Source: Gemmatimonadota bacterium
GTDB taxonomy: Bacteria > Gemmatimonadota > Gemmatimonadetes > Longimicrobiales > Gaopeijiaceae
Assembly: GCA_009841165.1 (NCBI GenBank)
Contig: VXMI01000157.1
Coordinates: 1 to 64,000, forward strand
Reading direction: 5' to 3'
Length of the DNA stretch: 64,000 nucleotides
How positions within the stretch are numbered: position 1 is the first letter of the stretch; every line of letters begins with the position of its first letter. The notes under the pieces were generated by a model. That model did not search any database, was not told where the DNA came from, and worked only from the letters and a program-made list of their open reading frames with translations. Shown here piece by piece: positions 1 to 64,000 of this stretch. A program made the position numbers and the translations under genes.

Positions 1-236
1 GCCACCACCCCCAGCACATCGCATCGGGCGCCAAGCGAGAGGACGTTCGCGGCCACGTTCGCCGCGCCTCCGACGGCGTCCCACTCGCGATCCACGCGCA
101 CCACGGGCACCGGTGCCTCCGGGGAGACGCGGTCCGCGGGGCCGGTCAGATAGCGGTCGAGCATGGCATCGCCCAGCACCACCACGCGCTGCCCGGGGAA
201 CGCGGCCGCGATTTCGGCGAAGCGGGTTCGGTTCAT
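1..236 (-). CDS. hldE: Heptose-7-phosphate kinase domain (RfaE1/HldE-like), 5' part only
   Basis: PfkB-fold kinase expected to phosphorylate D-glycero-D-manno-heptose 7-phosphate for the lipopolysaccharide core. Only the first 78 codons lie in the window; the gene runs off the left edge. The N-terminus contains [16 protein letters not shown] followed by [11 protein letters not shown] and a GGAANVAAN stretch, which match the start of RfaE domain I and its glycine-rich substrate loop. The ATG overlaps the TGA of the upstream aldolase-like gene by one base (TGATG), so the two are probably translated together. It cannot be told from here whether the C-terminal nucleotidyltransferase domain of HldE is present. 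Another PfkB sugar kinase is possible, but the [12 protein letters not shown] signature strongly favours the heptose family. Confidence 0.85.
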
Positions 237-1339
237 CAGCCCCGCGCGCTCCTGCCCCGGGCTTCGAGTGCGATTCGCCGCAGGGGTCCGCCCTCGCGCT
301 CGAACCCCCAAAGGTGGTCCTGGAGGTTGACGGAGACGCAGACGTGGTTGGGCAGGATGCGCACGCGGTCGCCGACCGATGGGCACCAGTCGGTGCGCGT
401 GAGGTCGAGCATGCCGTGTTCCTCGTTGACGGCCTTGACTGTGACGTCCGGGCGGCCCAGCAGCACGCCCAGGCCGGGGGCGTCGGGGCCCAGGGTTTCC
501 CTTGAGATGGCCTTGGAGCCGGCGTCCACGACCGCCTGGCCGGGCACGGCGACGCTGATGACGGTGGCCAGCACCGAGTATGCGATGTCGTCGGGCGCGG
601 CCGCCCCCATGCCGACGATGTCGCGGTCGTTGTAGATGCAGGTGCCGGGGCGGACTTCGGTGAGCCCGGGGACGAGGTGCGAGTCCCACATGGTCGGTGT
701 CGAGCCGCCGGAGACGATGCGGGCGGGGTGCCCGGCATGGTCAAGCGCGGCGAGGAAGGTGTGGAGGCGGTCGGTCAGGCGGGCCAGCCCTGTGGCCTGT
801 TCGCGCCGTCGGACGCGGATGCCGGGGTAGAACATGAGACCGTCGAAGCGTCCGCCGGGGAGCGAGTCGGCGGCTTCCGCGAGCCGGATCGCATCTTCGA
901 CCTCGACGACGCCCGTGCGCCCGGCCCCGGCGTCGAATTCGACCAGGATGCCGAAGGTGCGTCCCGTGGCTGCCCCTGCCTTGCAGAGAGGTCGCAGGAC
1001 TTCTTTGGAGTCCAGGCCGACCTTTATGTCGGCGGCTGCGGGCAGCGCGCAGAGCCGCGCGATCTTGGACGGGTGCGCGGGCGGGTGTGCGAGGAGGATG
1101 TCGCCGGTCGCCTTGGCCATCACCGCCGCCTCGTGGGGCGTGGCGACGGTGAGCCCGACCGCCCCACACTCGATCTGCAGCCGCGCCATCTCCAGCGACT
1201 TGTGCGTCTTGACGTGCGGCCGCCATGCGATCCCGTGCCGGCGGCAGTAGGCCGCGGCCCGTTCCACGTTGCGGCGCGCCCTGGCCAGGTGGACGACGCC
1301 GACCGGAGTCTCTGCGGCGTCCAGTCCTGCCAGGGTCAC
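236..1339 (-). CDS. D-threonine aldolase / D-serine dehydratase-like PLP enzyme
   Basis: Predicted 367-aa fold-type III PLP enzyme of the DSD1/D-threonine aldolase family, which acts on D-3-hydroxyamino acids in the cytoplasm. The N-terminal alanine-racemase-type barrel carries RPHVKTHKS, with Lys44 as the probable Schiff-base lysine. The C-terminal beta domain shows EEHG and PNHVCVSVN, matching the His/Cys metal site of this family. The start is GTG at 1339: its GTGA overlaps the stop of the upstream BNR-like gene, and homology begins there. It ends one base into the heptose-kinase start. Family assignment is firm; aldolase versus dehydratase cannot be decided by eye. Confidence 0.85.
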
Positions 1340-2679
1340 CCGGGCAGCCGCCACAGCGCCAGATCGAAGGCGGCGGTGCGCACCCGTCCCTCGCCGTGCG
1401 GGTCGGTCCAGGCCAGCATCACCCGGTCGTCCCCGAGGCGCGCGATCCTGGGGAAACCCGAGGCACGCGCGGCGTCGGTGTCCGCCATCGTCACGGGATG
1501 GCTCATGGCGCCGTCCGTAGTGACCCGGCGGCTCATGATGGCGGCGCCCTGCCGGCTGTCCGCCCCCTGTGCCAGCCAGGTCACGAGCGCGGAGCCGTCG
1601 TCGAGGAGGCTGATGTCTACCCGGCCGAGCGCCCGTCCGGGGTCCAGCCGCACCGGGGGCCCGAAGGTCGCCGCGCCGTCCGATGAGAAGGCGACGTTCA
1701 CGCGGGGTTTGTTGTCCGGGGCCGTGAACCATGCGATGGCGACGTCGGCTCCCTGCGCGGCCATCGCGGGCCCGTTGACCGGGCAGCCCCCGAAGACCCA
1801 GCCGTCGTCGTGTACGGCCTGGCTCGGTGTCCAGGCCCCTTGAACCAGGCGGCTCACGTGGATGTCACGGATCTCGCCTTCGGCGCGGTCGCGATACGCG
1901 ACGACGGGGATGCCGTCCGCGACCGCTGCGGCGGTCTGGCAGCATTCGCAGGTCATGGTGTCCACGATCGTCTCGGGGCCGGGTGGCGTGGCCGAGTGTG
2001 CGGTGCCGCCGGGGGGTGGTGCGCCGGGTCGCGTGGCGTGTGCGACCATGCGTGCGCGGAGCGACATGGGGCCGAAGGGCTCGACCATCTCCCGCCCGTC
2101 CAGCCAGACCGCCCAGACCTCGTCGCCACGCGGGAAAAACGATACGAACCCGTGTTCGGTGGGTGTTCCGTCCTCGTGTGGGGTCAGGGCGCGGGACCAG
2201 GTTGCACCGCGGTCGTACGACCAGGCCACGCGGACGCCGTAGTCGTACGTCGCCTTCCCCCCGCGCCACAGCCAGTGTGCGAAGAGGCGGTCGCCGAAGA
2301 CCCTGACCGAGGGAAAATCGGCCCAGTTGACGAAGAACGCGTCGCCCTCGGCGACGGTCCTCGCGGGGCCCCACTCGCCGTTCTGCGGGTCATGGAACGA
2401 CACTGCCACGCGGTGTCCCGCAGGCGACGGCTCGGTCCAGCTCATCCAGACGCCATCGCCCGCCGACTCGAGGAATGGCTGTCCCGAACCCGGGGCGGCC
2501 GGGTTGTCGAGTTCGACGGCGTACAGAAGGCCCGGTGACTCCGCCGCCGCGGAGGCACCTGCCGTTCCCGGTGCTCCCCCGGCGTCTCCCGTGCACCCCG
2601 GGGCCGCAAGTGCGGCGACAGCCAGGGGCGACCAGCGCACAAACGGCGAGCGGGCTGCGTTTCCGGCTGCTGTGGTCAT
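1336..2679 (-). CDS. BNR/sialidase-like exported protein
   Basis: Predicted 447-aa exported protein with a six-bladed BNR (sialidase-type) propeller look. Blade-like motifs recur, for example AWSYDRGATWS and VAFSSDGAATFG, the usual S-x-D-x-G-x-T-W/F Asp boxes. The N-terminus is hydrophobic and reaches Cys in LAAPGC, an imperfect lipobox, so it may be a lipoprotein. A CECCQT cluster in the middle could bind a metal or form disulfides. It starts at ATG 2679, preceded by TTGGGAG as a ribosome site, and is the first gene of a minus-strand operon running into the aldolase-like and kinase genes. True sialidase activity is not implied: the arginine triad of sialidases is not obvious. Confidence 0.7.
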   Translation of the reverse strand: MTTAAGNAARSPFVRWSPLAVAALAAPGCTGDAGGAPGTAGASAAAESPGLLYAVELDNPAAPGSGQPFLESAGDGVWMSWTEPSPAGHRVAVSFHDPQNGEWGPARTVAEGDAFFVNWADFPSVRVFGDRLFAHWLWRGGKATYDYGVRVAWSYDRGATWSRALTPHEDGTPTEHGFVSFFPRGDEVWAVWLDGREMVEPFGPMSLRARMVAHATRPGAPPPGGTAHSATPPGPETIVDTMTCECCQTAAAVADGIPVVAYRDRAEGEIRDIHVSRLVQGAWTPSQAVHDDGWVFGGCPVNGPAMAAQGADVAIAWFTAPDNKPRVNVAFSSDGAATFGPPVRLDPGRALGRVDISLLDDGSALVTWLAQGADSRQGAAIMSRRVTTDGAMSHPVTMADTDAARASGFPRIARLGDDRVMLAWTDPHGEGRVRTAAFDLALWRLPG

Positions 2680-2929
2680 GGCGCTCCCAAGTGTGTATTG
2701 TCCAGATAGCCGATTAGGAACATAAGCGCGCGCGTGCGACGCGCGATGGCACGGCGAGCGGCGCGCTGCGGTAAGGATCCCTTGCGGGAACGTAGTGTAT
2801 ACCCGTGGCGAGGCGGATCTCGCACTCGGCCGGCCCGTGCGCCGGCTAACGGAATCAAGACATAAGGCGGTCATGTCGGCGGGACTTCACCCGCTCGCTC
2901 GACCGCTCATCAAGGGGAAGAGGTTGGTC

Positions 2930-5900
2930 ATGGCTGCCAAGAAACGCACCATCCGGAACCGCGCCACCAGAGTCCTTCTGTCCGGGGCGGGAGTGATCGC
3001 CCTCCTGGCCAGCCTGCCCGCCTCGGGCTCCGCCCAGTACTTCGGGCGCAACAAGGTGCAGTACGATGGATTCGACTTCAAGGTCCTGAGCACCCAGAAC
3101 TGGGACATCCACTACTACCCGCAGGCCGAGACCGCGATCGAGGACATCGCACGTCTGGCCGAGCGCTGGTACGAGCGCTTCTCCCGGGTCTTCCAGCACG
3201 ACTTCGACACCCCGAAGCCGCTCATCATGTACGCCGACCACCCCGACTTCCAGCAGACCAACACGCTCGCCGGGGCGATCGGCCAGGGGACCGGGGGCGT
3301 GACGGAGTCGCTCAAGAACCGGGTGATCATGCCGCTCAACGCCTCCTATCGGGAGACGGACAGGATCCTGGGGCACGAGCTCGTCCACGCATTCCAGTAC
3401 AACATCTCGCAGAGCCGCAGCGGGGGCGGGATCATGCGGCTGGCGGCCATGCCGCTGTGGATCGTGGAGGGGATGGCGGAGTACATGTCGATGGGGCGTG
3501 AACACCCCCACACGGCCATGTGGCTCCGCGACCACATCCTGCGCGACGACAAACCCACGCTGAAGGAGATCACCCGCGACCCGAAATACTTCGCCTACCG
3601 GTTCGGACAGGGGTTCATCTCCTACATCGGCGGCACCTACGGGGACGAGGCGGTGCAGGACCTGTTCCGTACCGCGCTGAGGACCGGGTGGGAGGCCGCG
3701 ATCGGACAGGTCTTCGCGATGCCCGAGGACACGCTCGCGATGGAGTGGTGGGACGCCATCGAGGCCGAGTACCGGCCCCTCATGGCGGGCAAGAGCGACC
3801 CGTACGAGACGGGCGATGTCCTGCTGTGCGTGGAGTGCGGAGGAGGGCGGACCAACGTCGCGCCGTCGCTGAGCCCGGACGGTCGCTACATCGTCTTCCA
3901 GTCCGAGAAGGACCTCTTCTCGATGGACCTGTTCCTGGCCGACGTCACCACCGGTGAGATCCTTCGTCCGCTGCAGCGAAACGAGACCCCGTACATCGAC
4001 GGGATCCGCTATATCGACAGCAGCGGCTCCTGGTCGCCCGACAGCCGCAAGCTCGCTTTCGTGATCTTCTCGGGCGGGGACAACCAGTTGGCCATTCTCG
4101 ATGTCCAGAGCGGCCGGATCGAGGATCGGATCGAGATCGAGGGTCTGGGCGCGATCCAGAACCCCGCGTGGTCGCCCGACGGCCGCCGGATCGCCTTCAC
4201 CGGGCTGAGGGGCGGGATCAGCGACCTGTACCTCTACGACTTCGACGGCGGGACCGTACAGCAGCTGACGAACGACAGGCACGCCGACCTGCAGGCGGCC
4301 TGGTCGCCGGACGGGGGGACGCTGGCCTTCGTCTCCGACCGGGGCGCCGACACCAACTTCGACGAACTGGTCTTCGGCAACTACGTGCTCGCGTTCATGA
4401 ACCTGGATACACGGGTTGTGGAGCCGCTGACGGTCTTCGACGACGCCAAGCACATCAACCCGATCTTCGACCGGACCGGCGAAGGCATCTACTTCATCTC
4501 GGACCCCGATGGCTTCTCGGACATCTTCCATCTGAACCTGAGCGACGGCGAGATGCGGAGGATCACCCGTGCGGTCACGGGGGTCAGCGGCATCACGGCG
4601 CTCTCGCCGGCGCTGACGTACTCTCCGGCGCAGGACCTGCTGGCCTTTTCCGTCTTCCACGAGCGCGGGTACATCGTGAACACGGGCCGGGCCGGCGACA
4701 TGGCGACACTGGTGGACGTGGTCGCTCACGCCGGGCCGCACCCGGGCCGCCTGCTGCCACCGGGGTCCCCCAGGATCCGGAGCCGGGTCGCCGGCTACCT
4801 GGCGGATCCCCTCACGGGACTGGTTTCCGACCAGGTGTACACGGGCGACCAGGCCGAGGACTACGATCCCTCGCTGCAGCTCGACTACGTCGGGCAGCCT
4901 TCGGTCGGAGTCGGCGCCGACACCTATGGCTCGTACGTGGGAGGCAGCACCTACGCGTACTTCAGCGACATGCTGGGCGACCGGTTCCTGGGAGTGTCGC
5001 TGCTGGCGAACGGAACCTTGAAGGACATCGGCGGAGCGGCTTCCTACCTCAACCAGGAGAACCGCTGGAACTGGGGTGTGGGCATACAGCACATCCCCTA
5101 TCTGCAGCGGTTCTTCGGCTTCGGTTTCGACCAGTTCGAGGTCTACAACCAGCGCTTCTTCATTGACGCCGTACAGGGCATACTTTCGTATCCGCTCTCG
5201 GCGACCCGGCGGCTGGAGGGAGGACTGGGCGCGACCAGGTACGGGTTCGACCTCGAGAGAGAGGTGTACTACACCGATGTCTTCCAGCGCGTCATCGGCT
5301 TCGAACGATTCCAGGAGGAGTGGAGGGACCCGCTGTACTTCGCTTCCGCCTCCCTGGCGTTCGTCGGCGACAACTCGTACCGCGCGTGGACCAGCCCGGT
5401 CAGGGGTGAGCGATTCCGGTTCGGGGCCGAGGTGTCCTACGGGACCGTCAACTTCAACACGGTCACCGCCGACTACCGCCGCTACTTCAACGGCGGCGGC
5501 GCGCTGACGCTGGCCGTGCGGGGCCTGCACCTCGGGCGCTACGGCGACATCCGGGGCCTGGACGAGCAGCAGCTCGGCCCCTACTTCATGGGCTTCGAGA
5601 ACTTCGTCCGCGGATACGACTGGAACTCCTTCGACAGCCGCGAATGCCCCGAGAACACGAGGATCACGATCACCGGCTCCACGTGTCCGCCCATCGATCG
5701 CCTGTACGGGCACCGGCTCGGGGTGTTCAACATCGAATTCCGGCTGCCGTTCACGGGCATCGAGGAGTTCGGGATCATCAACTTCCCGTACATTCCCGTC
5801 GAACTGACCGCCTTCACCGACGTGGGCTTCGCCTGGGACGAGGAGCGGCCCGGGGAGCTGACGTGGGCCCGCAACACGGCGGATCGGGTCCCGATCGCGA

Positions 5901-6025
5901 GCAGCGGCTTCTCGGCACGGATGAACCTGTTGGGCTACCTGATTCTGGAGGCCTACTACGCATACCCGTGGCAGCGTCCGCTGAAGGGATGGCACTGGGG
6001 CTTCCACGTGGCGCCGGGGTGGTAG
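2930..6025 (+). CDS. Peptidase-like / TolB propeller / Omp85-type barrel fusion protein
   Basis: Predicted 1031-aa outer-membrane protein. A signal peptide ends at about residue 35 (SGSAQ). A gluzincin-like domain follows with H149-E-L-V-H153 (GHELVHAFQ) and a downstream WIVEGMAEY glutamate helix, as in MA-clan metallopeptidases. Next come TolB/WD40-like blades (LSPDGRYIVF, WSPDGRRIAF, WSPDGGTLAF), then a C-terminal half rich in aromatic beta strands and ending in GW, typical of BamA/surface-antigen barrels. ATG 2930 is preceded by AAGGGGAAGAGG; an ATG at 2873 is a weaker alternative. Related fusions occur in Gemmatimonadota and Bacteroidota, usually annotated as BamA/TamA family or as biopolymer transporter TolB. 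Substrate and role are unknown. It converges on mlaD across a strong hairpin. Confidence 0.85.
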   Translation: MAAKKRTIRNRATRVLLSGAGVIALLASLPASGSAQYFGRNKVQYDGFDFKVLSTQNWDIHYYPQAETAIEDIARLAERWYERFSRVFQHDFDTPKPLIMYADHPDFQQTNTLAGAIGQGTGGVTESLKNRVIMPLNASYRETDRILGHELVHAFQYNISQSRSGGGIMRLAAMPLWIVEGMAEYMSMGREHPHTAMWLRDHILRDDKPTLKEITRDPKYFAYRFGQGFISYIGGTYGDEAVQDLFRTALRTGWEAAIGQVFAMPEDTLAMEWWDAIEAEYRPLMAGKSDPYETGDVLLCVECGGGRTNVAPSLSPDGRYIVFQSEKDLFSMDLFLADVTTGEILRPLQRNETPYIDGIRYIDSSGSWSPDSRKLAFVIFSGGDNQLAILDVQSGRIEDRIEIEGLGAIQNPAWSPDGRRIAFTGLRGGISDLYLYDFDGGTVQQLTNDRHADLQAAWSPDGGTLAFVSDRGADTNFDELVFGNYVLAFMNLDTRVVEPLTVFDDAKHINPIFDRTGEGIYFISDPDGFSDIFHLNLSDGEMRRITRAVTGVSGITALSPALTYSPAQDLLAFSVFHERGYIVNTGRAGDMATLVDVVAHAGPHPGRLLPPGSPRIRSRVAGYLADPLTGLVSDQVYTGDQAEDYDPSLQLDYVGQPSVGVGADTYGSYVGGSTYAYFSDMLGDRFLGVSLLANGTLKDIGGAASYLNQENRWNWGVGIQHIPYLQRFFGFGFDQFEVYNQRFFIDAVQGILSYPLSATRRLEGGLGATRYGFDLEREVYYTDVFQRVIGFERFQEEWRDPLYFASASLAFVGDNSYRAWTSPVRGERFRFGAEVSYGTVNFNTVTADYRRYFNGGGALTLAVRGLHLGRYGDIRGLDEQQLGPYFMGFENFVRGYDWNSFDSRECPENTRITITGSTCPPIDRLYGHRLGVFNIEFRLPFTGIEEFGIINFPYIPVELTAFTDVGFAWDEERPGELTWARNTADRVPIASSGFSARMNLLGYLILEAYYAYPWQRPLKGWHWGFHVAPGW

Positions 6026-6043
6026 CACCCTCCCGCCTGTAGC

Positions 6044-6080
6044 GGGTGCGCGGGCTGCGGCAATGCGGGCCCGCGCACCC
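6044..6080. terminator. Perfect 12-bp inverted repeat between convergent genes
   Basis: GGGTGCGCGGGC at 6044-6055 and its exact complement GCCCGCGCACCC at 6069-6080 flank a 13-base loop. The hairpin sits between the stop of the barrel fusion protein (6025) and the stop of mlaD (6092), so it could end transcription from both sides. No U-tract follows on either strand, so any termination would not be of the textbook intrinsic kind. Confidence 0.6.
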
Positions 6081-6091
6081 GGGCCCGGCGG

Positions 6092-7042
6092 TCAGAAGAT
6101 CTCGATCGTCACGTAGCGGCCGGGGTTCTCCCGGATGTCGTCCAGGAGTTCCTCCAGACTCTGCAGCGTTGAATTCACCGACGTGTGGAGTTCGTCGGTC
6201 GTCAGGAGCTTGCCCAGCGTTCCTTCGCCGCGTTCGAGACGCCCCAGGACCGCGTTGAGAGAGCCGACCGATTCATTGACGGTGGCCGACGTGCGTTGCA
6301 GGGACGCCATCGTGTTCTCGGCCGAGACGAGCGTGGAGCTCCATTCCTCGGAGCCCGTGATGCCCTCCATGTTCGCCGCCGAGCGCTGCAGGCTCTCCAT
6401 CAGGGTCCGGAACTCGGCCTCCTGGCCGTCCGCAACCGCGGCGAGATCCGCCATCAACTTCCGCATGGAAGACATGAGGGCGCCCACGTCCGATATCGTC
6501 GAGTCCGACAGCAGCCCCTGCACCTGGCCCATCACGTCGGAGACGTCGCCCGCCAGATCGCCCGCCTGGTCGAGTACCCCGCCGGCCGAGGTTCCGGGTA
6601 TGATCTCCCCCGGCTCGACGTATTCGTCGCTGTCACCCGGGATCACCGAAACCACCATCCCGCCCAGGAAGCCCATGGACAGCAGTTCCACGCTGGCCTC
6701 GGCGGGGATGCGGTATTCGCCCTCGAGTTCCATGGTGATGTGCACGCCTCCCCCGGGGGCGAGGTCGAACCCATAGACCCGCCCGATGTTGATCCCGCGC
6801 ATCCGCACCGGGTCCCCACGGCGAATCCCTCCGGCGTCCGCGACCTCCGTCACGAGCATGTAGCGGCCCCGGAAGAGCGCCGGACTCGTCATGAGGAAGA
6901 GCACGGTGAAGAAGCCTACTATTCCGAGGATCACGAAGATCCCCACCCGAAACTCCCGCACCCCCGAAAGGGGCGGCACGGCGCGCAGGACCTCCTCGTC
7001 GGAAAGCCGCCGGCTGCCGCTCGCTGATACCGCGTCGTTCAT
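6092..7042 (-). CDS. mlaD: MlaD/MCE-domain lipid-transport protein
   Basis: Predicted 316-aa membrane-anchored MCE protein that passes phospholipid between the inner-membrane permease and the periplasm. One transmembrane segment lies at about residues 30-52 (GIFVILGIVGFFTVLFL), followed by the MCE domain (GDPVRMRGINIGRVYGF, FLGGMVVSVIPG). The C-terminal half is a long helical, coiled-coil-like region of Ser/Thr/Met/Leu repeats, longer than in E. coli MlaD (183 aa). Its ATG overlaps the mlaF stop (ATGA). It is the last gene of the mlaE-mlaF-mlaD operon. The extended helix suggests a tunnel-forming or bridging MCE protein. Confidence 0.88.
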   Translation of the reverse strand: MNDAVSASGSRRLSDEEVLRAVPPLSGVREFRVGIFVILGIVGFFTVLFLMTSPALFRGRYMLVTEVADAGGIRRGDPVRMRGINIGRVYGFDLAPGGGVHITMELEGEYRIPAEASVELLSMGFLGGMVVSVIPGDSDEYVEPGEIIPGTSAGGVLDQAGDLAGDVSDVMGQVQGLLSDSTISDVGALMSSMRKLMADLAAVADGQEAEFRTLMESLQRSAANMEGITGSEEWSSTLVSAENTMASLQRTSATVNESVGSLNAVLGRLERGEGTLGKLLTTDELHTSVNSTLQSLEELLDDIRENPGRYVTIEIF

Positions 7043-7821
7043 GTCATCTCCACAACGTCGAGTGCGGCCTCGGCGGCCGCTCGATCCACGAATGCTCTTA
7101 CGACCGGGTCGGATTCCGTCTGGAATTCGTCCGGGGTGCCACAGAAACGAATGATCCCGCCTTCGAGCATGGCCACGCGGTCGCACATCCAGAGCGCGCC
7201 CTCCACGTCGTGGGTGACCAGCACCGAAGTGACCTTCAACTCTTCCGCGAGGCCCTTGATCAGGCGTTCGACCGCGGCCGTGTTGACCGGGTCGAGACCG
7301 GTGGTGGGCTCGTCCCACAGCAGGATTCCGGGGCGCCCCACGATGGCGCGCGCGATCCCGACCCTTTTCTTCATGCCGCCCGACAGCTCGGCGGGGAGGA
7401 TCGACAGGACCTCCGCCGGTTCGAGATTGACGAGCTCCAACGCCCTGCAGACGGCCCGCGCCACGCCCGCAGCCCCCATGCGCCGAATGCGGTCGACGGG
7501 CAGGCCCGTCTCGACGTTTCGAAACACGTTGAGCGAATCGAAGAGCGCCGCCTGCTGAAAGACGTACCCCACCTGCCGCCTGACGGTGTCCTTGGCCCCG
7601 TCGCCGCCGAAGAACACCGAGGTGCCGTTGACCTCGACGTCGCCGCGGTCGGGAACCACCAGTCCGATGGTGGTCTTGAGGAGGACGCTCTTGCCGGTGC
7701 CTGACGGACCGAAGAGCGCGAACATCTCGCCCTCATGGATCTCGAGGTTGACGCCCGTCAGGACCGGGCGCTTGTAGGCCTTCCAGGTGTTGCGGTAGCG
7801 GATGACGGGACGGGGAGTCAT
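7039..7821 (-). CDS. mlaF: MlaF ABC transporter ATPase
   Basis: Predicted 260-aa ATPase of the Mla phospholipid transporter. Walker A is GPSGTGKS (residues 38-45), the ABC signature is LSGGMKKRVGIARAI, and Walker B plus D-loop is LLWDEPTTGLDP. The MKKRVG form of the signature is typical of the MlaF/Ttg2A family rather than of drug exporters. It lies 16 bases after mlaE and overlaps mlaD by four bases, so the three should be made together. Length matches the family. Confidence 0.92.
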   Translation of the reverse strand: MTPRPVIRYRNTWKAYKRPVLTGVNLEIHEGEMFALFGPSGTGKSVLLKTTIGLVVPDRGDVEVNGTSVFFGGDGAKDTVRRQVGYVFQQAALFDSLNVFRNVETGLPVDRIRRMGAAGVARAVCRALELVNLEPAEVLSILPAELSGGMKKRVGIARAIVGRPGILLWDEPTTGLDPVNTAAVERLIKGLAEELKVTSVLVTHDVEGALWMCDRVAMLEGGIIRFCGTPDEFQTESDPVVRAFVDRAAAEAALDVVEMT

Positions 7822-7837
7822 CGGGCGGCTCGGGCGG

Positions 7838-8629
7838 TCAGTTTAGGAAGAGCGGTGGGAACAGTGCGTCGAGAATCAATATGGTCAGGGTCTGGAACAT
7901 GACCGATGCCGTCGTCGTGCTCCCCACACCTTCTGCGCCACCGCTCGTGCGAAATCCCATGTGAATGGCGATCGCGGGGATCGCGAGGCCGAAGGTGACG
8001 GCCTTCATGAACGAATACCAGAGATCCCACGAGTGCCAGAAGAGGCGCGCGCCATAGAGGAAGGTCTCGAAGCCGAGGTCGAGGGTCAGGTAGGCCGCGA
8101 CCATGCCGGAAAAGATGCCCACGGTGTTGGCCATCCCGACCAGCAGGGGCATGACGACGAGCCCGGCCAGGATCCGCGGCGCGCCGAGCATGATCTGGGG
8201 ATCGCGACCAAGTGAGCGGTACGCGTCGATCTGCTCGGAAACGACCATGGTGCCGAGTTCGGCGGTGATCCGCGCCCCGACCCTGCCGACCAGCACTACG
8301 GCCGTCAGCACGGGGCCCAACTCGAGCACGACGCTCGTGACGGTCACGCTGCCCAGCACGTACAGCGGGATGGTGGCGGTGAACTGGTACCCCCCCTGCT
8401 GGGAGGTCACGATCCCGGTGAGCACGGCCGTGATCAGGACGATCGGGATGCTCTGTACGCCCATCACGTAGATCTGGCGGACGAATTCGTTCCCCGAAAC
8501 CCGCAGCCGGACGGTCGCGACAAGTGTGCGCCCGAGCAACAGCCCCAACTGTCCCGCGTGCTCGGCCCAGAGTTGCCACCACCGACCGGCCGCCCTGAAC
8601 GGGCGCGCGTAGAAGGGAATGCCCCTCAA
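7838..8629 (-). CDS. mlaE: MlaE-type ABC transporter permease
   Basis: Predicted 263-aa inner-membrane permease with five to six hydrophobic segments. It carries the MlaE family marks EFVRQIYVMGVQSIPIVL, ELGPVLTAVVLVGRVGA and AELGTMVVSEQIDA. The start is TTG at 8629, whose TTGA overlaps the TGA of the upstream barrel protein; no ATG or GTG nearby keeps the conserved N-terminus, so TTG with translational coupling is the best reading. It works with MlaF and MlaD to move phospholipids to or from the outer membrane. No mlaC or mlaB follows. Confidence 0.9.
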   Translation of the reverse strand: MRGIPFYARPFRAAGRWWQLWAEHAGQLGLLLGRTLVATVRLRVSGNEFVRQIYVMGVQSIPIVLITAVLTGIVTSQQGGYQFTATIPLYVLGSVTVTSVVLELGPVLTAVVLVGRVGARITAELGTMVVSEQIDAYRSLGRDPQIMLGAPRILAGLVVMPLLVGMANTVGIFSGMVAAYLTLDLGFETFLYGARLFWHSWDLWYSFMKAVTFGLAIPAIAIHMGFRTSGGAEGVGSTTTASVMFQTLTILILDALFPPLFLN

Positions 8630-9177
8630 GGCGTGAATGGACGCCTGGGGGCGGCGCGCGAGCCGGTCGGACTCAGGAGGATGCCTGCCGAAAACGTCTG
8701 TTCGTTCAGGGTGTCGGAGCCGAACTCCTGGCGGAATTCAATGTAGGGCACAATCACGGGCAGACCCCTGAGGCGCAGCCCTGCCGCATAGTTGAAAGCC
8801 CAGTCCCCCGAATCTCCCGCGGCGGTCTCTCCGCCGTCTTCCTCGTACAGCCGGTATGCGGCGCCCACGCCGAAGTAGAGCGGACCCGTGGCGCCGAGGA
8901 GAAGCTGTCCGCCGTATTCGGATGACGAGCAGTCGTCGCACCCGGGGAACAGCCTGTCGTAGATGCCGGAGATCATCAGTCCGGGCCGCACGAAATCCAG
9001 GTCGATCTCGGCCCGCGCTCCGACTCCGAAGGTTCCGTCGAAGGCCTGGGACTTGTAGACGCCGTGACCGCCCGCGCGGACCTGGGCGTGGGAGGGAGCG
9101 GCCAGGAACCCCGCGGCCGCCAGGCCGAGCGCGAGGGCTACCGCGGTCACATGTCGGCGAGGTCTGTCTTCGAACAC
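8626..9177 (-). CDS. Small outer-membrane barrel protein upstream of mlaEFD
   Basis: Predicted 183-aa exported protein with no confident family match. A signal peptide ends at SHAQ. The remainder alternates polar and hydrophobic residues with many Gly, Tyr and Phe, as in an eight-stranded barrel. A CDDC pair lies in a probable loop (FPGCDDCSSSEYG). The start is taken as GTG 9177, which follows GGGGG and leaves a normal signal peptide; TTG 9228 would add 17 residues. Its stop overlaps the mlaE TTG start, so it belongs to the lipid-transport operon and may be its outer-membrane partner, which is inference from position only. Confidence 0.65.
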   Translation of the reverse strand: MFEDRPRRHVTAVALALGLAAAGFLAAPSHAQVRAGGHGVYKSQAFDGTFGVGARAEIDLDFVRPGLMISGIYDRLFPGCDDCSSSEYGGQLLLGATGPLYFGVGAAYRLYEEDGGETAAGDSGDWAFNYAAGLRLRGLPVIVPYIEFRQEFGSDTLNEQTFSAGILLSPTGSRAAPRRPFTP

Positions 9178-9252
9178 TTTGCCCCCGGTTGATCGAATGC
9201 CTGCGGGTCTGCCAGTTTTCACCGACAACCATCCACTGGATCAGTTTACGAA

Positions 9253-9843
9253 ATGTATCGAAATCGGGTTGCCGGAACGGCACGGATCGGGCGGGGACCC
9301 TGCCCGGACCGCCGGGCTGGCCGCGCGCATCGGCCCCGGTGGGCGCTGGCGACGCTGCTGTGCGCGGTGGCCTCGAGCGCCCTGGTCCCGTCCCACCCGT
9401 TCCGCCTGTCTGTCGCGGACGTCGGTGTCGGCGACTCCGTTCTCGACGTGCGCATCCGTTTCTTCTGGGACGATCTCCAGCTCGCGGTCATGGAAAACAC
9501 GTCCGACATGGAGTTCGAGCTGGCCGAGACCCGTGAGGTGGACGAGGTCGTGGAGCAGTACATCAACGACATGCTGACCATTGACGCGGATGGCACGCTC
9601 CTCCAGGGCACGGTCCTAGAGCGGGGCATTCAGGACGCCCGCAACCCGGACGAGGTGATGTGGTGGTACCGGCTGGAGTATCCGCTGGATCCGTCCGTCG
9701 ACCGGATCCACGTTCGCAACCGCGTCCTGTTCAACATGTTCGAGGACCAGCGCAACCTCGTGCACCTCAGGACCCGGGGCGGCCGGGAGCGCACCTACTA
9801 CTTCAGCTGGGACGAGGACAACGTCACGCTGCGGCTGAACTAG
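9253..9843 (+). CDS. DUF6702-like exported protein
   Basis: Predicted 196-aa protein with an Arg-rich N-terminus, one hydrophobic segment (WALATLLCAVASSAL) and then a soluble domain opening with HPFRLSVADV and VLDVRIRFFWDDLQ. The HPF-start and the FxDD element resemble the DUF6702 family of small periplasmic proteins found in Gemmatimonadota and Bacteroidota, whose function is unknown. It stands alone, divergent from the barrel-mla operon with a short shared upstream region, and converges on the YncE-like gene. Confidence 0.6.
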   Translation: MYRNRVAGTARIGRGPCPDRRAGRAHRPRWALATLLCAVASSALVPSHPFRLSVADVGVGDSVLDVRIRFFWDDLQLAVMENTSDMEFELAETREVDEVVEQYINDMLTIDADGTLLQGTVLERGIQDARNPDEVMWWYRLEYPLDPSVDRIHVRNRVLFNMFEDQRNLVHLRTRGGRERTYYFSWDEDNVTLRLN

Positions 9844-9876
9844 GACGGCCGTGGAAGGTCTCCGGTACGGGTTTGT

Positions 9877-11034
9877 TCAGCCGCCCTCGATCTTCCAGAA
9901 GACGATCCCGCCGGCCTGCTGCCCCACCTCTACCTCCGCGACCCGCGAGAAGTCGGTGAGGTCGAAGATGTCGACCTTGCCGGGTTCGGCGCCCACCCCC
10001 TCGACCGAGACGAATGCGTAGCGCCCGTCGGGGCTGACCACTACGCCGTGCGTGACGGTGGTGGAGGACGGCGTGGTCGCCGCGGACCGTCCCGTTTCGA
10101 GGTCGAGGAACTCCACGGCCGCCCCCTGCTTCAGCGTCGCCACCAGGACCCGGTCGTCCGGCGTGAGGGCCAGGTTGTAGGGGCCGGCCCCCGTCTCGAA
10201 CGTGCGCGTCAGGGACCAGGACTCGCGGTCGATCTCCAGGATGCGGTTGCCGCGATTGCACGCCACGAAGAGCGAAGCGCCGCGGCGGGCAGGCACCACC
10301 CAGGTCGGCGAGCAGGGCGTGGACGCCTGGCCGGGCTCGGCCGCCGCGTGACCATCGTGATCCTGCGGCGTCGTGGCCGCACCGAGCGGACCCTCGCGGC
10401 CGGTCGCCACCGAGAAGCGGCGGGCGACCTCGAAGGTGCGCGTGTCGATCTCGACGATCTGGTCGTCCATCATGCAGGCCGAATAGAGGAACACGCCGGA
10501 GGCGTCGAGACGGGCGCCGTGCGGCATGGTGCAGGTCTCGATCTGCTCCACCTCGATCATGTCGGGCGTATAGACGACCGAGACCGTGGACGGCACCATC
10601 TCGCCGTGCAGGTTGAAGTTGGCCACGAAGGCGTAGAGGCCGTCGGGGGTGACGTCGAGGGTGGCGGGGAAGTAACCGAGCAGGATGGGGTCGGCGACGA
10701 GCGTGTCGGGGCCGGCGTGGAACTTCCAGAGCTTGCCGTCGGGGACCCCGTGGCCGGTGGTCATGAACAGGAAGCGCCCATCGGGAGAGATGTTCAGCCC
10801 GTGGGGGCCCTCGGTCTCGGTGGCCATCTCGCCAACCGCCATGGTGCGGTCGAGCACGGCGCCTTCGGGACCGAAGCGGATTCTGTGCAGGAGATCCGCG
10901 GACTCGGCCCCGACGTAGACGTAGTAGAGTGCCTCGCCCTGCTGGGCTGCCGATGCACCGCGAGCCGTGGGGCCGGCCAGATACAGGGCCAGGAGCCCGA
11001 TGCCACACGCTCCGATCCGCAGGATCCTCTTCAC
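9877..11034 (-). CDS. YncE-like beta-propeller protein
   Basis: Predicted 385-aa exported propeller. A signal peptide (residues 1 to about 30, ending GASA) is followed by repeats of the YncE/lactonase type: GLNISPDGRFLFM, LDVTPDGLYAFVANF, NLALTPDDRVLVAT, GVVVSPDGRYAFVS. Such proteins bind ligands or act as lactonases; no catalytic set can be assigned. The GTG start at 11034 is preferred because the signal peptide begins there and a candidate promoter lies about 55 bases upstream. An ATG at 11085 would add 17 charged residues and have no ribosome site. It is monocistronic and convergent with the DUF6702-like gene. Confidence 0.75.
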   Translation of the reverse strand: MKRILRIGACGIGLLALYLAGPTARGASAAQQGEALYYVYVGAESADLLHRIRFGPEGAVLDRTMAVGEMATETEGPHGLNISPDGRFLFMTTGHGVPDGKLWKFHAGPDTLVADPILLGYFPATLDVTPDGLYAFVANFNLHGEMVPSTVSVVYTPDMIEVEQIETCTMPHGARLDASGVFLYSACMMDDQIVEIDTRTFEVARRFSVATGREGPLGAATTPQDHDGHAAAEPGQASTPCSPTWVVPARRGASLFVACNRGNRILEIDRESWSLTRTFETGAGPYNLALTPDDRVLVATLKQGAAVEFLDLETGRSAATTPSSTTVTHGVVVSPDGRYAFVSVEGVGAEPGKVDIFDLTDFSRVAEVEVGQQAGGIVFWKIEGG

Positions 11035-11087
11035 ACGCGCCTCGCTGTCACGCCGGCCTTCCTTTCCGCAGGTTGCTCGCGGCATAG

Positions 11088-11115
11088 GTTAGAGTCAGCT
11101 TTGCGGTAGCGGCAA
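11088..11115 (-). promoter_or_regulatory. Candidate sigma70-type promoter for the YncE-like gene
   Basis: On the minus strand TTGCCG (complement of 11110-11115) and TCTAAC (complement of 11088-11093) are 16 bases apart. Transcription would start near 11081, just inside the alternative ATG at 11085, which supports the GTG start at 11034. Confidence 0.35.
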
Positions 11116-11183
11116 GAGCCGCCGCCTGCGGGGCGGGCGGATCCCCTCCCCCGTCTGAACACGTTCACCATGGTCGTCGCCAC

Positions 11184-12410
11184 TTGCTAGTCCAGCTCGT
11201 CGCGGTGGTCGGCATCTCGCTGTCGATCTCCTTCCTCTGCTCGGTCCTCGAAGCCGTGCTGCTCTCGGTCAACCACTCCTATGTCGCCGTCCTCCAGGGC
11301 CGTGGCGACAGGGCCGGTGACATACTCGCGCAAATGAAGCGGCAGATCGACGAGCCGATCGCGGCGATCCTCACGCTGAACACCATCGCGCACACCGCCG
11401 GGGCCACCCTCACGGGCGTACTGGCGAGCGTCGTCCTCGCCGGAGACGAACTCGCGATCGGGATCCTTACCACGGGCTACATCGTAGCCGTACTCGTGTT
11501 CTCCGAGATCATCCCCAAGACGATCGGCGCCACCTTCTGGAAGCGGCTGGCCCGCCCCACGGCGCACCTGGTTCGCGTCATGGTGGTCCTGATGAAGCCG
11601 GTGCTCGTGCCCCTCGGCTACCTCAGCCGCTGGATCAAGCCGCGACGGACGCGACAGGCCACGATCAGCCGTGCCGAGATCGAGGCGCTGGCCGAGATCG
11701 GACACCGCGAGGGCGCCATCGACGAGGACGAGTTCCAGGTCATGTCGAAGGTAATGCAGCTCGACGAGATCGCCGTCAGCGAGGTGATGACGCCGAGGAT
11801 CGACATCGTGGCCGTGCCGGTGGGTGCGTCGGTGGCCGAGGCGATGGACGTGATGCTCGACCGGGGCAAGCTGCGCCTTCCGGTCTACGAGGAGGACCTC
11901 GACCAGATCGTCGGGATCCTGCTCGCGCGCGATCTGTGGAAGGCGGCGCGTGACGGCCGGGAGGTGATCCGCGAGGTCATGCGCCCGGTACAGTTCGCAC
12001 CCGCCACCAAGGCGGTCGAGGACCTGATCCGGGAGATGCGCGCGCAACGCACGAAGATGGCCATCGTGCTCGACGAGTTCGGTGGTACCGCAGGCCTGGT
12101 CACGCTGGAGGACCTGATCGAGGAGATCGTGGGCGAGTTCCAGGACGAACACGAGACCGACGAACCGATGGAATTCCGCGACCTGGGCGATGGCCGCACC
12201 GTGATCTGGGGGGGCACCCCGGTCAAGGATGTCGAGGATCGGCTGGGGATCGAGCTCGGAGAGGATTTCGACACGATCGGCGGCCATGTGTTCGGTGCCC
12301 TGGACCGTGTCGGCAAAGTCGGTGATTCCGTTCGCGCCGGGTCCGGTGAGTTCCGTGTCCTGAAGGTGAGCCGTCGCCGGATCGAGTACGTCGTCTTCTA
12401 TCCCCGGTAA
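11184..12410 (+). CDS. CNNM/CorC-HlyC family membrane protein
   Basis: Predicted 408-aa inner-membrane protein of the hemolysin C/CorC family, linked in other bacteria to magnesium and cobalt efflux. An N-terminal DUF21 transmembrane domain (about residues 1-140, including FSEIIPKTIGATF) is followed by two CBS motifs near residues 200-320 (EVMTPRIDIVAVP, IREVMRPVQFAP, DEFGGTAGLVTLEDLIEEI) and a C-terminal transporter-associated domain (about 330-408). The start is TTG 11184; the ATG at 11170 is in another frame and stops after six codons. It converges on lspA with a gap of 18 bases. Confidence 0.88.
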   Translation: MLVQLVAVVGISLSISFLCSVLEAVLLSVNHSYVAVLQGRGDRAGDILAQMKRQIDEPIAAILTLNTIAHTAGATLTGVLASVVLAGDELAIGILTTGYIVAVLVFSEIIPKTIGATFWKRLARPTAHLVRVMVVLMKPVLVPLGYLSRWIKPRRTRQATISRAEIEALAEIGHREGAIDEDEFQVMSKVMQLDEIAVSEVMTPRIDIVAVPVGASVAEAMDVMLDRGKLRLPVYEEDLDQIVGILLARDLWKAARDGREVIREVMRPVQFAPATKAVEDLIREMRAQRTKMAIVLDEFGGTAGLVTLEDLIEEIVGEFQDEHETDEPMEFRDLGDGRTVIWGGTPVKDVEDRLGIELGEDFDTIGGHVFGALDRVGKVGDSVRAGSGEFRVLKVSRRRIEYVVFYPR

Positions 12411-12428
12411 CCCCGGACCGGTTCGGCG

Positions 12429-12971
12429 TCAGCCCTCCGTCGGCTCCGGAGCCGCCCCGACATCGCCTCTTTCCGCCTTGGCCGCCCGGCTGAGGGCGCG
12501 CTCCTCCTGCCAGAAGGAGATGGCGAGCAGAACCGCGCCGCACGAGATGGCCATGTCGGCGACGTTGAAGATCGGCCAGTGGGTGAAGCCGAGGTCGATT
12601 GGCCCGATGAAGTCGACCACGCCCCTGTCCCAGCGGACGCGGTCAATCAGGTTGCCGATGGCGCCGGAGATCACCAGGGCCAGCGAGACGATGCGGAGGT
12701 GGTCGTTGCGCTGCGCGCGGATGAGAAGCACGACCATCAGTCCGAGGGCGAGCAGGGCGACCGGGATGAAGAACCAGCGCGGGTCGTTGCCTATCGAGAT
12801 GCCGAAGGCGGCTCCGCGGTTCAGCGCGAACGTGAGCGGCACGTAGCCGCCCAGAAAGTCCGGCCTGGAGGCCTCCGGCTGGAGCACGATGACCGCCCAG
12901 CGCTTGGTGATGATGTCGGCGATGAGGATCAACGGCAGGAGAGTGCCGAGTATCGTCAGCTTTCGATTCAC
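12429..12971 (-). CDS. lspA: Lipoprotein signal peptidase II
   Basis: Predicted 180-aa inner-membrane aspartyl protease that removes signal peptides from diacylated prolipoproteins. Four hydrophobic segments are visible. The catalytic pair is Asp120 in GVVDF and Asp139 in FNVADMAIS; NRGAAFG and GNLIDR are further family motifs. The GTG start at 12971 gives a normal N-terminus. The C-terminal tail after the last membrane helix is charged and somewhat longer than usual. Several predicted lipoproteins in this window are its likely substrates. It lies just downstream of ssrA on the same strand. Confidence 0.95.
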   Translation of the reverse strand: MNRKLTILGTLLPLILIADIITKRWAVIVLQPEASRPDFLGGYVPLTFALNRGAAFGISIGNDPRWFFIPVALLALGLMVVLLIRAQRNDHLRIVSLALVISGAIGNLIDRVRWDRGVVDFIGPIDLGFTHWPIFNVADMAISCGAVLLAISFWQEERALSRAAKAERGDVGAAPEPTEG

Positions 12972-13042
12972 GGGGAGATTCTCTCATGAAGGCCGCGCGC
13001 CGCGTGGCAAAGGGCCGTGCGCGGCGGCGGTGGCTGTAGGAA

Positions 13043-13396
13043 GTGGAGGCGGCGGGAGTCGAACCCGCGTCCGCGAATGGGTCCTTCAAGACGTCTACGT
13101 GCGTAGATCACCGCTGGGGTTCACTACCGGGAGGGACGGCGAACAGCCCTGCCCGGGCTAGCCACCGGTCGTCTCGTCCTCCGATCCGGCGGCAGGGATC
13201 GGTGGACCAGCCCGAATTGTCGACGCTTCTTCGCCCCGCCTCGGGCGGGCAGAGCGGGAAGCGGGCTGCTTGTTGGTTAAGCGGCCAGGGCCAAGTCAGT
13301 GTTGGCATTTGTAACGTTTCCGGAGTTTTTGCGAGGTCCCCGGACCTCGGCACGCAGCCTCGAACTCGCCAGACACGTCGAAGCCGTTTCGCCCCC
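13043..13396 (-). ncRNA. ssrA: tmRNA (transfer-messenger RNA)
   Basis: The minus strand begins GGGGGCGAAACGGCTTCGACG and ends with a tRNA-like T arm (GCGGGTTCGACTCCCGC) and CGCCTCC, which pairs with the GGGGGCG 5' end as a seven-base acceptor stem (one G-U). No CCA is encoded. The message part reads AATGCCAACACTGACTTGG and on to GCTTAA (stop near 13277), giving a tag ending NANTDLALAA; the exact resume codon is inferred. Length is about 353 nt, as expected. The RNA rescues stalled ribosomes and tags the peptide for proteolysis. Its 5' end lies 11 bases after the dusB stop. Confidence 0.95.
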
Positions 13397-13407
13397 ATTG
13401 GTTTCAA

Positions 13408-14514
13408 TCAGCGGTCGGTGGCCAGCGCGGACTCCTGCGACCCGGACAACCCCGCGGCGGCAAGATCCGTGTTGGGGCTGTTCGGCGCACCGATGCCGCG
13501 ATAACGATAAAGCTGGTCCACACCGGGGAAAACCCCCTGGCGGCGCAGGTGTTCTCCGAGGACGGACCGGACTTCGCCGAGCCCCTCGACCTGGAAGAGC
13601 CTCTGGCGCAACCGGCGCCCTTCCGGCACTCCCTTCGTGTACCAGCCCAGGTGCTTGCGAAACTCCCGCACCGCCTTGTCCGAATCGTCCTCGAAGGCGA
13701 CCGCGTTCTCGGCGTGCCGGACGCAGATGCGGAAACGCGTGGCGAGGTCGGGCTCGCCGGGGATGGGCCGGCCGTCGAGGGCCGCACGGGACTGCCGGAA
13801 AAGCCAGGGCGCTCCGTGGGAGCCTCGAGCGATCATGATGCCCAGGCACCCGGTCTCGTCCTTCATGCGCCGTGCGTCCTCTCCCGTGCGGACATCGCCG
13901 TTTCCGATCACGGGGATGCCGACCGCCTTCACCACGGCGGCGATCTCCTCCCAGCGGGCGGTTCCCGAGTACATGTCGGCGCGTGTGCGGGGGTGAAGGG
14001 TGACCATGCGGGCCCCGGCGTCCTGGCAGACCCGCGCGATCGCGACCGGATCGCGGCTGGCCTCGTCGAAGCCGGACCGGATCTTCGCGGTGACCGGCAG
14101 ACGCGTGGCCTCGTCCACCGAGCGGACGATCCGCGCAACGAGACCCAGGTCGCGCAGGCAGCCGGATCCCCCGTTGCGCTTCACCACCTTCTTGACGGGA
14201 CACCCGAAGTTGATGTCGACGAAGTCGGGCTCGCAGGTCTCGGTCACCAGCGCCGCCGCCTCGCCCATGGCGACAGGATCGGCGCCGAAGATCTGCACGC
14301 CGAGGGGGCGCTCGTCGTCGTGGAAGCGCAGGTAGGCTGCGGTGCGCTCGTTTCCGCGCACGATCCCCTCCGCGCTCACGAACTCGGTGAGCACGACATC
14401 GGCACCGAAGTGTCGGCACAGCCTCCTGAAGGGAGACTCCGACACGCCGGCTTGGGGCGCGAGAAACAGAGGGGTCTCGGGGGCGCCCGGCACCTCGAAG
14501 GGAAGTCCGTTCAT
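13408..14514 (-). CDS. dusB: tRNA-dihydrouridine synthase
   Basis: Predicted 368-aa FMN enzyme that reduces uridine to dihydrouridine in tRNA D loops. The TIM barrel opens with PLFLAPQAGVSESPFRRL. INFGCPVKKVVKRNGG contains the probable catalytic Cys105 and the phosphate/tRNA-contacting lysines. VIGNGDVRTGEDA and GIMIARGSHGAPW are the FMN phosphate-binding motifs. The start is ATG 14514, the first methionine before the conserved N-terminus. It is divergent from the EIIA gene and is followed after 11 bases by ssrA, so ssrA transcription must begin inside this gene or read through from it. Which Dus subfamily it is cannot be fixed by eye; DusB is most likely. Confidence 0.9.
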   Translation of the reverse strand: MNGLPFEVPGAPETPLFLAPQAGVSESPFRRLCRHFGADVVLTEFVSAEGIVRGNERTAAYLRFHDDERPLGVQIFGADPVAMGEAAALVTETCEPDFVDINFGCPVKKVVKRNGGSGCLRDLGLVARIVRSVDEATRLPVTAKIRSGFDEASRDPVAIARVCQDAGARMVTLHPRTRADMYSGTARWEEIAAVVKAVGIPVIGNGDVRTGEDARRMKDETGCLGIMIARGSHGAPWLFRQSRAALDGRPIPGEPDLATRFRICVRHAENAVAFEDDSDKAVREFRKHLGWYTKGVPEGRRLRQRLFQVEGLGEVRSVLGEHLRRQGVFPGVDQLYRYRGIGAPNSPNTDLAAAGLSGSQESALATDR

Positions 14515-14624
14515 GTTCTCAAGGTAACGGCGCGCGAATGCGGGCTGGATTTGGGGGCCCGTCGCCGGTACCTTCGCTCCCCGATTCGACCTCATCGCCA
14601 ACCCCGGGGCTTCTCCGACCGACC

Positions 14625-15077
14625 ATGCTGCTCAGCGACTACCTCAGCATCCAGCAGATCGATCTCCACCTGGAGGGTGAGACCAAGGAGGACATCCTGC
14701 GCTCGCTGCTGGGCTTGTTGAACCTCGGTGACCGCTCGCGCGACACGTTGTTGCGCACCCTGCGGAGGCGCGAGAATCTCGGGTCGACGGGGATCGGCCG
14801 GGGTATCGCCATACCGCACTGCCGCTCACTTGTGGTGAATCGCCTTCACCTGGCGTACGGTCGCAGGCTCGACGGTGTGGACTTCGACGCGATTGACGGC
14901 CGGCCGGTGTCCCATTTCTTCCTGATCGTGGCGCCGCCGCTCGAAGTGTCGGGACAGTACCTGCCGGTACTGGGCAGGGTGGCGCAATTCGCCAGGGACG
15001 CGGAAGTGCCGGCCATGCTGGAATCGCTGACCACCCCGGCGGAGCTTCTGGAGCTTTTCGAAGCCAAGGGGATCTGA
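14625..15077 (+). CDS. ptsN: PTS EIIA type-2 (PtsN-like) protein
   Basis: Predicted 150-aa EIIA of the fructose/nitrogen (mannitol-type) fold. His65 in GIAIPHCRS is the phospho-accepting residue; RRRENLGSTGIGRGIAIPH is the conserved segment before it. It has no EIIB or EIIC partner nearby, as with regulatory PtsN of the nitrogen PTS. It could be phosphorylated through the EI and HPr encoded at 21.5-23.6 kb, which is inference. It stands alone, divergent from dusB and convergent with the FlgD-like gene. Confidence 0.85.
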   Translation: MLLSDYLSIQQIDLHLEGETKEDILRSLLGLLNLGDRSRDTLLRTLRRRENLGSTGIGRGIAIPHCRSLVVNRLHLAYGRRLDGVDFDAIDGRPVSHFFLIVAPPLEVSGQYLPVLGRVAQFARDAEVPAMLESLTTPAELLELFEAKGI

Positions 15078-15114
15078 CGCCGGTGGACAGCCCCCCGTAG
15101 GAGCAGGCGGGCGG

Positions 15115-15552
15115 CTACTTGGTGACGAACATCTTCCGCCAGGCCGTTTGCCCGCTCACCAGCATCTGAACGAAATAGACGCCCGAGGCGACCCGGTTTC
15201 CGTTGCGGTCGCGCCCATCCCAGTAGGCCTCGTAGCGACCGGCGGACGTGTACTCGAGCTGCATCAGCGGCAGTCCTTCACCGCCCGGGAATCCCAACGC
15301 CACGGGGGCGGCCACGAATTGCTGGAGGATGTTGAAGATGCGGATCGACACCGTAACCGGTTCCCCGCTCGCGAACAGCGATTCCGACAACTCGAAGGGG
15401 ATTCGCGTCTCGGGGTTGAAGGGGTTCGGGTAGTTCTGCTCCAGCTTGAAGCCCACATCCCGTTCGTCCAGGGGCGGAGGGATGTCTTGGGCGGCCCCGC
15501 TCACGGCACCCCCGGACACCAGAACAACCAGGAATAGAAGCAGGCTCTTCAC
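15115..15552 (-). CDS. Small exported protein with FlgD-Ig / sorting-type domain
   Basis: Predicted 145-aa protein made of a signal peptide (VKSLLLFLVVLVSGG to GAAQ) and one domain. The domain opens with LEQNYPNPFNPETRIPFEL and ends with YEAYWDGRDRNGNRVASGV and KMFVTK. The YPNPFNP opening and the WDGRDxxGxxVASGVY element are typical of FlgD immunoglobulin-like domains and of the C-terminal tails seen in type IX secretion cargo. Normally this domain ends a large exported protein; here it is the whole mature chain. GTG 15552 follows AGGACGGAAG; ATG 15624 would add 24 residues before the signal peptide. A good promoter lies upstream. Function unknown. Confidence 0.75.
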   Translation of the reverse strand: MKSLLLFLVVLVSGGAVSGAAQDIPPPLDERDVGFKLEQNYPNPFNPETRIPFELSESLFASGEPVTVSIRIFNILQQFVAAPVALGFPGGEGLPLMQLEYTSAGRYEAYWDGRDRNGNRVASGVYFVQMLVSGQTAWRKMFVTK

Positions 15553-15622
15553 CTTCCGTCCTGCCGTAGAGTCAGTAGCAATGGTACGGATGTCCCTCCA
15601 GTCTGCAGGCCGCCGTTCGGAC

Positions 15623-15652
15623 ATACTACCGCCGCGGGGCACGGCGGGTCAA
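15623..15652 (-). promoter_or_regulatory. Candidate sigma70-type promoter for the FlgD-like gene
   Basis: On the minus strand TTGACC (complement of 15647-15652) and TAGTAT (complement of 15623-15628) are separated by 18 bases. This is one of the closest matches to TTGACA/TATAAT in the window. It would give a leader of about 65 bases before GTG 15552. The rest of the gap to selB (15653-15740) shows no clear feature. Confidence 0.5.
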
Positions 15653-15740
15653 GCGAACCGTGCAAGGCGGAGAGGTTCGTTCTCGTCCGCCTCGCCGTTT
15701 AGACACCGGCACGACTGAGAGTGTTGCACCGTTTCAGGTC

Positions 15741-17651
15741 TCAGGGATGACTTTCGGCAACTCGCCGGCCCTGGTCGGTCCGTTCCGTGATCCCGATTCC
15801 GTCGAGGTACGAAAGCAACGGAATCAGGTGCTTCCTCGTGACGGGAACGACCTCGCGGAAGTCCGCAGGGCCCAGACCGCTTTGCCCTGCAAAACGTTCC
15901 ACGATCCGTGCGGCAGCACGATCCAGCATGTCGCTTCTCACCCAGAAGGCGTCCCCGACCAGGCGGATCCGTTCATTGGCCGCCAGAAAGGCGAGCACGG
16001 CCTCCACCCGGTGGCTGTCGCCCGCGATCTCAGCCGCGAGTTCGCTGGTCGCGGGCCCCTGAAGTCCCGCACCCGAGAGCACCTCCATGATGCGTCGCTC
16101 GATGACCTCTTCCTCGGGCGAAAGAGCGGGAGCGAACCGCGGCATGCGCGCCACCTTCCCCTCGACGACCAGCCGCCCGGCTTCGGCTAACCGTGCAGCG
16201 ATTCCGTCCGCCAGGCGGGGATGGGAACGCGCGGGCAACGATGTGCGCAGGACATCGAGGGGAGCGCCGGCTTCGAGTGAATGGTCGCGGTGATGCCGCT
16301 CGACGGCCGCCAGCAGGCGCGCTTCGCCACGGGCGACAAGGGCGGGATCGAAGAGGCTGCCCGCAATGTGTGAGAGGCGACCGTCAAGGGCTTCCAACAG
16401 GGCGGCCGAATCCTCCTCCCAGCCCGCCAGAACGCCGACTTTGTCCAGGTCGAGGCCGTTCCACGAGGCAAGGGTCGCCGCACCCCTGACCGCGGCCAAT
16501 CCTCCCTGCGACAGCGCCTCCAGCGCGTCTGCCTCCGCGGTCGACACGCGCTTGCGCTTCGGCGGCACCGGTTCGACGACCACGCCACCCGCGATGGTCG
16601 TGATCGGAGAGTAGGAGCGGATCACGCATCTGTCACCGCGGCGTGCGACGACCGGCCCCTCGAGTCTCAGCTGAGCGAAGGCCGGCTCGCCCGGCACGAT
16701 CTCGTCGATGCCGAAAAGCGCGACGCGGGCCATCACCTCCACCGTGCCCAGGTGGACACGCACACGCTGGCCACCTTCCAGGCGCCATCCGCTGTCGTGC
16801 AACGCGGTGAGCTCGACCGTCAGCATCATGGAGGGGGACCAGGCGGGATGGGTGACGAGGACATCGCCCCGGGAGATCATCCCGCGCCTCACGGCCGTGC
16901 CGGTCAGTGCCAGCGCCGTCCTCTGGCCCGCCCGGGCGTCGTCCACCGCGCTCCCGTGTACCTGTACGGCACGGACCCGCGCTTCGTCGCCGCGGGGAAG
17001 GATCCGCACGGTGTCTCCGCGCGACAACGCCCCGGACCAGAGAGTGCCCGTCACCACGGTGCCCGCACCACCGACGGCGAAGACGCGGTCGACGGGGAGG
17101 CGGAACAGGTCCTCCGTCGCCCGCCGGGAGGCCCCGGAACCACACCGCACCAGCGCCGCCGACAGCTTCTCCAGGCTGCGGGCGTCCTTCACCGACACGG
17201 GAACGATTTCGGCGCCCCCGTAGGGCGTGTCCCGCAGGAGGTCCTCCACATCCTCCGTCACCAGCTCGAGCCACTCCTCGTCGACGAGGTCCGCCTTGGT
17301 GATCGCGACCACCATTCCCGCAATCCCCAGAAGTCCTGCGATCGCCAGGTGTTCGCGCGTCTGGGGCATCACGCTCTCGTCCGCGGCCACTACGAGCAGG
17401 ACGATGTCCATCCCGGTCGCTCCCGCCACCATCGTGCGGACGAAGCCCTCGTGCCCGGGGACATCGACGATTCCGAACGACCATCCCTCCGTCGGTGAAT
17501 AGGGCGCGAATCCCAGCTCTATTGTGATCCCGCGTTCCTTTTCCTCGGCGAGTAGGTCCGTATCAACCCCGGTAAGCGCCCGAACCAGGGAAGTCTTGCC
17601 GTGATCGATATGGCCGGCGGTGCCAAGAATGAGGCTGGCGTGTGGTGACAT
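15741..17651 (-). CDS. selB: Selenocysteine-specific elongation factor
   Basis: Predicted 636-aa GTPase that brings Sec-tRNA to in-frame UGA codons. G1 is GHIDHGKTS (from about residue 13), the switch segment is [13 protein letters not shown]3 is DVPGHEGF and G4 is ITKADL. After the EF-Tu-like domains 2 and 3, the C-terminal 200 residues form the winged-helix array that reads the SECIS hairpin ([22 protein letters not shown]). ATG 17651 is chosen; ATG 17675 would add eight residues. No selA, selC or selD lies in the window, so those must be elsewhere if the system is complete. It follows recO by 44 bases. Confidence 0.93.
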
Positions 17652-17695
17652 GGCCGTACCGGTGTCGCGGGACATTGGGCGTGCGGGCGTGCGCG

Positions 17696-18466
17696 TCAGT
17701 TTCGCGCGGGGACTTCGGCTCCGGCGTCAGCGTCGGGCTCCAGGAATCGAAAGGACTCGAGGCGCCGGCCGCCCAGCATGTGGAACGTAGTGAAGTCGTC
17801 GAGCAGCGAAACATGCGCGCGCGCTCCGCGCAGGCCATCGGGGACCTTCCCCCTCAACAGCGTGCCCAGCTGGGCCCTCGCAACCGGGCCCACGCGTCTG
17901 GACCCCTCGGCAACCGGACATCCGGGGCCGCGAACCCCGCCGGCTTCCAGGTCGAAACGGGCAATCTCCACCTCCTCAAGGACTGACCCGCACGCGGTAC
18001 ACGTCGTCAATTCGGGACCGAAACCCAGGACCTGCACGATTCGCCAACCGAGCGCCAGCACCTCCCCGATCACCTCGCCGGGCGCCGCCCGCTCGATTCG
18101 CTCGAGACCGGTCGAAAGGGAGTCGAAAAGCTGCGGATTGGGTTCCTGCCCCGCGTGCCGCAGCACGAGTTCCGCGGCCACCGATGCACCCGCGAGACGC
18201 CGGACGTCCGCCCCCAGGGACAGATGCGCTCTCGCGGGCGCGAACTCGCGCAGGGATTGCAGCTCGCGGTTTTCCCGAAAGGAGATCACGGCCACGCCCT
18301 CCGCGAAGGTGCCGACGCCTCCCTGGCCCTTGGAAGCACCCCGGTGGATGCCGCGAGCCATGACTCCAACCAGCCCCAGGTCGCGGGCATAGAACCTCAG
18401 GACGCGGCTGCTGTCCGAGAACGGATGGGTACGCAGCAGGATCGCCGGCGTCGTGAGATTGGGCAT
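17696..18466 (-). CDS. recO: DNA repair protein RecO
   Basis: Predicted 256-aa recombination mediator that helps load RecA onto SSB-coated gaps in the RecFOR route. The N-terminal OB fold (AILLRTHPFSDSSRVLRF, GLVGVMARG) is followed by a helical region with CTACGS and a further cysteine in GPGC, a reduced form of the RecO zinc site. ATG 18466 is preceded at 10 bases by AAAGGTGA. It starts 10 bases after the stop of the SHOCT-tailed membrane protein and is followed by selB. Confidence 0.88.
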   Translation of the reverse strand: MPNLTTPAILLRTHPFSDSSRVLRFYARDLGLVGVMARGIHRGASKGQGGVGTFAEGVAVISFRENRELQSLREFAPARAHLSLGADVRRLAGASVAAELVLRHAGQEPNPQLFDSLSTGLERIERAAPGEVIGEVLALGWRIVQVLGFGPELTTCTACGSVLEEVEIARFDLEAGGVRGPGCPVAEGSRRVGPVARAQLGTLLRGKVPDGLRGARAHVSLLDDFTTFHMLGGRRLESFRFLEPDADAGAEVPARN

Positions 18467-18476
18467 TGGACGACGG

Positions 18477-19529
18477 TCACCTTTCAAGCTCGGCCAGCAG
18501 CGCTCCGCGGCGTCCGCGGTACTCGTCGGCCTCGATTTGTCCGCTGTGCCATTGTTCGTCCAGACGTGCGACGGCGACCAGCACCTCTCGCCGTCGCGCG
18601 GCCATCCGTTCGGAAGCGCGCCTTGGCATGCGCATCGCGAGAATCGATCCGGCCACGGTCAGAGCCAGCGCCAGGAGTACGGCCACGAGCGGAATGGAAG
18701 CGGACGGGCTGAGGGGCCGCCCCGGCGCGACCGTCACCACGGTGCCGGCGAGGTCCCTGCCCGCAAAGCGCCGGTAGGTAGCGCCTTCCATGTCGAGTGG
18801 GCCAACGGACGCCAACCCGTTCACCGTCAGTTCGCCGGCGGGTTCGAGAAACAGCAGCTCCATCGAGCCCGTGCCGCCCTCGAGTGGCAGCGTGAACGCG
18901 TCAGAAGGCATGCGGTAGCGGAACAGGTAGACTCGCTCTCCCGGCGGCACCGGGGCGGACACGTGGACGACGCCCCCGCTGAACGAAGCCGCATCCGGCG
19001 ACAGGTCGCTCTGCCCGACCGCGAAGTCGGTGGCGCCGGGCGGCAACGGGTGGGACCAGGTTGGCCCGAACTCGCTGGCGACGACTGTCGCCGCGCTGCG
19101 GTTCTCGATCTCGAACAGGTCGGTCACGGTCCAGCCGGGACCCGGTGCCGATCGCTCGAGAAACGTGTTTCGGACCCTGACCGGAATGTGGATCGCGGGG
19201 CCGGCCCCGACGGTAGGATATGCACGGATCAGGTAGGTGCCGACGGTGTCCGCCGCCTCGCTCACCGTACCGCCGAAGTAGAGGATGCCCTCGTAGCGCA
19301 GAGAAGCGAAGTACACGTCGTTGCCCAGGTCGGGATCCTCGGGCGCGGGAATGACGAACTCGAAGCGTCCGTCGCCGCGCACCGAGACACTGTCCACCTC
19401 GCCGGAGAACAGCGTAGACACGCGATGGAGTACCACCGTGCCGCTGTCGGCGAGTTCGGCGCCGATTCGCACCTCTCCGGAAATGACCAGCCCCGGAGAT
19501 GTCTGCGCGTTCACCGCGGTTGGAAGCAC
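18477..19529 (-). CDS. Exported membrane protein with C-terminal SHOCT-like tail
   Basis: Family not recognised. From GTG 19529 the protein is 350 aa: a beta-rich extracytoplasmic part (carboxypeptidase-regulatory-like GEVRIGAELADSGTVVLHR, then a jelly-roll-like stretch), one transmembrane helix near residues 280-302 (SIPLVAVLLALALTVAGSIL) and a basic tail. The tail ends LDEQWHSGQIEADEYRGRR and looks like a SHOCT motif. Upstream in the same frame, codons 19571-19530 encode LRSFLPTWLACGLAV, which joins VLPTAVNAQ to make a complete signal peptide, but there is no ATG, GTG or TTG there. A CTG at 19571 overlapping the upstream TGA is the likely true start. It precedes recO by 10 bases. Confidence 0.7.
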   Translation of the reverse strand: MLPTAVNAQTSPGLVISGEVRIGAELADSGTVVLHRVSTLFSGEVDSVSVRGDGRFEFVIPAPEDPDLGNDVYFASLRYEGILYFGGTVSEAADTVGTYLIRAYPTVGAGPAIHIPVRVRNTFLERSAPGPGWTVTDLFEIENRSAATVVASEFGPTWSHPLPPGATDFAVGQSDLSPDAASFSGGVVHVSAPVPPGERVYLFRYRMPSDAFTLPLEGGTGSMELLFLEPAGELTVNGLASVGPLDMEGATYRRFAGRDLAGTVVTVAPGRPLSPSASIPLVAVLLALALTVAGSILAMRMPRRASERMAARRREVLVAVARLDEQWHSGQIEADEYRGRRGALLAELER

Positions 19530-19567
19530 CGCCAGCCCGCAGGCGAGCCATGTGGGAAGAAAGGACC

Positions 19568-20089
19568 TCAGCGCTCGAACCGCCCCAGGTCTTCGGGACG
19601 CATTCTGCGGAGGTGTTCCTCCAGCGCTTCCCCGCTCATTCTTCCCTCCTCCGCCCCGTCGGAGTCCTCGTCATCGTTCGCCCCATCCGAAGCCATGGCC
19701 TCGGCCACTGAATCGAGAAGGCCTTCCTCGGCGAAGATGCGCGCCTCCGCCCTGAGGGCGATGGCGATGGAGTCGGAGGGCCGCGCGTCGACCGAGATGA
19801 TCTCTCCGCCCCGGTCGATGATCAACTCGGCAAAGTACGTGCTGTCCTTGACCCTGGTGATGAGCACCCGCTGCAACGTGCCCCCAAGACCCCCGAGTAC
19901 CGACACGAGGAGATCGTGGGTGAGCGGACGCTGGAACGAAACACCGCCCATGTGCATGGCGATCGCGCTGGCCTCGCCCGGGCCGATCCATATCGGGAGA
20001 ACCCGCTCGCTACCCAGATCCTTGAGAATGACGACCGGGGTGTTCGACGTCTTGTCGAAAGCGAGGCTCTGCACCCTGACCTCGATCAC
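19568..20089 (-). CDS. Bifunctional nuclease family (BFN/DUF151) protein
   Basis: Predicted 173-aa protein. The conserved core includes PVVILKDLGSERVLPIWIG, EASAIAMHMGG, RPLTHDLL and VDARPSDSIAIALR, all hallmarks of the BFN domain known from plant bifunctional nuclease and a Thermotoga structure. The C-terminal 40 residues are acidic. GTG 20089 follows a perfect AGGAGG at five bases, the strongest ribosome site seen in this window. The biochemical role in bacteria is unsettled. The stop overlaps the proposed CTG start of the SHOCT-tailed protein. Confidence 0.88.
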   Translation of the reverse strand: MIEVRVQSLAFDKTSNTPVVILKDLGSERVLPIWIGPGEASAIAMHMGGVSFQRPLTHDLLVSVLGGLGGTLQRVLITRVKDSTYFAELIIDRGGEIISVDARPSDSIAIALRAEARIFAEEGLLDSVAEAMASDGANDDEDSDGAEEGRMSGEALEEHLRRMRPEDLGRFER

Positions 20090-20174
20090 GATGTCCTCCT
20101 GGCTTCCCGGCGTCGCCGTCCGTGTTCGTGTCCATGCCGATGATGGGCATCATGGCCTCGAAGCACAACCCGCG

Positions 20175-21410
20175 CTACAGCTTCAGCGCACTCAAGATGT
20201 CATCGACCCTGTCGATGCGCTCCCAGCCGAAGAGCTGCACTTCCCTCCCGTGCGCGACGGCTTTGCGCGGACGGCGGCCGAAGTGACCATACGACGCGGT
20301 GCGTTCGAACACGGGGCCGGCCAGCCCCAGATCCCGTATGATCGCTTCGGGACGGAAGTCGAACACCTGGCTGACCACTTCGGAGAGTCTTGCGTCGTCC
20401 AGGCCGTGTCGTGCCGTGCCGAACGAGTCCACCCATACCTGCACCGGCTCCGCCACACCGATGGCGTAGGCCAGTTGCACCTCGCAGCGCGAGGCGACCC
20501 GGGCGGCCACAAGGTTCTTCGCCGCCCATCGGGCCGCATAGGCGCCAGACCGGTCGACCTTGGTCGGATCCTTGCCGGAGAACGCCCCCCCGCCGTGGCG
20601 CCCCATGCCTCCGTAGGTGTCGACGATGATCTTGCGACCGGTCAGGCCCGTGTCTTCGTGCGGTCCCCCCCGCGTGAATCTCCCGCTGGGATTGATGTGA
20701 TAGGTGATCTCGCATGGGTGGCCGGGAGCGAACTCCGGGGGAAGCACCGGGTCGATGACCGTGGCCCTCAATTCCTCCGCTATCCTCTGCTGCGTGAGTT
20801 CACTGCCCCGTGCGTCGCATTCGTCGTGCTGGGCGCTGAGAACGACCGCCGTGATGCGCAGCGGCTTCCAGTTGCCGTCGTAGGCGAAGGTGACCTGGGA
20901 TTTGCCGTCCGGCCTCAGCCACGGAATCTCCGCCTGCTTGCGAGCTTCGGAAAGGCGCTTGACGAGGGCGTGGGCGACGGAGATGGGAGCAGGCATGAGC
21001 TCCGGGGTATCGTCACAGGCGAAACCGAACATCATGCCCTGGTCGCCGGCACCCAGAGGCTTGGCCTGGCCCCCGACCTGCCCGGCATTGACGGCCGCTG
21101 CGATCTCCGGAGACTGGCCGTGGAGGGTGGACGACACCTTCCACGCCCCCAGATCGATGCCCGACCGGGGGCTGTCGTAGCCGGCCCTGACGAGGGTGCG
21201 GTGCACGAGGCCGGGGACATCGAGATGACTGGTCCTGCTTACCTCGCCGGCGACGACGGCCAGGTCGGTGGTCACCAGGGTCTCACAAGCGGCCCTGCCT
21301 CCGGCGTCGTCTGCGAGAATGGCGTCGACCACGGCGTCCGATATCTGGTCTGCGATCTTGTCGGGGTGTCCCTCGGTGACGGACTCCGAGGTGAACAGGC
21401 GGAAGCTCAA
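20175..21410 (-). CDS. metK: S-adenosylmethionine synthetase
   Basis: Predicted 411-aa enzyme making S-adenosylmethionine from ATP and methionine. Visible motifs are TSESVTEGHPDKIADQISD, GAGDQGMMFG, the glycine-rich phosphate loop GGAFSGKDPTKVDRSGAY, and GRFTRGGPHEDTGLTGRK. The start is TTG 21410; no in-frame ATG or GTG lies nearby upstream, and the conserved N-terminus begins at this codon. It lies 106 bases after ptsI. I see no recognisable SAM riboswitch in that gap. Confidence 0.95.
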   Translation of the reverse strand: MSFRLFTSESVTEGHPDKIADQISDAVVDAILADDAGGRAACETLVTTDLAVVAGEVSRTSHLDVPGLVHRTLVRAGYDSPRSGIDLGAWKVSSTLHGQSPEIAAAVNAGQVGGQAKPLGAGDQGMMFGFACDDTPELMPAPISVAHALVKRLSEARKQAEIPWLRPDGKSQVTFAYDGNWKPLRITAVVLSAQHDECDARGSELTQQRIAEELRATVIDPVLPPEFAPGHPCEITYHINPSGRFTRGGPHEDTGLTGRKIIVDTYGGMGRHGGGAFSGKDPTKVDRSGAYAARWAAKNLVAARVASRCEVQLAYAIGVAEPVQVWVDSFGTARHGLDDARLSEVVSQVFDFRPEAIIRDLGLAGPVFERTASYGHFGRRPRKAVAHGREVQLFGWERIDRVDDILSALKL

Positions 21411-21516
21411 CGGATTGGCTCTTGAAGAAAGGGGTGATTGACTCCACGCGCCGCGACGATCGATTCGTCAGCCGGCTGGCCGGGGAGTTCGCAGCAACGG
21501 GTAACTACGATAACCG

Positions 21517-23295
21517 TCACGACTCGAAGGGGAATAGGCCTGGATCGGCCATGCCTCCGAGGGCCTCGGCCAGAATCCTCCTTGCCTGCGCTCGTGTGGC
21601 CGCTTCCATCGCAGCCGCCGCGGCAGCGCGGAGATCCTCGATGGGGTGGCCGCGGAGGAGGCCTCTGATTTCGGGCAGTGAATGCCACGCGACCGACAGC
21701 ACTTCGACGCCCAACCCGGCCAGCGCGACCGCCCCGGCGGGTCTCCCGGCCATTTCGCCGCAGGCGCTGACCTCGATACCCGTCTCGCGTCCCGTCCGGG
21801 CGACCATCGAGATCAGCCGCAGGACGGCGGGATGCAGCGGGTCGTAGAGGTGCGCCAACCGGGTATTCGTGCGGTCCACGGCCAGGGTGTACTGAACGAG
21901 ATCGTTTGTGCCGAGCGAGAAGAAATCCACGTGGGGCGCCAGGCAGTCGGCGTTGAGGGCGGCAGCCGGCGTCTCGATCATTGCACCGACCTTGACGTCG
22001 TCTCTGAACGGAATCCCGGTCTGACGCAAATCACTCCGGGCCGTTTCCAGGAGCTCTCGCACCACCTCGACTTCTCCGACGGAGTTGACCATGGGCAGCA
22101 TGATTCGGATATCGCCATGAACCGCCGCCCTGAGGATGGCCTTCAACTGTGTCAGGAACAGCTCGGGTTCATCCGCACACACTCTTACCCCGCGCCGCCC
22201 CAGCAGGGGGTTTTCTTCGAAGGGTGCGCGCAGAAAGACCGGAAACTTGTCTCCCCCGAGATCGAAGATGCGGATCAGCACCGGCTGTGCGGGAAAGCTC
22301 CGGGCTACGGCCCGGTAGGCCCGATACTGCTCGTCCTCACCGGGCATCTCCCTGCGCCCCACCACAAGGAACTCGGTCCGGAACAGTCCGACGCCCTCTG
22401 CACCGTGCTCCTTCGCCCGGCCGGCCTCGCGCGGGAGGTCCAGATTGGCACGCAGGGTGATTTGATGCGATTCCGGCGCGGCTGCAGAGTCGACTGGATC
22501 GACCGCCGCCTGCCGCCAGTCCCGGATCGCAGAACGACGTCGTTCGAAGCGTTCCGTTTCGTCCGCGTCGGGTGCTATCACCACCCTTCCGGAGCTTCCG
22601 TTGACAATGATCGTCTGGCCGTCGCGAGTCCTGTCCACGATGTGGCCGAGGCCTACGGCCGCGGGGATCTGCAGGGATCGCGCCAGAATCGCCCAGTGGG
22701 ATGTACGTGATCCCTCGCCGGTGGCGATGGCGACGACCCTGTCCGGCTCGAGGCGCGCGACCAGGCTGGGAGTGAGGTTGCGTGCTACGGCGACCACACC
22801 GCTTGCGCTCTCCATGTGCCGCGGATTGGGGAGATCGAGCAGGCGCCCAAGAACGCGCGACTTGAGATCCTGCAGATCGTTCAGCCGGTCCAGAACCATG
22901 GGGTGGGTGGTGCGCGACCAACGCTCCTTCAATTCCAGCATTCGCCACTCGAAGGCACGCGCCGCCGTCAGGCGGTTTTCGCGGATGTATCGCTGAGTCC
23001 CCTCGACGACTTCCGGATCGTCCAGCATGAGGAGCTGTGGGTCGAAGATCCTGGCCTCGACGACCCCGAGACGGGTTTCGGTCTCTCCCTTCAGCACCTC
23101 CAGACGGCCGCGCGCCCAGTCCAGCGCCGCCCGGAACCGCTCGAGTTCGCGGTTGCCTGCCTTCTTGCCGGCGGTCGTCCGGGACGGAACTTGCGGCACG
23201 CTCCAGGCGACGTGGTGCACCCTTCCCTTCGCGATGCCCTCGGACGCCGGGAAGCCCGCGATAACCACCGGAGTGTTTTCCAGTGGATCACTCAT
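21517..23295 (-). CDS. ptsI: PTS enzyme I (phosphoenolpyruvate-protein phosphotransferase)
   Basis: Predicted 592-aa enzyme that takes phosphate from PEP and passes it to HPr. The active His200 is in GEGSRTSHWAILAR. The PEP-binding C-terminal barrel carries LFRTEFLV, MLPMVNSVGEVEVV, GAMIETPAAAL, FFSLGTNDLVQYTLAVDR and VSACGEMAG. Its ATG overlaps the HPr stop by eight bases (ATGAGTGA). It belongs to the hprK-EIIA-ptsH-ptsI operon. No PTS permease lies nearby, so its phosphate probably serves regulation. Confidence 0.95.
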   Translation of the reverse strand: MSDPLENTPVVIAGFPASEGIAKGRVHHVAWSVPQVPSRTTAGKKAGNRELERFRAALDWARGRLEVLKGETETRLGVVEARIFDPQLLMLDDPEVVEGTQRYIRENRLTAARAFEWRMLELKERWSRTTHPMVLDRLNDLQDLKSRVLGRLLDLPNPRHMESASGVVAVARNLTPSLVARLEPDRVVAIATGEGSRTSHWAILARSLQIPAAVGLGHIVDRTRDGQTIIVNGSSGRVVIAPDADETERFERRRSAIRDWRQAAVDPVDSAAAPESHQITLRANLDLPREAGRAKEHGAEGVGLFRTEFLVVGRREMPGEDEQYRAYRAVARSFPAQPVLIRIFDLGGDKFPVFLRAPFEENPLLGRRGVRVCADEPELFLTQLKAILRAAVHGDIRIMLPMVNSVGEVEVVRELLETARSDLRQTGIPFRDDVKVGAMIETPAAALNADCLAPHVDFFSLGTNDLVQYTLAVDRTNTRLAHLYDPLHPAVLRLISMVARTGRETGIEVSACGEMAGRPAGAVALAGLGVEVLSVAWHSLPEIRGLLRGHPIEDLRAAAAAAMEAATRAQARRILAEALGGMADPGLFPFES

Positions 23296-23554
23296 CGAAT
23301 CCTCTTCTCACCAGCGCCGCCAACGCAGCTACGGCTTCTGCGGCGTCATCGCCCCGGGCCGAAATGGTCAGCGCGCTCCCCTGTTCCGCAGCCAGCATCA
23401 GCACACCCATGATGCTCTTTCCGTTCACGGTCAGGTCCCCCCTGCCGACCGTTACAGATGCCGCAAAGCTGCCGGCAAGCCTTACCAACTCGGCGGAGGG
23501 CCTGGCGTGCATGCCCAGCGGGTTTGGGACTTCGACCGCGGTGGAGTGCGTCAT
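23288..23554 (-). CDS. ptsH: Phosphocarrier protein HPr
   Basis: Predicted 88-aa PTS phosphocarrier. His16 in GMHARPS accepts phosphate from EI. Ser47 in VNGKSIMGVL is at the site phosphorylated by HPr kinase, which is encoded two genes upstream in the same operon, so both control sites are present. Length and fold match the family. It starts three bases after the EIIA stop and overlaps ptsI by eight. Confidence 0.95.
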   Translation of the reverse strand: MTHSTAVEVPNPLGMHARPSAELVRLAGSFAASVTVGRGDLTVNGKSIMGVLMLAAEQGSALTISARGDDAAEAVAALAALVRRGFDE

Positions 23555-23557
23555 CGG

Positions 23558-23971
23558 TCAGCAGGGTATGGGGCGATTGCCGGTGATCGCCATGCGCCCT
23601 TTTTCGACCAGGCGGGGTACAAGTTCCTCGAATCCCAGAGCACGATTGAACACGAAGTCCAGGAGCATCGGCAGGTTGACTCCGGTGATCACCGGCACTT
23701 CGGGCAATTCCCGAGTGACGATCATCGCCGCCAGGTGGCAACTTCCTCCGGGGAGATCCGTGAAGACAAGGTTGCGTGCTCCCGACAGGGCCCTCTCAGT
23801 GCGCTCGCACAGTTCCTCGCGGCCCAGCCCGCGGTTCGGCACGCCGAACAGGGCCTCGGGCGTCACTCCGGCAATCTGCCTTACCGCGCTCACGAGGCCA
23901 TCCGCAAGCGCCCCGTGGGCGACAACGACGCCGCGGGCCGGTTCGTGGGCCCGTGACCCCGTGTCACTCAT
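23558..23971 (-). CDS. PTS EIIA mannose-family domain protein
   Basis: Predicted 137-aa single-domain EIIA of the mannose/fructose/sorbose class. His19 in VVVAHGALADGLV is the phospho-site. TDLPGGSCHLAA and ITGVNLPMLLDFV match the EIIA-Man core. There is no EIIB, EIIC or EIID, so it is more likely a phosphate sensor or sink than a transport component. Its ATG overlaps the hprK stop by eight bases. Confidence 0.88.
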   Translation of the reverse strand: MSDTGSRAHEPARGVVVAHGALADGLVSAVRQIAGVTPEALFGVPNRGLGREELCERTERALSGARNLVFTDLPGGSCHLAAMIVTRELPEVPVITGVNLPMLLDFVFNRALGFEELVPRLVEKGRMAITGNRPIPC

Positions 23972-24923
23972 AGTCCTGGATCAGTGAATCACGCGGGTTC
24001 ATCGCCCGCCGCAACCCGTCGTTGAAGCGGGTGGGCACGTCGACGCCGCCGTACGCGAGAAGCTGATTCATCGCGATCACCTCGCTGATGACGGTGAGAT
24101 TCTTGCCCGGGTTGAGCGGAATGACGAGCCTGGGGATGCCCACGCCGAGTATGGTCGTGGACTCCCTCCCGAAGCCGGTTCGATCGTACTCTTGCGCATC
24201 GTCCCACGGCTGGAGGTCGACGATGATCTCCACGCGCTTCCTCTGCCGCGTGGCCCTCGTGCCGAACATGGAAGCGATGTCGATGATTCCGATACCGCGG
24301 ATTTCCATGTGGAAGTTCTGGAGCTCATGGGCTTTCCCCATGAGGACATCGTTGCCTCGCCTCGACACGAGCACGAGATCGTCGGCGACAAGGCGGTGGC
24401 CGCGCTGCACCAGCCCGAGTACACATTCCGATTTGCCAATCCCGCTTGGCCCGGTGAAGAGCAGGCCGATGCCGTACACGTCGGCCAGAGACCCGTGCAC
24501 GGAGGTGGTGGGAGCAAGTACGTCCTCGAGATACGGCTTCAGTACCTGTTGGAAATCCGCGGTGGCCAGAGGGGTTCGAAAGACCGGGATTCCGGCCTCC
24601 TCGGCCGCGGCCAGGAAGGGGGGCTGCACATCCTGCCCCGACGATACGAAGACCGCAGGCACCCCGCGAGCAAACACCGCTTCGAGTCGCCGGCGGACCT
24701 GATCGGGCGGGAGCGTGTCCAGGTAGCTCATTTCGGTCTCGCCAAACACCTGAATGCGTCCTGCCGTCAGCCGGGCCGCATGACCCGCCAGGGTCAAACC
24801 GGGATTGAAGATCTCGGGGTCCGAAACGAGACCGTCCAGCGACGCGGCGGGAGTGACGCGCTGAACTTCCAGTGCCGTCTCCCTGGCCGCCAGGAGCTCC
24901 CGCACGGTTATCGACGTCTTCAC
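23964..24923 (-). CDS. hprK: HPr kinase/phosphorylase
   Basis: Predicted 319-aa bifunctional enzyme that phosphorylates and dephosphorylates HPr on its serine. H143 lies in SVHGSLADVYGIG, followed by the P-loop GPSGIGKS (158-165) and the family signature MEIRGIGIIDIASMFG. The N-terminal domain resembles MurF-like HprK N-termini. GTG 24923 follows AAAGGA at about 12 bases, and its GTGA overlaps the upstream hibernation-factor stop. In Gram-positive bacteria this enzyme drives catabolite repression; in diderms with no sugar PTS it is usually linked to central-metabolism control. Confidence 0.93.
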   Translation of the reverse strand: MKTSITVRELLAARETALEVQRVTPAASLDGLVSDPEIFNPGLTLAGHAARLTAGRIQVFGETEMSYLDTLPPDQVRRRLEAVFARGVPAVFVSSGQDVQPPFLAAAEEAGIPVFRTPLATADFQQVLKPYLEDVLAPTTSVHGSLADVYGIGLLFTGPSGIGKSECVLGLVQRGHRLVADDLVLVSRRGNDVLMGKAHELQNFHMEIRGIGIIDIASMFGTRATRQRKRVEIIVDLQPWDDAQEYDRTGFGRESTTILGVGIPRLVIPLNPGKNLTVISEVIAMNQLLAYGGVDVPTRFNDGLRRAMNPRDSLIQDYE

Positions 24924-25222
24924 GAAATGCGGAATTCCTTTCGCTTCGTCCGGTCTCGCCGGAGGATCCGCTTGATGTGGTCGTCGAGCTCGTCCAGTGC
25001 ACCTCGAAAGTTCTGTCCCTGTCCGCGCGCTACCGCGGGTTGGCGGCGCCGGCGGGACACGATCGCCTCCACGGTACACGAGCGTCCTTCGATCTGAAAG
25101 ACGAAACTGGCTCCCATGGTCGCAGGATCGAACCGGGGCCAGCGCATGGCCAACGCGTCTGCGTGTTCGCGGTCGTCCTGACTGATTTCACATCCCTGGG
25201 CTGTTATTCGTATCGGGATCAC
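24920..25222 (-). CDS. hpf: Ribosome hibernation promoting factor (short HPF/RaiA type)
   Basis: Predicted 100-aa protein of the HPF/YfiA family that binds the 30S decoding region in stationary phase. It opens with IPIRITAQGCEISQDDREHAD and ends in a basic helix (DELDDHIKRILRRDRTKRK). VEAIVSRRRRQPAVARGQG is the middle strand-turn region. It lacks the dimerisation domain of long HPF. The start is GTG 25222. Coupling to hprK by a GTGA overlap places ribosome silencing and PTS phosphorylation in one operon, as in the rpoN-hpf-ptsN-hprK clusters of Proteobacteria. Confidence 0.85.
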   Translation of the reverse strand: MIPIRITAQGCEISQDDREHADALAMRWPRFDPATMGASFVFQIEGRSCTVEAIVSRRRRQPAVARGQGQNFRGALDELDDHIKRILRRDRTKRKEFRIS

Positions 25223-25271
25223 GTCGCGGTCTCCGACAATGCATTAGGGTGAGCGTGCGGGTGGCAAGACC

Positions 25272-25293
25272 GGCCTCCGTTGACGGGGAGGCC
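25272..25293 (-). terminator. Perfect 7-bp hairpin downstream of the glycosyltransferase gene
   Basis: GGCCTCC (25272-25278) and GGAGGCC (25287-25293) are exact complements around an eight-base loop. The hairpin lies 14 bases beyond the stop of the minus-strand glycosyltransferase and before the hpf start, so it could separate the two transcripts. No T-run follows. Confidence 0.4.
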
Positions 25294-25306
25294 CATGTGA
25301 TTCTAC

Positions 25307-26455
25307 CTAGTCTAACAGCCCGCCCGAAGTCCGCGTGCGTTCGGCAAGGGACAGCAGCAAGTCCTCGAAGGAATCCGCCATCGCACCCCAGGAATGCTCC
25401 TCCGCCATCGACCGCGCTGCCCGGCCCAGCCGATTGCAATCCTCCAGCCTCATGACGCGCTCGAGCGCCCTGGCCAGCGCACCGACATCCCCGTGCGGAA
25501 CCAGGTAGCCGGTCTCGGCGTGGCGAACAGTCTCGCGCAATCCGGGAGAATCGGAAGCGATGGTCGGCGTGCCGCTCGCCGAAGCCTCCATGCTCACGAT
25601 CCCCCAACCCTCCTTGGGCGATGTGAGTACATGGGCCCACGACCTCGAGAGGAGTTCGGCCTTCTCCTCTTCAGAGACGAATCCGGCGAACCGTACCTGG
25701 TCCGCGATACCCAGGCCCTTCGCAGTCGCCTCCAATCCGGGGCGCGCGTCACCCCTTCCGGCCACGATCAGGTTCAATCCTGTCCCGCGCCGTCGGAGGC
25801 GCGCGACCGCTTTCAGGATGAGATCGACCCGCTTGTAGCGCTTGAGGCGCCCCAGGTAGACGATCGTGGCCGACGGGTAGCGCGTCTCGGCAGGCCGCAG
25901 GCGGTTCAGCTCGACTCCGTTGCGGATGACTGCGATGTCCGCGGACCGCAACCCGCGCTGTACGAGATCCTGCCGTGTGCTCTCCGAGACGGCAACACAG
26001 GGAAGTCCCCGGTATACGGCAGGAATGATGCGCTCGAAGAGCCATGTGGCGGCGGCAAGTCCGGGGTTGGCCTCGCGAAACGCGGTAGTGCCGAAGAGGT
26101 GATGTACCAGGAGGAGGTGTAGCGGAGCGGGAGCCCACAGGGGTGACAGCATCGGTACCTTGTTGAGGTCTTCCACCACCGCGTCGAACCGCTCGCCGCC
26201 CAGACGTCTTTCGTGGCAGAACGGCGCGGCCAGATTGAAGGTGTACCGGCTTCCGGTCCGATAGACCCGGATGCCGTCGATCTCGGCAGTCGGGTCGCTT
26301 CCATCCCACCCCGAGCACAGAAGCGCGATCCGGTGCCCCCTCCCGGCCAGGCGCCCGAAGATCTGGTGGAGATGTTCCTCGGCTCCGCCGGCATTGGGAT
26401 TGCGTCGATCCTGCCAGTTCACCACCAGGATCCTGAGCCGGGTCGTCGAGGGCAT
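25307..26455 (-). CDS. GT4-family glycosyltransferase
   Basis: Predicted 382-aa GT-B fold enzyme. The N-terminus shows the donor-side glycine motif in NAGGAEEHLHQIFGRLA. The C-terminal half carries IVYLGRLKRYKRVDLILKA, FAGFVSEEEKAELL and the EX7E motif EGWGIVSMEASASG, all typical of glycosyltransferase family 4. Sugar donor and acceptor are unknown; lipopolysaccharide or exopolysaccharide assembly is plausible. It follows nusB by 15 bases on the same strand. Confidence 0.88.
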   Translation of the reverse strand: MPSTTRLRILVVNWQDRRNPNAGGAEEHLHQIFGRLAGRGHRIALLCSGWDGSDPTAEIDGIRVYRTGSRYTFNLAAPFCHERRLGGERFDAVVEDLNKVPMLSPLWAPAPLHLLLVHHLFGTTAFREANPGLAAATWLFERIIPAVYRGLPCVAVSESTRQDLVQRGLRSADIAVIRNGVELNRLRPAETRYPSATIVYLGRLKRYKRVDLILKAVARLRRRGTGLNLIVAGRGDARPGLEATAKGLGIADQVRFAGFVSEEEKAELLSRSWAHVLTSPKEGWGIVSMEASASGTPTIASDSPGLRETVRHAETGYLVPHGDVGALARALERVMRLEDCNRLGRAARSMAEEHSWGAMADSFEDLLLSLAERTRTSGGLLD

Positions 26456-26470
26456 CGCGCCAGGGCCGGT

Positions 26471-26914
26471 TCAGCGATTCCCGCTGGCCCGGTAAACAGC
26501 GTCGAGGACGCCGTTCACGAACCGCGGAGAATCGGTACCGCCGTATCGTTCGGCCAGTCGGACCGCCTCCTGAATGGCCACCTTGCCCGGCAGGTCGTCG
26601 AGGAACAGTATCTCGGTCGTGCCAAGCCGCAGAATCCCACGGTCCATGACCGAGAGCCGATCCAGTCGCCAGTTGTCAAGGGACGAAGAGATGGTCTCCT
26701 CCACCTGAATCCTGTTCGCGGTGAACGCATCGACCAGCCTCAGGAGGTAGGGCAGTCTGGATGGGGATACCATTCGGTGCTCGCAGGTTTCGGCAAGGGC
26801 CTCCTGAACGCTCAGATTTCCGCCCTCGGTCTCCCACCGATAGTGGACCTGGAGAAACCAGGCGCGCGAACGACTACGGTCTCGTCGCTCCTGGGGATCG
26901 AGCACCGTGTGCAC
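26471..26914 (-). CDS. nusB: Transcription antitermination factor NusB
   Basis: Predicted 147-aa all-helical protein that binds boxA RNA with NusE (S10) during rRNA antitermination. Conserved elements are RSRAWFLQVHYRWE, the helix ending RLSVMDRGILRLGTTEIL and the closing FVNGVLDAVYR. The start is GTG 26914. Its place directly after ribH is a classical arrangement (ribH-nusB) seen across bacteria. Confidence 0.92.
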   Translation of the reverse strand: MHTVLDPQERRDRSRSRAWFLQVHYRWETEGGNLSVQEALAETCEHRMVSPSRLPYLLRLVDAFTANRIQVEETISSSLDNWRLDRLSVMDRGILRLGTTEILFLDDLPGKVAIQEAVRLAERYGGTDSPRFVNGVLDAVYRASGNR

Positions 26915-26921
26915 GACGCAC

Positions 26922-27383
26922 CTATGCGTTCCCGAGGGAATCCCGGAACTCGATCATGGCTAGCGCGGCCTCGGCGAACTCGCTCCCTCTGTTGGTGCCG
27001 TAGACGTCGCAGCGGGACATCGCCTGTTCCGCATTTTCCGTCGTGAGCACCCCGAAGACGACAGGTATATCGGCAGTCAACGCCACCTGACCCAACCCGT
27101 CGCTCGCGTTCCCCGCCACGTAGTCGAAGTGGGAGGTCTCCCCGCGTATCACGCACCCGATCGCCACGATCACGTCGAAGCGGTCGGAGTTCGCGATTCG
27201 GCGAGCCGCCTGCGGCAGTTCCCACGCTCCCGGGACGTGGAACACCGCGATCCTGTCCTCGGGCACGCCCTCCGCGATGAGCCGATCCCGCGCCCCCGTC
27301 AACAACTGTTCCGTAATCATGTTGTTGAAGCGCGCGACCAACAATGCGATCCGGACGCCTCCATCCTCAGCCGCTTCAGTCAC
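26922..27383 (-). CDS. ribH: 6,7-dimethyl-8-ribityllumazine synthase
   Basis: Predicted 153-aa enzyme condensing 3,4-dihydroxy-2-butanone 4-phosphate with the ribityl pyrimidine, the step before riboflavin. Motifs seen are ARFNNMITEQLLTGA, FHVPGAWELP, IGCVIRGETSHFDYV (with the catalytic His) and FGVLTTENAEQA. It forms 60-mers or pentamers in relatives. GTG 27383 overlaps the upstream ribB(A) stop by eight bases. It is the last rib gene of the operon and leads into nusB. Confidence 0.95.
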   Translation of the reverse strand: MTEAAEDGGVRIALLVARFNNMITEQLLTGARDRLIAEGVPEDRIAVFHVPGAWELPQAARRIANSDRFDVIVAIGCVIRGETSHFDYVAGNASDGLGQVALTADIPVVFGVLTTENAEQAMSRCDVYGTNRGSEFAEAALAMIEFRDSLGNA

Positions 27384-28566
27384 CCTCCACCTCCATCCCG
27401 CCCGCATGCGCGGCGATTCTCGTCGTCACTCCCCCGCCCATTCGCAGACCTGCGAAGGGCTCCTTCCCCACCACTGTCAGTGCATACCCGTCCAGTCCCA
27501 CAATGTGCCACCGGCTGTTCGTAAGCAATCTGACCGAACTCAACCCCAGGTCGAGCAGGATCTGGGCACCGATCCCGTAGTCCCTCAGCACCTGGCCCTT
27601 TGCAGAGGAGTCCTTCCCGCGCCGAGGACGGTCGACAACGGAACGGAGACGGTCGACCAGCCGCTCACCGGCGCGGTCCCGGTGGATGTAGACGACGACC
27701 CCCTGGCCCTCTTCGTCGATGCGACGCATGGCGCCGGCCAGCAGGTTGCCCTCGACCTGGTCGAGCGATCCGAAGGTATCCGCCAGCGGGTTTTCCGCGT
27801 GCATCCGGACGAGCACGTCGTCTTCTCCCTCCACCTTCCCCTTGACCAGCGCGAGGTGGACCCGGTCGTCTATCTCCGTCCGGTAGCCGATGACCGTGAA
27901 GTCTCCCCAGGAGGTCCGCAGCGGGGCTTCGACGACCCTGGTCACCAGCCGTTCCCGCGACAGGCGATGGGCGACCAGCTGCTCGACCGTGATGAACTTG
28001 AGCTTGTGCCTTTGGGCCATGACCTCGAGTTGGGTCCTCCGCGCCATTGTTCCGTCCTCGTTGAGGATTTCGCAGATGACACCGGCGGAGCCGAGACCGG
28101 CGAGCCGCGCCAAATCCACCGCGGCCTCAGTCTGCCCGACCCTCCGCAGGACCCCTCCCCGCCGCGCCCGGAGCGGAAAGATGTGGCCGGGCCTGCGCAG
28201 GTCCCCCGGAGTCGACGCAGGGTCTGCAAGCACTTGAACCGTCCTCGCCCGGTCGTGCGCCGAAATGCCGGTGGTCACGCCATACCGCTGGTGAGCGTCG
28301 ACCGAAACGGTGAAAGCGGTACCCTCCGGATCGGTGTTGCGCTCGGTCATCAGGGGGAGTTCCAGCGCGTCGGCACGGTCCGGGGTCAGCGAGACGCAGA
28401 TCAGGCCGCGCCCGAACTTGGTCATGAAGTTGATCAGTTCGGGAGTGATCCGGTCGGCTGCGCAGACCAGATCACCCTCGTTTTCTCGGTCCTCGTCGTC
28501 CGCGACAATGACCAGCTTCCCCTCGGCGATGTCCCGGATGGCGCCGGGTACGGAATCAAAAGGCAT
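27376..28566 (-). CDS. ribBA: DHBP synthase fused to a degenerate GTP cyclohydrolase II domain
   Basis: Predicted 396-aa RibBA-architecture protein. The N-terminal RibB half (about 1-205) is intact: VADDEDRENEGDL, RYGVTTGISAHDRA and RRPGHIFPLRARRGGVL, so it should make 3,4-dihydroxy-2-butanone 4-phosphate. The C-terminal RibA half keeps the fold (residues 250-395) but lacks the zinc site. Where the family has HSECLTGD and RCDCG, this protein reads HAENPLAD and DQVEG, so the three cysteines are Asn259, Gln270 and Glu272. The RGIGL stretch is also lost. This half is therefore probably not a GTP cyclohydrolase II, as in proteins called RibBX. ATG 28566 overlaps ribE by 11 bases. Confidence 0.9.
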   Translation of the reverse strand: MPFDSVPGAIRDIAEGKLVIVADDEDRENEGDLVCAADRITPELINFMTKFGRGLICVSLTPDRADALELPLMTERNTDPEGTAFTVSVDAHQRYGVTTGISAHDRARTVQVLADPASTPGDLRRPGHIFPLRARRGGVLRRVGQTEAAVDLARLAGLGSAGVICEILNEDGTMARRTQLEVMAQRHKLKFITVEQLVAHRLSRERLVTRVVEAPLRTSWGDFTVIGYRTEIDDRVHLALVKGKVEGEDDVLVRMHAENPLADTFGSLDQVEGNLLAGAMRRIDEEGQGVVVYIHRDRAGERLVDRLRSVVDRPRRGKDSSAKGQVLRDYGIGAQILLDLGLSSVRLLTNSRWHIVGLDGYALTVVGKEPFAGLRMGGGVTTRIAAHAGGMEVEGD

Positions 28567-29152
28567 GGGTCTCGATCATCCGCCTCACGTACTTGCCGAT
28601 CAGGTCGGCCTCCACGTTGACACGGTCTCCAGGTTCAAGCAGGCGAAGGTTGGTGTGTTCCCACGTATAGGGGATTATCGCTACCTGGCAAACCGCGGAA
28701 TCCGTCAACCGGTTGACCGTGAGGCTCACACCGTTCAGCGCGACGGAACCGTGCAGTACGGTGGTGGAGAAGACGCCTGGCGGGAGTTCGAAGTCCAAAA
28801 ACCGTGTGTTTCCCTCGGTTCGTCGAGTCAGAAACGTCGCGAGCCCGTCCACATGTCCCTGCACCAGGTGTCCGTCGAGCCGGTCGCCGGCCCGGATCGC
28901 ACGCTCCAGGTTGACCCGGGATCCGACCGCGTACCCACCGGCGATGGTGCGCCCCAGTGTGGACGCACCGAGTTCCACCGTAAACGTCGAGTCGTTGCTG
29001 TTGGCCGTGGTCAGACAGGCGCCGTCGACAGCCACGGACTGCCCCGCCGCCAACTCACGCGCGAACGCGGTCGCGATGGCGATCGTGCGTCCCTGCGTCC
29101 CGCCTCTGACCGAGGCAACCACGCCCGTCGTTTCCACGATTCCGGTAAACAC
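28556..29152 (-). CDS. ribE: Riboflavin synthase, alpha chain
   Basis: Predicted 198-aa enzyme that dismutates two lumazine molecules to riboflavin. Two lumazine-binding repeats are visible: FTGIVETTGVVASV, then DGACLTT; and DGHLVQGHVDGLATF, then LNGVSLTVNRL. GTG 29152 is chosen because the family begins MFTGIVE. It is also named ribC in some species. It follows ribD by five bases and overlaps ribB(A). Confidence 0.95.
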   Translation of the reverse strand: MFTGIVETTGVVASVRGGTQGRTIAIATAFARELAAGQSVAVDGACLTTANSNDSTFTVELGASTLGRTIAGGYAVGSRVNLERAIRAGDRLDGHLVQGHVDGLATFLTRRTEGNTRFLDFELPPGVFSTTVLHGSVALNGVSLTVNRLTDSAVCQVAIIPYTWEHTNLRLLEPGDRVNVEADLIGKYVRRMIETHAF

Positions 29153-29157
29153 GTTCT

Positions 29158-30318
29158 TCAGGCTCCGCGGTCGAGTACCATCAGCGTATCGTTTCCGAAT
29201 CTCACCGGATCGAGGCGCGTCTGCCATTCCGGCATTGCGCGCGTGCCCATGCCGTCCGCGTCGTCCGGGACGCGCGAAGGTACGGGGAAGGCCGGTACCC
29301 CGCCGGCTCCGATCAGGCGTGGAGCCAGGAACACATAGATTCGGTCGACGAGGTCTCCGTCGAGCAGTGATGCGCCCAGAATGCCCCCGCCTTCGCACAG
29401 GATGGTGTCGATACCACGCTCCGCGAGTGCTCCGAGGATCTCCTCGAGGTCGAGGCCGCGCCCGTCCTGGCTGACCGGCACAACCTCGGCTTGTTCGCCG
29501 AGCAACCCTTGCAGCCGCGTGGCCTGACCGACAGCCGTCACCACGATGGGGCGGCGCGCTCCGCCCTCGCACCGCAATGCACGCAGACCTCTCGTCGCCT
29601 GACCTTGTGTGTCCAGCAGCACCGGTACGGGAGGTACGCGCGGCACTGTTTCCCCCCGTGCGGTGAGCCGGGGGTCGTCGGCCCGCCAGGTACCGCTTCC
29701 GACCAGGACCGCGTCGAAGCCGGCTCGAAGGCGGTGGACCTCGGCCCTCGCTTCCGGCCCGGTCAGCCAGACCCGGCGTCCGCCGCCCGGAGCAATGTAC
29801 CCATCGAGACTGACGGCAAGCTTCAGGGCCAGGTATGGTCTGTGGATACCCGGGTCCCGGAAGAAGAACGGGTTCTCGGCTGCCCAGTCGGTCCACTCGC
29901 CCACCGGGCCGTCAACCCGCAGTCCGGAACGCCTGAGGCGTTCGGCGCCACCTCTGGCCGCCGAACCCGGTTCCGGCGCCCAATACACGACCCGCTCGAT
30001 ACCCGCCCCGCGGATGGCTTCGGTGCAGGGCGGCGTCTTGCCGACGTGATTGCAGGGTTCCAGACTCGAGTACAGCGTGGCGCCGCGGGCGTTGTCCACG
30101 GCGGCCAGTGCCGTGGTCTCGGCGTGCGGTCCCCCGAAGAGTGCGTGATATCCCTCCGCCAGGACCTCTCGGCCGCGAGCGACCACGCACCCCACCATCG
30201 GATTGGGATGAACACGACCCCATCCCCTGCGTCCCAGCAGGATCGAACGCCGAAGCAGACGGTAGTCGAGATCGCTCAGATGGGACGCGGCGGACGACGC
30301 CACCGGACGAACCCTCAA
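29158..30318 (-). CDS. ribD: Riboflavin biosynthesis deaminase/reductase
   Basis: Predicted 386-aa bifunctional enzyme that deaminates and then reduces the pyrimidine intermediate. The zinc deaminase half has HPNPMVGCVV, GGPHAETTAL and LEPCNHVGKTPPC. The reductase half has KLAVSLDGYIAPGGG, DAVLVGSGTWRADDPRLT and ILCEGGGILGASLL. The start is TTG 30318, whose TTGA overlaps the stop of the upstream barrel protein. It opens the rib block of this operon. Confidence 0.95.
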   Translation of the reverse strand: MRVRPVASSAASHLSDLDYRLLRRSILLGRRGWGRVHPNPMVGCVVARGREVLAEGYHALFGGPHAETTALAAVDNARGATLYSSLEPCNHVGKTPPCTEAIRGAGIERVVYWAPEPGSAARGGAERLRRSGLRVDGPVGEWTDWAAENPFFFRDPGIHRPYLALKLAVSLDGYIAPGGGRRVWLTGPEARAEVHRLRAGFDAVLVGSGTWRADDPRLTARGETVPRVPPVPVLLDTQGQATRGLRALRCEGGARRPIVVTAVGQATRLQGLLGEQAEVVPVSQDGRGLDLEEILGALAERGIDTILCEGGGILGASLLDGDLVDRIYVFLAPRLIGAGGVPAFPVPSRVPDDADGMGTRAMPEWQTRLDPVRFGNDTLMVLDRGA

Positions 30319-31344
30319 AGCGTGATCCTGAAGGCAGCGGAGGCGAACCAGGTAGCCCCGGCCGGATCGTAGCCCGCGCTCCGGCCGGCGAAGGGGTCCC
30401 CCACCCCCTCGGCCACACCCACTTCTACCGAAAGTCGGGTCAGCAGAAAGTTGAACCAGCCGCTAACGAAGTAGAGCACGCGCTCGGAAGCGACATCGCC
30501 GTTGATCGAGCCCGGATCACCCGCTCCACGCGGCACCGACAGTTGAACGTCACCTTCATAGCGATCCCATCCGACGCCGCCCATGATGCCGATCACGAAC
30601 CAGTTCTTGCCGGCGGTCGCCCGCAGCGACGACACGGTGAGCCCTGTGGTCGCCTCGCCCGGGTTCCCGTCGGCCGTGTTTCCGGCTCGGATGTCCGAAT
30701 GCCAGCTGCGTGACGCCGCAACCGAGATTCCGGGGAGGGTGAAGGACTCGCGAAGCACCCCCACTCGCGCACCTGCCCCAAACCCGGATCCGGTACCGTC
30801 CAGCCCCGCTTCACCGGGAAGGCTCACGACGGAGTAGGAACCGATCAGGTCCACAGAGAGAATGCCACCGACGGTCGGCGCCAGCTGGAAACCGTCCATG
30901 ACCCCTGCGACCGCGGTTCCCTTGAGCCCCAGCAGCGCAGCCGTCTGTCCCTCCGCCAGCTCGGCAGGGGTGGAGCCCGAGACGTTGGGAAGGGTCGCCC
31001 GCAGGGCCAACGCAGATACCGTAAGCCCGATGCGCGGCATGAGGCCGAGCCGCCGCCCGTGCGTACTGGGTGTCCCGGGAATGTCACTCCCCAGCGCTGA
31101 CGCCAAACCGACCCCCTGCTGGACCGCCATCGCCGCCAAAGCCATCTCGCGGCACGTCGACAGGAATTGCGTCCTGCCCCCGGTGCAACGCTCGGCCAGG
31201 TCTGCGACACCCTCGACCCTCGCGTAGTCGGCACCCAGATCCTGAGCCGCGGCCGTAACGGGCGCACCCGCCCACAGGACCGTCGCGGGCACCAACAGCA
31301 ATGAAGTCCATGCGGCGCGTGGCCGCCGTGCCGGAGCCGTCCGG

Positions 31345-31352
<8 letters not shown>
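30315..31352 (-). CDS. Predicted outer-membrane protein between purM and ribD
   Basis: Predicted 345-aa exported protein, family not recognised. A signal peptide (SLLLVPATVLWAGAPVTAAAQ) is followed by a Cys-bearing helical stretch (CTGGRTQFLSTCREMALAAMAVQQ) and then about 250 residues of Gly-rich alternating strands, ending FRITL, as in a transmembrane barrel. GTG 31352 follows AGGGAG and overlaps the purM stop by eight bases. Its stop overlaps ribD. Why an outer-membrane protein is coupled to purine and flavin genes is unclear; it may simply share the transcript. Confidence 0.65.
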
Positions 31353-32378
<1,026 letters not shown>

Positions 32379-32382
<4 letters not shown>

Positions 32383-33269
32383 ACGTGCTCCAGCGAGCCG
32401 TTCAGCGTCTCTGCCCTTCCCTTCACTGCGTCCGGATCAAGTTGCCTGAAGCGATCGACAGAGAACGCCTCTACAGCGTACGAGCCCGTCGCGGAGGCGT
32501 GGACGAGCGCCCGCCGCAGGTCCGTCCCCCGGCCATCGAGGTATCCCAGGAATCCCCCCGCGAAGGCATCTCCCGCGCCAGTCGGATCGACAACGGCAGG
32601 AACGGAATAGGCCGGGCAGGAGAACGTCCAGCCATCGGCAAACAGGGTCGCGCCCTGATCGCCCTGCTTGACGACCACAATGCCGGGCCCCCGCTCCCGA
32701 ATCCATGCGGCGGCCTCTGCGACATCCCCTCTCTCGGCCAGGGCAAGTGCTTCTTCGTCGTTGACAAACAGCATATCGATACGGGCGAGCAACTCGATCA
32801 GCGCCTCGCGGGCGCCGTCGATCCAGAAGTTCATCGTGTCGGCCGCGACCAGGCGGGGCGACCGCACCTGTTCCAGTACGCCCATTTGCAGGACCGGATC
32901 GATGTTGCCGAGGAACACCACTCCCGAGTCGCGGAAGCCGGGCGGCACCACCGGGTCGAACGAGGCGAAGACCCCCAGGCGCGTCGCGAGCGTCGTGCGC
33001 TTCCGAAAGCCCGCGTGGTAGCGACCCGCCCAGAAGAAGCTCTCGCCGGGAACCCGCACGACGCCTGTCAGATCGACTTCCCGTTCCTGAAGAAAGCGAA
33101 GCCGGTCCAACGGGAAGTCGTCACCCACGACCCCGACGACTCGTACGCCGGTGAACAGAGACGCGGCGGCGGAGAAGAAGGTCGCCGATCCGCCCACGAC
33201 CCGGTCGACACCCCCGGTCGGGGTCTCCACCGAATCCAGGGCCACGCTCCCGACGACGAGGACGGCCAT
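32379..33269 (-). CDS. PfkB-family carbohydrate/nucleoside kinase
   Basis: Predicted 296-aa ribokinase-fold kinase. The N-terminus (VLVVGSVALDSVETP, then RVVGGSATFFSAAA) and the anion-hole motif DPTGAGDAFAGGFLGYL with catalytic Asp are clear. Substrate unknown; the GGSATFFS segment resembles sugar kinases annotated as ribokinase or adenosine kinase relatives. The ATG shares one base with the argS stop (TGATG) and its stop overlaps purM, suggesting a role near nucleotide or ribose metabolism. Confidence 0.85.
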
Positions 33270-34951
33270 CAGGCGCCGCGCTCCATGCGCTCCGGCGCCG
33301 TGATGCCGAGCACGGCCAGCCCGTTGCCCAGCACGATCCGGGCTGCCCCGGCCAGCGCCAGCCGCGCCGCGCGAAGCGCGCCATCGCTCACCAGCGTCCT
33401 GCGCGCAGGATCGCGGGTCGGGTGTCCCGACTGGTACCAGGAATTGACCAGTCCCGCGGTTTTCTCCAGGTAGTCGCATACCAGGTGGGGGGCGCGGGTT
33501 CGCGCGGCGCGGCGCAGGAAGTCCGGAAACTCCGCCAGCTGGTTGATGACCTCCCGTTCGATGGGCGCGTCCAGCAGCGAGGTGTCCGCCGCCTCCGCGA
33601 CGTCGGGCCCGTCCCCATACTGATCCCCGGCAAGCTCGAAGAGGCGGCAGAGCCGAGCATGGGCGTACTGCACCTTGTAGACCGGGTTGCGATCGGATTG
33701 GTCGAGCGCCAGGTCCAGGTCGAAGGTGAGGTGCGCCTCGGGCCGGCGCATCAGGAAGAAATAGCGCGCCACGTCGGCACCGACCTCGGCCACCAGCTCC
33801 GCCAACGTGGTGTATGAGCCGGCCCGCTTCGAAAAGCGCACCTCCACTCCACCCCGTTCCACGGTCACCATCTGGTGCAGCACGTACTCGGGATAACCGG
33901 GGCGTCGGCCCAGCGCCTGCAGCCCGGCGCGTACCCGGTCGACGGTGCTGTGATGGTCCGCTCCCTGCACGTTGACGACCTCGTGGAAGCCACGCTCCCA
34001 CTTGCTCATGTGGTAGGCGACGTCCGGCAGGAAGTAGGTCGGCGACCCGTCGCTCTTGACCATCACCCTGTCCTTCTGGTCGCCGAAGCGGGAGGTCCGG
34101 AGCCAGGCGGCGCCATCGCTGCGGTAGGTGAGGCCGGTGTCGTCGAGCGCCTCGATGGTGGCCGCGACACGTCCGTCGTCGTACAGCCGCGTCTCGGGGT
34201 AGTACTCGTCGAAGTGCACCCGGAAAGCGGCCAGGTCCTTCTTCTGCTCGTCTCGAAGTTCCGCTACCGCGAAGTCCCGCATGGACTGCAGGGCCGCGTC
34301 GCTCTGGTCGCCCTCGTATCTCCTGCCCACCTTCTGCCGCAGCAAGTCGGCGATCTCGGCGACATAGTCTCCCTGGTATCCGTTCTCGGGTACCGGGACG
34401 TCATGGCCGAGCAACTGCTGGTAGCGGGCCCGAACGCTCTCTGCGAGGCGCATGATCTGTGCACCTGCATCGTTGAAGTAGAACTCGCGGTGAACCTGCC
34501 ACCCGGACCACTCCAGCAGCGACGCGATCGCGTCTCCGAGCGCTGCCTGCCTCCCGTGTCCCAGGTGCAGCGGGCCGGTCGGGTTGGCGGAGACGAATTC
34601 GACCATGATCCGCCTTCCGGACCCCTCGTCGTTTCGACCGTAGGCACCCGCGGCCGCCAGGATCCGGTGCAGCGACCCGCCCACCGTCGCCGCTTCCAGG
34701 AAGAAATTGAGGAATCCGGGACCGGCGATGTCGATACGGTCGACGCCTTCCAGTCCGTCGAGCCTCTCCTTCAGGTCCTGCGCGATATCCCGGGGAGCAC
34801 GGCGGAGGCGCGAGGCCAGCGCCAGCGCGATGTTCGAAGCCAGGTCGCCATGGCTGGTGTCCTTAGGGCGCTCCAGACGGAAGCCCGCACCGGTTGCACC
34901 CAGCTCGGCAGCGGCCCTACTAAGGGCGTCCGAGATTCGCTCGACGAACAT
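33269..34951 (-). CDS. argS: Arginyl-tRNA synthetase
   Basis: Predicted 560-aa class I synthetase charging tRNA-Arg. The HIGH-type motif is NPTGPLHLGHGR; EFYFNDAGAQIMRLAESV and NVQGADHHSTVDRV are ArgRS marks. The second signature is the relaxed VRFSKRAGSYTTL, usual for ArgRS. The anticodon-binding DALR domain occupies the last 130 residues. ATG 34951 is chosen because homology starts there; it lies five bases after the zinc-ribbon gene stop. Confidence 0.95.
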   Translation of the reverse strand: MFVERISDALSRAAAELGATGAGFRLERPKDTSHGDLASNIALALASRLRRAPRDIAQDLKERLDGLEGVDRIDIAGPGFLNFFLEAATVGGSLHRILAAAGAYGRNDEGSGRRIMVEFVSANPTGPLHLGHGRQAALGDAIASLLEWSGWQVHREFYFNDAGAQIMRLAESVRARYQQLLGHDVPVPENGYQGDYVAEIADLLRQKVGRRYEGDQSDAALQSMRDFAVAELRDEQKKDLAAFRVHFDEYYPETRLYDDGRVAATIEALDDTGLTYRSDGAAWLRTSRFGDQKDRVMVKSDGSPTYFLPDVAYHMSKWERGFHEVVNVQGADHHSTVDRVRAGLQALGRRPGYPEYVLHQMVTVERGGVEVRFSKRAGSYTTLAELVAEVGADVARYFFLMRRPEAHLTFDLDLALDQSDRNPVYKVQYAHARLCRLFELAGDQYGDGPDVAEAADTSLLDAPIEREVINQLAEFPDFLRRAARTRAPHLVCDYLEKTAGLVNSWYQSGHPTRDPARRTLVSDGALRAARLALAGAARIVLGNGLAVLGITAPERMERGA

Positions 34952-34956
34952 GCGGA

Positions 34957-35376
34957 TCAGCCGCCCTGCGCCGCCGTTCCTCCGTCCGACGACCTGGTGC
35001 CGGAAGCAGCCTCGCCGGCGGCCTTCCCGACGGCGCTGCCCCCTTCCGCCCCCGGCTTTCCGGATTCCCGCGAAGACGATGAAGACGGCACGGCACCGCC
35101 GGCGGAATCCGATCCGGCATTCCCGTTGCCCGCTCCACGGGCAGATTCCCCTGCTCCAGCCCCGGCCTCCTCGCGCGCCCGCTTCCGATAGTCTTCCGAG
35201 CGGTAGTCCGTGATGTAGAACCCATCGCCCTTGAAGAGCAACCCGGCGCCACCGGAGATCAGCCTTTCCGCGCCGTGGCCGCAATCGGGACACGGTGCGC
35301 CCGGCTGGTCGCTCATCCTCTGGAAGACTTCGAAATCGCGACCGCAGTCGCGGCATCGGTATTCGTAGGTCGGCAT
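34957..35376 (-). CDS. FmdB-type zinc-ribbon protein
   Basis: Predicted 139-aa protein. The first 65 residues form the FmdB/CxxC_CXXC_SSSS domain: PTYEYRCRDCGRDFEVFQ and CPDCGHGAERLISGG, a four-cysteine zinc ribbon, then FKGDGFYITDYR. The remaining half is a low-complexity Gly/Ala/Ser/Glu tail with no fold signal. ATG 35376 is preferred to 35409 since the family begins MPTYEY. Function in bacteria is uncertain. It sits directly before argS. Confidence 0.85.
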   Translation of the reverse strand: MPTYEYRCRDCGRDFEVFQRMSDQPGAPCPDCGHGAERLISGGAGLLFKGDGFYITDYRSEDYRKRAREEAGAGAGESARGAGNGNAGSDSAGGAVPSSSSSRESGKPGAEGGSAVGKAAGEAASGTRSSDGGTAAQGG

Positions 35377-35485
35377 CGGCAGATTCGAACGTAAGACCGG
35401 GAGAATCACGGAGGCGCGGACGGACCGGTGGACCCGAACCGCGCGCGCTTCAATGATAACATGACGGCCGCACAGTCATCCGCGG

Positions 35486-37033
35486 TCAACGGGGATTCTC
35501 GTAAGTCCCCCACAGCCCGCGCAGAACCTCGCTGATCTCGCCGAGAGTGGCGCCGCCCTTCACCGCATCGATCATTACCGGAAGCAGGTTCTCGTCGCTG
35601 GCGGCGGCATCCCGGACCCGCCGCAACAGATCCCGCACCGCATCACCGTCACGCCGAACCCTGAACGCCGCAACCGCCTCGGTCTGCCGCGCCTCCAGCG
35701 CGCGGAAGTCGGGCCCGCGTTGCGCCTCGTGCACGTCTTCCGTCCGGTAGCGGTTCACCCCCACGACCACCCGCTCGCCGGCTTCGATCTCCAGCTGATG
35801 CCGGTACGCGGCGCGGTGAATCGCCTCCTGCATGAAGGGGATCGCACCCGCGGACCCTCCCATCTCCTCGATCCTGTCCATCAGCGCCAGCGCCTCCGAC
35901 TCCACCCGATCCGTCAGATGCTCGACAAGAAAACTGCCGCCGAGCGGATCGACCCACTCCGCGACCCCCGATTCCTCCGCCAGAATCTGCTGGGTGCGCA
36001 GCGCGAGCGCCGCCGCTTCGGCGCTGGGCAGCGACAGAGCCTCGTCGTAGCCGTTCGTGTGCAGCGACTGCGTCCCCCCGAGCACACCCGCCAAGGCCTG
36101 TATGGCGACCCGCACCACGTTGTTGAGGTGTTGCTGGGCCGTCAGCGTCGAACCGCCGGTCTGCGTGTGGAACCGCAGGCGGCACGACCGGTCAGACGCA
36201 CCAAAGCGTTCCCTCATCAGCCGTGCCCAGATCCGCCGGGCGGCGCGAAACTTCGCGACCTCCTCGAACAGATCGTTGTGGGCGGCGAAGAAGAACGAAA
36301 TGCGCGGCGCGAACCCCTCCAGTTCGATGCCGCCGGCGAGCGCCCGGCGCACGTATTCCACCCCGTTCGCAAGCGTGAATGCGACTTCCTGGGCCGCCGT
36401 GGAGCCCGCTTCACGAATGTGGTAGCCCGAAACCGAGATGCCGTTCCACCTGGGCAGTTCGGCCGCACAGAACGCCATCAGGTCGCTCACCAGCCGCAGC
36501 GACGGCCCCACCGGATAGATGTACGTCCCGCGCGCGAGGTACTCCTTCAGGATGTCGTTCTGAACCGTTCCCCTCAGTTCGCCGCGCCCCACGCCGGTCT
36601 CGTCCGCAACGGCGGTGTACAGTGCCAGCAGTACCGGGGCGGTGGCGTTGATGGTCATCGAGCAGGAGATGCGGCCGAGGTCGATGCCGTGGAGGAGCGT
36701 GTGCATGTCCGCGAGGGAGTCGATGGCCACACCGACCCGCCCCACTTCTCCGGCGGCCAGGGGAGAATCGGAATCCAGGCCCATCTGCGTGGGCAGGTCG
36801 AACGCAACGGACAGGCCCGTCGTCCCCTGGTTCAGCAGGAAGTGGTAGCGGCGGTTGGTCTCCTCGGCAGTGCCGAAACCGGCGTACTGGCGCATCGTCC
36901 AGCGCCGTCCCCGGTACATGGTGGGGTAGATGCCACGGGTGAAGGGAAAGCGCCCCGGCTCTCCCAGATCCGCCTCGCGCTGGAACCCCTCCGGCAGCCC
37001 GTCGAAGGCCGCCCCGGCGTCTTCCGGTTTCAC
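35486..37033 (-). CDS. Methylmalonyl-CoA mutase large subunit without B12 domain
   Basis: Predicted 515-aa catalytic subunit converting methylmalonyl-CoA and succinyl-CoA. Motifs are [73 protein letters not shown] and [14 protein letters not shown]. The chain ends after the TIM barrel ([12 protein letters not shown]), so the cobalamin-binding DxHxxG domain must be a separate protein, not found here. GTG 37033 overlaps the biotin-carrier stop (GTGA). Together with the carboxylase genes upstream it forms the propionyl-CoA to succinyl-CoA route. Confidence 0.92.
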
Positions 37034-37575
37034 TCCGCCTCGACCTCGCCGAACTCCACCAGCACCTGCCCCTTCGCGACAGCGTCCCCCGCGCCGACCT
37101 GAATCCGCGCGACGCGCGCGGCGGCGGGGGCGCGCAGCTCGTTCTCCATCTTCATCGCCTCGACGATCATGACCGTCTCGCCCGCGTCCACGACCGCGCC
37201 TTCCTCCACCTCCACCCGCACCACCAGTCCCGGCATCGGCGCCTTGAGGGGGGCGATCGCGGTCCTTCCGGCGGAGATGGCGGAGAGCGCCCTGACCTTC
37301 GCCTGGCGCTCGTCCAGGACCTCGACTGAAAACGAGCATCCGCCCAGGTCGATCTCCCATCTGCCACGTCCGCCGTCCCGGGCCATGAGCGGCACGGACG
37401 CACCATCCAGGAGCAGGGAATGCCCGATGGGCGGACTCGTCACCACCAGCGAGGCCTCGCGGCGCCTTCCGTCGATGACGACCCCGCCGTCCGCCTCGAC
37501 GACCACATCGTGATCCTCGCCCCGCAGCGAAACCACGTAGCGGCTCGGTCGGGTCGACATCGACGCTTCACCCAT
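37030..37575 (-). CDS. Biotin carboxyl carrier protein of acyl-CoA carboxylase
   Basis: Predicted 181-aa protein. The C-terminal 75 residues are a biotinyl domain with the biotinylation site EAMKMEN and the preceding [18 protein letters not shown]. The N-terminal part is beta-rich and resembles the BT linker region of 3-methylcrotonyl- or propionyl-CoA carboxylase alpha chains, which here is split from the biotin carboxylase. ATG 37575 overlaps the carboxylase stop by eight bases; ATG 37560 is an alternative. It passes carboxyl groups from AccC to the carboxyltransferase. Confidence 0.9.
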
Positions 37576-39055
37576 GAGCACGGCGCTGCCAGTCCCCCAA
37601 TGGTGTCCCGCCGCCTCCGATGCGCGGGGCTGCCCGCTCTTCGCGTCTCCGATGCTCCAGGAGCGCCGACGCCGCGATCAGGGCTTCCCGTTCCGCCGCC
37701 GACATCGCGGCGTCCAGCAGATCGGGATGCTCCGTGAGATACGCGGTCGACAGGCGGCCTTCGCGGAAGTCGGGCTCGTCCATGATCCGGCTCAGAAGCG
37801 GTGCGCAGGTCGCGATACCGCCGATCCTCAACTCCCCGAGCGCACGCTTCATCCGCTGCACCGTTCCACGGCGGTCCGGGGCCCAGGTGATCAGCTTGCC
37901 CAGCAGCGGATCGTAGTGAAGTCCGATCTCCGATCCGCGAGCGATCCCGCCGTCCCAGCGCACCCCCGCCCCGTGCGGCGGCACGAACTCGTCGACGATC
38001 CCGGTGACGGGAAGGAACCCGTCGAACGGGGACTCGCTGGTGATTCGGCATTCCAGCGCGTGACCTCGCAACGGGATTTCCTCCTGGCGCAGCGGCAGCG
38101 GTTCCCCCGAGGCGACCCGGAACTGCCACTCCACCAGATCCACCCCCGTCACCAGCTCCGTCACCGGATGCTCGACCTGCAACCGCGTGTTCATCTCCAG
38201 GAAGAAGAACTCACCCCCCGCGTGCAGAAACTCGACCGTGCCGGCGCCGACGTAGTCCACCGCCCTGGCCGCCCGCGCCGCGGCCGCTCCCATTCGGCGC
38301 CGCTCCTCCGGACCAATGAGCGGCGACGGCGCTTCCTCGACGAGCTTCTGATGGCGTCTCTGGATCGAACATTCCCGCTCGAACAGGTGCACGACGTTGC
38401 CGTGCGTGTCCCCGAACAGCTGGATCTCGATGTGACGGGGTCGTTCCAGGTAGCGCTCCACGTACACGCTGCCGTCGCCGAAGGCCGCTTCGGACTCGCG
38501 CACCGCAGCATCGAACGCGCCGCCAACCTCGTCCACCGTGCGGACGACGCGCATCCCCTTCCCCCCTCCCCCGGCAGCCGCCTTGAGCACGACCGGGAAG
38601 CCGACCGACTCGGCCGCGCGGCGCGCTTCACTCCGCGAACCAAGGGACGTGTTTGTCCCGGGCACGACGGGAACTCCCGCCGCAGCCATCCGCTGCCGCG
38701 CCTCCGTCTTGTCCCCCATCGCCCGGATCGTGCTTGCGGCGGGACCCACGAACACGTGCCCCGCGTCGACCACCGCCTCGGCGAAATCCCCGCGCTCCGC
38801 GAGGAAGCCGTAGCCGGGGTGGACCGCCTGCGCCCGTGAGCGCCTCGCGACGTCGAGGATCCGGTCGACGGCCAGGTAGCTCTCCGACGCGCGAGCGGGT
38901 CCGACGCAGTACGCCTCGTCGGCGTGCATGACATGGGGCGAGCCCCGGTCCGCCTCCGAAAAGACCGCGATCGTACGGATTCCGAGTTCGCGCGCGCCGC
39001 GGATTACGCGGAGCGCGATTTCCCCCCGGTTGGCGACAAGTACGGATTCGAGCAA
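37568..39055 (-). CDS. accC: Biotin carboxylase subunit of propionyl/acetyl-CoA carboxylase
   Basis: Predicted 495-aa ATP-grasp enzyme that carboxylates biotin. Motifs are VLVANRGEIALRVIR, HPGYGFLAE, the ATP loop KAAAGGGGKGMRVV, ERECSIQRRHQKLVEEAPS and FLEMNTRLQVEHPVTE. The start is TTG 39055; no better codon fits the conserved N-terminus. Because the operon has a propionyl-type carboxyltransferase and a mutase, its physiological partner is more likely propionyl-CoA carboxylase than fatty-acid acetyl-CoA carboxylase; the symbol is therefore provisional. Confidence 0.9.
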   Translation of the reverse strand: MLESVLVANRGEIALRVIRGARELGIRTIAVFSEADRGSPHVMHADEAYCVGPARASESYLAVDRILDVARRSRAQAVHPGYGFLAERGDFAEAVVDAGHVFVGPAASTIRAMGDKTEARQRMAAAGVPVVPGTNTSLGSRSEARRAAESVGFPVVLKAAAGGGGKGMRVVRTVDEVGGAFDAAVRESEAAFGDGSVYVERYLERPRHIEIQLFGDTHGNVVHLFERECSIQRRHQKLVEEAPSPLIGPEERRRMGAAAARAARAVDYVGAGTVEFLHAGGEFFFLEMNTRLQVEHPVTELVTGVDLVEWQFRVASGEPLPLRQEEIPLRGHALECRITSESPFDGFLPVTGIVDEFVPPHGAGVRWDGGIARGSEIGLHYDPLLGKLITWAPDRRGTVQRMKRALGELRIGGIATCAPLLSRIMDEPDFREGRLSTAYLTEHPDLLDAAMSAAEREALIAASALLEHRRREERAAPRIGGGGTPLGDWQRRAHG

Positions 39056-39174
39056 GGCGTGCGCCCGGTGCCCCCGGCCCCCGCGCCGTTCAACGTCGGC
39101 CTTGTCTCCCGGCGTAGTACGCCGAACGGCAGCTGCGTGGGCGGATCGTGGATGTGACTGGGTTGGGTCGGAAT

Positions 39175-40137
39175 TCAGGACCGGTTAATGGTACCCACGA
39201 TCGTGGTCTCCGCGCCATCGCGCCAGATCCTGAATTCGATCTCCTCGTCTTCCGTGTAGGAAGCCAGAATCCGGCGCAGCTCCGCCACATCGTCGACCGT
39301 CCGTCCCTCGACGCTCACCACGACGTCTCCGGGCCTCAGGCCCAGCGCCGAGTCTTCTTCGGCATCGGCGACGAGCACGCCCTCCGAGGTGCCGAAATAG
39401 GCGCCCAGCCCGGGGTTCAACTCGATCAGATCCAGGCCGTGCGTACCGAAGTACGCAAAGTCGTACCTCCAGTCGTGCAGCTCATCGGGGCTGAACCTTG
39501 GCAGCACGGTGACGTCGGCATCGCCGCCGGGGTACACCACGTACGGCCATTCGATATCCTCGTAGCGTTCGCGCACCCCCTCCATCATTTCCCGCACCCG
39601 CTCATTCACGTCGCGCAGGTGGATGCTCAGTGTATCGAGCGTGGGACGCATGAGCGTCGTGGAGAATCCCAGGTGCTCGGGAAACACGGTGAGGGTCAGC
39701 GATTCGCCCTCGCGGTCGACTCCGACTTCGACCGCGTCGCCTTCCGTCACTTCGCTCATCAGGGCTCGCAGGCGCCTCTCGGGCGACCATGGGCCGGTTC
39801 CCGACCGCGACTCTTCATCCAGGGGCTCGGAGAGAATGTGTCCGGAGATCGATACGATCAGATCCCCCTCGAGAATCCCCGCATCCTCCGCCGGGCCACC
39901 GCGAGACAGTCCGCTGACCACGACCCCGCCGCCTTCTCCGGGGACCGTTTCACCCAGGTACACACCGAGCATCGGCCGGGCGTCACCGGTCACCCACAAC
40001 ACCCGACCCCTGCGGTCGCGCTCCTCGCGCTCTTCCTGCGCCAGGGTGGCCGGAGACCACGCCAACGAAGCGAACACCCCAAACACTGCGAAGGACAACA
40101 ACCCGCTCACATTCTTCTGCAATCCCGACGTTCCCAT
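39175..40137 (-). CDS. Exported double-PDZ protein without protease domain
   Basis: Predicted 320-aa periplasmic protein. A signal peptide (SFAVFGVFASLAWSPATLAQ) is followed by a first PDZ domain (GVYLGETVPGEGGGVVVSGL, GGPAEDAGILEGDLIVSISG), an acidic helical middle, and a second PDZ-like domain near the C-terminus (GVLVADAEEDSALGLRPGD, VVVSVEGRTVDDVAELR). The trypsin-like catalytic domain of DegP/HtrA proteins is absent, so it may be an adaptor or chaperone. ATG 40137 follows GGAGAAGGGAACCAGG. It lies between the carboxyltransferase and biotin carboxylase genes, which looks accidental. Confidence 0.85.
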   Translation of the reverse strand: MGTSGLQKNVSGLLSFAVFGVFASLAWSPATLAQEEREERDRRGRVLWVTGDARPMLGVYLGETVPGEGGGVVVSGLSRGGPAEDAGILEGDLIVSISGHILSEPLDEESRSGTGPWSPERRLRALMSEVTEGDAVEVGVDREGESLTLTVFPEHLGFSTTLMRPTLDTLSIHLRDVNERVREMMEGVRERYEDIEWPYVVYPGGDADVTVLPRFSPDELHDWRYDFAYFGTHGLDLIELNPGLGAYFGTSEGVLVADAEEDSALGLRPGDVVVSVEGRTVDDVAELRRILASYTEDEEIEFRIWRDGAETTIVGTINRS

Positions 40138-40261
40138 CCTGGTTCCCTTCTCCGTTGGTGTCGCAGCCCCCGGCACACCCCTGCTCAGGCTACTCGGCAG
40201 GTGAGACGCACAAGTCGGCCGAGGGGTTGCACGGGGAAACCGGCAGATCGGGCACGGACTG

Positions 40262-41812
40262 CTACAGCGGGATGTTGCCGTGTTTTTTCGGGGGGTTCGT
40301 ATCCCGCTTTCGGGAGAGCATGTCGAGGGCGTTGATCAGACGGGGGCGCGTGTCGCGGGGATCGATCACGTCGTCCACATATCCTCGTGCCGCCGCTACG
40401 AACGGATGCGCGAACTTCTCCCTGTATTCCGCCATCCTCGCCTCGGTCGTGGCCGCGGGATCGTCGGATGCGGCGATCTCCTTCCGGAACAGGATCTCCA
40501 CCGCGCCCTTGGGACCCATGACCGCGATCTCCGCCCAGGGCCAGGCCAGATTGATGTCGCCCCGCACGTGCTTCGAGTTCATGACGTCGTATGCGCCGCC
40601 GTACGCCTTCCGGGTGATCACGGTGACCTTCGGCACGGTGGCTTCACAGAACGCATACAGAAGCTTGGCACCGTGCCGGATGATCCCCCCGTGCTCCTGG
40701 CTCACCCCGGGCAGGAATCCCGGGACATCCTCGAACACCACCAGCGGGATGTTGAACGCGTCGCAAAACCGCACGAAGCGGGCACCCTTGTCCGAGCTGT
40801 CGATGTCCAGCACTCCGGCCAGGACCGCGGGCTGGTTGGCCACGATGCCCACGGAATGGCCACCCAGGTGCGCGAAGCCGGTGATCAGGTTGCGCGCGAA
40901 GTCGGCGTGCACCTCGTGGAACTCGCCATCGTCCACGACCTCCCGGACGATCTCGACGATGTCGTAGGGACGATTGGGATTCTCGGGCACGATATCGAGC
41001 AACGTGTGACTTCGGCGGTCGTGGGGATCGCTGCCCGGGCCCGGCGGGGGACGCTTCGTGTTGTTTTGCGGGATGTAGCGGAAGAGGCGCCTGACGGCTG
41101 CCAGCGACTCGGCCTCGCTGTCGTGCGCGAAGTGGGCGACACCCGAGGTTCCGGCGTGAACGTCGGCGCCGCCGAGCCCCTCCTTGTCGATGTCCTCATG
41201 GGTGACGGCCCTGACGACCTCGGGTCCCGTCACGAACATGAAGCTCGTGCCCCGCACCATGTACACGAAGTCGGTGATCGCCGGGGAGTAGACGGCACCG
41301 CCGGCGCAGGGGCCGAGAATCACGCTCACCTGCGGGATCACCCCCGAAGCCAGCGTGTTGCGGAGGAAAATGTCCGCGTAGCCGCCCAGCGACACGACTC
41401 CTTCCTGGATGCGGGCGCCCCCGGAATCGTTGAGCCCTACGATGGGCGCTCCGTTCTTGAGGGCCAGCTCCTGGATCTTGACGATCTTTTCCGCGTGGGC
41501 CTCGCTGAGCGACCCGCCGAAGACCGTGAAGTCCTGGGAGAAGACGTACACCAGCCGGCCCCGTATCGTCCCGTATCCGGTGATCACTCCGTCACCCAGG
41601 ACCTTCCTCTCCGCCAACCCGAAGTCGGTGGAACGATGGGTGACGAATCGGTCCAGTTCCACGAAGGAATCGGCGTCCAGCAGCAGGTCGAGTCGTTCCC
41701 TGGCGGAAAGCTTGCCACGCGCGTGCTGGGCTCGCAGCCTTGCCTCTCCGCCACCCTTCGCCGCCTCGCGTTCGAGCGCTGCCAGACGTTCCAGTGACTC
41801 TTTCATGGTCAT
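40262..41812 (-). CDS. pccB: Acyl-CoA carboxylase carboxyltransferase (propionyl-CoA carboxylase beta)
   Basis: Predicted 516-aa carboxyltransferase transferring CO2 from biotin to an acyl-CoA, most likely propionyl-CoA. Motifs are [81 protein letters not shown] and [15 protein letters not shown]. Length matches PccB rather than the shorter AccD. It heads the carboxylase and mutase block and follows the binding-protein lipoprotein by 57 bases. Confidence 0.93.
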
Positions 41813-41869
41813 CGGAATCGCGACGCGCCGGCCCCGGCCGGAAGCCTCATGCGGGTCGTGCTCCCCACA

Positions 41870-43447
41870 TCATCGCCCCGGGCCGGGCGGCGGGGCCGGA
41901 TCGGTGCCGACATGGTGAAGTTCACGGTTGTAGATCCTCACCGGGAAGTATTCCCTGGCCAGCCTGCCGTCCACGATCGAATAGGTCGCCGTGGCTCCCT
42001 CGAACAGGCGTAGTCGCTCGATCGCGTCACCAAGGCCACGGGAGCCACGGCGAAGTTGCCCGTAGGCGTCGAGAACCATGCGGAGGAGATCGAAGCCGGC
42101 GGCCGGAACCGGGCTGCGAAGCGTCCGGCGGAAGTGCTCCTCGTAGGCCGCTCGGAACTCGGCGGCAGGGTCGTTCGGGGCATCGGGGAGCGTGGTGCTC
42201 ACCGCGATGACCCGATTCGTGTGGCGAATGTCAACCGACTCGAGGACCGGGGCTGCGGTCCAGCCGGCCGTGCCCGCGACCTGGATATCCAGCGTATCCA
42301 GCCCGAAAAACGCGATTTGGGGCGCCAGCAGCACCACGTCGCCGGGCGGGGCGGCCACAACGAGCAGCTGGGGTGCCAGGGACTCGACCTGCTGCAGCTC
42401 CTGCGCGTATGTCGTGGTGCCGGGAATGTAGGGCAGCCTGCGCGTCACAACTCCTCCGAGCTCGAAGAAGCCGTCTTCGAAAGACGTCGCCTCGAGTGTG
42501 CCTTCGGGGCTGTCCGGGTGCACGACAACCGCGTCCACGTAGCCGAGCTGCGCCGTGGCTTGCGCCAGGGTGCGTCCCGCGCCCGGATCGCCGGCACCGA
42601 TGGTGTAGACCCCCGACCGCCGTGAGGGTAGTCGCCTGGCCGTGGGAGACAGAAGGGCAACGCGGTTCGGCGCCGCTCCGGCGGCGGCCTCGAGGTTCTC
42701 GTCCGAAAGGGGACCGAGGATGGCGGACGCCCCCCGGGACACCAGTGCCGAGACCGCACGCACGCTCCCCGAACGAGTGCCCTGGTTGTCCTCGAGGAGC
42801 AATTCCACCCGGACGCCCGCACGTCGGGCCATCGCCGCGGCAACCTCCATCCCCTCCGCGAAGAGCCTCGCGTACTCCCGGTTCGCCGGTGACCCCGACT
42901 CGGGAAGGATCGCGCCGATCACCGGCCACTGATCGACGACGCCCGAGAGTTCGGCGCGCAGCACGGCCTCGGCCGTCCGCAAGGCATCTCCTTCCGAACC
43001 TGCTCCCACCACGCGCCGGGCACGCGCGTGCGCTCGCCTCGTATCGCCCACGAAGGCGTGGCGCACGGCGAGTTCGGCGAAGAGCGGACCGATGCGCGGA
43101 TCGTCGTCGGTCCAGTCGTCGGCGACGTCGGCCAGAGCCATCAGGTCACGCCGGGAAACGCCTGCCACAGCGGCTTCGAGCTCGTCCAGCACCTTGCCGG
43201 TCACCGACTCGGCGGGCATGCCCACAAGCGCTGTGGCAACCGCCTCGAACTCGCCGGCGTCGAGCATGCCCTCGACCCACCCGACAGCCACCACCGTGTC
43301 CCCCGCGGGTGCGGCTTCCTCGGCGTCGGCGGGAAGTGGACCGCTGGCGGCAGGTGGCTCGCTCTCCGCTCCACCCGAGGCGCACCCGACCAGTCGACCG
43401 GCGAAGAGCGTGGCGATCAGGAGCGTCATTCTCGGTCTGTCCGTCAT
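41870..43447 (-). CDS. Lipoprotein with type-1 periplasmic-binding fold
   Basis: Predicted 525-aa lipoprotein: the signal peptide ends at a lipobox, RLVGC. After an Ala/Glu-rich helical region (about 30-190, TPR-like) comes a leucine/branched-chain amino-acid binding fold (VIGAILPESGSPANREYA, VELLLEDNQG, ASAILGPLSDENLEAAA, VVVHPDSPEG). The helical N-domain plus this fold is the architecture of LpoA, the activator of penicillin-binding protein 1A, so a cell-wall role is possible. A receptor for a small ligand is the other reading. It lies between rpsA and pccB on the minus strand. Confidence 0.75.
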   Translation of the reverse strand: MTDRPRMTLLIATLFAGRLVGCASGGAESEPPAASGPLPADAEEAAPAGDTVVAVGWVEGMLDAGEFEAVATALVGMPAESVTGKVLDELEAAVAGVSRRDLMALADVADDWTDDDPRIGPLFAELAVRHAFVGDTRRAHARARRVVGAGSEGDALRTAEAVLRAELSGVVDQWPVIGAILPESGSPANREYARLFAEGMEVAAAMARRAGVRVELLLEDNQGTRSGSVRAVSALVSRGASAILGPLSDENLEAAAGAAPNRVALLSPTARRLPSRRSGVYTIGAGDPGAGRTLAQATAQLGYVDAVVVHPDSPEGTLEATSFEDGFFELGGVVTRRLPYIPGTTTYAQELQQVESLAPQLLVVAAPPGDVVLLAPQIAFFGLDTLDIQVAGTAGWTAAPVLESVDIRHTNRVIAVSTTLPDAPNDPAAEFRAAYEEHFRRTLRSPVPAAGFDLLRMVLDAYGQLRRGSRGLGDAIERLRLFEGATATYSIVDGRLAREYFPVRIYNRELHHVGTDPAPPPGPGR

Positions 43448-43485
43448 GTCATGCGCCCTGGCGCTCCGGGCCCCTGGCAGGCCTC

Positions 43486-45312
43486 CTAGTCCTCCGAAAG
43501 GCTGGCTTCCTCTTGAGGATCAGCCTCCTCCTGAGCACCGGCCTCCTCCTGAGCAGCGGCGGCCTCCTCTTGAGCAGCGGCCTCCTCGGGTGCCCGCGAC
43601 TCCCCTCGCTGTGGCGCCTCCGTGACTTCGAGGACGATCCGCCGATCATCCGCGTCGGAGTTTATCACGCGCAGCGGGATGCTCTCCCCGACCCGGAAGT
43701 GCTCTTCGAGCGCGTCCGGCGACACCGCACTGTGCGATCCCGGAACAAACCCCTCGACGCCCTCGCCCAGGTCGACGACGACTCCCTTGTCCTGCAGCCG
43801 CACAACCGCGCCCTCCTGCTCATGACCCCTGGCGAACCGCAGCACCAGCTCAGGCCACGGATCGTCGTACAACTGCTTCAGGCCCAAGGAGATCCGCTTG
43901 TTGTCGGAGTCGACGTGCAGCACCATCACGTCCAGCTGCTCGCCCTTGTGCACGACTTCCGAGGGGTGCTCCACGCGCTTGGTCCAACTCATGTCCGAGA
44001 CATGAACAAGTCCGTCGATACCCGATTCGATTTCGACGAAGGCTCCGAAACTGGTGAGGTTCCGCACCGTGCCCGTGAGCCTCTTCCCCGTCGGATACTT
44101 GACCGGAAGCGCGAGCCACGGATCCTCCTGGATCTGCTTCATCCCGAGGGAGATCTTCTCCTCCCGGGGATCGACCTTGAGAACCACGGCCTCGATCTCG
44201 TCCCCGATCGAGACGAGCTTGGAGGGGTGCCGCACGTTGCGCGTCCACGACATCTCGGAGATGTGGACAAGCCCCTCGACACCCTTCTGCAGTTCCACGA
44301 AGGCTCCGTAGTTCGTGATCGAAACGACCCGTCCATGAACCCGGGCACCCACGGGATACCGCTCCTCGATGTCCGTCCAGGGATAGGGGAGGAGCTGCTT
44401 GAGTCCCAGCGAGATCCTCTCCCGGTCCCAGTCGATGTCCAGAACCTTCACGTCCAGGTTGCCGCCAACGTCGACGACTTCCGAAGGGTGGCCCACGCGC
44501 CCCCAGGACATGTCGGTGATGTGCAGCAGTCCGTCCAGGCCGCCAAGGTCGATGAAGGCTCCGAAGTCGGTGATGTTCTTCACCACACCTTCCCGAACCT
44601 GGCCCTTCAGGAGCTCCTTGACGAGCGTGGACCGCTTCTTCTCGCGCTCCCGCTCGAGGATGACCCGGCGGGACACGACGATGTTGCGGCGCCGCTTGTT
44701 GAGCTTGATGATCTTGAAGTCGTAGCGCTCCCCGATCAGCTCCTCGATGTTGGGGACTCTGCGCAGCGCGATCTGCGATCCGGGCAGGAACGCGTCCACG
44801 CCCATGATGTCGACGGTGACCCCGCCCTTGATCTTCCGGGTCAGAAGGCCCTTGACCGGCTCGTCCTTTTCATACGCTTCCTTGATCAGCTCCCAGACCC
44901 TCAGGAAGTCCGCCTTCTTCTTGGACAGGACGACCACGCCGTCCTCGTCTTCCAGGCTCTCGAGCAGCACCTCGACTTCCTGCCCGGGGTCGATCGAATC
45001 GGTGTCCTTGAACTCCTCGCGAGGCACGGCCCCTTCGCTCTTGAAGCCGAACTCGAGGATGACCGAGGAATCCGTGGTCCGCAGGACCCTGGCCTTGACG
45101 ATCTGGCCTTCCTTGACCGGACCGCGCGCCGTCTGGTGGTCGGAGAGCATCGCCTCGAAGTCGCCGCGGGAGACGTCGAGGATTTCCTCGCCGTAGGGGT
45201 CGTGAAGCAGCTCGGGGGAAATTCCTTCAGAAGGGAGCGTGCTGTCCGGAGAAGGGCCCTCGTCCGGTCCAATACCGTCAGGCGCCGGCGGGGTTTCTTG
45301 CATGTCGTTCAT
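43486..45312 (-). CDS. rpsA: 30S ribosomal protein S1
   Basis: Predicted 608-aa RNA-binding protein that helps load mRNA on the 30S subunit. Six S1 domains can be seen, the last four centred on DFGAFIDLGGLDGLLH, NYGAFVELQKGVEGLVH, SFGAFVEIESGIDGLVH and GVVVDLGEGVEGFVPG. The final 35 residues are a low-complexity Ala/Glu/Gln tail of repeated QEEA units. ATG 45312 is chosen over upstream starts because an acidic N-terminus of this length fits other S1 proteins. There is no Shine-Dalgarno sequence before it, which also holds for E. coli rpsA. It follows aroA-cmk, the usual cmk-rpsA order. Confidence 0.95.
   Translation of the reverse strand: MNDMQETPPAPDGIGPDEGPSPDSTLPSEGISPELLHDPYGEEILDVSRGDFEAMLSDHQTARGPVKEGQIVKARVLRTTDSSVILEFGFKSEGAVPREEFKDTDSIDPGQEVEVLLESLEDEDGVVVLSKKKADFLRVWELIKEAYEKDEPVKGLLTRKIKGGVTVDIMGVDAFLPGSQIALRRVPNIEELIGERYDFKIIKLNKRRRNIVVSRRVILEREREKKRSTLVKELLKGQVREGVVKNITDFGAFIDLGGLDGLLHITDMSWGRVGHPSEVVDVGGNLDVKVLDIDWDRERISLGLKQLLPYPWTDIEERYPVGARVHGRVVSITNYGAFVELQKGVEGLVHISEMSWTRNVRHPSKLVSIGDEIEAVVLKVDPREEKISLGMKQIQEDPWLALPVKYPTGKRLTGTVRNLTSFGAFVEIESGIDGLVHVSDMSWTKRVEHPSEVVHKGEQLDVMVLHVDSDNKRISLGLKQLYDDPWPELVLRFARGHEQEGAVVRLQDKGVVVDLGEGVEGFVPGSHSAVSPDALEEHFRVGESIPLRVINSDADDRRIVLEVTEAPQRGESRAPEEAAAQEEAAAAQEEAGAQEEADPQEEASLSED
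43505..43590 (-). repeat. Imperfect tandem repeat encoding the S1 tail
   Basis: About four copies of an 18- to 24-base unit, each with the core GCTCAGGAGGAGGC or a one-base variant on the minus strand, encode repeated (A)AQEEA blocks at the C-terminus of S1. Copy number could vary between strains by slippage. Confidence 0.7.
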
Positions 45313-45532
45313 CGTTGCGCATCGCCGGTACGTCGTCCGGCGCTCCGTTGGGGTCCAGTCCGTTCGCAGTCCACGGGCGGGCCGGAGTTGATGGATTGAC
45401 AACGGGCCGGGGCCATCCCGTGATGGCCGCGGATCGTTACTGGCTCAACTGACCCGACCGGTGCCGACCCCCGGGGGCGGCGACCTGCGACACGAGAACG
45501 ATGCAGACCCGGTCGGGGTACAGTCTTTAATA
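45313..45532 (-). promoter_or_regulatory. 220-base rpsA leader
   Basis: The gap between the cmk stop and the rpsA start has no gene. Its upstream end is AT-rich (TATTAAAG, complement of 45525-45532, right after the cmk stop) and could hold a -10 element, but no good -35 hexamer is found. The rest is GC-rich and lacks a ribosome site. A leader bound by S1 itself for autogenous control is plausible by analogy with E. coli. Confidence 0.3.
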
Positions 45533-47605
45533 CTAGTGCTTTGGGGGAAGAAAAGGGAGGGCCAGATCGATTACGGCCTCCGTCTGCGCCACCGGATCGA
45601 GGTGCGTCGTGTCTACGATTGTCGCCCCGTCGGCGCGGGTCAGAGGAGCGACCTCCCGGGTCGAATCGAGCAGGTCCCTTCCCTTCAACCGGGCGGCTTC
45701 GGCCTCGATTTCAGCGTTCCCCGGGTCGGTCCCGATGCGTTGAAGGATCCTCCGCCGGGCGCGCTCACGGACGTCGGCGTCCAGGTACACCTTGACGTGC
45801 GCGTCGGGAAACACGACGGTCGCCATGTCCCGGCCCTCGGCGACCAGGCCGGGCGGCCGGGCGGCGGCGCGCTGGAGGTCGAGCAGCTGGGCGCGCACGA
45901 GCGGAATCGCCGAGACGCGTGAGACCGAGGCGGTAACGCGGTCGGCGCGCAGTGCACGTTCCGGCACGCGGATTCCCCGGATCCGCACCCCCATGACGCC
46001 CGCGCTCCAGTCGAGCGCGACCTCCAGCGCCTCCAGTTCCTCCCGCGTCACCTGGTCCATTTCGTCGATTCGGCGCTCCGATTCGAGGAGCGCCCAGGTC
46101 ACGGCGCGGTAGATCGCACCGGAGTCCAGGTGCCGGAAACCGAGACGCGAGGCGGCGGCAGCGGCGGTGGTCGACTTCCCGGCTCCCGCCGAACCGTCGA
46201 TGGCCAGAACGACGCAGCGAGGCGCGGACCGCGGACCCTCGGCGCGCACCGCGGGCTTCCCCGCCACCGGCACCCGCACCCGCTCGAGCAGTTTCCAGAA
46301 GCCGGGGAAGCTGACGTCGGCCACCGCCGGGTCGTCCACCTCCAGGTCGCAATCGCGGGTCGCGCCCAGAACGCCAAAGGCCATCGCGATCCGGTGGTCG
46401 TGGAAGCACTCGACCGTGCCCGCCAGCGGCCGCTCCGTTCCCTCGATCGCCAGGCCGTCCGGATACTCCTCCACCCCGACCCCGATCCGTCGCAGGTTGA
46501 GGGCGAGCGCGGCCAGGCGGTCCGACTCCTTCACGCGGAGTTCGCGGGCCCCGGTGATTCGGGTCACGCCCCGGGCGCGGGCGGCCAGAACGGCCAGGAT
46601 CGGCACTTCGTCGATCATTCCCGGAATCTCCTCCTCGCCCACATCCACCGCCCGCACCGGACCCGTCCTCGCGCCGACCCGCAGGTCGCCCACCGGTTCG
46701 CCGGCCGCCAGCCGTCCGGGAAGCACCTCGACGCCGATCCCCATCCGCGCCAACACGGGCAGAAGCCCGGTACGGGTGGGATTCAGACCGACCGCGCGAA
46801 TCGTGAGCGGCGCGCGTCCGGGGGAGAGCGCCGCCCACGCCAGAAGGAACGCGGCCGAGGAGAAATCCCCCGGAACCTCCATGTCCAGCGGGGCGAGACT
46901 CGCGGGCGGATTGGGCAGGCGAACCGACCACGCCCCGTCCCTCCACCCCTCCGCCACTTCCACGCCCATCGCCTCGAGCATGCGCTCGCTATGGTCGCGG
47001 GACCGGCGCGGCTCCCGCACCTCCACCGGCACACCCGCGCCCAGCGCGGCGAGAAGAACCGCGCTCTTCACCTGCGCGCTGGCAACCTCGCCGCCGTGTC
47101 GGATCCCGGTCAGCGGGCCCCCGGTTACGCGCATGGGGAGCACTCCCGGCCGCCCGACGTACTCGACTCCGGCGCCCATCCGTCGCAGCGGCGCCGCGAT
47201 GCGCTCCATCGGCCTCCTCGACAGCGAGTCGTCTCCGGTCAGCACGACCGACAGGGGCTGCGCGGCCAGCGCTCCCGCGAGAAGCCGCGCCCCGGTGCCG
47301 CTGTTGCGGAGATCGAGCGGCGCGGCCGGCTGCCGCCACGCGCGCAGCCCCGGGCCGGCGATGCGCACGGGCTCGCTCGCCGGTCCGTCGGGTCCCAGGA
47401 TCTCGACACCAAGCGCCGCCAGGGCTCCGGCGGTTGAGAGAGGGTCCGCTCCCCGGGGCGCGGCCCCGATCCGGCTCTCGCCCTCGGCCAGCGCGCCGAG
47501 GATCAGGGCACGCTGGGCAATCGACTTGTCGCCGGGCACGCGGATCACGAGCCCCTCGCCGGAGCGGCGCTCCACGCCGGCGCTCAGCCTTCCGCCGACA
47601 CCCAT
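45533..47605 (-). CDS. aroA-cmk: Fused EPSP synthase and cytidylate kinase
   Basis: Predicted 690-aa fusion. Residues 1 to about 450 are EPSP synthase of the shikimate pathway: VIRVPGDKSIAQRALIL, RNSGTGARLLAG, RRPMERIAAPLRRMGA, GDFSSAAFLLAWA and TGARELRVKESDRLA. From about residue 470 a CMP kinase follows: VLAIDGSAGAGKST (P-loop), LDSGAIYRAVTWAL, GLVAEGRDMATVVFPDA and DLLDSTREVAPL. Such fusions are known in other bacteria. ATG 47605 overlaps the tyrA end by 22 bases; a start slightly inside is possible. It joins aromatic amino-acid synthesis to nucleotide supply, ahead of rpsA. Confidence 0.93.
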   Translation of the reverse strand: MGVGGRLSAGVERRSGEGLVIRVPGDKSIAQRALILGALAEGESRIGAAPRGADPLSTAGALAALGVEILGPDGPASEPVRIAGPGLRAWRQPAAPLDLRNSGTGARLLAGALAAQPLSVVLTGDDSLSRRPMERIAAPLRRMGAGVEYVGRPGVLPMRVTGGPLTGIRHGGEVASAQVKSAVLLAALGAGVPVEVREPRRSRDHSERMLEAMGVEVAEGWRDGAWSVRLPNPPASLAPLDMEVPGDFSSAAFLLAWAALSPGRAPLTIRAVGLNPTRTGLLPVLARMGIGVEVLPGRLAAGEPVGDLRVGARTGPVRAVDVGEEEIPGMIDEVPILAVLAARARGVTRITGARELRVKESDRLAALALNLRRIGVGVEEYPDGLAIEGTERPLAGTVECFHDHRIAMAFGVLGATRDCDLEVDDPAVADVSFPGFWKLLERVRVPVAGKPAVRAEGPRSAPRCVVLAIDGSAGAGKSTTAAAAASRLGFRHLDSGAIYRAVTWALLESERRIDEMDQVTREELEALEVALDWSAGVMGVRIRGIRVPERALRADRVTASVSRVSAIPLVRAQLLDLQRAAARPPGLVAEGRDMATVVFPDAHVKVYLDADVRERARRRILQRIGTDPGNAEIEAEAARLKGRDLLDSTREVAPLTRADGATIVDTTHLDPVAQTEAVIDLALPFLPPKH

Positions 47606-48438
47606 CGCCCGCCCCTGTCCATGAGTGTCTCCACACCCCGAAGGTCTCCGGACTCCAGCATCCCGCGAATCGCGGCAATCCGGTGTTCAACGGCCCGAAG
47701 CGCTGCCGCGTCCTCCCCCGCCGCGGCTTCAAGCAGCGGCAGCCACATGGACGGGCTGGAACCGGCAAGCCGGGTCATGTCGCGCCCGCCGGGACCGAGC
47801 TGGCCGGCGGACACTCCGGCGTCCTCCAGCGTCGCGGCCAGCGCGTTCGACAGCAGCTGGGGAAGGTGGCTGACCAATGCCATGACGCGGTCGTGGCGCT
47901 CGGCCGCGATCGTGCGTGGTCGCGCTCCCAGCATGCTCCAGAAGCCCCGGGCGGCAGCTTCCGCACCACTCGCGGCGTCTCCCGTGGCCGCCGGGCAGAG
48001 CCAGACCCGCGTGCTGTCGAACAGATCGGCGCGTGCGGCCGAATAGCCCGAGCGTTCCGAGCCGCACATGGGGTGCGCGCCCACGAAGGGGGAGGAGGCC
48101 GGCGCAGCCGAGGCCGCCTCCAGCACGCCAGCCTTCAGGCTCGCCACGTCGGTGGCCAGCGCGGCACCGCGCCACACCGGCGCCGTTTCGCGCACGAGCC
48201 TCACCGTAGCGTCGAGCGGCGCCGCGAACACGACCACGCCGCCGTCGACGTCGCAGTCGCGCAGGCGAGGCACCACCCGCACACCGTCCCGTGCGGCCCG
48301 CGCGGCGCTCTCGCCGTCGGGGTCGACGCCGAAGACCGGGACACCCGGCAGGCGGCGCAGCACCCCCTTCGCCACCGAGCCGCCCATGGCGCCAAGCCCG
48401 ACCACGGTTGCCGTGCGGAAGCGTGGCCCCTCAGGCAC
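47584..48438 (-). CDS. tyrA: Prephenate dehydrogenase
   Basis: Predicted 284-aa NAD(P)-dependent enzyme of tyrosine synthesis. The Rossmann loop is VVGLGAMGGSVAKGVL, VDGGVVVFAAPLDATV follows, and the catalytic His is in FVGAHPMCGSERSGY; HDRVMALVSHLPQLLSNAL is the dimer helix. No chorismate mutase or ACT domain is attached. GTG 48438 overlaps the rnz stop by eight bases. It is coupled to aroA-cmk, so shikimate and tyrosine steps share a transcript. Confidence 0.9.
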   Translation of the reverse strand: MPEGPRFRTATVVGLGAMGGSVAKGVLRRLPGVPVFGVDPDGESAARAARDGVRVVPRLRDCDVDGGVVVFAAPLDATVRLVRETAPVWRGAALATDVASLKAGVLEAASAAPASSPFVGAHPMCGSERSGYSAARADLFDSTRVWLCPAATGDAASGAEAAARGFWSMLGARPRTIAAERHDRVMALVSHLPQLLSNALAATLEDAGVSAGQLGPGGRDMTRLAGSSPSMWLPLLEAAAGEDAAALRAVEHRIAAIRGMLESGDLRGVETLMDRGGRWVSAEG

Positions 48439-49342
48439 GATACCCGATCTCGATCTCGAGCCCGTCGCGCGCGACGACCGACGCGGGGAAGATCGCGCGG
48501 GCCTGCTCCTCCAGAACCTTCGGCGAGTCCGCGTAGCGCGCCGACAGATGGGTGAGGACGAGCCGCTTCACCTTCGCCCTCGCGGCCACCTGCGCGGCCT
48601 CCGCCGCCGTCGAATGCCGGGTCTCCCACGCCCGCTTCTTCTCCTCCTGGCCGAAGGTCGCGTCGTGGATCAGGAGATCGGCGGCCATCGCCATCTCGGC
48701 GGTGGTGCGTGCCGGCCGCGTGTCGCCCGTGTAGACCACCTTGCGCCCGGGACGGGGCGGCCCCACCACCTCGTCCGGCGTGATCGTGCGCCCGTCGACC
48801 TCGACCGCCTCGCCGCGGTGCAGCCGACCGAAAAGCGGCCCCTCGGGGACGCCCAGGCGCCGCGCCATCTCCACGTCGAAGCGGCCCAGCCGCAGCTCCT
48901 CGACCAGCGCGTATCCGAGGGCCGGCACCCCGTGGTCGACCTCGTAGGCGTGCATCGCCCAGCCGTCGAAACCGACCCTGTCGCCGTGCCGCAGACCGCG
49001 GACCTCCACCGGGAAGGCCAGCCGCTCGATCCCCATGCGCACGGCTGTCCGCAGCAGTTCGACCGTGGCTCCGGGGCCGTGGATCGTCATGGGCTCTTCC
49101 CTGCCCTGCAGTCCCATCGTCCGCAGCAGCCCGGGCAGTCCGAGAAAGTGATCGGCGTGGCCGTGGGTGATGAAGATGTGCGAAAAGGAGAATCCGCTGC
49201 CGAAGCGCATGATCTGGCGCTGGGTCCCCTCGCCGCAGTCGAGGAGGATGGAATCGCCCTCGCGTTGCACGGCGATGCCGGACACGTTGCGGCCAACCGT
49301 GGGTCGCGAGGCGGCGGTGCCCAGAAAACGGACTCGAATCAT
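48431..49342 (-). CDS. rnz: Ribonuclease Z
   Basis: Predicted 303-aa metallo-beta-lactamase-fold endonuclease that trims tRNA 3' ends. The zinc motif is FITHGHADHFLGLPGLL; LLDCGEGTQRQIM, VVYTGDTRPA, LLIHDATFG and LVLTHLSARY supply the other ligands and the flexible-arm neighbourhood. Length matches short RNase Z. It is the first gene of the rnz-tyrA-aroA-cmk-rpsA series and is divergent from the PLP-enzyme operon. Confidence 0.93.
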   Translation of the reverse strand: MIRVRFLGTAASRPTVGRNVSGIAVQREGDSILLDCGEGTQRQIMRFGSGFSFSHIFITHGHADHFLGLPGLLRTMGLQGREEPMTIHGPGATVELLRTAVRMGIERLAFPVEVRGLRHGDRVGFDGWAMHAYEVDHGVPALGYALVEELRLGRFDVEMARRLGVPEGPLFGRLHRGEAVEVDGRTITPDEVVGPPRPGRKVVYTGDTRPARTTAEMAMAADLLIHDATFGQEEKKRAWETRHSTAAEAAQVAARAKVKRLVLTHLSARYADSPKVLEEQARAIFPASVVARDGLEIEIGYRA

Positions 49343-49465
49343 GCGGATAAGGTAACGCGCGCGCGGAGCGGAGTACGCTCGTGCTTTGCGCGGCGGATCG
49401 CACGCGGATTACCTTGGAGCGGTTCCGACAAGCTCACCCCGCGCACGCGAGACGGCGGAGGACAG

Positions 49466-50797
49466 ATGAACTTCAGGGTCACGAACAACGGCGGGCGCCT
49501 CCATGCTCCCAATCGACGCGATTTCCTCGGATCGGCCGCGGCGGTGCTGGGCGCATCCCAGCTGCCGGCCTTCTCCTCGAACGCGACCGAAATCGCCCGC
49601 GACCTGAGCCGCCACCCCGGGACTCCGGCTGAAACCGCAAGCAACGAGGACTTCTGGGCCGAGGTCGCGCGCGCCTTCACCGTCGACCGCACGCTCGTCA
49701 ACCTCAACAACGGCGGGGTCAGCCCGTCCCCGAGCTTCGTGCAGGACGCCATGAAGCGGCACCTGGACTACTCGAACGAGGCGCCCACCTACACGATGTG
49801 GAAGATCCTCGAGCCCCAGCGCGAGGGCGTGCGGGCCCGCATGGCGCGGGAGTGGGGGGTCGACACCGAGGAAATCGCCTTCACGCGCAACGCCTCGGAG
49901 GGCCTCCAGACCGTGCAGTTCGGGTACGATCTGCAGAGGGGCGACGAGGTCCTCACCACCACGCAGGACTACGGCCGCATGCTCACGACCTTCCGGCAGC
50001 GCGAGCGCCGCGAAGGCATCGTCATGCGGCAGATCAAGGTGCCCGTCCCGGCCGAGGACGACGCCGAGGTGGTCCGCCGCTTCGAGGAGGCGATCACGCC
50101 GCGCACGAAGCTCATCCTCATGTGCCACATGATCAACCTGACCGGCCAGATCCTGCCGGTCCGCGAGATCGTCGCGATGGCCCGCAGGTACGACGTGCCC
50201 GTCATCGTCGACGGCGCCCACGCCATGGCGCACTTCCCCTTCAGCCTCGCCGAGCTGGAGTGCGACAACTACGCGACCAGCCTGCACAAGTGGCTCTTCG
50301 CCCCCCACGGAACCGGCCTGCTCTACGTGCGCCGCTCCGAGATCCCCAGCATCTGGCCCCTCATGGCCGCGCCCGACCGCATGGACGGCGACATCCGCAA
50401 ATACGAGGAGATAGGCACGCACCCGGCGGCCAACTACCTGGCCATAGGCGAGGCGCTGACCTTCCATCAGGGCATCGGCGCGGAACGCAAGGCCGAACGG
50501 CTGATCTATTTGAGGGATTACTGGGCGAACCGTCTGCTGGAGAACGACCGCGTCACCCTGAACACGAGCCGGAAACCCGGCTTCGCCTGCGGGATCGCCA
50601 ACGTGCATGTCGACGGCCTCGACACCGCGCAGCTCAGCAATTGGCTCTGGGACGAGCACCGCATCATCAACGTCCCGATCGGCCACGAGGAGTGCACGGG
50701 CCTCCGCATCTCGCCCAGCGTGTACACCACGCTCGAGGAGATCGACCGCTTCAGCGAAGCCATGGAGTGGGCGATCAAACACGGCCTGCCTGCGTGA
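49466..50797 (+). CDS. Tat-exported class V aminotransferase-fold PLP enzyme
   Basis: Predicted 443-aa PLP enzyme of the class V (isopenicillin N epimerase / cysteine desulfurase-like) group. The N-terminus carries a twin-arginine signal (APNRRDFLGSAAAVLGA), so it should be exported folded with its cofactor. The cofactor-binding region reads IVDGAHAMAHFPF, and the Schiff-base lysine is in YATSLHKWLFAPHGTGLLY. NLNNGGVSPSP and TRNASEGLQTVQFG are family motifs. ATG 49466 follows GGAGGACAG. It opens an operon of exported proteins; the stop shares a base with the peptidase start. Substrate unknown. Confidence 0.9.
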   Translation: MNFRVTNNGGRLHAPNRRDFLGSAAAVLGASQLPAFSSNATEIARDLSRHPGTPAETASNEDFWAEVARAFTVDRTLVNLNNGGVSPSPSFVQDAMKRHLDYSNEAPTYTMWKILEPQREGVRARMAREWGVDTEEIAFTRNASEGLQTVQFGYDLQRGDEVLTTTQDYGRMLTTFRQRERREGIVMRQIKVPVPAEDDAEVVRRFEEAITPRTKLILMCHMINLTGQILPVREIVAMARRYDVPVIVDGAHAMAHFPFSLAELECDNYATSLHKWLFAPHGTGLLYVRRSEIPSIWPLMAAPDRMDGDIRKYEEIGTHPAANYLAIGEALTFHQGIGAERKAERLIYLRDYWANRLLENDRVTLNTSRKPGFACGIANVHVDGLDTAQLSNWLWDEHRIINVPIGHEECTGLRISPSVYTTLEEIDRFSEAMEWAIKHGLPA

Positions 50798-52905
50798 TGC
50801 GCAGGCGGGGGGCCGCCGCGTTCGTCCTCCTCGCGGCGGCGCTGGCCGCGGCGGCCGCGCCGCTCCCAATCGCGGGGACCGCGTCCGCCCAGACGCGCGA
50901 AACCGACCTCGACGCGCTCGTCGGGTGGGCGTTCCCCTCCGGGCTCGTGGCGGCTGCCGAAGCGCCGGTCGTGGCCTGGGTCCGCAACGAGCGCGGTGCA
51001 CGCAACGTGTGGGTGGCCGAGGGTCCCGCGTGGGCGGGCCGCCGCGTCACCTCGTTCGCCGACGACGACGGTCAGGAGTTGGGAAGCCTCGCGATTTCCG
51101 CTGCGGGCACGACGATCGCGTTCGTGCGCGGGGGACCACCGAACCGGGCGGGCGAAATCCCCAACCCGGCGAGCATTGCGCTGGGCGTCGAGCGCGAGAT
51201 CTGGATCGTCGGGACCGGCGGGGGCGACGCGCGCAGGCTGGGACCCGGCCACTCGCCGCTCCTCACCGCCGACGGCACGCGGGTCGTCTACATCCAGGGC
51301 GGCGTGATCCGCCGGCGGCCCACCGGGGACCCGGCCGCGGCGCCCGAACCTCTCGCCGACCCCCGCGGGAGCCCCGGCGAACTCCGGCTCTCGCCCGGCG
51401 GGGACCTGCTGGCCTTCACCAGCCAGCTCGGCGACCACGCCTTCATCGGGGTGCTGGACCTCGCGGACGGGACTCTCCGCTACCTCGACCCCTCGCTCGA
51501 CATCGACGGCAACGCGGCGTGGTCGCCGGACGGGAGCGAGATCGCATTCGTGCGCATCCCGAACCGGCAGGGCAGCCTGCCCTTCTTTGCGGTGCGCGAG
51601 TCGCTCCCTTGGAGCATCCGGGCCGTCCGCCTTGCCGACGGCACCGCCCGCACCGTGTTCGCCGCCCCCGAGGGCACCGGCAGCGTGTTCCGCACCATCT
51701 CGGCCGCCAACAACATCTTCTGGGGTGCGGACGACCGCATCGCGTTTCCGTGGGAGGGCAACGGCTACACCAATCTCTACTCGGTGGATGCCCGGGGCGG
51801 CGGTGATCCCCGACCCATCGCCCGGGGCGAGTTCGAGGTCCAGTACGTGGCGCTGGCTCCGGGCGGCGAGGCGCTCGTCTTCTCCTCCAACCAGGGAGAC
51901 ATCGACCGCCAGCACCTCTGGTGGGGCCCGCTGGACGGGAGCGGCGCGCGGCAGCTGACCCCGGGAGCCGGGATCGAATGGCATCCGGCGCCGACCGTCG
52001 ACGGATCGGTGGTCTTCCTGGCGTCGTCGGGCACGGTCCCCGCGCACGCCGAGGTGCTGGCCGGAGACGAGCGCCGCTGGCTGGTCGAATCGGCACGCGA
52101 CGACGTCCCCGGCGGCCTCATCGACCCCGGGCAGGTGGTGTTCCCGTCGGCCGACGGCCTGGCGGTCCACGGGCAGCTCTTCCTGCCCGAAGGACCGCCA
52201 CCCCCCGGTGGCTGGCCCGGCCTGCTCTTCCTGCACGGGGGCTCCCGCCGTCAGATGCTCCTCGGCTTCCACCACCGCGACTACTACCACCACACCTATG
52301 CCTTCAGCCAGCACCTGGCCGCGCTCGGGTACGCCGTCCTCTCGGTCAACTACAGAAGCGGCATCGGCTACGGCATGGAGTTTCGCGAAGCGGAGCACTA
52401 CGGCGCCGACGGGGCCTCGGAAGTCAACGACGTGCTCGGCGCGGGCGTGTACCTGGCGTCGCGGGACGACGTGGACGGCGACCGCATCGGGCTCTGGGGC
52501 GGATCCTACGGTGGGTACCTGACCGCCCACGGTCTCGCGCAGGCGTCGCACCTGTTCAAGGCGGGAGTGGATATCCACGGCGTCCACGACTGGAACGTCG
52601 CGATCCGCAACTTCGTCCCGTCCTACGACCCCGCCGCCCGGCCCGACCTCGCCCGGCGCGCCTTCCAGTCCTCGCCGATGGCGTACGTCGACCGGTGGAC
52701 CTCGCCCGTCCTGCTCATCCACGGCGACGACGACCGCAACGTGCGCTTCAGCGAGTCGGTCGACCTGGCCGAAGTCCTGCGCCGCAAGGGGGTTCACGTC
52801 GAGATGCTCGTCCTGCCCGACGAGGTGCACGGCTTCCTCCTGCACCGCAGCTGGATGTCCGTGTTCCGCGCTGCGGAGGACTTCTTCGGCCGGTTCCTGA
52901 AGTGA
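50797..52905 (+). CDS. Exported S9-family (prolyl oligopeptidase-type) peptidase
   Basis: Predicted 702-aa serine peptidase. A signal peptide ends near ASAQ; TolB-like propeller blades (WSPDGSEIAFVRI, LRLSPGGDLLAFTS) fill residues 60-440; an alpha/beta-hydrolase domain follows. The catalytic triad is Ser570 in GGSYGGYL, Asp646 in HGDDDRNV and His678 in DEVHGF. It probably cleaves short peptides in the periplasm. The ATG overlaps the stop of the PLP enzyme (TGATG), and its own stop overlaps the next start (GTGA), so the genes are translationally coupled. Confidence 0.93.
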   Translation: MRRRGAAAFVLLAAALAAAAAPLPIAGTASAQTRETDLDALVGWAFPSGLVAAAEAPVVAWVRNERGARNVWVAEGPAWAGRRVTSFADDDGQELGSLAISAAGTTIAFVRGGPPNRAGEIPNPASIALGVEREIWIVGTGGGDARRLGPGHSPLLTADGTRVVYIQGGVIRRRPTGDPAAAPEPLADPRGSPGELRLSPGGDLLAFTSQLGDHAFIGVLDLADGTLRYLDPSLDIDGNAAWSPDGSEIAFVRIPNRQGSLPFFAVRESLPWSIRAVRLADGTARTVFAAPEGTGSVFRTISAANNIFWGADDRIAFPWEGNGYTNLYSVDARGGGDPRPIARGEFEVQYVALAPGGEALVFSSNQGDIDRQHLWWGPLDGSGARQLTPGAGIEWHPAPTVDGSVVFLASSGTVPAHAEVLAGDERRWLVESARDDVPGGLIDPGQVVFPSADGLAVHGQLFLPEGPPPPGGWPGLLFLHGGSRRQMLLGFHHRDYYHHTYAFSQHLAALGYAVLSVNYRSGIGYGMEFREAEHYGADGASEVNDVLGAGVYLASRDDVDGDRIGLWGGSYGGYLTAHGLAQASHLFKAGVDIHGVHDWNVAIRNFVPSYDPAARPDLARRAFQSSPMAYVDRWTSPVLLIHGDDDRNVRFSESVDLAEVLRRKGVHVEMLVLPDEVHGFLLHRSWMSVFRAAEDFFGRFLK

Positions 52906-53654
52906 GCCGCCCGGCCGCGAGCCTTCTGGCCATCGTGCTGACCGTCGGCACCGCGCCGCTTTCCGCACAGGATCCGGCGCCCGACAGCCTCCGGTCATTC
53001 ACCTTTCGCGGCAACGTCGTCGACTACGTGACCGAGGTACCGATCGAGGGCGCCTCCGTCGGGCTCGTCGAGGTGCGCCGGCTGGCGATAACCGATGCGC
53101 ACGGATACTTCGAGTTCGCCGATCTGGTTCCGGGCCGCTACACCATCTCCACGACCGGATTCGGGTACGAGCCCAACCGGGAGTCTTCGGATGTTCCCTT
53201 CGGCGCCGTCCTCGTCGTGCGGCTCAGCCCCGCGCCACTGGACGTCGCGGGTCTGGAGGTCGAGATCGCGCGCTTCGTCCGCCAGATCGAGATGCGGCGG
53301 CTCGCGACTCCGGTACCGTCGAGCGGGTTCGATCGGGAGACGCTGGACCGGACGGTCGATTATGATCTGGTTGAGTTCATCAGGGAGAGGACGACGCTGG
53401 ACATCGTCGAAGACTCGTTCGGCCTTCCGGTTGCCCGCTTCCGGAACAGGGTGAGCCGCCTGCGGGTATGTCTCGACGAGTTTCCGGTAGGCGCCGGCTT
53501 CCTGCAGAACCTGCAGCCACACCAGCTTGGGCGGGTCGAGGTCTTCGAGTCCGCGCGGATGGTGCGCTTGTACACGAACGAATTCCTCGAGGAGGCGGCA
53601 GAGCGCGGGTTCCAGCTACGGCCCGTCGATCTGACGTCGGCGAGGGGGTGCTGA
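52902..53654 (+). CDS. CarboxypepD-regulatory-like exported protein
   Basis: Predicted 250-aa protein. A signal peptide (SLLAIVLTVGTAPLSAQ) is followed by a carboxypeptidase-regulatory-like domain (RGNVVDYVTEVPIEGASVGL, DAHGYFEFADLVPGRYTIS) as found at the N-terminus of TonB-dependent receptors. It then shows a plug-like region (RRLATPVPSSGFDRETLDR, VEVFESARMVRLY) and stops before any barrel. Such plug-only proteins are common in Gemmatimonadota and have no known role. GTG 52902 overlaps the peptidase stop. A receptor that lost its barrel is possible, but the open reading frame and coupling look intact. Confidence 0.75.
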   Translation: MSRPAASLLAIVLTVGTAPLSAQDPAPDSLRSFTFRGNVVDYVTEVPIEGASVGLVEVRRLAITDAHGYFEFADLVPGRYTISTTGFGYEPNRESSDVPFGAVLVVRLSPAPLDVAGLEVEIARFVRQIEMRRLATPVPSSGFDRETLDRTVDYDLVEFIRERTTLDIVEDSFGLPVARFRNRVSRLRVCLDEFPVGAGFLQNLQPHQLGRVEVFESARMVRLYTNEFLEEAAERGFQLRPVDLTSARGC

Positions 53655-53656
53655 CT

Positions 53657-54280
53657 GTGGCCGCGAGAAACGGAAGACCCTGCCACCGCCTTGCGTGCAT
53701 CCTCTCGTTCGCGGGACTCCTGGCCTGCGCGTCGACCGGTCCAGGCTCTCCGGCCGCCGACAGGGCCGCCGCCCTCGCGGCCTTCGCGGGCAGCTGGGAG
53801 TTCGACGAGTCGGCGACCGCCCAGGCCGCAAACGTCCGCGGGGTGCGGCCGCAGGACCACATCCAGCAGCGCGCGTCCGATCTCGGAATGGAGATGATGC
53901 GGGAGCAGGGTGCCGGTGCCGACGCCGTCTCCGGCACGCCCGCCGGGCTGCGCCAGACCATGCTGATGGTCGGGATCACGCCGGAGAGACTGGCCTTCCA
54001 GCCGGGCGGCGGCGAGCTCGCGGTCGACTTCGACGCCGAAGGGCCGATCGCGCTTCCGCTCGATGGCGGCTGGAGCGAGGCGTCGGCCCCGCAGGGCCCG
54101 GTCGAGGCGCGGTTGCGCTGGCGCGACGACGGCTTCGCGATCGAACGCAGGATCCCCGGTGGCGGCACCATCCGCGATGCTTGCTACATCCTCGCGAGCG
54201 GCCACCTCCTGGTTACGCGCGAGATCGTCTGGAGGCGAGCCAGGCCGGTCGGACTCATCGTCTACCGGAAGTCGTCCTGA
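53657..54280 (+). CDS. Predicted lipoprotein closing the peptidase operon
   Basis: Predicted 207-aa protein, family not recognised. A lipobox LLAC follows a short hydrophobic segment (LACILSFAGLLAC). The mature part begins AGSWEFDES and is beta-rich, with GITPERLAFQPGGGELAVDF and VEARLRWRDDGFAIER, resembling small lipocalin-like proteins. GTG 53657 has GAGGGG about nine bases upstream; GTG 53648 is an alternative that overlaps the previous stop. It converges on the MscS gene. Confidence 0.65.
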   Translation: MAARNGRPCHRLACILSFAGLLACASTGPGSPAADRAAALAAFAGSWEFDESATAQAANVRGVRPQDHIQQRASDLGMEMMREQGAGADAVSGTPAGLRQTMLMVGITPERLAFQPGGGELAVDFDAEGPIALPLDGGWSEASAPQGPVEARLRWRDDGFAIERRIPGGGTIRDACYILASGHLLVTREIVWRRARPVGLIVYRKSS

Positions 54281-54323
54281 CGCGTCCGGGCGGTCGCACG
54301 CCCCGGCTTCGTCCTCGTCCCGC

Positions 54324-55586
54324 TCAGGACCCCCCCGCGATCACTCGCGCGAAGTCGCTACCCGCCGGCGACTGGTACGCTTTCAGCCCGAACTCCGGCA
54401 GTACCGCGATGAGGTGATCGAAGATGTCCGCCTGAAAGCCCTCATAGTTGGCCCACGCCGTGTCGTTCGAGAAGCAGTAGATCTCGATCGGCACCCCCTC
54501 GGGTCCCGGCGCCAGCTGGCGAGCCAGCAGCGTCATCTCCTTGTGCGTCTTCGGGTGGGCCTCCAGGTACTTCTGCACGTAGACGCGGAACGTCCCGAGG
54601 TTCGTAAGCCGGCGGATTTCGGGGATCACGCCGGGGTCACCTGCCTCCTTGGCCGCGTTGTAGCGCGCAATCGTGTCCAATGCATCCCGCATGTACCCCT
54701 GCAGCAGCTCGCGACGGGACAGCTCCTCGATTTCGTCGTCCCGCAGGAAGCGCACCGAGTTCATGTCGAGCCGCAGCGAGCGCTTGATCCGCCGGCCCCC
54801 CGACTCGCTCATCCCGCGCCAGTTCTTGAACGACTCGGTGATGAACTTGGACGTGGGGATCGTCGAGATCGTCTTGTCCCAGTTCTGGACCTTGACCGTG
54901 TGGAGCGCGATGTCGATGACCTCGCCGTCGCTCTGGGCCTGCGGGACGCTCAGCCAGTCCCCGATCCGGATCATGTCGTTGGACGCGATCTGCACGCTCG
55001 CGACCAGCGACAGGATCGTGTCGCGGAAGACCAGCATGAGCACCGCGGCAAGCGCCCCGAGCCCCGAGAGAAAGACCACGGGCGAGCGGCCGACCAGGAC
55101 CGACACGATCACCACCGCCGCCGCGAGCCAGGCTACCAGGCTCACCACCTGCAGGTAGCCCTTGATCGGCCGTGACTTCGCCTCGGCGTAGCTCTCCTGG
55201 TAGATGTCGTTCACGGAATCGAGCAAGGCCGCGAAGGCCCGCACCACGGCGAACGCGATGTAGGCCGCCGCCACGCGCCGCACGATCGTCCACACCGTGG
55301 AGAGCAGCTCCCCGGGGGCGTCCGCGACCCCCGCCGGCGTGACGCCCAGCGCGGGCCCGATCCCGAGATAGACCACCAGCGCCGGGACCACGTGGGCAAG
55401 CCGCTGCACCACTTTCCGCTCGGCGATGCGGTCGTCCCAGCTGGAACGCGTCCGCGCCGCCACACGCCCGAACACCCGCTGCAACAGGCCCGACGCGACC
55501 CGGTCGGCGATCAGGGCGGCCAGCGCGAGGACGCCCGTCCAGAGGAGGAGATTCGGCCAGTCGGCCGGAAGCGCGAACTGTGGCAT
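54324..55586 (-). CDS. MscS-type mechanosensitive channel (YbdG/MscM-like)
   Basis: Predicted 420-aa inner-membrane channel that opens under membrane tension. About five hydrophobic segments lie in residues 10-200. The pore helix and beta domain follow: VFLSGLGALAAVLMLVFRDTILSLVASVQIA is cut here by length but includes GALAAVLMLVFRDTI. IRIGDWLSVPQAQSDGEVID and STIPTSKFITESFKNW are the MscS core. An insertion-rich C-terminal domain makes it like E. coli YbdG. It is monocistronic, four bases after the end of the serine hydrolase gene on the same strand. Confidence 0.9.
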   Translation of the reverse strand: MPQFALPADWPNLLLWTGVLALAALIADRVASGLLQRVFGRVAARTRSSWDDRIAERKVVQRLAHVVPALVVYLGIGPALGVTPAGVADAPGELLSTVWTIVRRVAAAYIAFAVVRAFAALLDSVNDIYQESYAEAKSRPIKGYLQVVSLVAWLAAAVVIVSVLVGRSPVVFLSGLGALAAVLMLVFRDTILSLVASVQIASNDMIRIGDWLSVPQAQSDGEVIDIALHTVKVQNWDKTISTIPTSKFITESFKNWRGMSESGGRRIKRSLRLDMNSVRFLRDDEIEELSRRELLQGYMRDALDTIARYNAAKEAGDPGVIPEIRRLTNLGTFRVYVQKYLEAHPKTHKEMTLLARQLAPGPEGVPIEIYCFSNDTAWANYEGFQADIFDHLIAVLPEFGLKAYQSPAGSDFARVIAGGS

Positions 55587-55590
55587 GGAC

Positions 55591-56775
55591 CTACCTCGAC
55601 TCGCCCAGTTCCTCGCCCATCAGGTCGAGGACCAGGTTGGTGAGGCGCACCAGGTGCGGGTGGGCGCGGTTCCCGTTGGTGAGGAAGGCGACCCCGAGGC
55701 CACGCGTGCGGTTCCCCGACGCGAACGCCGTGTACCCCCCTACACTCCCCGAATGCGCAAAGAAACGCTCGCCGTCACGCGCCGAGACCCACCACGTGAG
55801 GCCATATCCGGGCTCCTCATACCCCCATCCGCCTCCCATCGGCTCTCCCGCGAACTGTTCGAACTGGAGACTGTGTATCTCATCCATCGTGGCCGCCTCC
55901 AGCAGCCGCCCGTCGCCCCAGCGGCCGTCGCCCAGGTTGAAGCGCACCCAGTTGGCCTGGTCGTGCACCGTCCCATAGACGATCCCCGCGGGCCACACGT
56001 TCGCCTTCACGCGCGTCGTGGGCCGGTTCCGCCCCGTCTCGGGATCGGGCACGTACGGAACCGCCAGGCGCTCGGCCATCTCCGGCGGCGGATCGAAGGC
56101 GGTCGAGTTCATCCCCAGCGCCCCCCAGACATGCTCGCGAACGTAGTCCCTGTAGGGCACGCCCGAGAACTTCTCCACAAGGTGTCCGACCAGCGAGTAG
56201 GCCATGTTGGAGTAGACGACGCCTTCCAGCGGCGGCGTGTCCACCCGTAGCGAATCGCCGAGGTACTCGTCCAGCGGCAGCGGCGCGGTCGTTCCCCAAA
56301 CGGCGTGGGGGCCGAAGTCGACCGGCATCCCCGACGTGTGGGTCAACAGGTGCCGGAAGGTGACCGGACGCTCCAGGTCCTCGCCGCGGATCATTAGGCC
56401 GTCGAGGTGGTCACTCACCGGGTCGTCGAGCGCGAAGCTGCCCCGCTCCATCTGCTGCAGCAGCGCCACGGTCGACTGCGCCTTGAAGGTGGACCCGATC
56501 AGGTAGACGGTGTTGGTCGACGCGGGCGTGCGCGCCCAGAGGTTCGACTGCCCGTACGCGCCGCTCCACAGCTCGCCCTGGCGGTCGGTGATCGCAACCG
56601 TGACGGACGGGATGTTCCCATCGAGCATGGCCCGCCGGACCTCGGGTTCGAAGCGGGCGACGATGCGCGCGACCGCGGACGACTGGGCCTCCGCCGGATC
56701 GGGCGAAACCGCGAAGAGCACGGGCAGGACGGTCGGCAGGAGGGCCGCGGCGGTCAGGAAGGTACGGCGCAACAT
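55591..56775 (-). CDS. Exported beta-lactamase-family serine hydrolase
   Basis: Predicted 394-aa class C beta-lactamase/DD-peptidase-fold enzyme with a signal peptide (to AEAQ). The SxxK motif is Ser95-T-F-K98, the YxN motif is Tyr188-S-Asn190 and the third motif is HSG in FAHSGSVGGY. FRHLLTHTSGMP is a family element. It may act as an esterase, a D-aminopeptidase or in cell-wall turnover; a lactamase role is not shown. It shares a 238-base divergent region with apaG and has its own candidate promoter there. Confidence 0.9.
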   Translation of the reverse strand: MLRRTFLTAAALLPTVLPVLFAVSPDPAEAQSSAVARIVARFEPEVRRAMLDGNIPSVTVAITDRQGELWSGAYGQSNLWARTPASTNTVYLIGSTFKAQSTVALLQQMERGSFALDDPVSDHLDGLMIRGEDLERPVTFRHLLTHTSGMPVDFGPHAVWGTTAPLPLDEYLGDSLRVDTPPLEGVVYSNMAYSLVGHLVEKFSGVPYRDYVREHVWGALGMNSTAFDPPPEMAERLAVPYVPDPETGRNRPTTRVKANVWPAGIVYGTVHDQANWVRFNLGDGRWGDGRLLEAATMDEIHSLQFEQFAGEPMGGGWGYEEPGYGLTWWVSARDGERFFAHSGSVGGYTAFASGNRTRGLGVAFLTNGNRAHPHLVRLTNLVLDLMGEELGESR

Positions 56776-56831
56776 TGAACGCTCCGGGTGTCGAAGGTGT
56801 CTCAGGCGTGGGGTACGGGCGCTCCCGAACG

Positions 56832-56859
56832 GCTATATGTTACCGCATTGGGTCCCCAA
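56832..56859 (-). promoter_or_regulatory. Candidate promoter of the serine hydrolase gene
   Basis: On the minus strand TTGGGG (complement of 56854-56859) and TATAGC (complement of 56832-56837) are 16 bases apart, giving a leader of about 50 bases before ATG 56775. The match to consensus is only moderate. Confidence 0.35.
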
Positions 56860-56933
56860 GTCCACAGGGAACCGAAGGAGTGGGATTGAGAGAGCGGCGT
56901 TCGCGGCGCGGCGGCCCACCACACACGACTGGA

Positions 56934-56977
56934 AATGTAATGTTAACCTCACACAATGTAATGTACAGATTACATTG
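56934..56977. promoter_or_regulatory. Tandem operator-like sites upstream of apaG
   Basis: The 10-mer AATGTAATGT occurs at 56934-56943 and again at 56955-56964, exactly 21 bases apart (two helical turns). The second copy is part of a perfect inverted repeat: CAATGTAAT (56954-56962), six bases, ATTACATTG (56969-56977). This AT-rich island stands out in GC-rich DNA, 37 bases before the apaG start. It looks like a binding site for a dimeric repressor or activator with a second half-site upstream. The regulator is unknown; the rest of the 56776-57013 spacer shows only the hydrolase promoter. Confidence 0.6.
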
Positions 56978-57013
56978 CGGGCGACCCGGACCGGAGCGTG
57001 GCGGGTGATCAGG

Positions 57014-57442
57014 ATGGCGAGGGAACCGGGGCGCCGCCCGCCCGTCCTGTACGACCAGATGCGCATCACGGTCCGCCCGGTCTACGCGCGCGGCCCGTCG
57101 CAGCCTCCGCTGCGCCACGTCTTCGTCTACTTCATCCGCATCGAGAACATCGGCGGCGACACCGCGCAACTCTTCTGGCGCCACTGGAAGATCCACGACA
57201 CGCTCGCGGGCGACCAGGAGGTCGAAGGCGAAGGCGTCGTGGGACAGTCACCCGTCCTGGCCCCCGGGGACGTGCACGAGTACAACAGCTTCTGCGTGCT
57301 CGAGGGTCGCAGCGGCCACATGGAGGGGTTCTACCACTTCCGCCGTGACGACGGCTCGGTCTTCCGCGCCCCGATCCCGCGCTTCGAGTTGCGCGTGCCG
57401 CAGGGCGACGGGCCGGCCCGTGGTCCAGAAATCCGGGCCTGA
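57014..57442 (+). CDS. apaG: ApaG-domain protein
   Basis: Predicted 142-aa protein with the ApaG (DUF525) immunoglobulin-like fold: ITVRPVYARGPSQPPLRHVF, YFIRIENIGGDTAQLFWRHW, GVVGQSPVLAPGDVHEYNSF and GHMEGFYHF. ApaG was named for a Co2+/Mg2+ efflux phenotype in Salmonella, but its molecular role is not settled. ATG 57014 has AGG just before it; GTG 57005 is an alternative. The unusual operator-like repeats upstream suggest tight transcriptional control. Confidence 0.88.
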   Translation: MAREPGRRPPVLYDQMRITVRPVYARGPSQPPLRHVFVYFIRIENIGGDTAQLFWRHWKIHDTLAGDQEVEGEGVVGQSPVLAPGDVHEYNSFCVLEGRSGHMEGFYHFRRDDGSVFRAPIPRFELRVPQGDGPARGPEIRA

Positions 57443-57530
57443 ACGGGACAGGCGGTTGTTCCGCACGCTCGGCCGGGTGCGGCGGGTGGCCGGCCGGCGC
57501 GCGAAACCTGGCCGTACCGGGGTCCCCGCC

Positions 57531-58052
57531 CTATTCGATCCTTCTGTAGACCGCGTGCGATATCCGCTCCGTCCCGTCCGGCAGGGTGCGGCGGTACTCG
57601 TTGTTGATCGTGTTGCCGTCCTCGGAGAGCACGTTGACGATGACCTGGTAGACGTCGCCGTCTCGCGCGTTGAGGATGTGGTTGGTACGATCGTCGACGA
57701 CCTCGACCGCGGTCGTGGCGTTCTCCTGCCCCTCGACCGGCCGGAAGACCCCGTCGAACATTGTCGCGTAGCTCCACTCGGACGACACGCCCTCGGCGTT
57801 TGTGGACGCGACCGTGATCTTCATCCCGCCGTCGCCCCAGGGCTCGTAGGTCATGATGTTGCTGGCGGGCGGCGGCGCGTCGGACTCCAGGCGCCAGACG
57901 CCGAAACGCGGGTTGGAGGGCGCTTCGGCCGCGGACTCGTCCGTCATGGCCGCGTCGCTCTGCCCGCCCTCTTCAGCGGCGGGAGCGCAGGCGAAGGTCA
58001 CGCCGGTCGCAACCATCGCGAGGGCAAGGATCGTCGAAGTGTGGGTGCGCAT
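57531..58052 (-). CDS. Predicted lipoprotein
   Basis: Predicted 173-aa protein of unknown family. A signal peptide reaches TFACAP, a lipobox-like Cys, followed by an acidic linker (EEGGQSDAAMTDESAAEAPS). The mature domain starts FGVWRLESDAPPPASNIMTY and has WSYATMFDGVFRPV and a C-terminal strand set, resembling small calycin-like domains that read YEPWGDGG. ATG 58052 follows AGGAGTTCAGGA. It is divergent from the three-repeat protein and convergent with apaG. Confidence 0.65.
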   Translation of the reverse strand: MRTHTSTILALAMVATGVTFACAPAAEEGGQSDAAMTDESAAEAPSNPRFGVWRLESDAPPPASNIMTYEPWGDGGMKITVASTNAEGVSSEWSYATMFDGVFRPVEGQENATTAVEVVDDRTNHILNARDGDVYQVIVNVLSEDGNTINNEYRRTLPDGTERISHAVYRRIE

Positions 58053-58191
58053 TCCTGAACTCCTGTCGGTGGAGGGGCCGATGCAGACAAGCGGGCAATC
58101 TAGAGGGGCGGAACGGCCTCCGAAACCGGACGGGACCCTGCGGGGTAGGAGGGAGAAGCCTCGTCCGCCCGCCCCGAACCCGTTTGCGTCC

Positions 58192-59583
58192 ATGCTACCT
58201 CCCCTTCGCCTGCTCCTTGCCCTCGGCGTTGCGTGCGCCGCATTCCCACCCGCCGCGCCGTCCAACCTCCACGCCCAGTCCGCCGACCGGATTTGGGGAC
58301 GCGTCCTCACCACCGAGGGCGACGAGTACGAGGGATTCCTCGAGTTCAGCCGGGGCCAGAGCGCGGCCAGCTGGGCCGACGTGCTGGTGGGCAGCCGCGA
58401 GATATCCGACGACAACTACAACGCCTGGCTCCTGGCCGTGCACGACGGGCGGCCCGCGGTCCGCACCGTGGATGTAAGGGGCTATCGGGTTTCGTGGGAG
58501 GAGCGGTATCGGGACTTCGCGACCGAGACCCGCACCGGCATCCGCTTCGGGCACCTCGCCGCGCTGGCGCGGGACGACGACGGCGGGATCGAGGTAGTGC
58601 AGCGGGGCGCGGGGGACGCGGTGACGGTCGACGTCCCGGGCTCTCGGACGGGGGGTGTGTCCGTGTCGCCCGGCGGCGTGCGCACCACGTCGACGACCGG
58701 GGGGCTGAGGGCGCGCGTCACCGTCGACACCCCCGGCGAGGAGCAGGTCGTGGTCTCCGGACGCGTCATCGAGCGAATCGAATTCGGTGCCGCCCGGCCC
58801 GGCGCCGCACCCGCGGCCACTCGGGTCCACGGTTCGGTCGAAGATCGGTTCGGGCGCACCTTCACGGGGTTCATCTCCTGGAGCGGCGCTCCGGTCCTGC
58901 AGTCGGACCGGTTCCTCGGGCGGGACGACGACGACCTCAGGCGCTTCCCGTTCGCCGAGATCAGCGTGGTGGAATCGCGCTTCGGCGGAGCATGGGTGAC
59001 GCTGGCATCCGGCGAGGGATTCGACCTCTACCGCCCGCTCGGCTCGCGCTACCGGCAGTCCGACATCCGCTGGTACCGGCGGACGATCCGCATCGCCGAT
59101 CCCGGGCTCGGCACGGTCGAGGTGGGGTGGGACGACCTGCACGCGCTTCGGTTGCACCCCCCTTCCGCCGGGGTGGGGTATGACGACTTCGGCGAAACCG
59201 GCCCCCTGTACGGGGTGGTCACGAGCCGGTCCGGCGAAGAGTTCGAGGGCTGGATCCGGTGGGACGCCGACGAGGAGTGGACGTGGGATCAACTGAACGG
59301 GACATCGGACAACGTGGAGTTCGACGTGGAGTTCGGGAGGATCCGGCAGATCGTGCAATCCGACGACGGGCACGTCCGGATCACACTGCTGGATGGCCGC
59401 AACTACGAGCTTTCCGACTCGAACGACGTGGGCGGGGACAACTGGGGAATCTTCGTGTTTCCGAACGCGGGCCCCCTGGAACGCGAGGGAGTCGGGCAGC
59501 AGGGGACCGACTGGCACCATATCGCGTGGGAGGACTTTGGCGAGGCGCGCTTCAGGGCGGCGCCGGAAGGTGCGGGCTCGTGA
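58192..59583 (+). CDS. Exported protein with three internal repeats
   Basis: Predicted 463-aa protein with no recognised family. A signal peptide ends near HAQ (residue 29). Three copies of a short beta motif, roughly G-x-V-x(4)-G-x-x-F/Y-x-G-F/W-I/L-x-W/F, are visible: GRVLTTEGDEYEGFLEF (36-52), HGSVEDRFGRTFTGFISW (213-230) and YGVVTSRSGEEFEGWIRW (340-357). After each copy comes a strand pair and, for copies 2 and 3, a downstream D/E-rich stretch followed by an aromatic-rich stretch. The stop overlaps the start of a large outer-membrane protein (GTGA), so they are probably partners. The ATG has no close ribosome site. Confidence 0.75.
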   Translation: MLPPLRLLLALGVACAAFPPAAPSNLHAQSADRIWGRVLTTEGDEYEGFLEFSRGQSAASWADVLVGSREISDDNYNAWLLAVHDGRPAVRTVDVRGYRVSWEERYRDFATETRTGIRFGHLAALARDDDGGIEVVQRGAGDAVTVDVPGSRTGGVSVSPGGVRTTSTTGGLRARVTVDTPGEEQVVVSGRVIERIEFGAARPGAAPAATRVHGSVEDRFGRTFTGFISWSGAPVLQSDRFLGRDDDDLRRFPFAEISVVESRFGGAWVTLASGEGFDLYRPLGSRYRQSDIRWYRRTIRIADPGLGTVEVGWDDLHALRLHPPSAGVGYDDFGETGPLYGVVTSRSGEEFEGWIRWDADEEWTWDQLNGTSDNVEFDVEFGRIRQIVQSDDGHVRITLLDGRNYELSDSNDVGGDNWGIFVFPNAGPLEREGVGQQGTDWHHIAWEDFGEARFRAAPEGAGS

Positions 59584-61958
59584 GCGCCGCCGCTACGAGG
59601 AGCGCTCTCGCCACGGCCTTCGTCCTCGCTGCGGCGGTCTCGGCAGCCACTCCGCGCAGCGCGACGGCGCAGACCCGCTTCGCCGCCGACGCCTTCCTGG
59701 ATCCGGTCGCCCGACAGCTCTACACGGCGGCCTTCGACGGCTGGACGGCGCTCGACGAATCGGTTGTGCGCTACACGGCCCGGATCGACCAGCGCATCGC
59801 CGCCGCCATCCGCGCACCGCTCCGCGACCGCGTTCTCTACCACAGCGAGACGGCCGTCCGCACCTTCTGGGAACGCGACTACGACGCGGTGGTGCAGGTG
59901 CTCGGGAGCCGTTCGGAGTACCCGGGACGCACGATCGCCATGCGCGAGGGCGACCTGGACTGGCTCGAGGACCTGCCCTTCGACGGCCCGTTCGAACCGG
60001 GCAACGACCGCCTCTTCCTGGGAATGAACGACGAGGCGTTCAGCACGGACGCGGAAGACAACGAATTCGCCCTCATCCACCCGCTGGCATCCGGCGCGGA
60101 CACGATCTACCACTTCCAGAGCGGCGACACGATCACGCTATCGTTTCCCGACGGTCGCCGGCTGGAGGCGAGCCAGCTCGATGTCCTTCCACGGGAGGCC
60201 GCCCCCCAGCGGATCAGCGGAATCCTCTGGATCGAGCCCGCGACGGGTGCGCTGGTCCGCGCCGCCTACCGCATGAGCCGGGAGTTCGACGCGGTGCGCG
60301 ATATCCCCGACCTGCAGGAAGAGGAAGACGCGGGCACCTTCCGGTTCGTGCCCGGCCTCTTCAAGCCGTGGACCTTCGACCTGAACGTCGTCTCGGTCGA
60401 CTACGCGCTCTGGGACTTCAAGGCCTGGCTGCCCCGCAGCATGCGGATCGAGGGCGAGGCAAGGGCGGGGATCATCAGGTTCCCCGTCTCGATGGACATG
60501 GCGTACCAGGTCGAGGCGGTGGTGCTGGAGGATGACGTGGCGGTGGACGAGCAGGGCGACCCGGTCGTTCCGGGCGACGAGACCGGACCCGGGGCGGTGA
60601 CAACGGCACCGGACGGGATAAGGGAGGTCCACTTCGCCACGCGCGCCGAAGCCATGGCCTTCATCGCCGCACTGCTCTCCGAGGACGACCGCATCGCGTA
60701 CGAACTCATGGACGAGTCGGAGACCCCGGCGGCGGACCGCGAGTCGCTGCTGATCGTGCCCGAAGACCGGAGCCTCGTGGCCGAGAGCCCCCACCTGCCG
60801 CCGCCGGTCTGGGACGACGCGCCCGGGTTCACGGACCCCGAGGAACTGGCGGAGTACATCGGGGACCTGGCGGACCTCCCGGCGCCTCCGATCCAGATGG
60901 TCCCCTGGACCTTCAACTGGGGGTGGGCGCGGCAGGATCTCATCCGCTACAACCGGGTCGAGGGGCCAGCGCTGGGCGGGCGCTTCGACTGGGACCTGGG
61001 CGACCGCTACACCCTGGAGAGCGCGGGGTTCTTCGGGTTTGCCGACCTGCGGCCCAAGGTGCGTCTCGACCTGGAGCGCTCCACGGTGTTGCGCCGCCTT
61101 ACGCTCGGCGGCTACCACGAACTGCAGTCCGTCGATCCGCGGGCCGGGAACCTGGGATTCGGAAACTCCGTCGACGCCCTGCTCTTCGGCCGTGACAACG
61201 GTGAGTACTACCGTGCCACCGGCGCCGACTTCACCTGGCGACCTCCGGAGGGTACAAGGGACTCGTTCCTCTTCCGCGCGTACGCGGAGCGCCACGGGGC
61301 GGTGGCGAACAACATCGACTTCGCCCTCTTTCGGGTCTTCGACGGCGACTGGAGCTTCCGGCCGAACCTGGCGGCCGACCGCGCCGACGAAGCGGGCGCG
61401 GAGGTGCGGATCTCGCCCTGGTGGGGTCACGATCCCCTGAAGGCGCAATTCGGGCTGGAGTTTCATGGCCGGGGCGCGACGTGGCGCTCCGTCGGCGGCG
61501 GCGAAGACGGGGGCGGCGACGGCGCGCGGAGCGACTACGTGCAGGCCAGCGCCACCGCTCGCGCCATCCTCCCCGTCCGGGGCGAGGGCTGGGACGGGTG
61601 GCGTCTGGGACTCGAGGCGGCGGGCGGCAACACCTGGGGCGGCGCTCCGGTCCAGCGCTCATGGTTCCTGGGCACGGCGTCCACTCTGCGCGGCTACCCC
61701 GCCTCGGTGGTCTCGGGCCCCTCGTTCCTGCGCGGGCGCGTCGAGGTGAGCCGCATCTTCCACGGGGTCGGCTGGAGCTTCTTCACGGACGCCGGCTGGG
61801 CCGGGGAGGCGAGCGACTTCACCGCGGGCGACATGCTCTACGGCATCGGCATCGGCGGCTCCATCCTCGAAGGGCTCCTGCGCTTCGACCTGTCGCAGGG
61901 GTTGAAGGGTCCATACAAGGACTTCCGGGTCGAACTCTACCTCGACGCCATTCTGTAG
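59580..61958 (+). CDS. Large outer-membrane barrel protein coupled to the three-repeat protein
   Basis: Predicted 792-aa outer-membrane protein. A signal peptide ends at ATAQ. An N-terminal domain of about 200 residues has ESVVRYTARIDQRIAAA, LYHSETAVRTFW and ILWIEPATGALVRAAYRMS, resembling the DUF5686 family of surface proteins. Middle linkers are acidic. The C-terminal 380 residues are a barrel in the Omp85/surface-antigen style (STLRGYPASVVSGPSFLRG, then FTDAGWAG and a terminal FRVELYLDAIL). GTG 59580 overlaps the previous stop. Role unknown; export or insertion of surface components is possible by analogy. Confidence 0.8.
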   Translation: MSAAATRSALATAFVLAAAVSAATPRSATAQTRFAADAFLDPVARQLYTAAFDGWTALDESVVRYTARIDQRIAAAIRAPLRDRVLYHSETAVRTFWERDYDAVVQVLGSRSEYPGRTIAMREGDLDWLEDLPFDGPFEPGNDRLFLGMNDEAFSTDAEDNEFALIHPLASGADTIYHFQSGDTITLSFPDGRRLEASQLDVLPREAAPQRISGILWIEPATGALVRAAYRMSREFDAVRDIPDLQEEEDAGTFRFVPGLFKPWTFDLNVVSVDYALWDFKAWLPRSMRIEGEARAGIIRFPVSMDMAYQVEAVVLEDDVAVDEQGDPVVPGDETGPGAVTTAPDGIREVHFATRAEAMAFIAALLSEDDRIAYELMDESETPAADRESLLIVPEDRSLVAESPHLPPPVWDDAPGFTDPEELAEYIGDLADLPAPPIQMVPWTFNWGWARQDLIRYNRVEGPALGGRFDWDLGDRYTLESAGFFGFADLRPKVRLDLERSTVLRRLTLGGYHELQSVDPRAGNLGFGNSVDALLFGRDNGEYYRATGADFTWRPPEGTRDSFLFRAYAERHGAVANNIDFALFRVFDGDWSFRPNLAADRADEAGAEVRISPWWGHDPLKAQFGLEFHGRGATWRSVGGGEDGGGDGARSDYVQASATARAILPVRGEGWDGWRLGLEAAGGNTWGGAPVQRSWFLGTASTLRGYPASVVSGPSFLRGRVEVSRIFHGVGWSFFTDAGWAGEASDFTAGDMLYGIGIGGSILEGLLRFDLSQGLKGPYKDFRVELYLDAIL

Positions 61959-61976
61959 CTCCATGCCAGCCCATAC

Positions 61977-62023
61977 TTGACGGGCGCCACGGCCCGGCGT
62001 AGAGAATCAGATTCAGGATTCTC
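61977..62023 (+). promoter_or_regulatory. Promoter-like hexamers overlapping an inverted repeat before the FAH gene
   Basis: TTGACG (61977-61982) and TAGAGA (62000-62005) are 17 bases apart. The second hexamer overlaps the perfect inverted repeat GAGAATC (62002-62008), eight bases, GATTCTC (62017-62023), and GAATCAGATTC (62004-62014) is itself a palindrome. A repressor bound here would cover the -10 region. Alternatively it is a small mRNA hairpin. Confidence 0.45.
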
Positions 62024-62066
62024 GTAACGCCGCCATCGGCAAAGCACCTCAGCATGGGGCAGGATC

Positions 62067-63251
62067 ATGCGACCCGACGTTGCCACGCTCTCTCGCACCG
62101 CCCTCGCGGCGGCCCTCTTCACCTCGCTCGCCGCGGGCCCCGGCCCGACTGCCGCGTCGGCCCAGTCGGGCGCGAACACGGACATCGCCGAGCCCTTCAA
62201 GGTCGGCACCTTCGAGATCGACGGCGAGCCCCGGGTCGCGCTGGTGCTCCGGGACGCGCTCGTGGTCGACATCGGCGAGGCCAACCGCGCACTGGAGCGC
62301 AACCCCGCCTATCCAGCGGTCCCCGCCCCCGCGGACATGCTGGACCTGATCGGCCGCTACGAGTACGGCGTCAGGCTGCGCCTCTACGAGATCGTGAATC
62401 ACCTTGCCGCGAACGGCATGATCGACGGGAGCGGGCGCGCCGGCTTCATCCATGAGCTCGGCGACGTGCGGACGCTTCCGCCGATCATGTACCCGGGCAA
62501 GATCATGAACGCGGCCGTCAACTTCTACAGCCACGTGAACGAGACGGGCACCGAGGAGGAACGCGCCGAGGCTCGCCGGCAGCGGCGCGAGAACCGCGGC
62601 GTCCCGTACCTCTTCCTGAAGCCCAGCCGGGGTGCGGTAGTCGGGAACAACGACGCGGTGGTGATCCCCTGGGGCCGTGACCGCACGGACTGGGAGGTAG
62701 AACTGGGCGCCGTGATCGGCCGGGCGGCCAAGTACGTCTCGGCGACCGAGGCGCAGGACTACGTCTTCGGGTACACCGTCACCCTCGACATCTCGGACCG
62801 GGGCGGCCGTCCCCCCGGCGGCAACCCCCTCACGTCGGACTGGTTCGTGGGCAAGGGCCACGACACCTTCGCGCCGATGGGGCCCTGGATCGTGCCGAAG
62901 GAGTTCTACGGCGACCCGATGGAGAACCTGCGGCAGACGCTTAGCGTGGGCGGCGAGCAGATGCAGGAGGCCCGCGCGGGCGACATGATCCACACGCTCT
63001 GGGAGCTGATCGAGTACGGATCGTCGATCATCACCCTCTTCCCCGGCGACGTGATCAACAACGGGACCTCCGGCGGCGTGGGGATGGGCACCGCGGTGCG
63101 GGGGGAACAGCGCTTCCTGCAGCCCGGCGACCTGATCGAGGCCAGCATCGACGGGATCGGGACGCTGACGATCCCGGTCATCGGCGAGGACGAGCCCGCG
63201 GGCGGCACCGGCGCGCGTCTGCCGCCGGTGAGGACGTACAGGCGGCGTTAG
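62067..63251 (+). CDS. Exported fumarylacetoacetate hydrolase-family protein
   Basis: Predicted 394-aa FAH-fold protein. Residues 1-33 look like a secretion signal (TLSRTALAAALFTSLAAG to ASAQ), which is unusual because FAH enzymes are cytoplasmic. The FAH core is present: PPIMYPGKIMNAAVNFYSHV, FLKPSRGAVVGNN, DWEVELGAVIGRAAKYVS (metal-binding glutamates), YVFGYTVTLDISDRGG and a late GDVINNGTSGGVG. FAH enzymes cleave C-C bonds in acylpyruvates or hydrate dienoates with Mg2+ or Mn2+. ATG 62067 follows GGGGCAGG. It has its own promoter-like region. Substrate unknown. Confidence 0.88.
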   Translation: MRPDVATLSRTALAAALFTSLAAGPGPTAASAQSGANTDIAEPFKVGTFEIDGEPRVALVLRDALVVDIGEANRALERNPAYPAVPAPADMLDLIGRYEYGVRLRLYEIVNHLAANGMIDGSGRAGFIHELGDVRTLPPIMYPGKIMNAAVNFYSHVNETGTEEERAEARRQRRENRGVPYLFLKPSRGAVVGNNDAVVIPWGRDRTDWEVELGAVIGRAAKYVSATEAQDYVFGYTVTLDISDRGGRPPGGNPLTSDWFVGKGHDTFAPMGPWIVPKEFYGDPMENLRQTLSVGGEQMQEARAGDMIHTLWELIEYGSSIITLFPGDVINNGTSGGVGMGTAVRGEQRFLQPGDLIEASIDGIGTLTIPVIGEDEPAGGTGARLPPVRTYRRR

Positions 63252-63330
63252 GCCGCGACGCGCCGGGCACCCAGCCTGGCACCCAACCGCGGGCCGCTGG
63301 GCGCGCGCGTCGTTGCCGTCTGTGCGCAAG

Positions 63331-63414
63331 TGCCGGGGGCGGGACTCGAACCCGCATGGGAATGCTCCCGGGGGATTTTAAGTCCCCTGTGTATACCGAT
63401 TTCACCACCCCGGC
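63331..63414 (-). tRNA. tRNA-Leu(UAA)
   Basis: The minus strand folds as an 84-nt class II tRNA. The acceptor stem is GCCGGGG/CCCCGGC with discriminator A and no encoded CCA. The anticodon loop CTTAAAA gives anticodon UAA (complement of 63378-63380), reading UUA leucine codons. The long variable arm and T arm (GCGGGTTCGAGTCCCGC) fit leucine tRNA. It lies 44 bases after the arginase-family gene on the same strand. Confidence 0.95.
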
Positions 63415-63458
63415 CGGGGGGATGAAACCTAGCAGGCGCGCGCCGAACGGCGGAATCG

Positions 63459-64000
63459 CTACAGGATCGTCGCGCCGAGAGCGGAGGCCACGAGGCCCAC
63501 ACCCAGCAGTGCCGTCTGGTTGCGGTCGTCGAGCACGGGGTTGAGTTCGACGACCTCCAGACTCAGCAGTCCGCCGGAGCGGGACGCCTTCTCGCATACC
63601 AGGTGGCCCTCCCTGTAGGTGAGCCCGCCCCGGACCGGCGTGCCGACTCCGGGAGCGACCCCCGGGTCGAGGGCATCGAGGTCGAGGGACAGGTGGAATC
63701 CGCACGTCCCGTCGCCGGCGCGTTCCAGCGCCTCGTCCATGCAGGTGGCCACGCCCCTTTCGTCAACCTCCGACATCGTAAACACCCGCACTCCCAGCTC
63801 CCGGATGAGCGCCTTTTCGCCCTGATCCAGTTCGCGCGCACCCAGGACGCTCACGTTTTCGGGGCGAACGGACGCCCGTCCACGGGTCAGACGCGGCTCG
63901 CCGAAGCCCAGGAGCACCGCCAGCGGCATCCCGTGAATGTTGCCGGTGGGCGTCGTGTGGGGCTGGTTCATGTCGGTGTGGGCGTCTACCCAGATGACGC
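63459..64000 (-). CDS. Arginase/ureohydrolase-family enzyme, 3' part only
   Basis: Manganese ureohydrolase whose 5' end lies beyond the right edge. The visible part holds WVDAHTDMNQPHTTPTGNIH, continuing GMPLAVLLGFG, and the second metal motif HLSLDLDALDPGVAPGVG, followed by GGLTYREGHLV and LEVVELNPVLDDRNQTA. The GNIHGMPLA segment and the pattern of the acidic loop point to arginase rather than agmatinase, so it probably makes ornithine and urea from arginine. The closing membrane-like helix (LLGVGLVASALGATIL) is the usual arginase C-terminus. The tRNA-Leu gene follows. Confidence 0.9.
   Translation of the reverse strand, partial: VIWVDAHTDMNQPHTTPTGNIHGMPLAVLLGFGEPRLTRGRASVRPENVSVLGARELDQGEKALIRELGVRVFTMSEVDERGVATCMDEALERAGDGTCGFHLSLDLDALDPGVAPGVGTPVRGGLTYREGHLVCEKASRSGGLLSLEVVELNPVLDDRNQTALLGVGLVASALGATIL

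Follow-up and report, generated by a model that had tools for sequence, protein, structure and literature searches.

The locus considered here, which lies in a window of 64,000 nt (the whole stretch of Gemmatimonadota DNA that was analysed), encodes a PLP enzyme that appears to be exported by the Tat pathway, and it is this enzyme, not the four-gene set in which it sits, that is the conserved entity of the locus. We propose, giving the mechanism as a whole not quite an even chance, that the Tat-exported enzyme is fed by an S9 peptidase and that its product, set free in the cell envelope, is a reactive enamine or imine.

Four genes lie head to tail at 49466-54280, all, like the features within them, on the + strand, exactly where a previous sequence-only reading had placed them. 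They encode a Tat-type PLP enzyme of class V and fold type I with 443 aa (49466..50797), an S9 (prolyl-oligopeptidase family) peptidase of 702 aa with an N-terminal secretion signal (50797..52905), a CarboxypepD_reg domain protein of 250 aa with a plug-like C-terminal part and without a barrel (52902..53654) and a lipoprotein of 207 aa (53657..54280), the last two with GTG starts. The junctions of the first three genes are overlaps of start and stop codons, as had been claimed: the PLP enzyme stop and the peptidase start share 1 nt in TGATG (50795..50799), and the third start and the peptidase stop share 4 nt in GTGA (52902..52905), while the lipoprotein gene starts 2 nt after the third gene. 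The genes may be co-transcribed; a promoter and terminator scan of 49200-54500 returned 0 promoter-like signals and 1 terminator-like signal against a shuffle mean of 1.5, none of them above the shuffles. The open reading frames are evidently real genes, since the PLP enzyme has an orthologue in 22/22 genus relatives (77-98% identity) and the peptidase in 10/22.

The conservation of the four genes is nevertheless very unequal. Exported PLP enzymes of this group had been called uncommon, a description contradicted by orthologues in 114 of 160 genomes of the phylum (cut-off E<=1e-130) and by at least 572 relatives in a scan of named genomes. Conversely, the four-gene order, whose conservation had been put forward as a check, is uninterrupted in only 4 of the 23 genus genomes, window included, and in 18 of the 22 relatives a CopC-CopD gene directly follows the PLP gene, so that the set was rejected as a conserved unit. 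CopC-CopD is the commonest neighbour of the PLP gene in the genus and is not explained by the mechanism that we propose. The last two genes of the set are dispensable as neighbours of the PLP gene. The third protein matches PF13620 (E 7e-11; the domain assignment is PF13620/PF13715), and one homologue (L087:8498-9277) matches the Plug domain below threshold (PF07715, E 0.007). The lipoprotein has no Pfam family match; its lipobox cysteine, Cys24, is invariant in 7/7 aligned rows, and its predicted model (pLDDT 78.7) weakly suggests a calycin-like (FABP/lipocalin-like) fold (best Foldseek E 6e-5, TMq 0.41, rmsd 6.3). The neighbours of the PLP gene include RpsA, AroA-Cmk, PDH, RNase Z, MscS and a beta-lactamase-fold protein, the first five being conserved, and no biosynthetic cluster was found among the conserved neighbours. 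An M28 peptidase gene lies 24 nt after the PLP gene at one locus (L176). As a separate observation, MsrP is encoded within 8 kb of the PLP gene at 11/80 loci, and at L252 it is divergent and adjoining; it is left out of the mechanism.

The PLP enzyme belongs to the aminotransferase class V superfamily, matching PF00266 with E 2e-43 and 149.1 bits against a gathering score of 21.5. Six residues, K275, D249, H252, Y169, N224 and R414, are invariant across 39 aligned rows. K275 (SLHKWL, 50288..50290), aligned with the HKW of PvdN, is by homology the presumed PLP Schiff-base lysine, and R414 (50705..50707), aligned to a PvdN arginine, is presumably, by reference to class V enzymes, the residue that binds the alpha-carboxylate. 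The twin-arginine motif NRRDFLG (residues 16-22, 49511..49531) retains R17 and R18 in 38/38 readable rows and F20 in 39/39, the remaining N-terminus being variable, and the RR pair is kept in orthologues across phyla; to judge from the alignment, the motif is under selection. The conserved arginines, together with a TatC encoded in the window genome, support the Tat signal that had been read from the sequence, and hence the view that the enzyme is apparently exported.

Which reaction would such an enzyme catalyse? The predicted model (pLDDT 80.3, pTM 0.80) has two top PDB matches that amount to a tie. The first is PvdN, the Pseudomonas periplasmic PLP enzyme of pyoverdine tailoring (PDB 5i90/5hh9; Z 36.7, rmsd 2.9 over 354 residues); the second is the L-cysteine/L-cystine C-S lyase C-DES (PDB 1elq, 1n31; Z 36.1, rmsd 2.8 over 350), for which a shared fold does not amount to a shared function. 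C-DES, a cyanobacterial enzyme with 23% identity to the PLP enzyme, is not known to be exported. The SufS/CsdA cysteine desulfurases share the class V fold (Z about 33-35) and differ in that the present family carries an export signal; as candidates they were rejected because the catalytic loop cysteine is not conserved (C410 in 10/39 rows, Phe in 28/39). The scores for the cysteine desulfurase model (126.1 bits, cutoff 475) and the EgtE C-S lyase model TIGR04343 (78 bits, cutoff 400) both fall below threshold. Also set aside were an anti-phage role, the PADLOC matches to SspA/DndA looking like general class V similarity, and a decision between PvdN-type and lyase-type chemistry by the LmbF/CcbF residues, as given in PMC11794154, for which the register is too uncertain.

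The likeness to PvdN invites the reading that the enzyme performs a PvdN-like tailoring, namely oxidative decarboxylation of a glutamyl-type residue in a secreted peptide or siderophore. PvdN is the best PDB match in sequence as well as fold and the top NCBIfam model (NF051467, 157.7 bits), matched by 39/39 relatives; both enzymes have the class V fold I, a Tat signal and a similar length, and the PLP lysine, the carboxylate arginine and the histidine after the aspartate align. In a review (PMC6206403) PvdN is described as Tat-exported, which makes it a precedent for exported PLP enzymes of this fold. The score is, however, far under the equivalog cutoff of 650, the identity is 25%, and PvdN has His at the position of Tyr169 and Ser at that of Asn224. 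Moreover, PvdN sits in the pyoverdine cluster, whereas the PLP gene lies in no pyoverdine or other biosynthetic cluster, its conserved neighbours being those listed above. Presence in so many genomes of the phylum speaks for catabolism or housekeeping more than for a siderophore, and formation of an amide with retention of the nitrogen, as in the glutamyl to succinamide conversion that characterises PvdN, would not be expected to need the RidA partners described below. We consider PvdN-like tailoring quite unlikely.

The S9 peptidase offers a first indication of a substrate. It matches PF00326 (E 4e-39, 134.7 bits against a gathering score of 22.6) along with PD40 and DPPIV_N, and the motifs GGSYGG at 568, HGDDD at 642 and DEVHG at 675 place it in the S9 family. 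It shares the catalytic domain, the Ser/Asp/His motifs and the secretion signal with Dpp4/Dpp5-type exopeptidases (PDB 5yp1, NF053518), from which it is set apart by a score of 78.9 bits against the Dpp5 model cutoff of 900. It could be argued that peptidase and PLP enzyme are mere neighbours without joint function, short overlaps being common in compact genomes. Indeed, of the 114 genomes in the phylum sample with the PLP gene, 104 have the S9 gene elsewhere or not at all, so that the peptidase is not required; among the 10 genus relatives with a peptidase gene, CopC-CopD intervenes between the two genes in 6; and S9 genes abound to such a degree, with about 100 first-look candidates for the window genome, that chance adjacency is not negligible. 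Against this, the pair is kept in 10/33 PLP-bearing genomes of one family (f1) and in 0/81 others of the phylum sample, counts that do not represent independent events because the loci share descent. The PLP-linked peptidases of that family group within a single supported clade of the S9 tree; those members of the clade that come from outside the genus are mostly about 50% identical to the window peptidase. In addition, a different phylum (L240-L242) has an unlike S9 gene directly after the PLP gene. This retention of one clade and the separate pairing support a real link between the two enzymes, and we regard the absence of any joint function as unlikely. On the evidence of the tree and of these counts the pair is older than the four-gene set.

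A second indication comes from RidA-family proteins. At 12 distinct loci in other phyla, among them loci of Neomarinimicrobiota and KSB1, an exported member is encoded close to the PLP orthologue. It follows immediately at 9 of these and after about 1.1 kb at L204, and precedes the orthologue by 265-312 nt at L158 and L160. The window genome itself (G000:C58) has a lipobox-type Rid adjoining a Tat-type PLP paralogue. The Rid family model PF01042, run on two partners, gave 130.5 bits (L153) and 71.9 bits (L201) against a gathering score of 27.3, and the PAR motif, which holds the catalytic Arg, is positioned as expected in 11 of the 12 orthologue-linked proteins and in that of L201; in the L158 protein the pattern matched an N-terminal string. 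The association is far from universal: no RidA was found at the locus described here, nor up to 2.5 kb from the PLP orthologue at any Gemmatimonadota-titled locus examined, RidA follows the PLP gene at only 4/18 places in one phylum, and at 57/80 named PLP loci no gene of either kind, S9 or RidA, is linked. Rid genes cluster with genes for 2-aminoacrylate-forming PLP enzymes (PMC4433059), the two genes adjoining as at the loci described here; at the latter both proteins carry export signals, while the main text of that paper contains neither 'periplasm' nor 'signal peptide'.

The RidA neighbours, with which the chemistry of C-DES would fit, favour imine or enamine release in the envelope over the epimerisation that had been suggested from the sequence. 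The envelope does make use of D-amino acids, and the broad class V fold is shared with enzymes such as isopenicillin N epimerase; however, no epimerase appears among the best 25 NCBIfam matches or the PDB matches listed, and RidA would have no evident role in racemisation. An exported amino-acid epimerase or racemase seems very improbable. Very improbable, too, is an exported transaminase akin to PtaA, which would need a periplasmic keto-acid partner. Transaminases do not release imines, and in fold and sequence the enzyme ranks with PvdN, C-DES and SufS-type enzymes, although the lack of epimerases and transaminases among the best 50 fold matches does not prove a different fold. Such a transaminase would have its precedent in PtaA, one of the Tat-exported periplasmic PLP transaminases; PvdN and PtaA, the exported PLP precedents found, both tailor one siderophore according to the same review (PMC6206403).

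For the preferred mechanism, of enamine or imine release, we infer export, substrate, reaction and order of steps as follows. The enzyme would fold and bind PLP in the cytoplasm before Tat export, and in the envelope would act on a substrate whose alpha-amino and alpha-carboxyl groups are both free; in the window lineage the neighbouring S9 peptidase probably liberates this substrate from peptides. It would then break a bond at C-alpha or C-beta, either by a beta-elimination of the C-S lyase kind or by O2-dependent deamination or decarboxylation of the PvdN type, and the reactive enamine or imine so released would be hydrolysed by an envelope RidA or by water. The earlier suggestion of a periplasmic peptide-processing pathway is plausible in respect of the export signal and the S9 link, while the four-gene unit in which it was framed does not hold. 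More generally, a family of Tat-exported PLP lyases or oxidases spanning phyla might conduct extracytoplasmic enamine/imine chemistry on amino acids, with dedicated exported peptidases feeding them and equally dedicated exported RidA proteins detoxifying their products, a generalisation that we think somewhat unlikely as it stands.

A search of the literature outside subscription journals found no description of this PLP enzyme family. PLP chemistry is normally cytoplasmic. That most genomes of the phylum, and members of several further phyla, keep an apparently exported PLP enzyme implies an amino-acid reaction of the envelope that has no name as yet. The exported RidA neighbours provide a specific and cheaply testable prediction on its product and, if the mechanism is true, it would constitute an extracytoplasmic version of the partnership between PLP enzymes and Rid proteins so far described inside cells.

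In the window, four genes lie head to tail on the forward strand, namely those for a Tat-type class V PLP enzyme (P0001; 49466-50797; PF00266, Pfam E 2e-43) and an S9 peptidase (P0002; 50797-52905; PF00326 with PD40 and DPPIV_N), followed by a CarboxypepD_reg/plug-like gene (gene 3; 52902-53654; PF13620) and a lipoprotein gene (gene 4; 53657-54280), for which the Pfam search gave no domain. The PLP and S9 genes overlap by one base (TGATG), the S9 gene and gene 3 by four (GTGA), and 2 nt separate gene 3 from gene 4, so that the place, order and start/stop overlaps proposed in the sequence-only reading are borne out. The gene 3 product is similar to the N-terminal portion of TonB-dependent receptors but has no barrel, and the model of gene 4 is calycin-like, a weak match (best E 6e-5, TMq 0.41, rmsd 6.3). 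Upstream lie RNase Z, prephenate dehydrogenase, an AroA-cytidylate kinase fusion (45533-47605; 690 aa; PF00275 plus PF02224) and RpsA (named by eye), and downstream MscS and a beta-lactamase-fold protein, all on the reverse strand. On the same strand a small secreted-looking protein (57531-58415; cluster c8) recurs near the same place across the genus.

The idea that this order is a conserved unit did not hold within the genus. The PLP orthologue is present in all 22 relatives (77-98% identity), each with RNase Z upstream, and MscS is found downstream in every relative whose fetched stretch extends that far; the gene content of the PLP-to-MscS interval is variable. The uninterrupted four-gene order occurs in only 4 of the 23 genomes (G001, G002, G014 and the window). 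An S9 orthologue is found at the locus in 10/22 relatives (G001, G002, G004, G006, G009, G010, G014, G016, G017 and G019, the last counted although contig ends split it). CopC-CopD (PF04234 plus PF05425; for example the fusion at L070:3994-5400) directly follows the PLP gene in 18/22, and is absent there from G001, G002, G009, G014 and the window, the sole CopC/CopD pair of the window genome being a distant one located elsewhere. All four genes with CopC-CopD inserted are seen in G004, G006, G016, G017 and, across two contigs, G019; G010 gave no gene 3 match and G009 none for gene 3 or gene 4, while in G008, G012 and G022 gene 3 is seen but S9 is not. Since locus content varies in this way, the tight packing in the window is one of several configurations.

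How far does the pairing with the peptidase extend? In a phylum sample of 160 genomes, 114 encode a PLP orthologue (E<=1e-130), including 33/40 in the window's family. Comparing PLP and S9 places by eye, we found that 10 of these 33 (the window genome, G001, G002, G006, G017, G102, G109, G160, G173 and G180) and 0/81 other PLP genomes have a P0002-like S9 gene that lies on the PLP strand and no more than 2 kb downstream; elsewhere, homologues at 46-57% identity are unlinked. Of 80 named loci, 16 have a linked S9 gene, 8 of these being in or near the genus and the other 8 at 49-54% identity; 57 have neither S9 nor RidA linked, and some of the 57 are short of downstream sequence. In an S9 tree of 47 rows, all 23 linked rows, three of them duplicate named loci (L138/L224, L139/L226, L144/L225), fall within one set of 24 (98/98), whose unlinked member (G142:C292) lies on a 5.9-kb contig. 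The linkage thus seems to have been inherited once in the family and frequently lost; the pairing of PLP and S9 is old, but it is optional. At L240-L242 an S9 gene lies 3' of the PLP gene at offsets of -4, -4 and +14 nt (S9 identity checked on L247 and L249: PF00326, E 1e-59), and since this type matches P0002 only partially, at about 24-26%, it appears separately recruited. At L176 an M28 peptidase gene lies 3' of the PLP gene. S9 genes close to the PLP gene in Rhodothermales are convergent and were left out of account.

The PLP enzyme itself, for whose family the literature searched yielded no name, gave at least 593 matching stretches in a named-genome scan, at least 572 of them relatives. 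By record titles, which can be wrong for MAGs, the best 80 belong to Gemmatimonadota, Planctomycetota, KSB1, Neomarinimicrobiota, Rhodothermales/Bacteroidota, Acidobacteria, Caldithrix and a few Proteobacteria. In three contigs titled Gammaproteobacteria (L116, L118, L121) the PLP/RNase Z neighbourhood is like that of Gemmatimonadota, at 72-74% identity; these are probably misbinned MAGs. In an alignment of P0001 with 38 of the 80 loci, picked for spread (39 rows), R17 and R18 occur in 38/38 readable rows and F20 in 39/39, residues 16-50 being otherwise variable; TatC is encoded in the window genome. K275, D249, H252, Y169, N224 and R414 are invariant. The nearest solved structures by sequence are PvdN, then SufS-type desulfurases and C-DES; by fold, PvdN (Z 36.7) and C-DES (Z 36.1) are tied. 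Unlike the desulfurases with their loop Cys, the family does not conserve this residue (C410: Cys in 10 rows, Phe in 28, other in 1). R414 aligns with an Arg of PvdN, suggesting a substrate with a free carboxylate. Besides P0001, the window genome encodes three or more class V PLP paralogues that have RR motifs, on contigs C58 (L093/L201), C199 (L003/L094; also with a lipobox-like Cys) and C24 (L004/L095), of which, among PDB entries, the first is nearest PvdN and the others SufS-type proteins, that on C24 being also close to C-DES.

Other neighbours vary. CopC-CopD is linked at 14/80 named loci and a thioredoxin-like gene at 8/80, a Thioredoxin_9 protein (checked on L147) following PLP or PLP-S9 at L131, L134, L138, L139, L141, L144, L146 and L147. 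A gene which, from its sequence features, we take to be MsrP, a periplasmic methionine-sulfoxide reductase, lies within 8 kb of the PLP gene at 11/80. Together, these three kinds of gene might suggest redox chemistry involving metals or sulfur. In Gemmatimonadota the presumed MsrP is near the PLP gene at L125, L134, L138, L139, L141 and L144, and at L252, in another phylum, it adjoins the PLP gene divergently. At L186 (7898-9064; G088, genus g54) a GcvT-like aminomethyltransferase gene shares a 4-nt overlap with the PLP stop.

RidA is linked at 7/80 named loci. A Rid-family gene overlaps the PLP gene 3' by 4 nt at L152, L153, L162, L168 and L175 and lies 265-312 nt upstream at L158 and L160. 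In the phylum of L153, 5/61 genomes have the PLP gene; Rid directly follows it in three (L203, identical to L153, L205 and L206) and lies about 1.1 kb beyond it at L204, while L207 ends at a contig edge. In that of L152, 17/59 genomes have it at 18 places, with Rid following at four (L229, identical to L152, L230, identical to L175, L232 and L233) and S9 at three (L240-L242). Of the 12 distinct linked Rid loci in total, 10 encode a lipobox-type N-terminus; the L158 protein has TRRDFLG, and in the printed stretch of the L160 protein FLG is all that can be seen of such a motif. The PAR catalytic-Arg motif is seen in 11/12, the L158 pattern having matched an N-terminal string. On C58 in the window genome, a lipobox-type Rid gene (L201) and the gene for the Tat-type paralogue (33% identity to P0001) are neighbours, tail to tail. 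Rid-family matches with secretion-like N-termini in this genome include L200, L201 and L202 (C44, C58 and C68), L202 resembling a triple-Rid protein.

Rid proteins hydrolyse imines and enamines that PLP enzymes produce, and Rid genes are clustered with those of 2-aminoacrylate-forming PLP enzymes (PMC4433059; also PMC5636819, PMC12172467). For chitin oxidation, a PLP deaminase is reported to be paired with a Rid protein whose role is unknown (PMC9537276). Because of its RidA neighbours, the PLP enzyme may catalyse a reaction releasing an imine or enamine, and the linked S9 peptidase could supply its substrate. Export with bound PLP would be expected because PvdN, as a review states, requires cytoplasmic PLP binding for Tat transport (PMC6206403). 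O2 chemistry of the PvdN type may also apply to the PLP enzyme: PvdN is listed among O2-using PLP enzymes (PMC7497351). The real subject of the locus is this widespread PLP enzyme.
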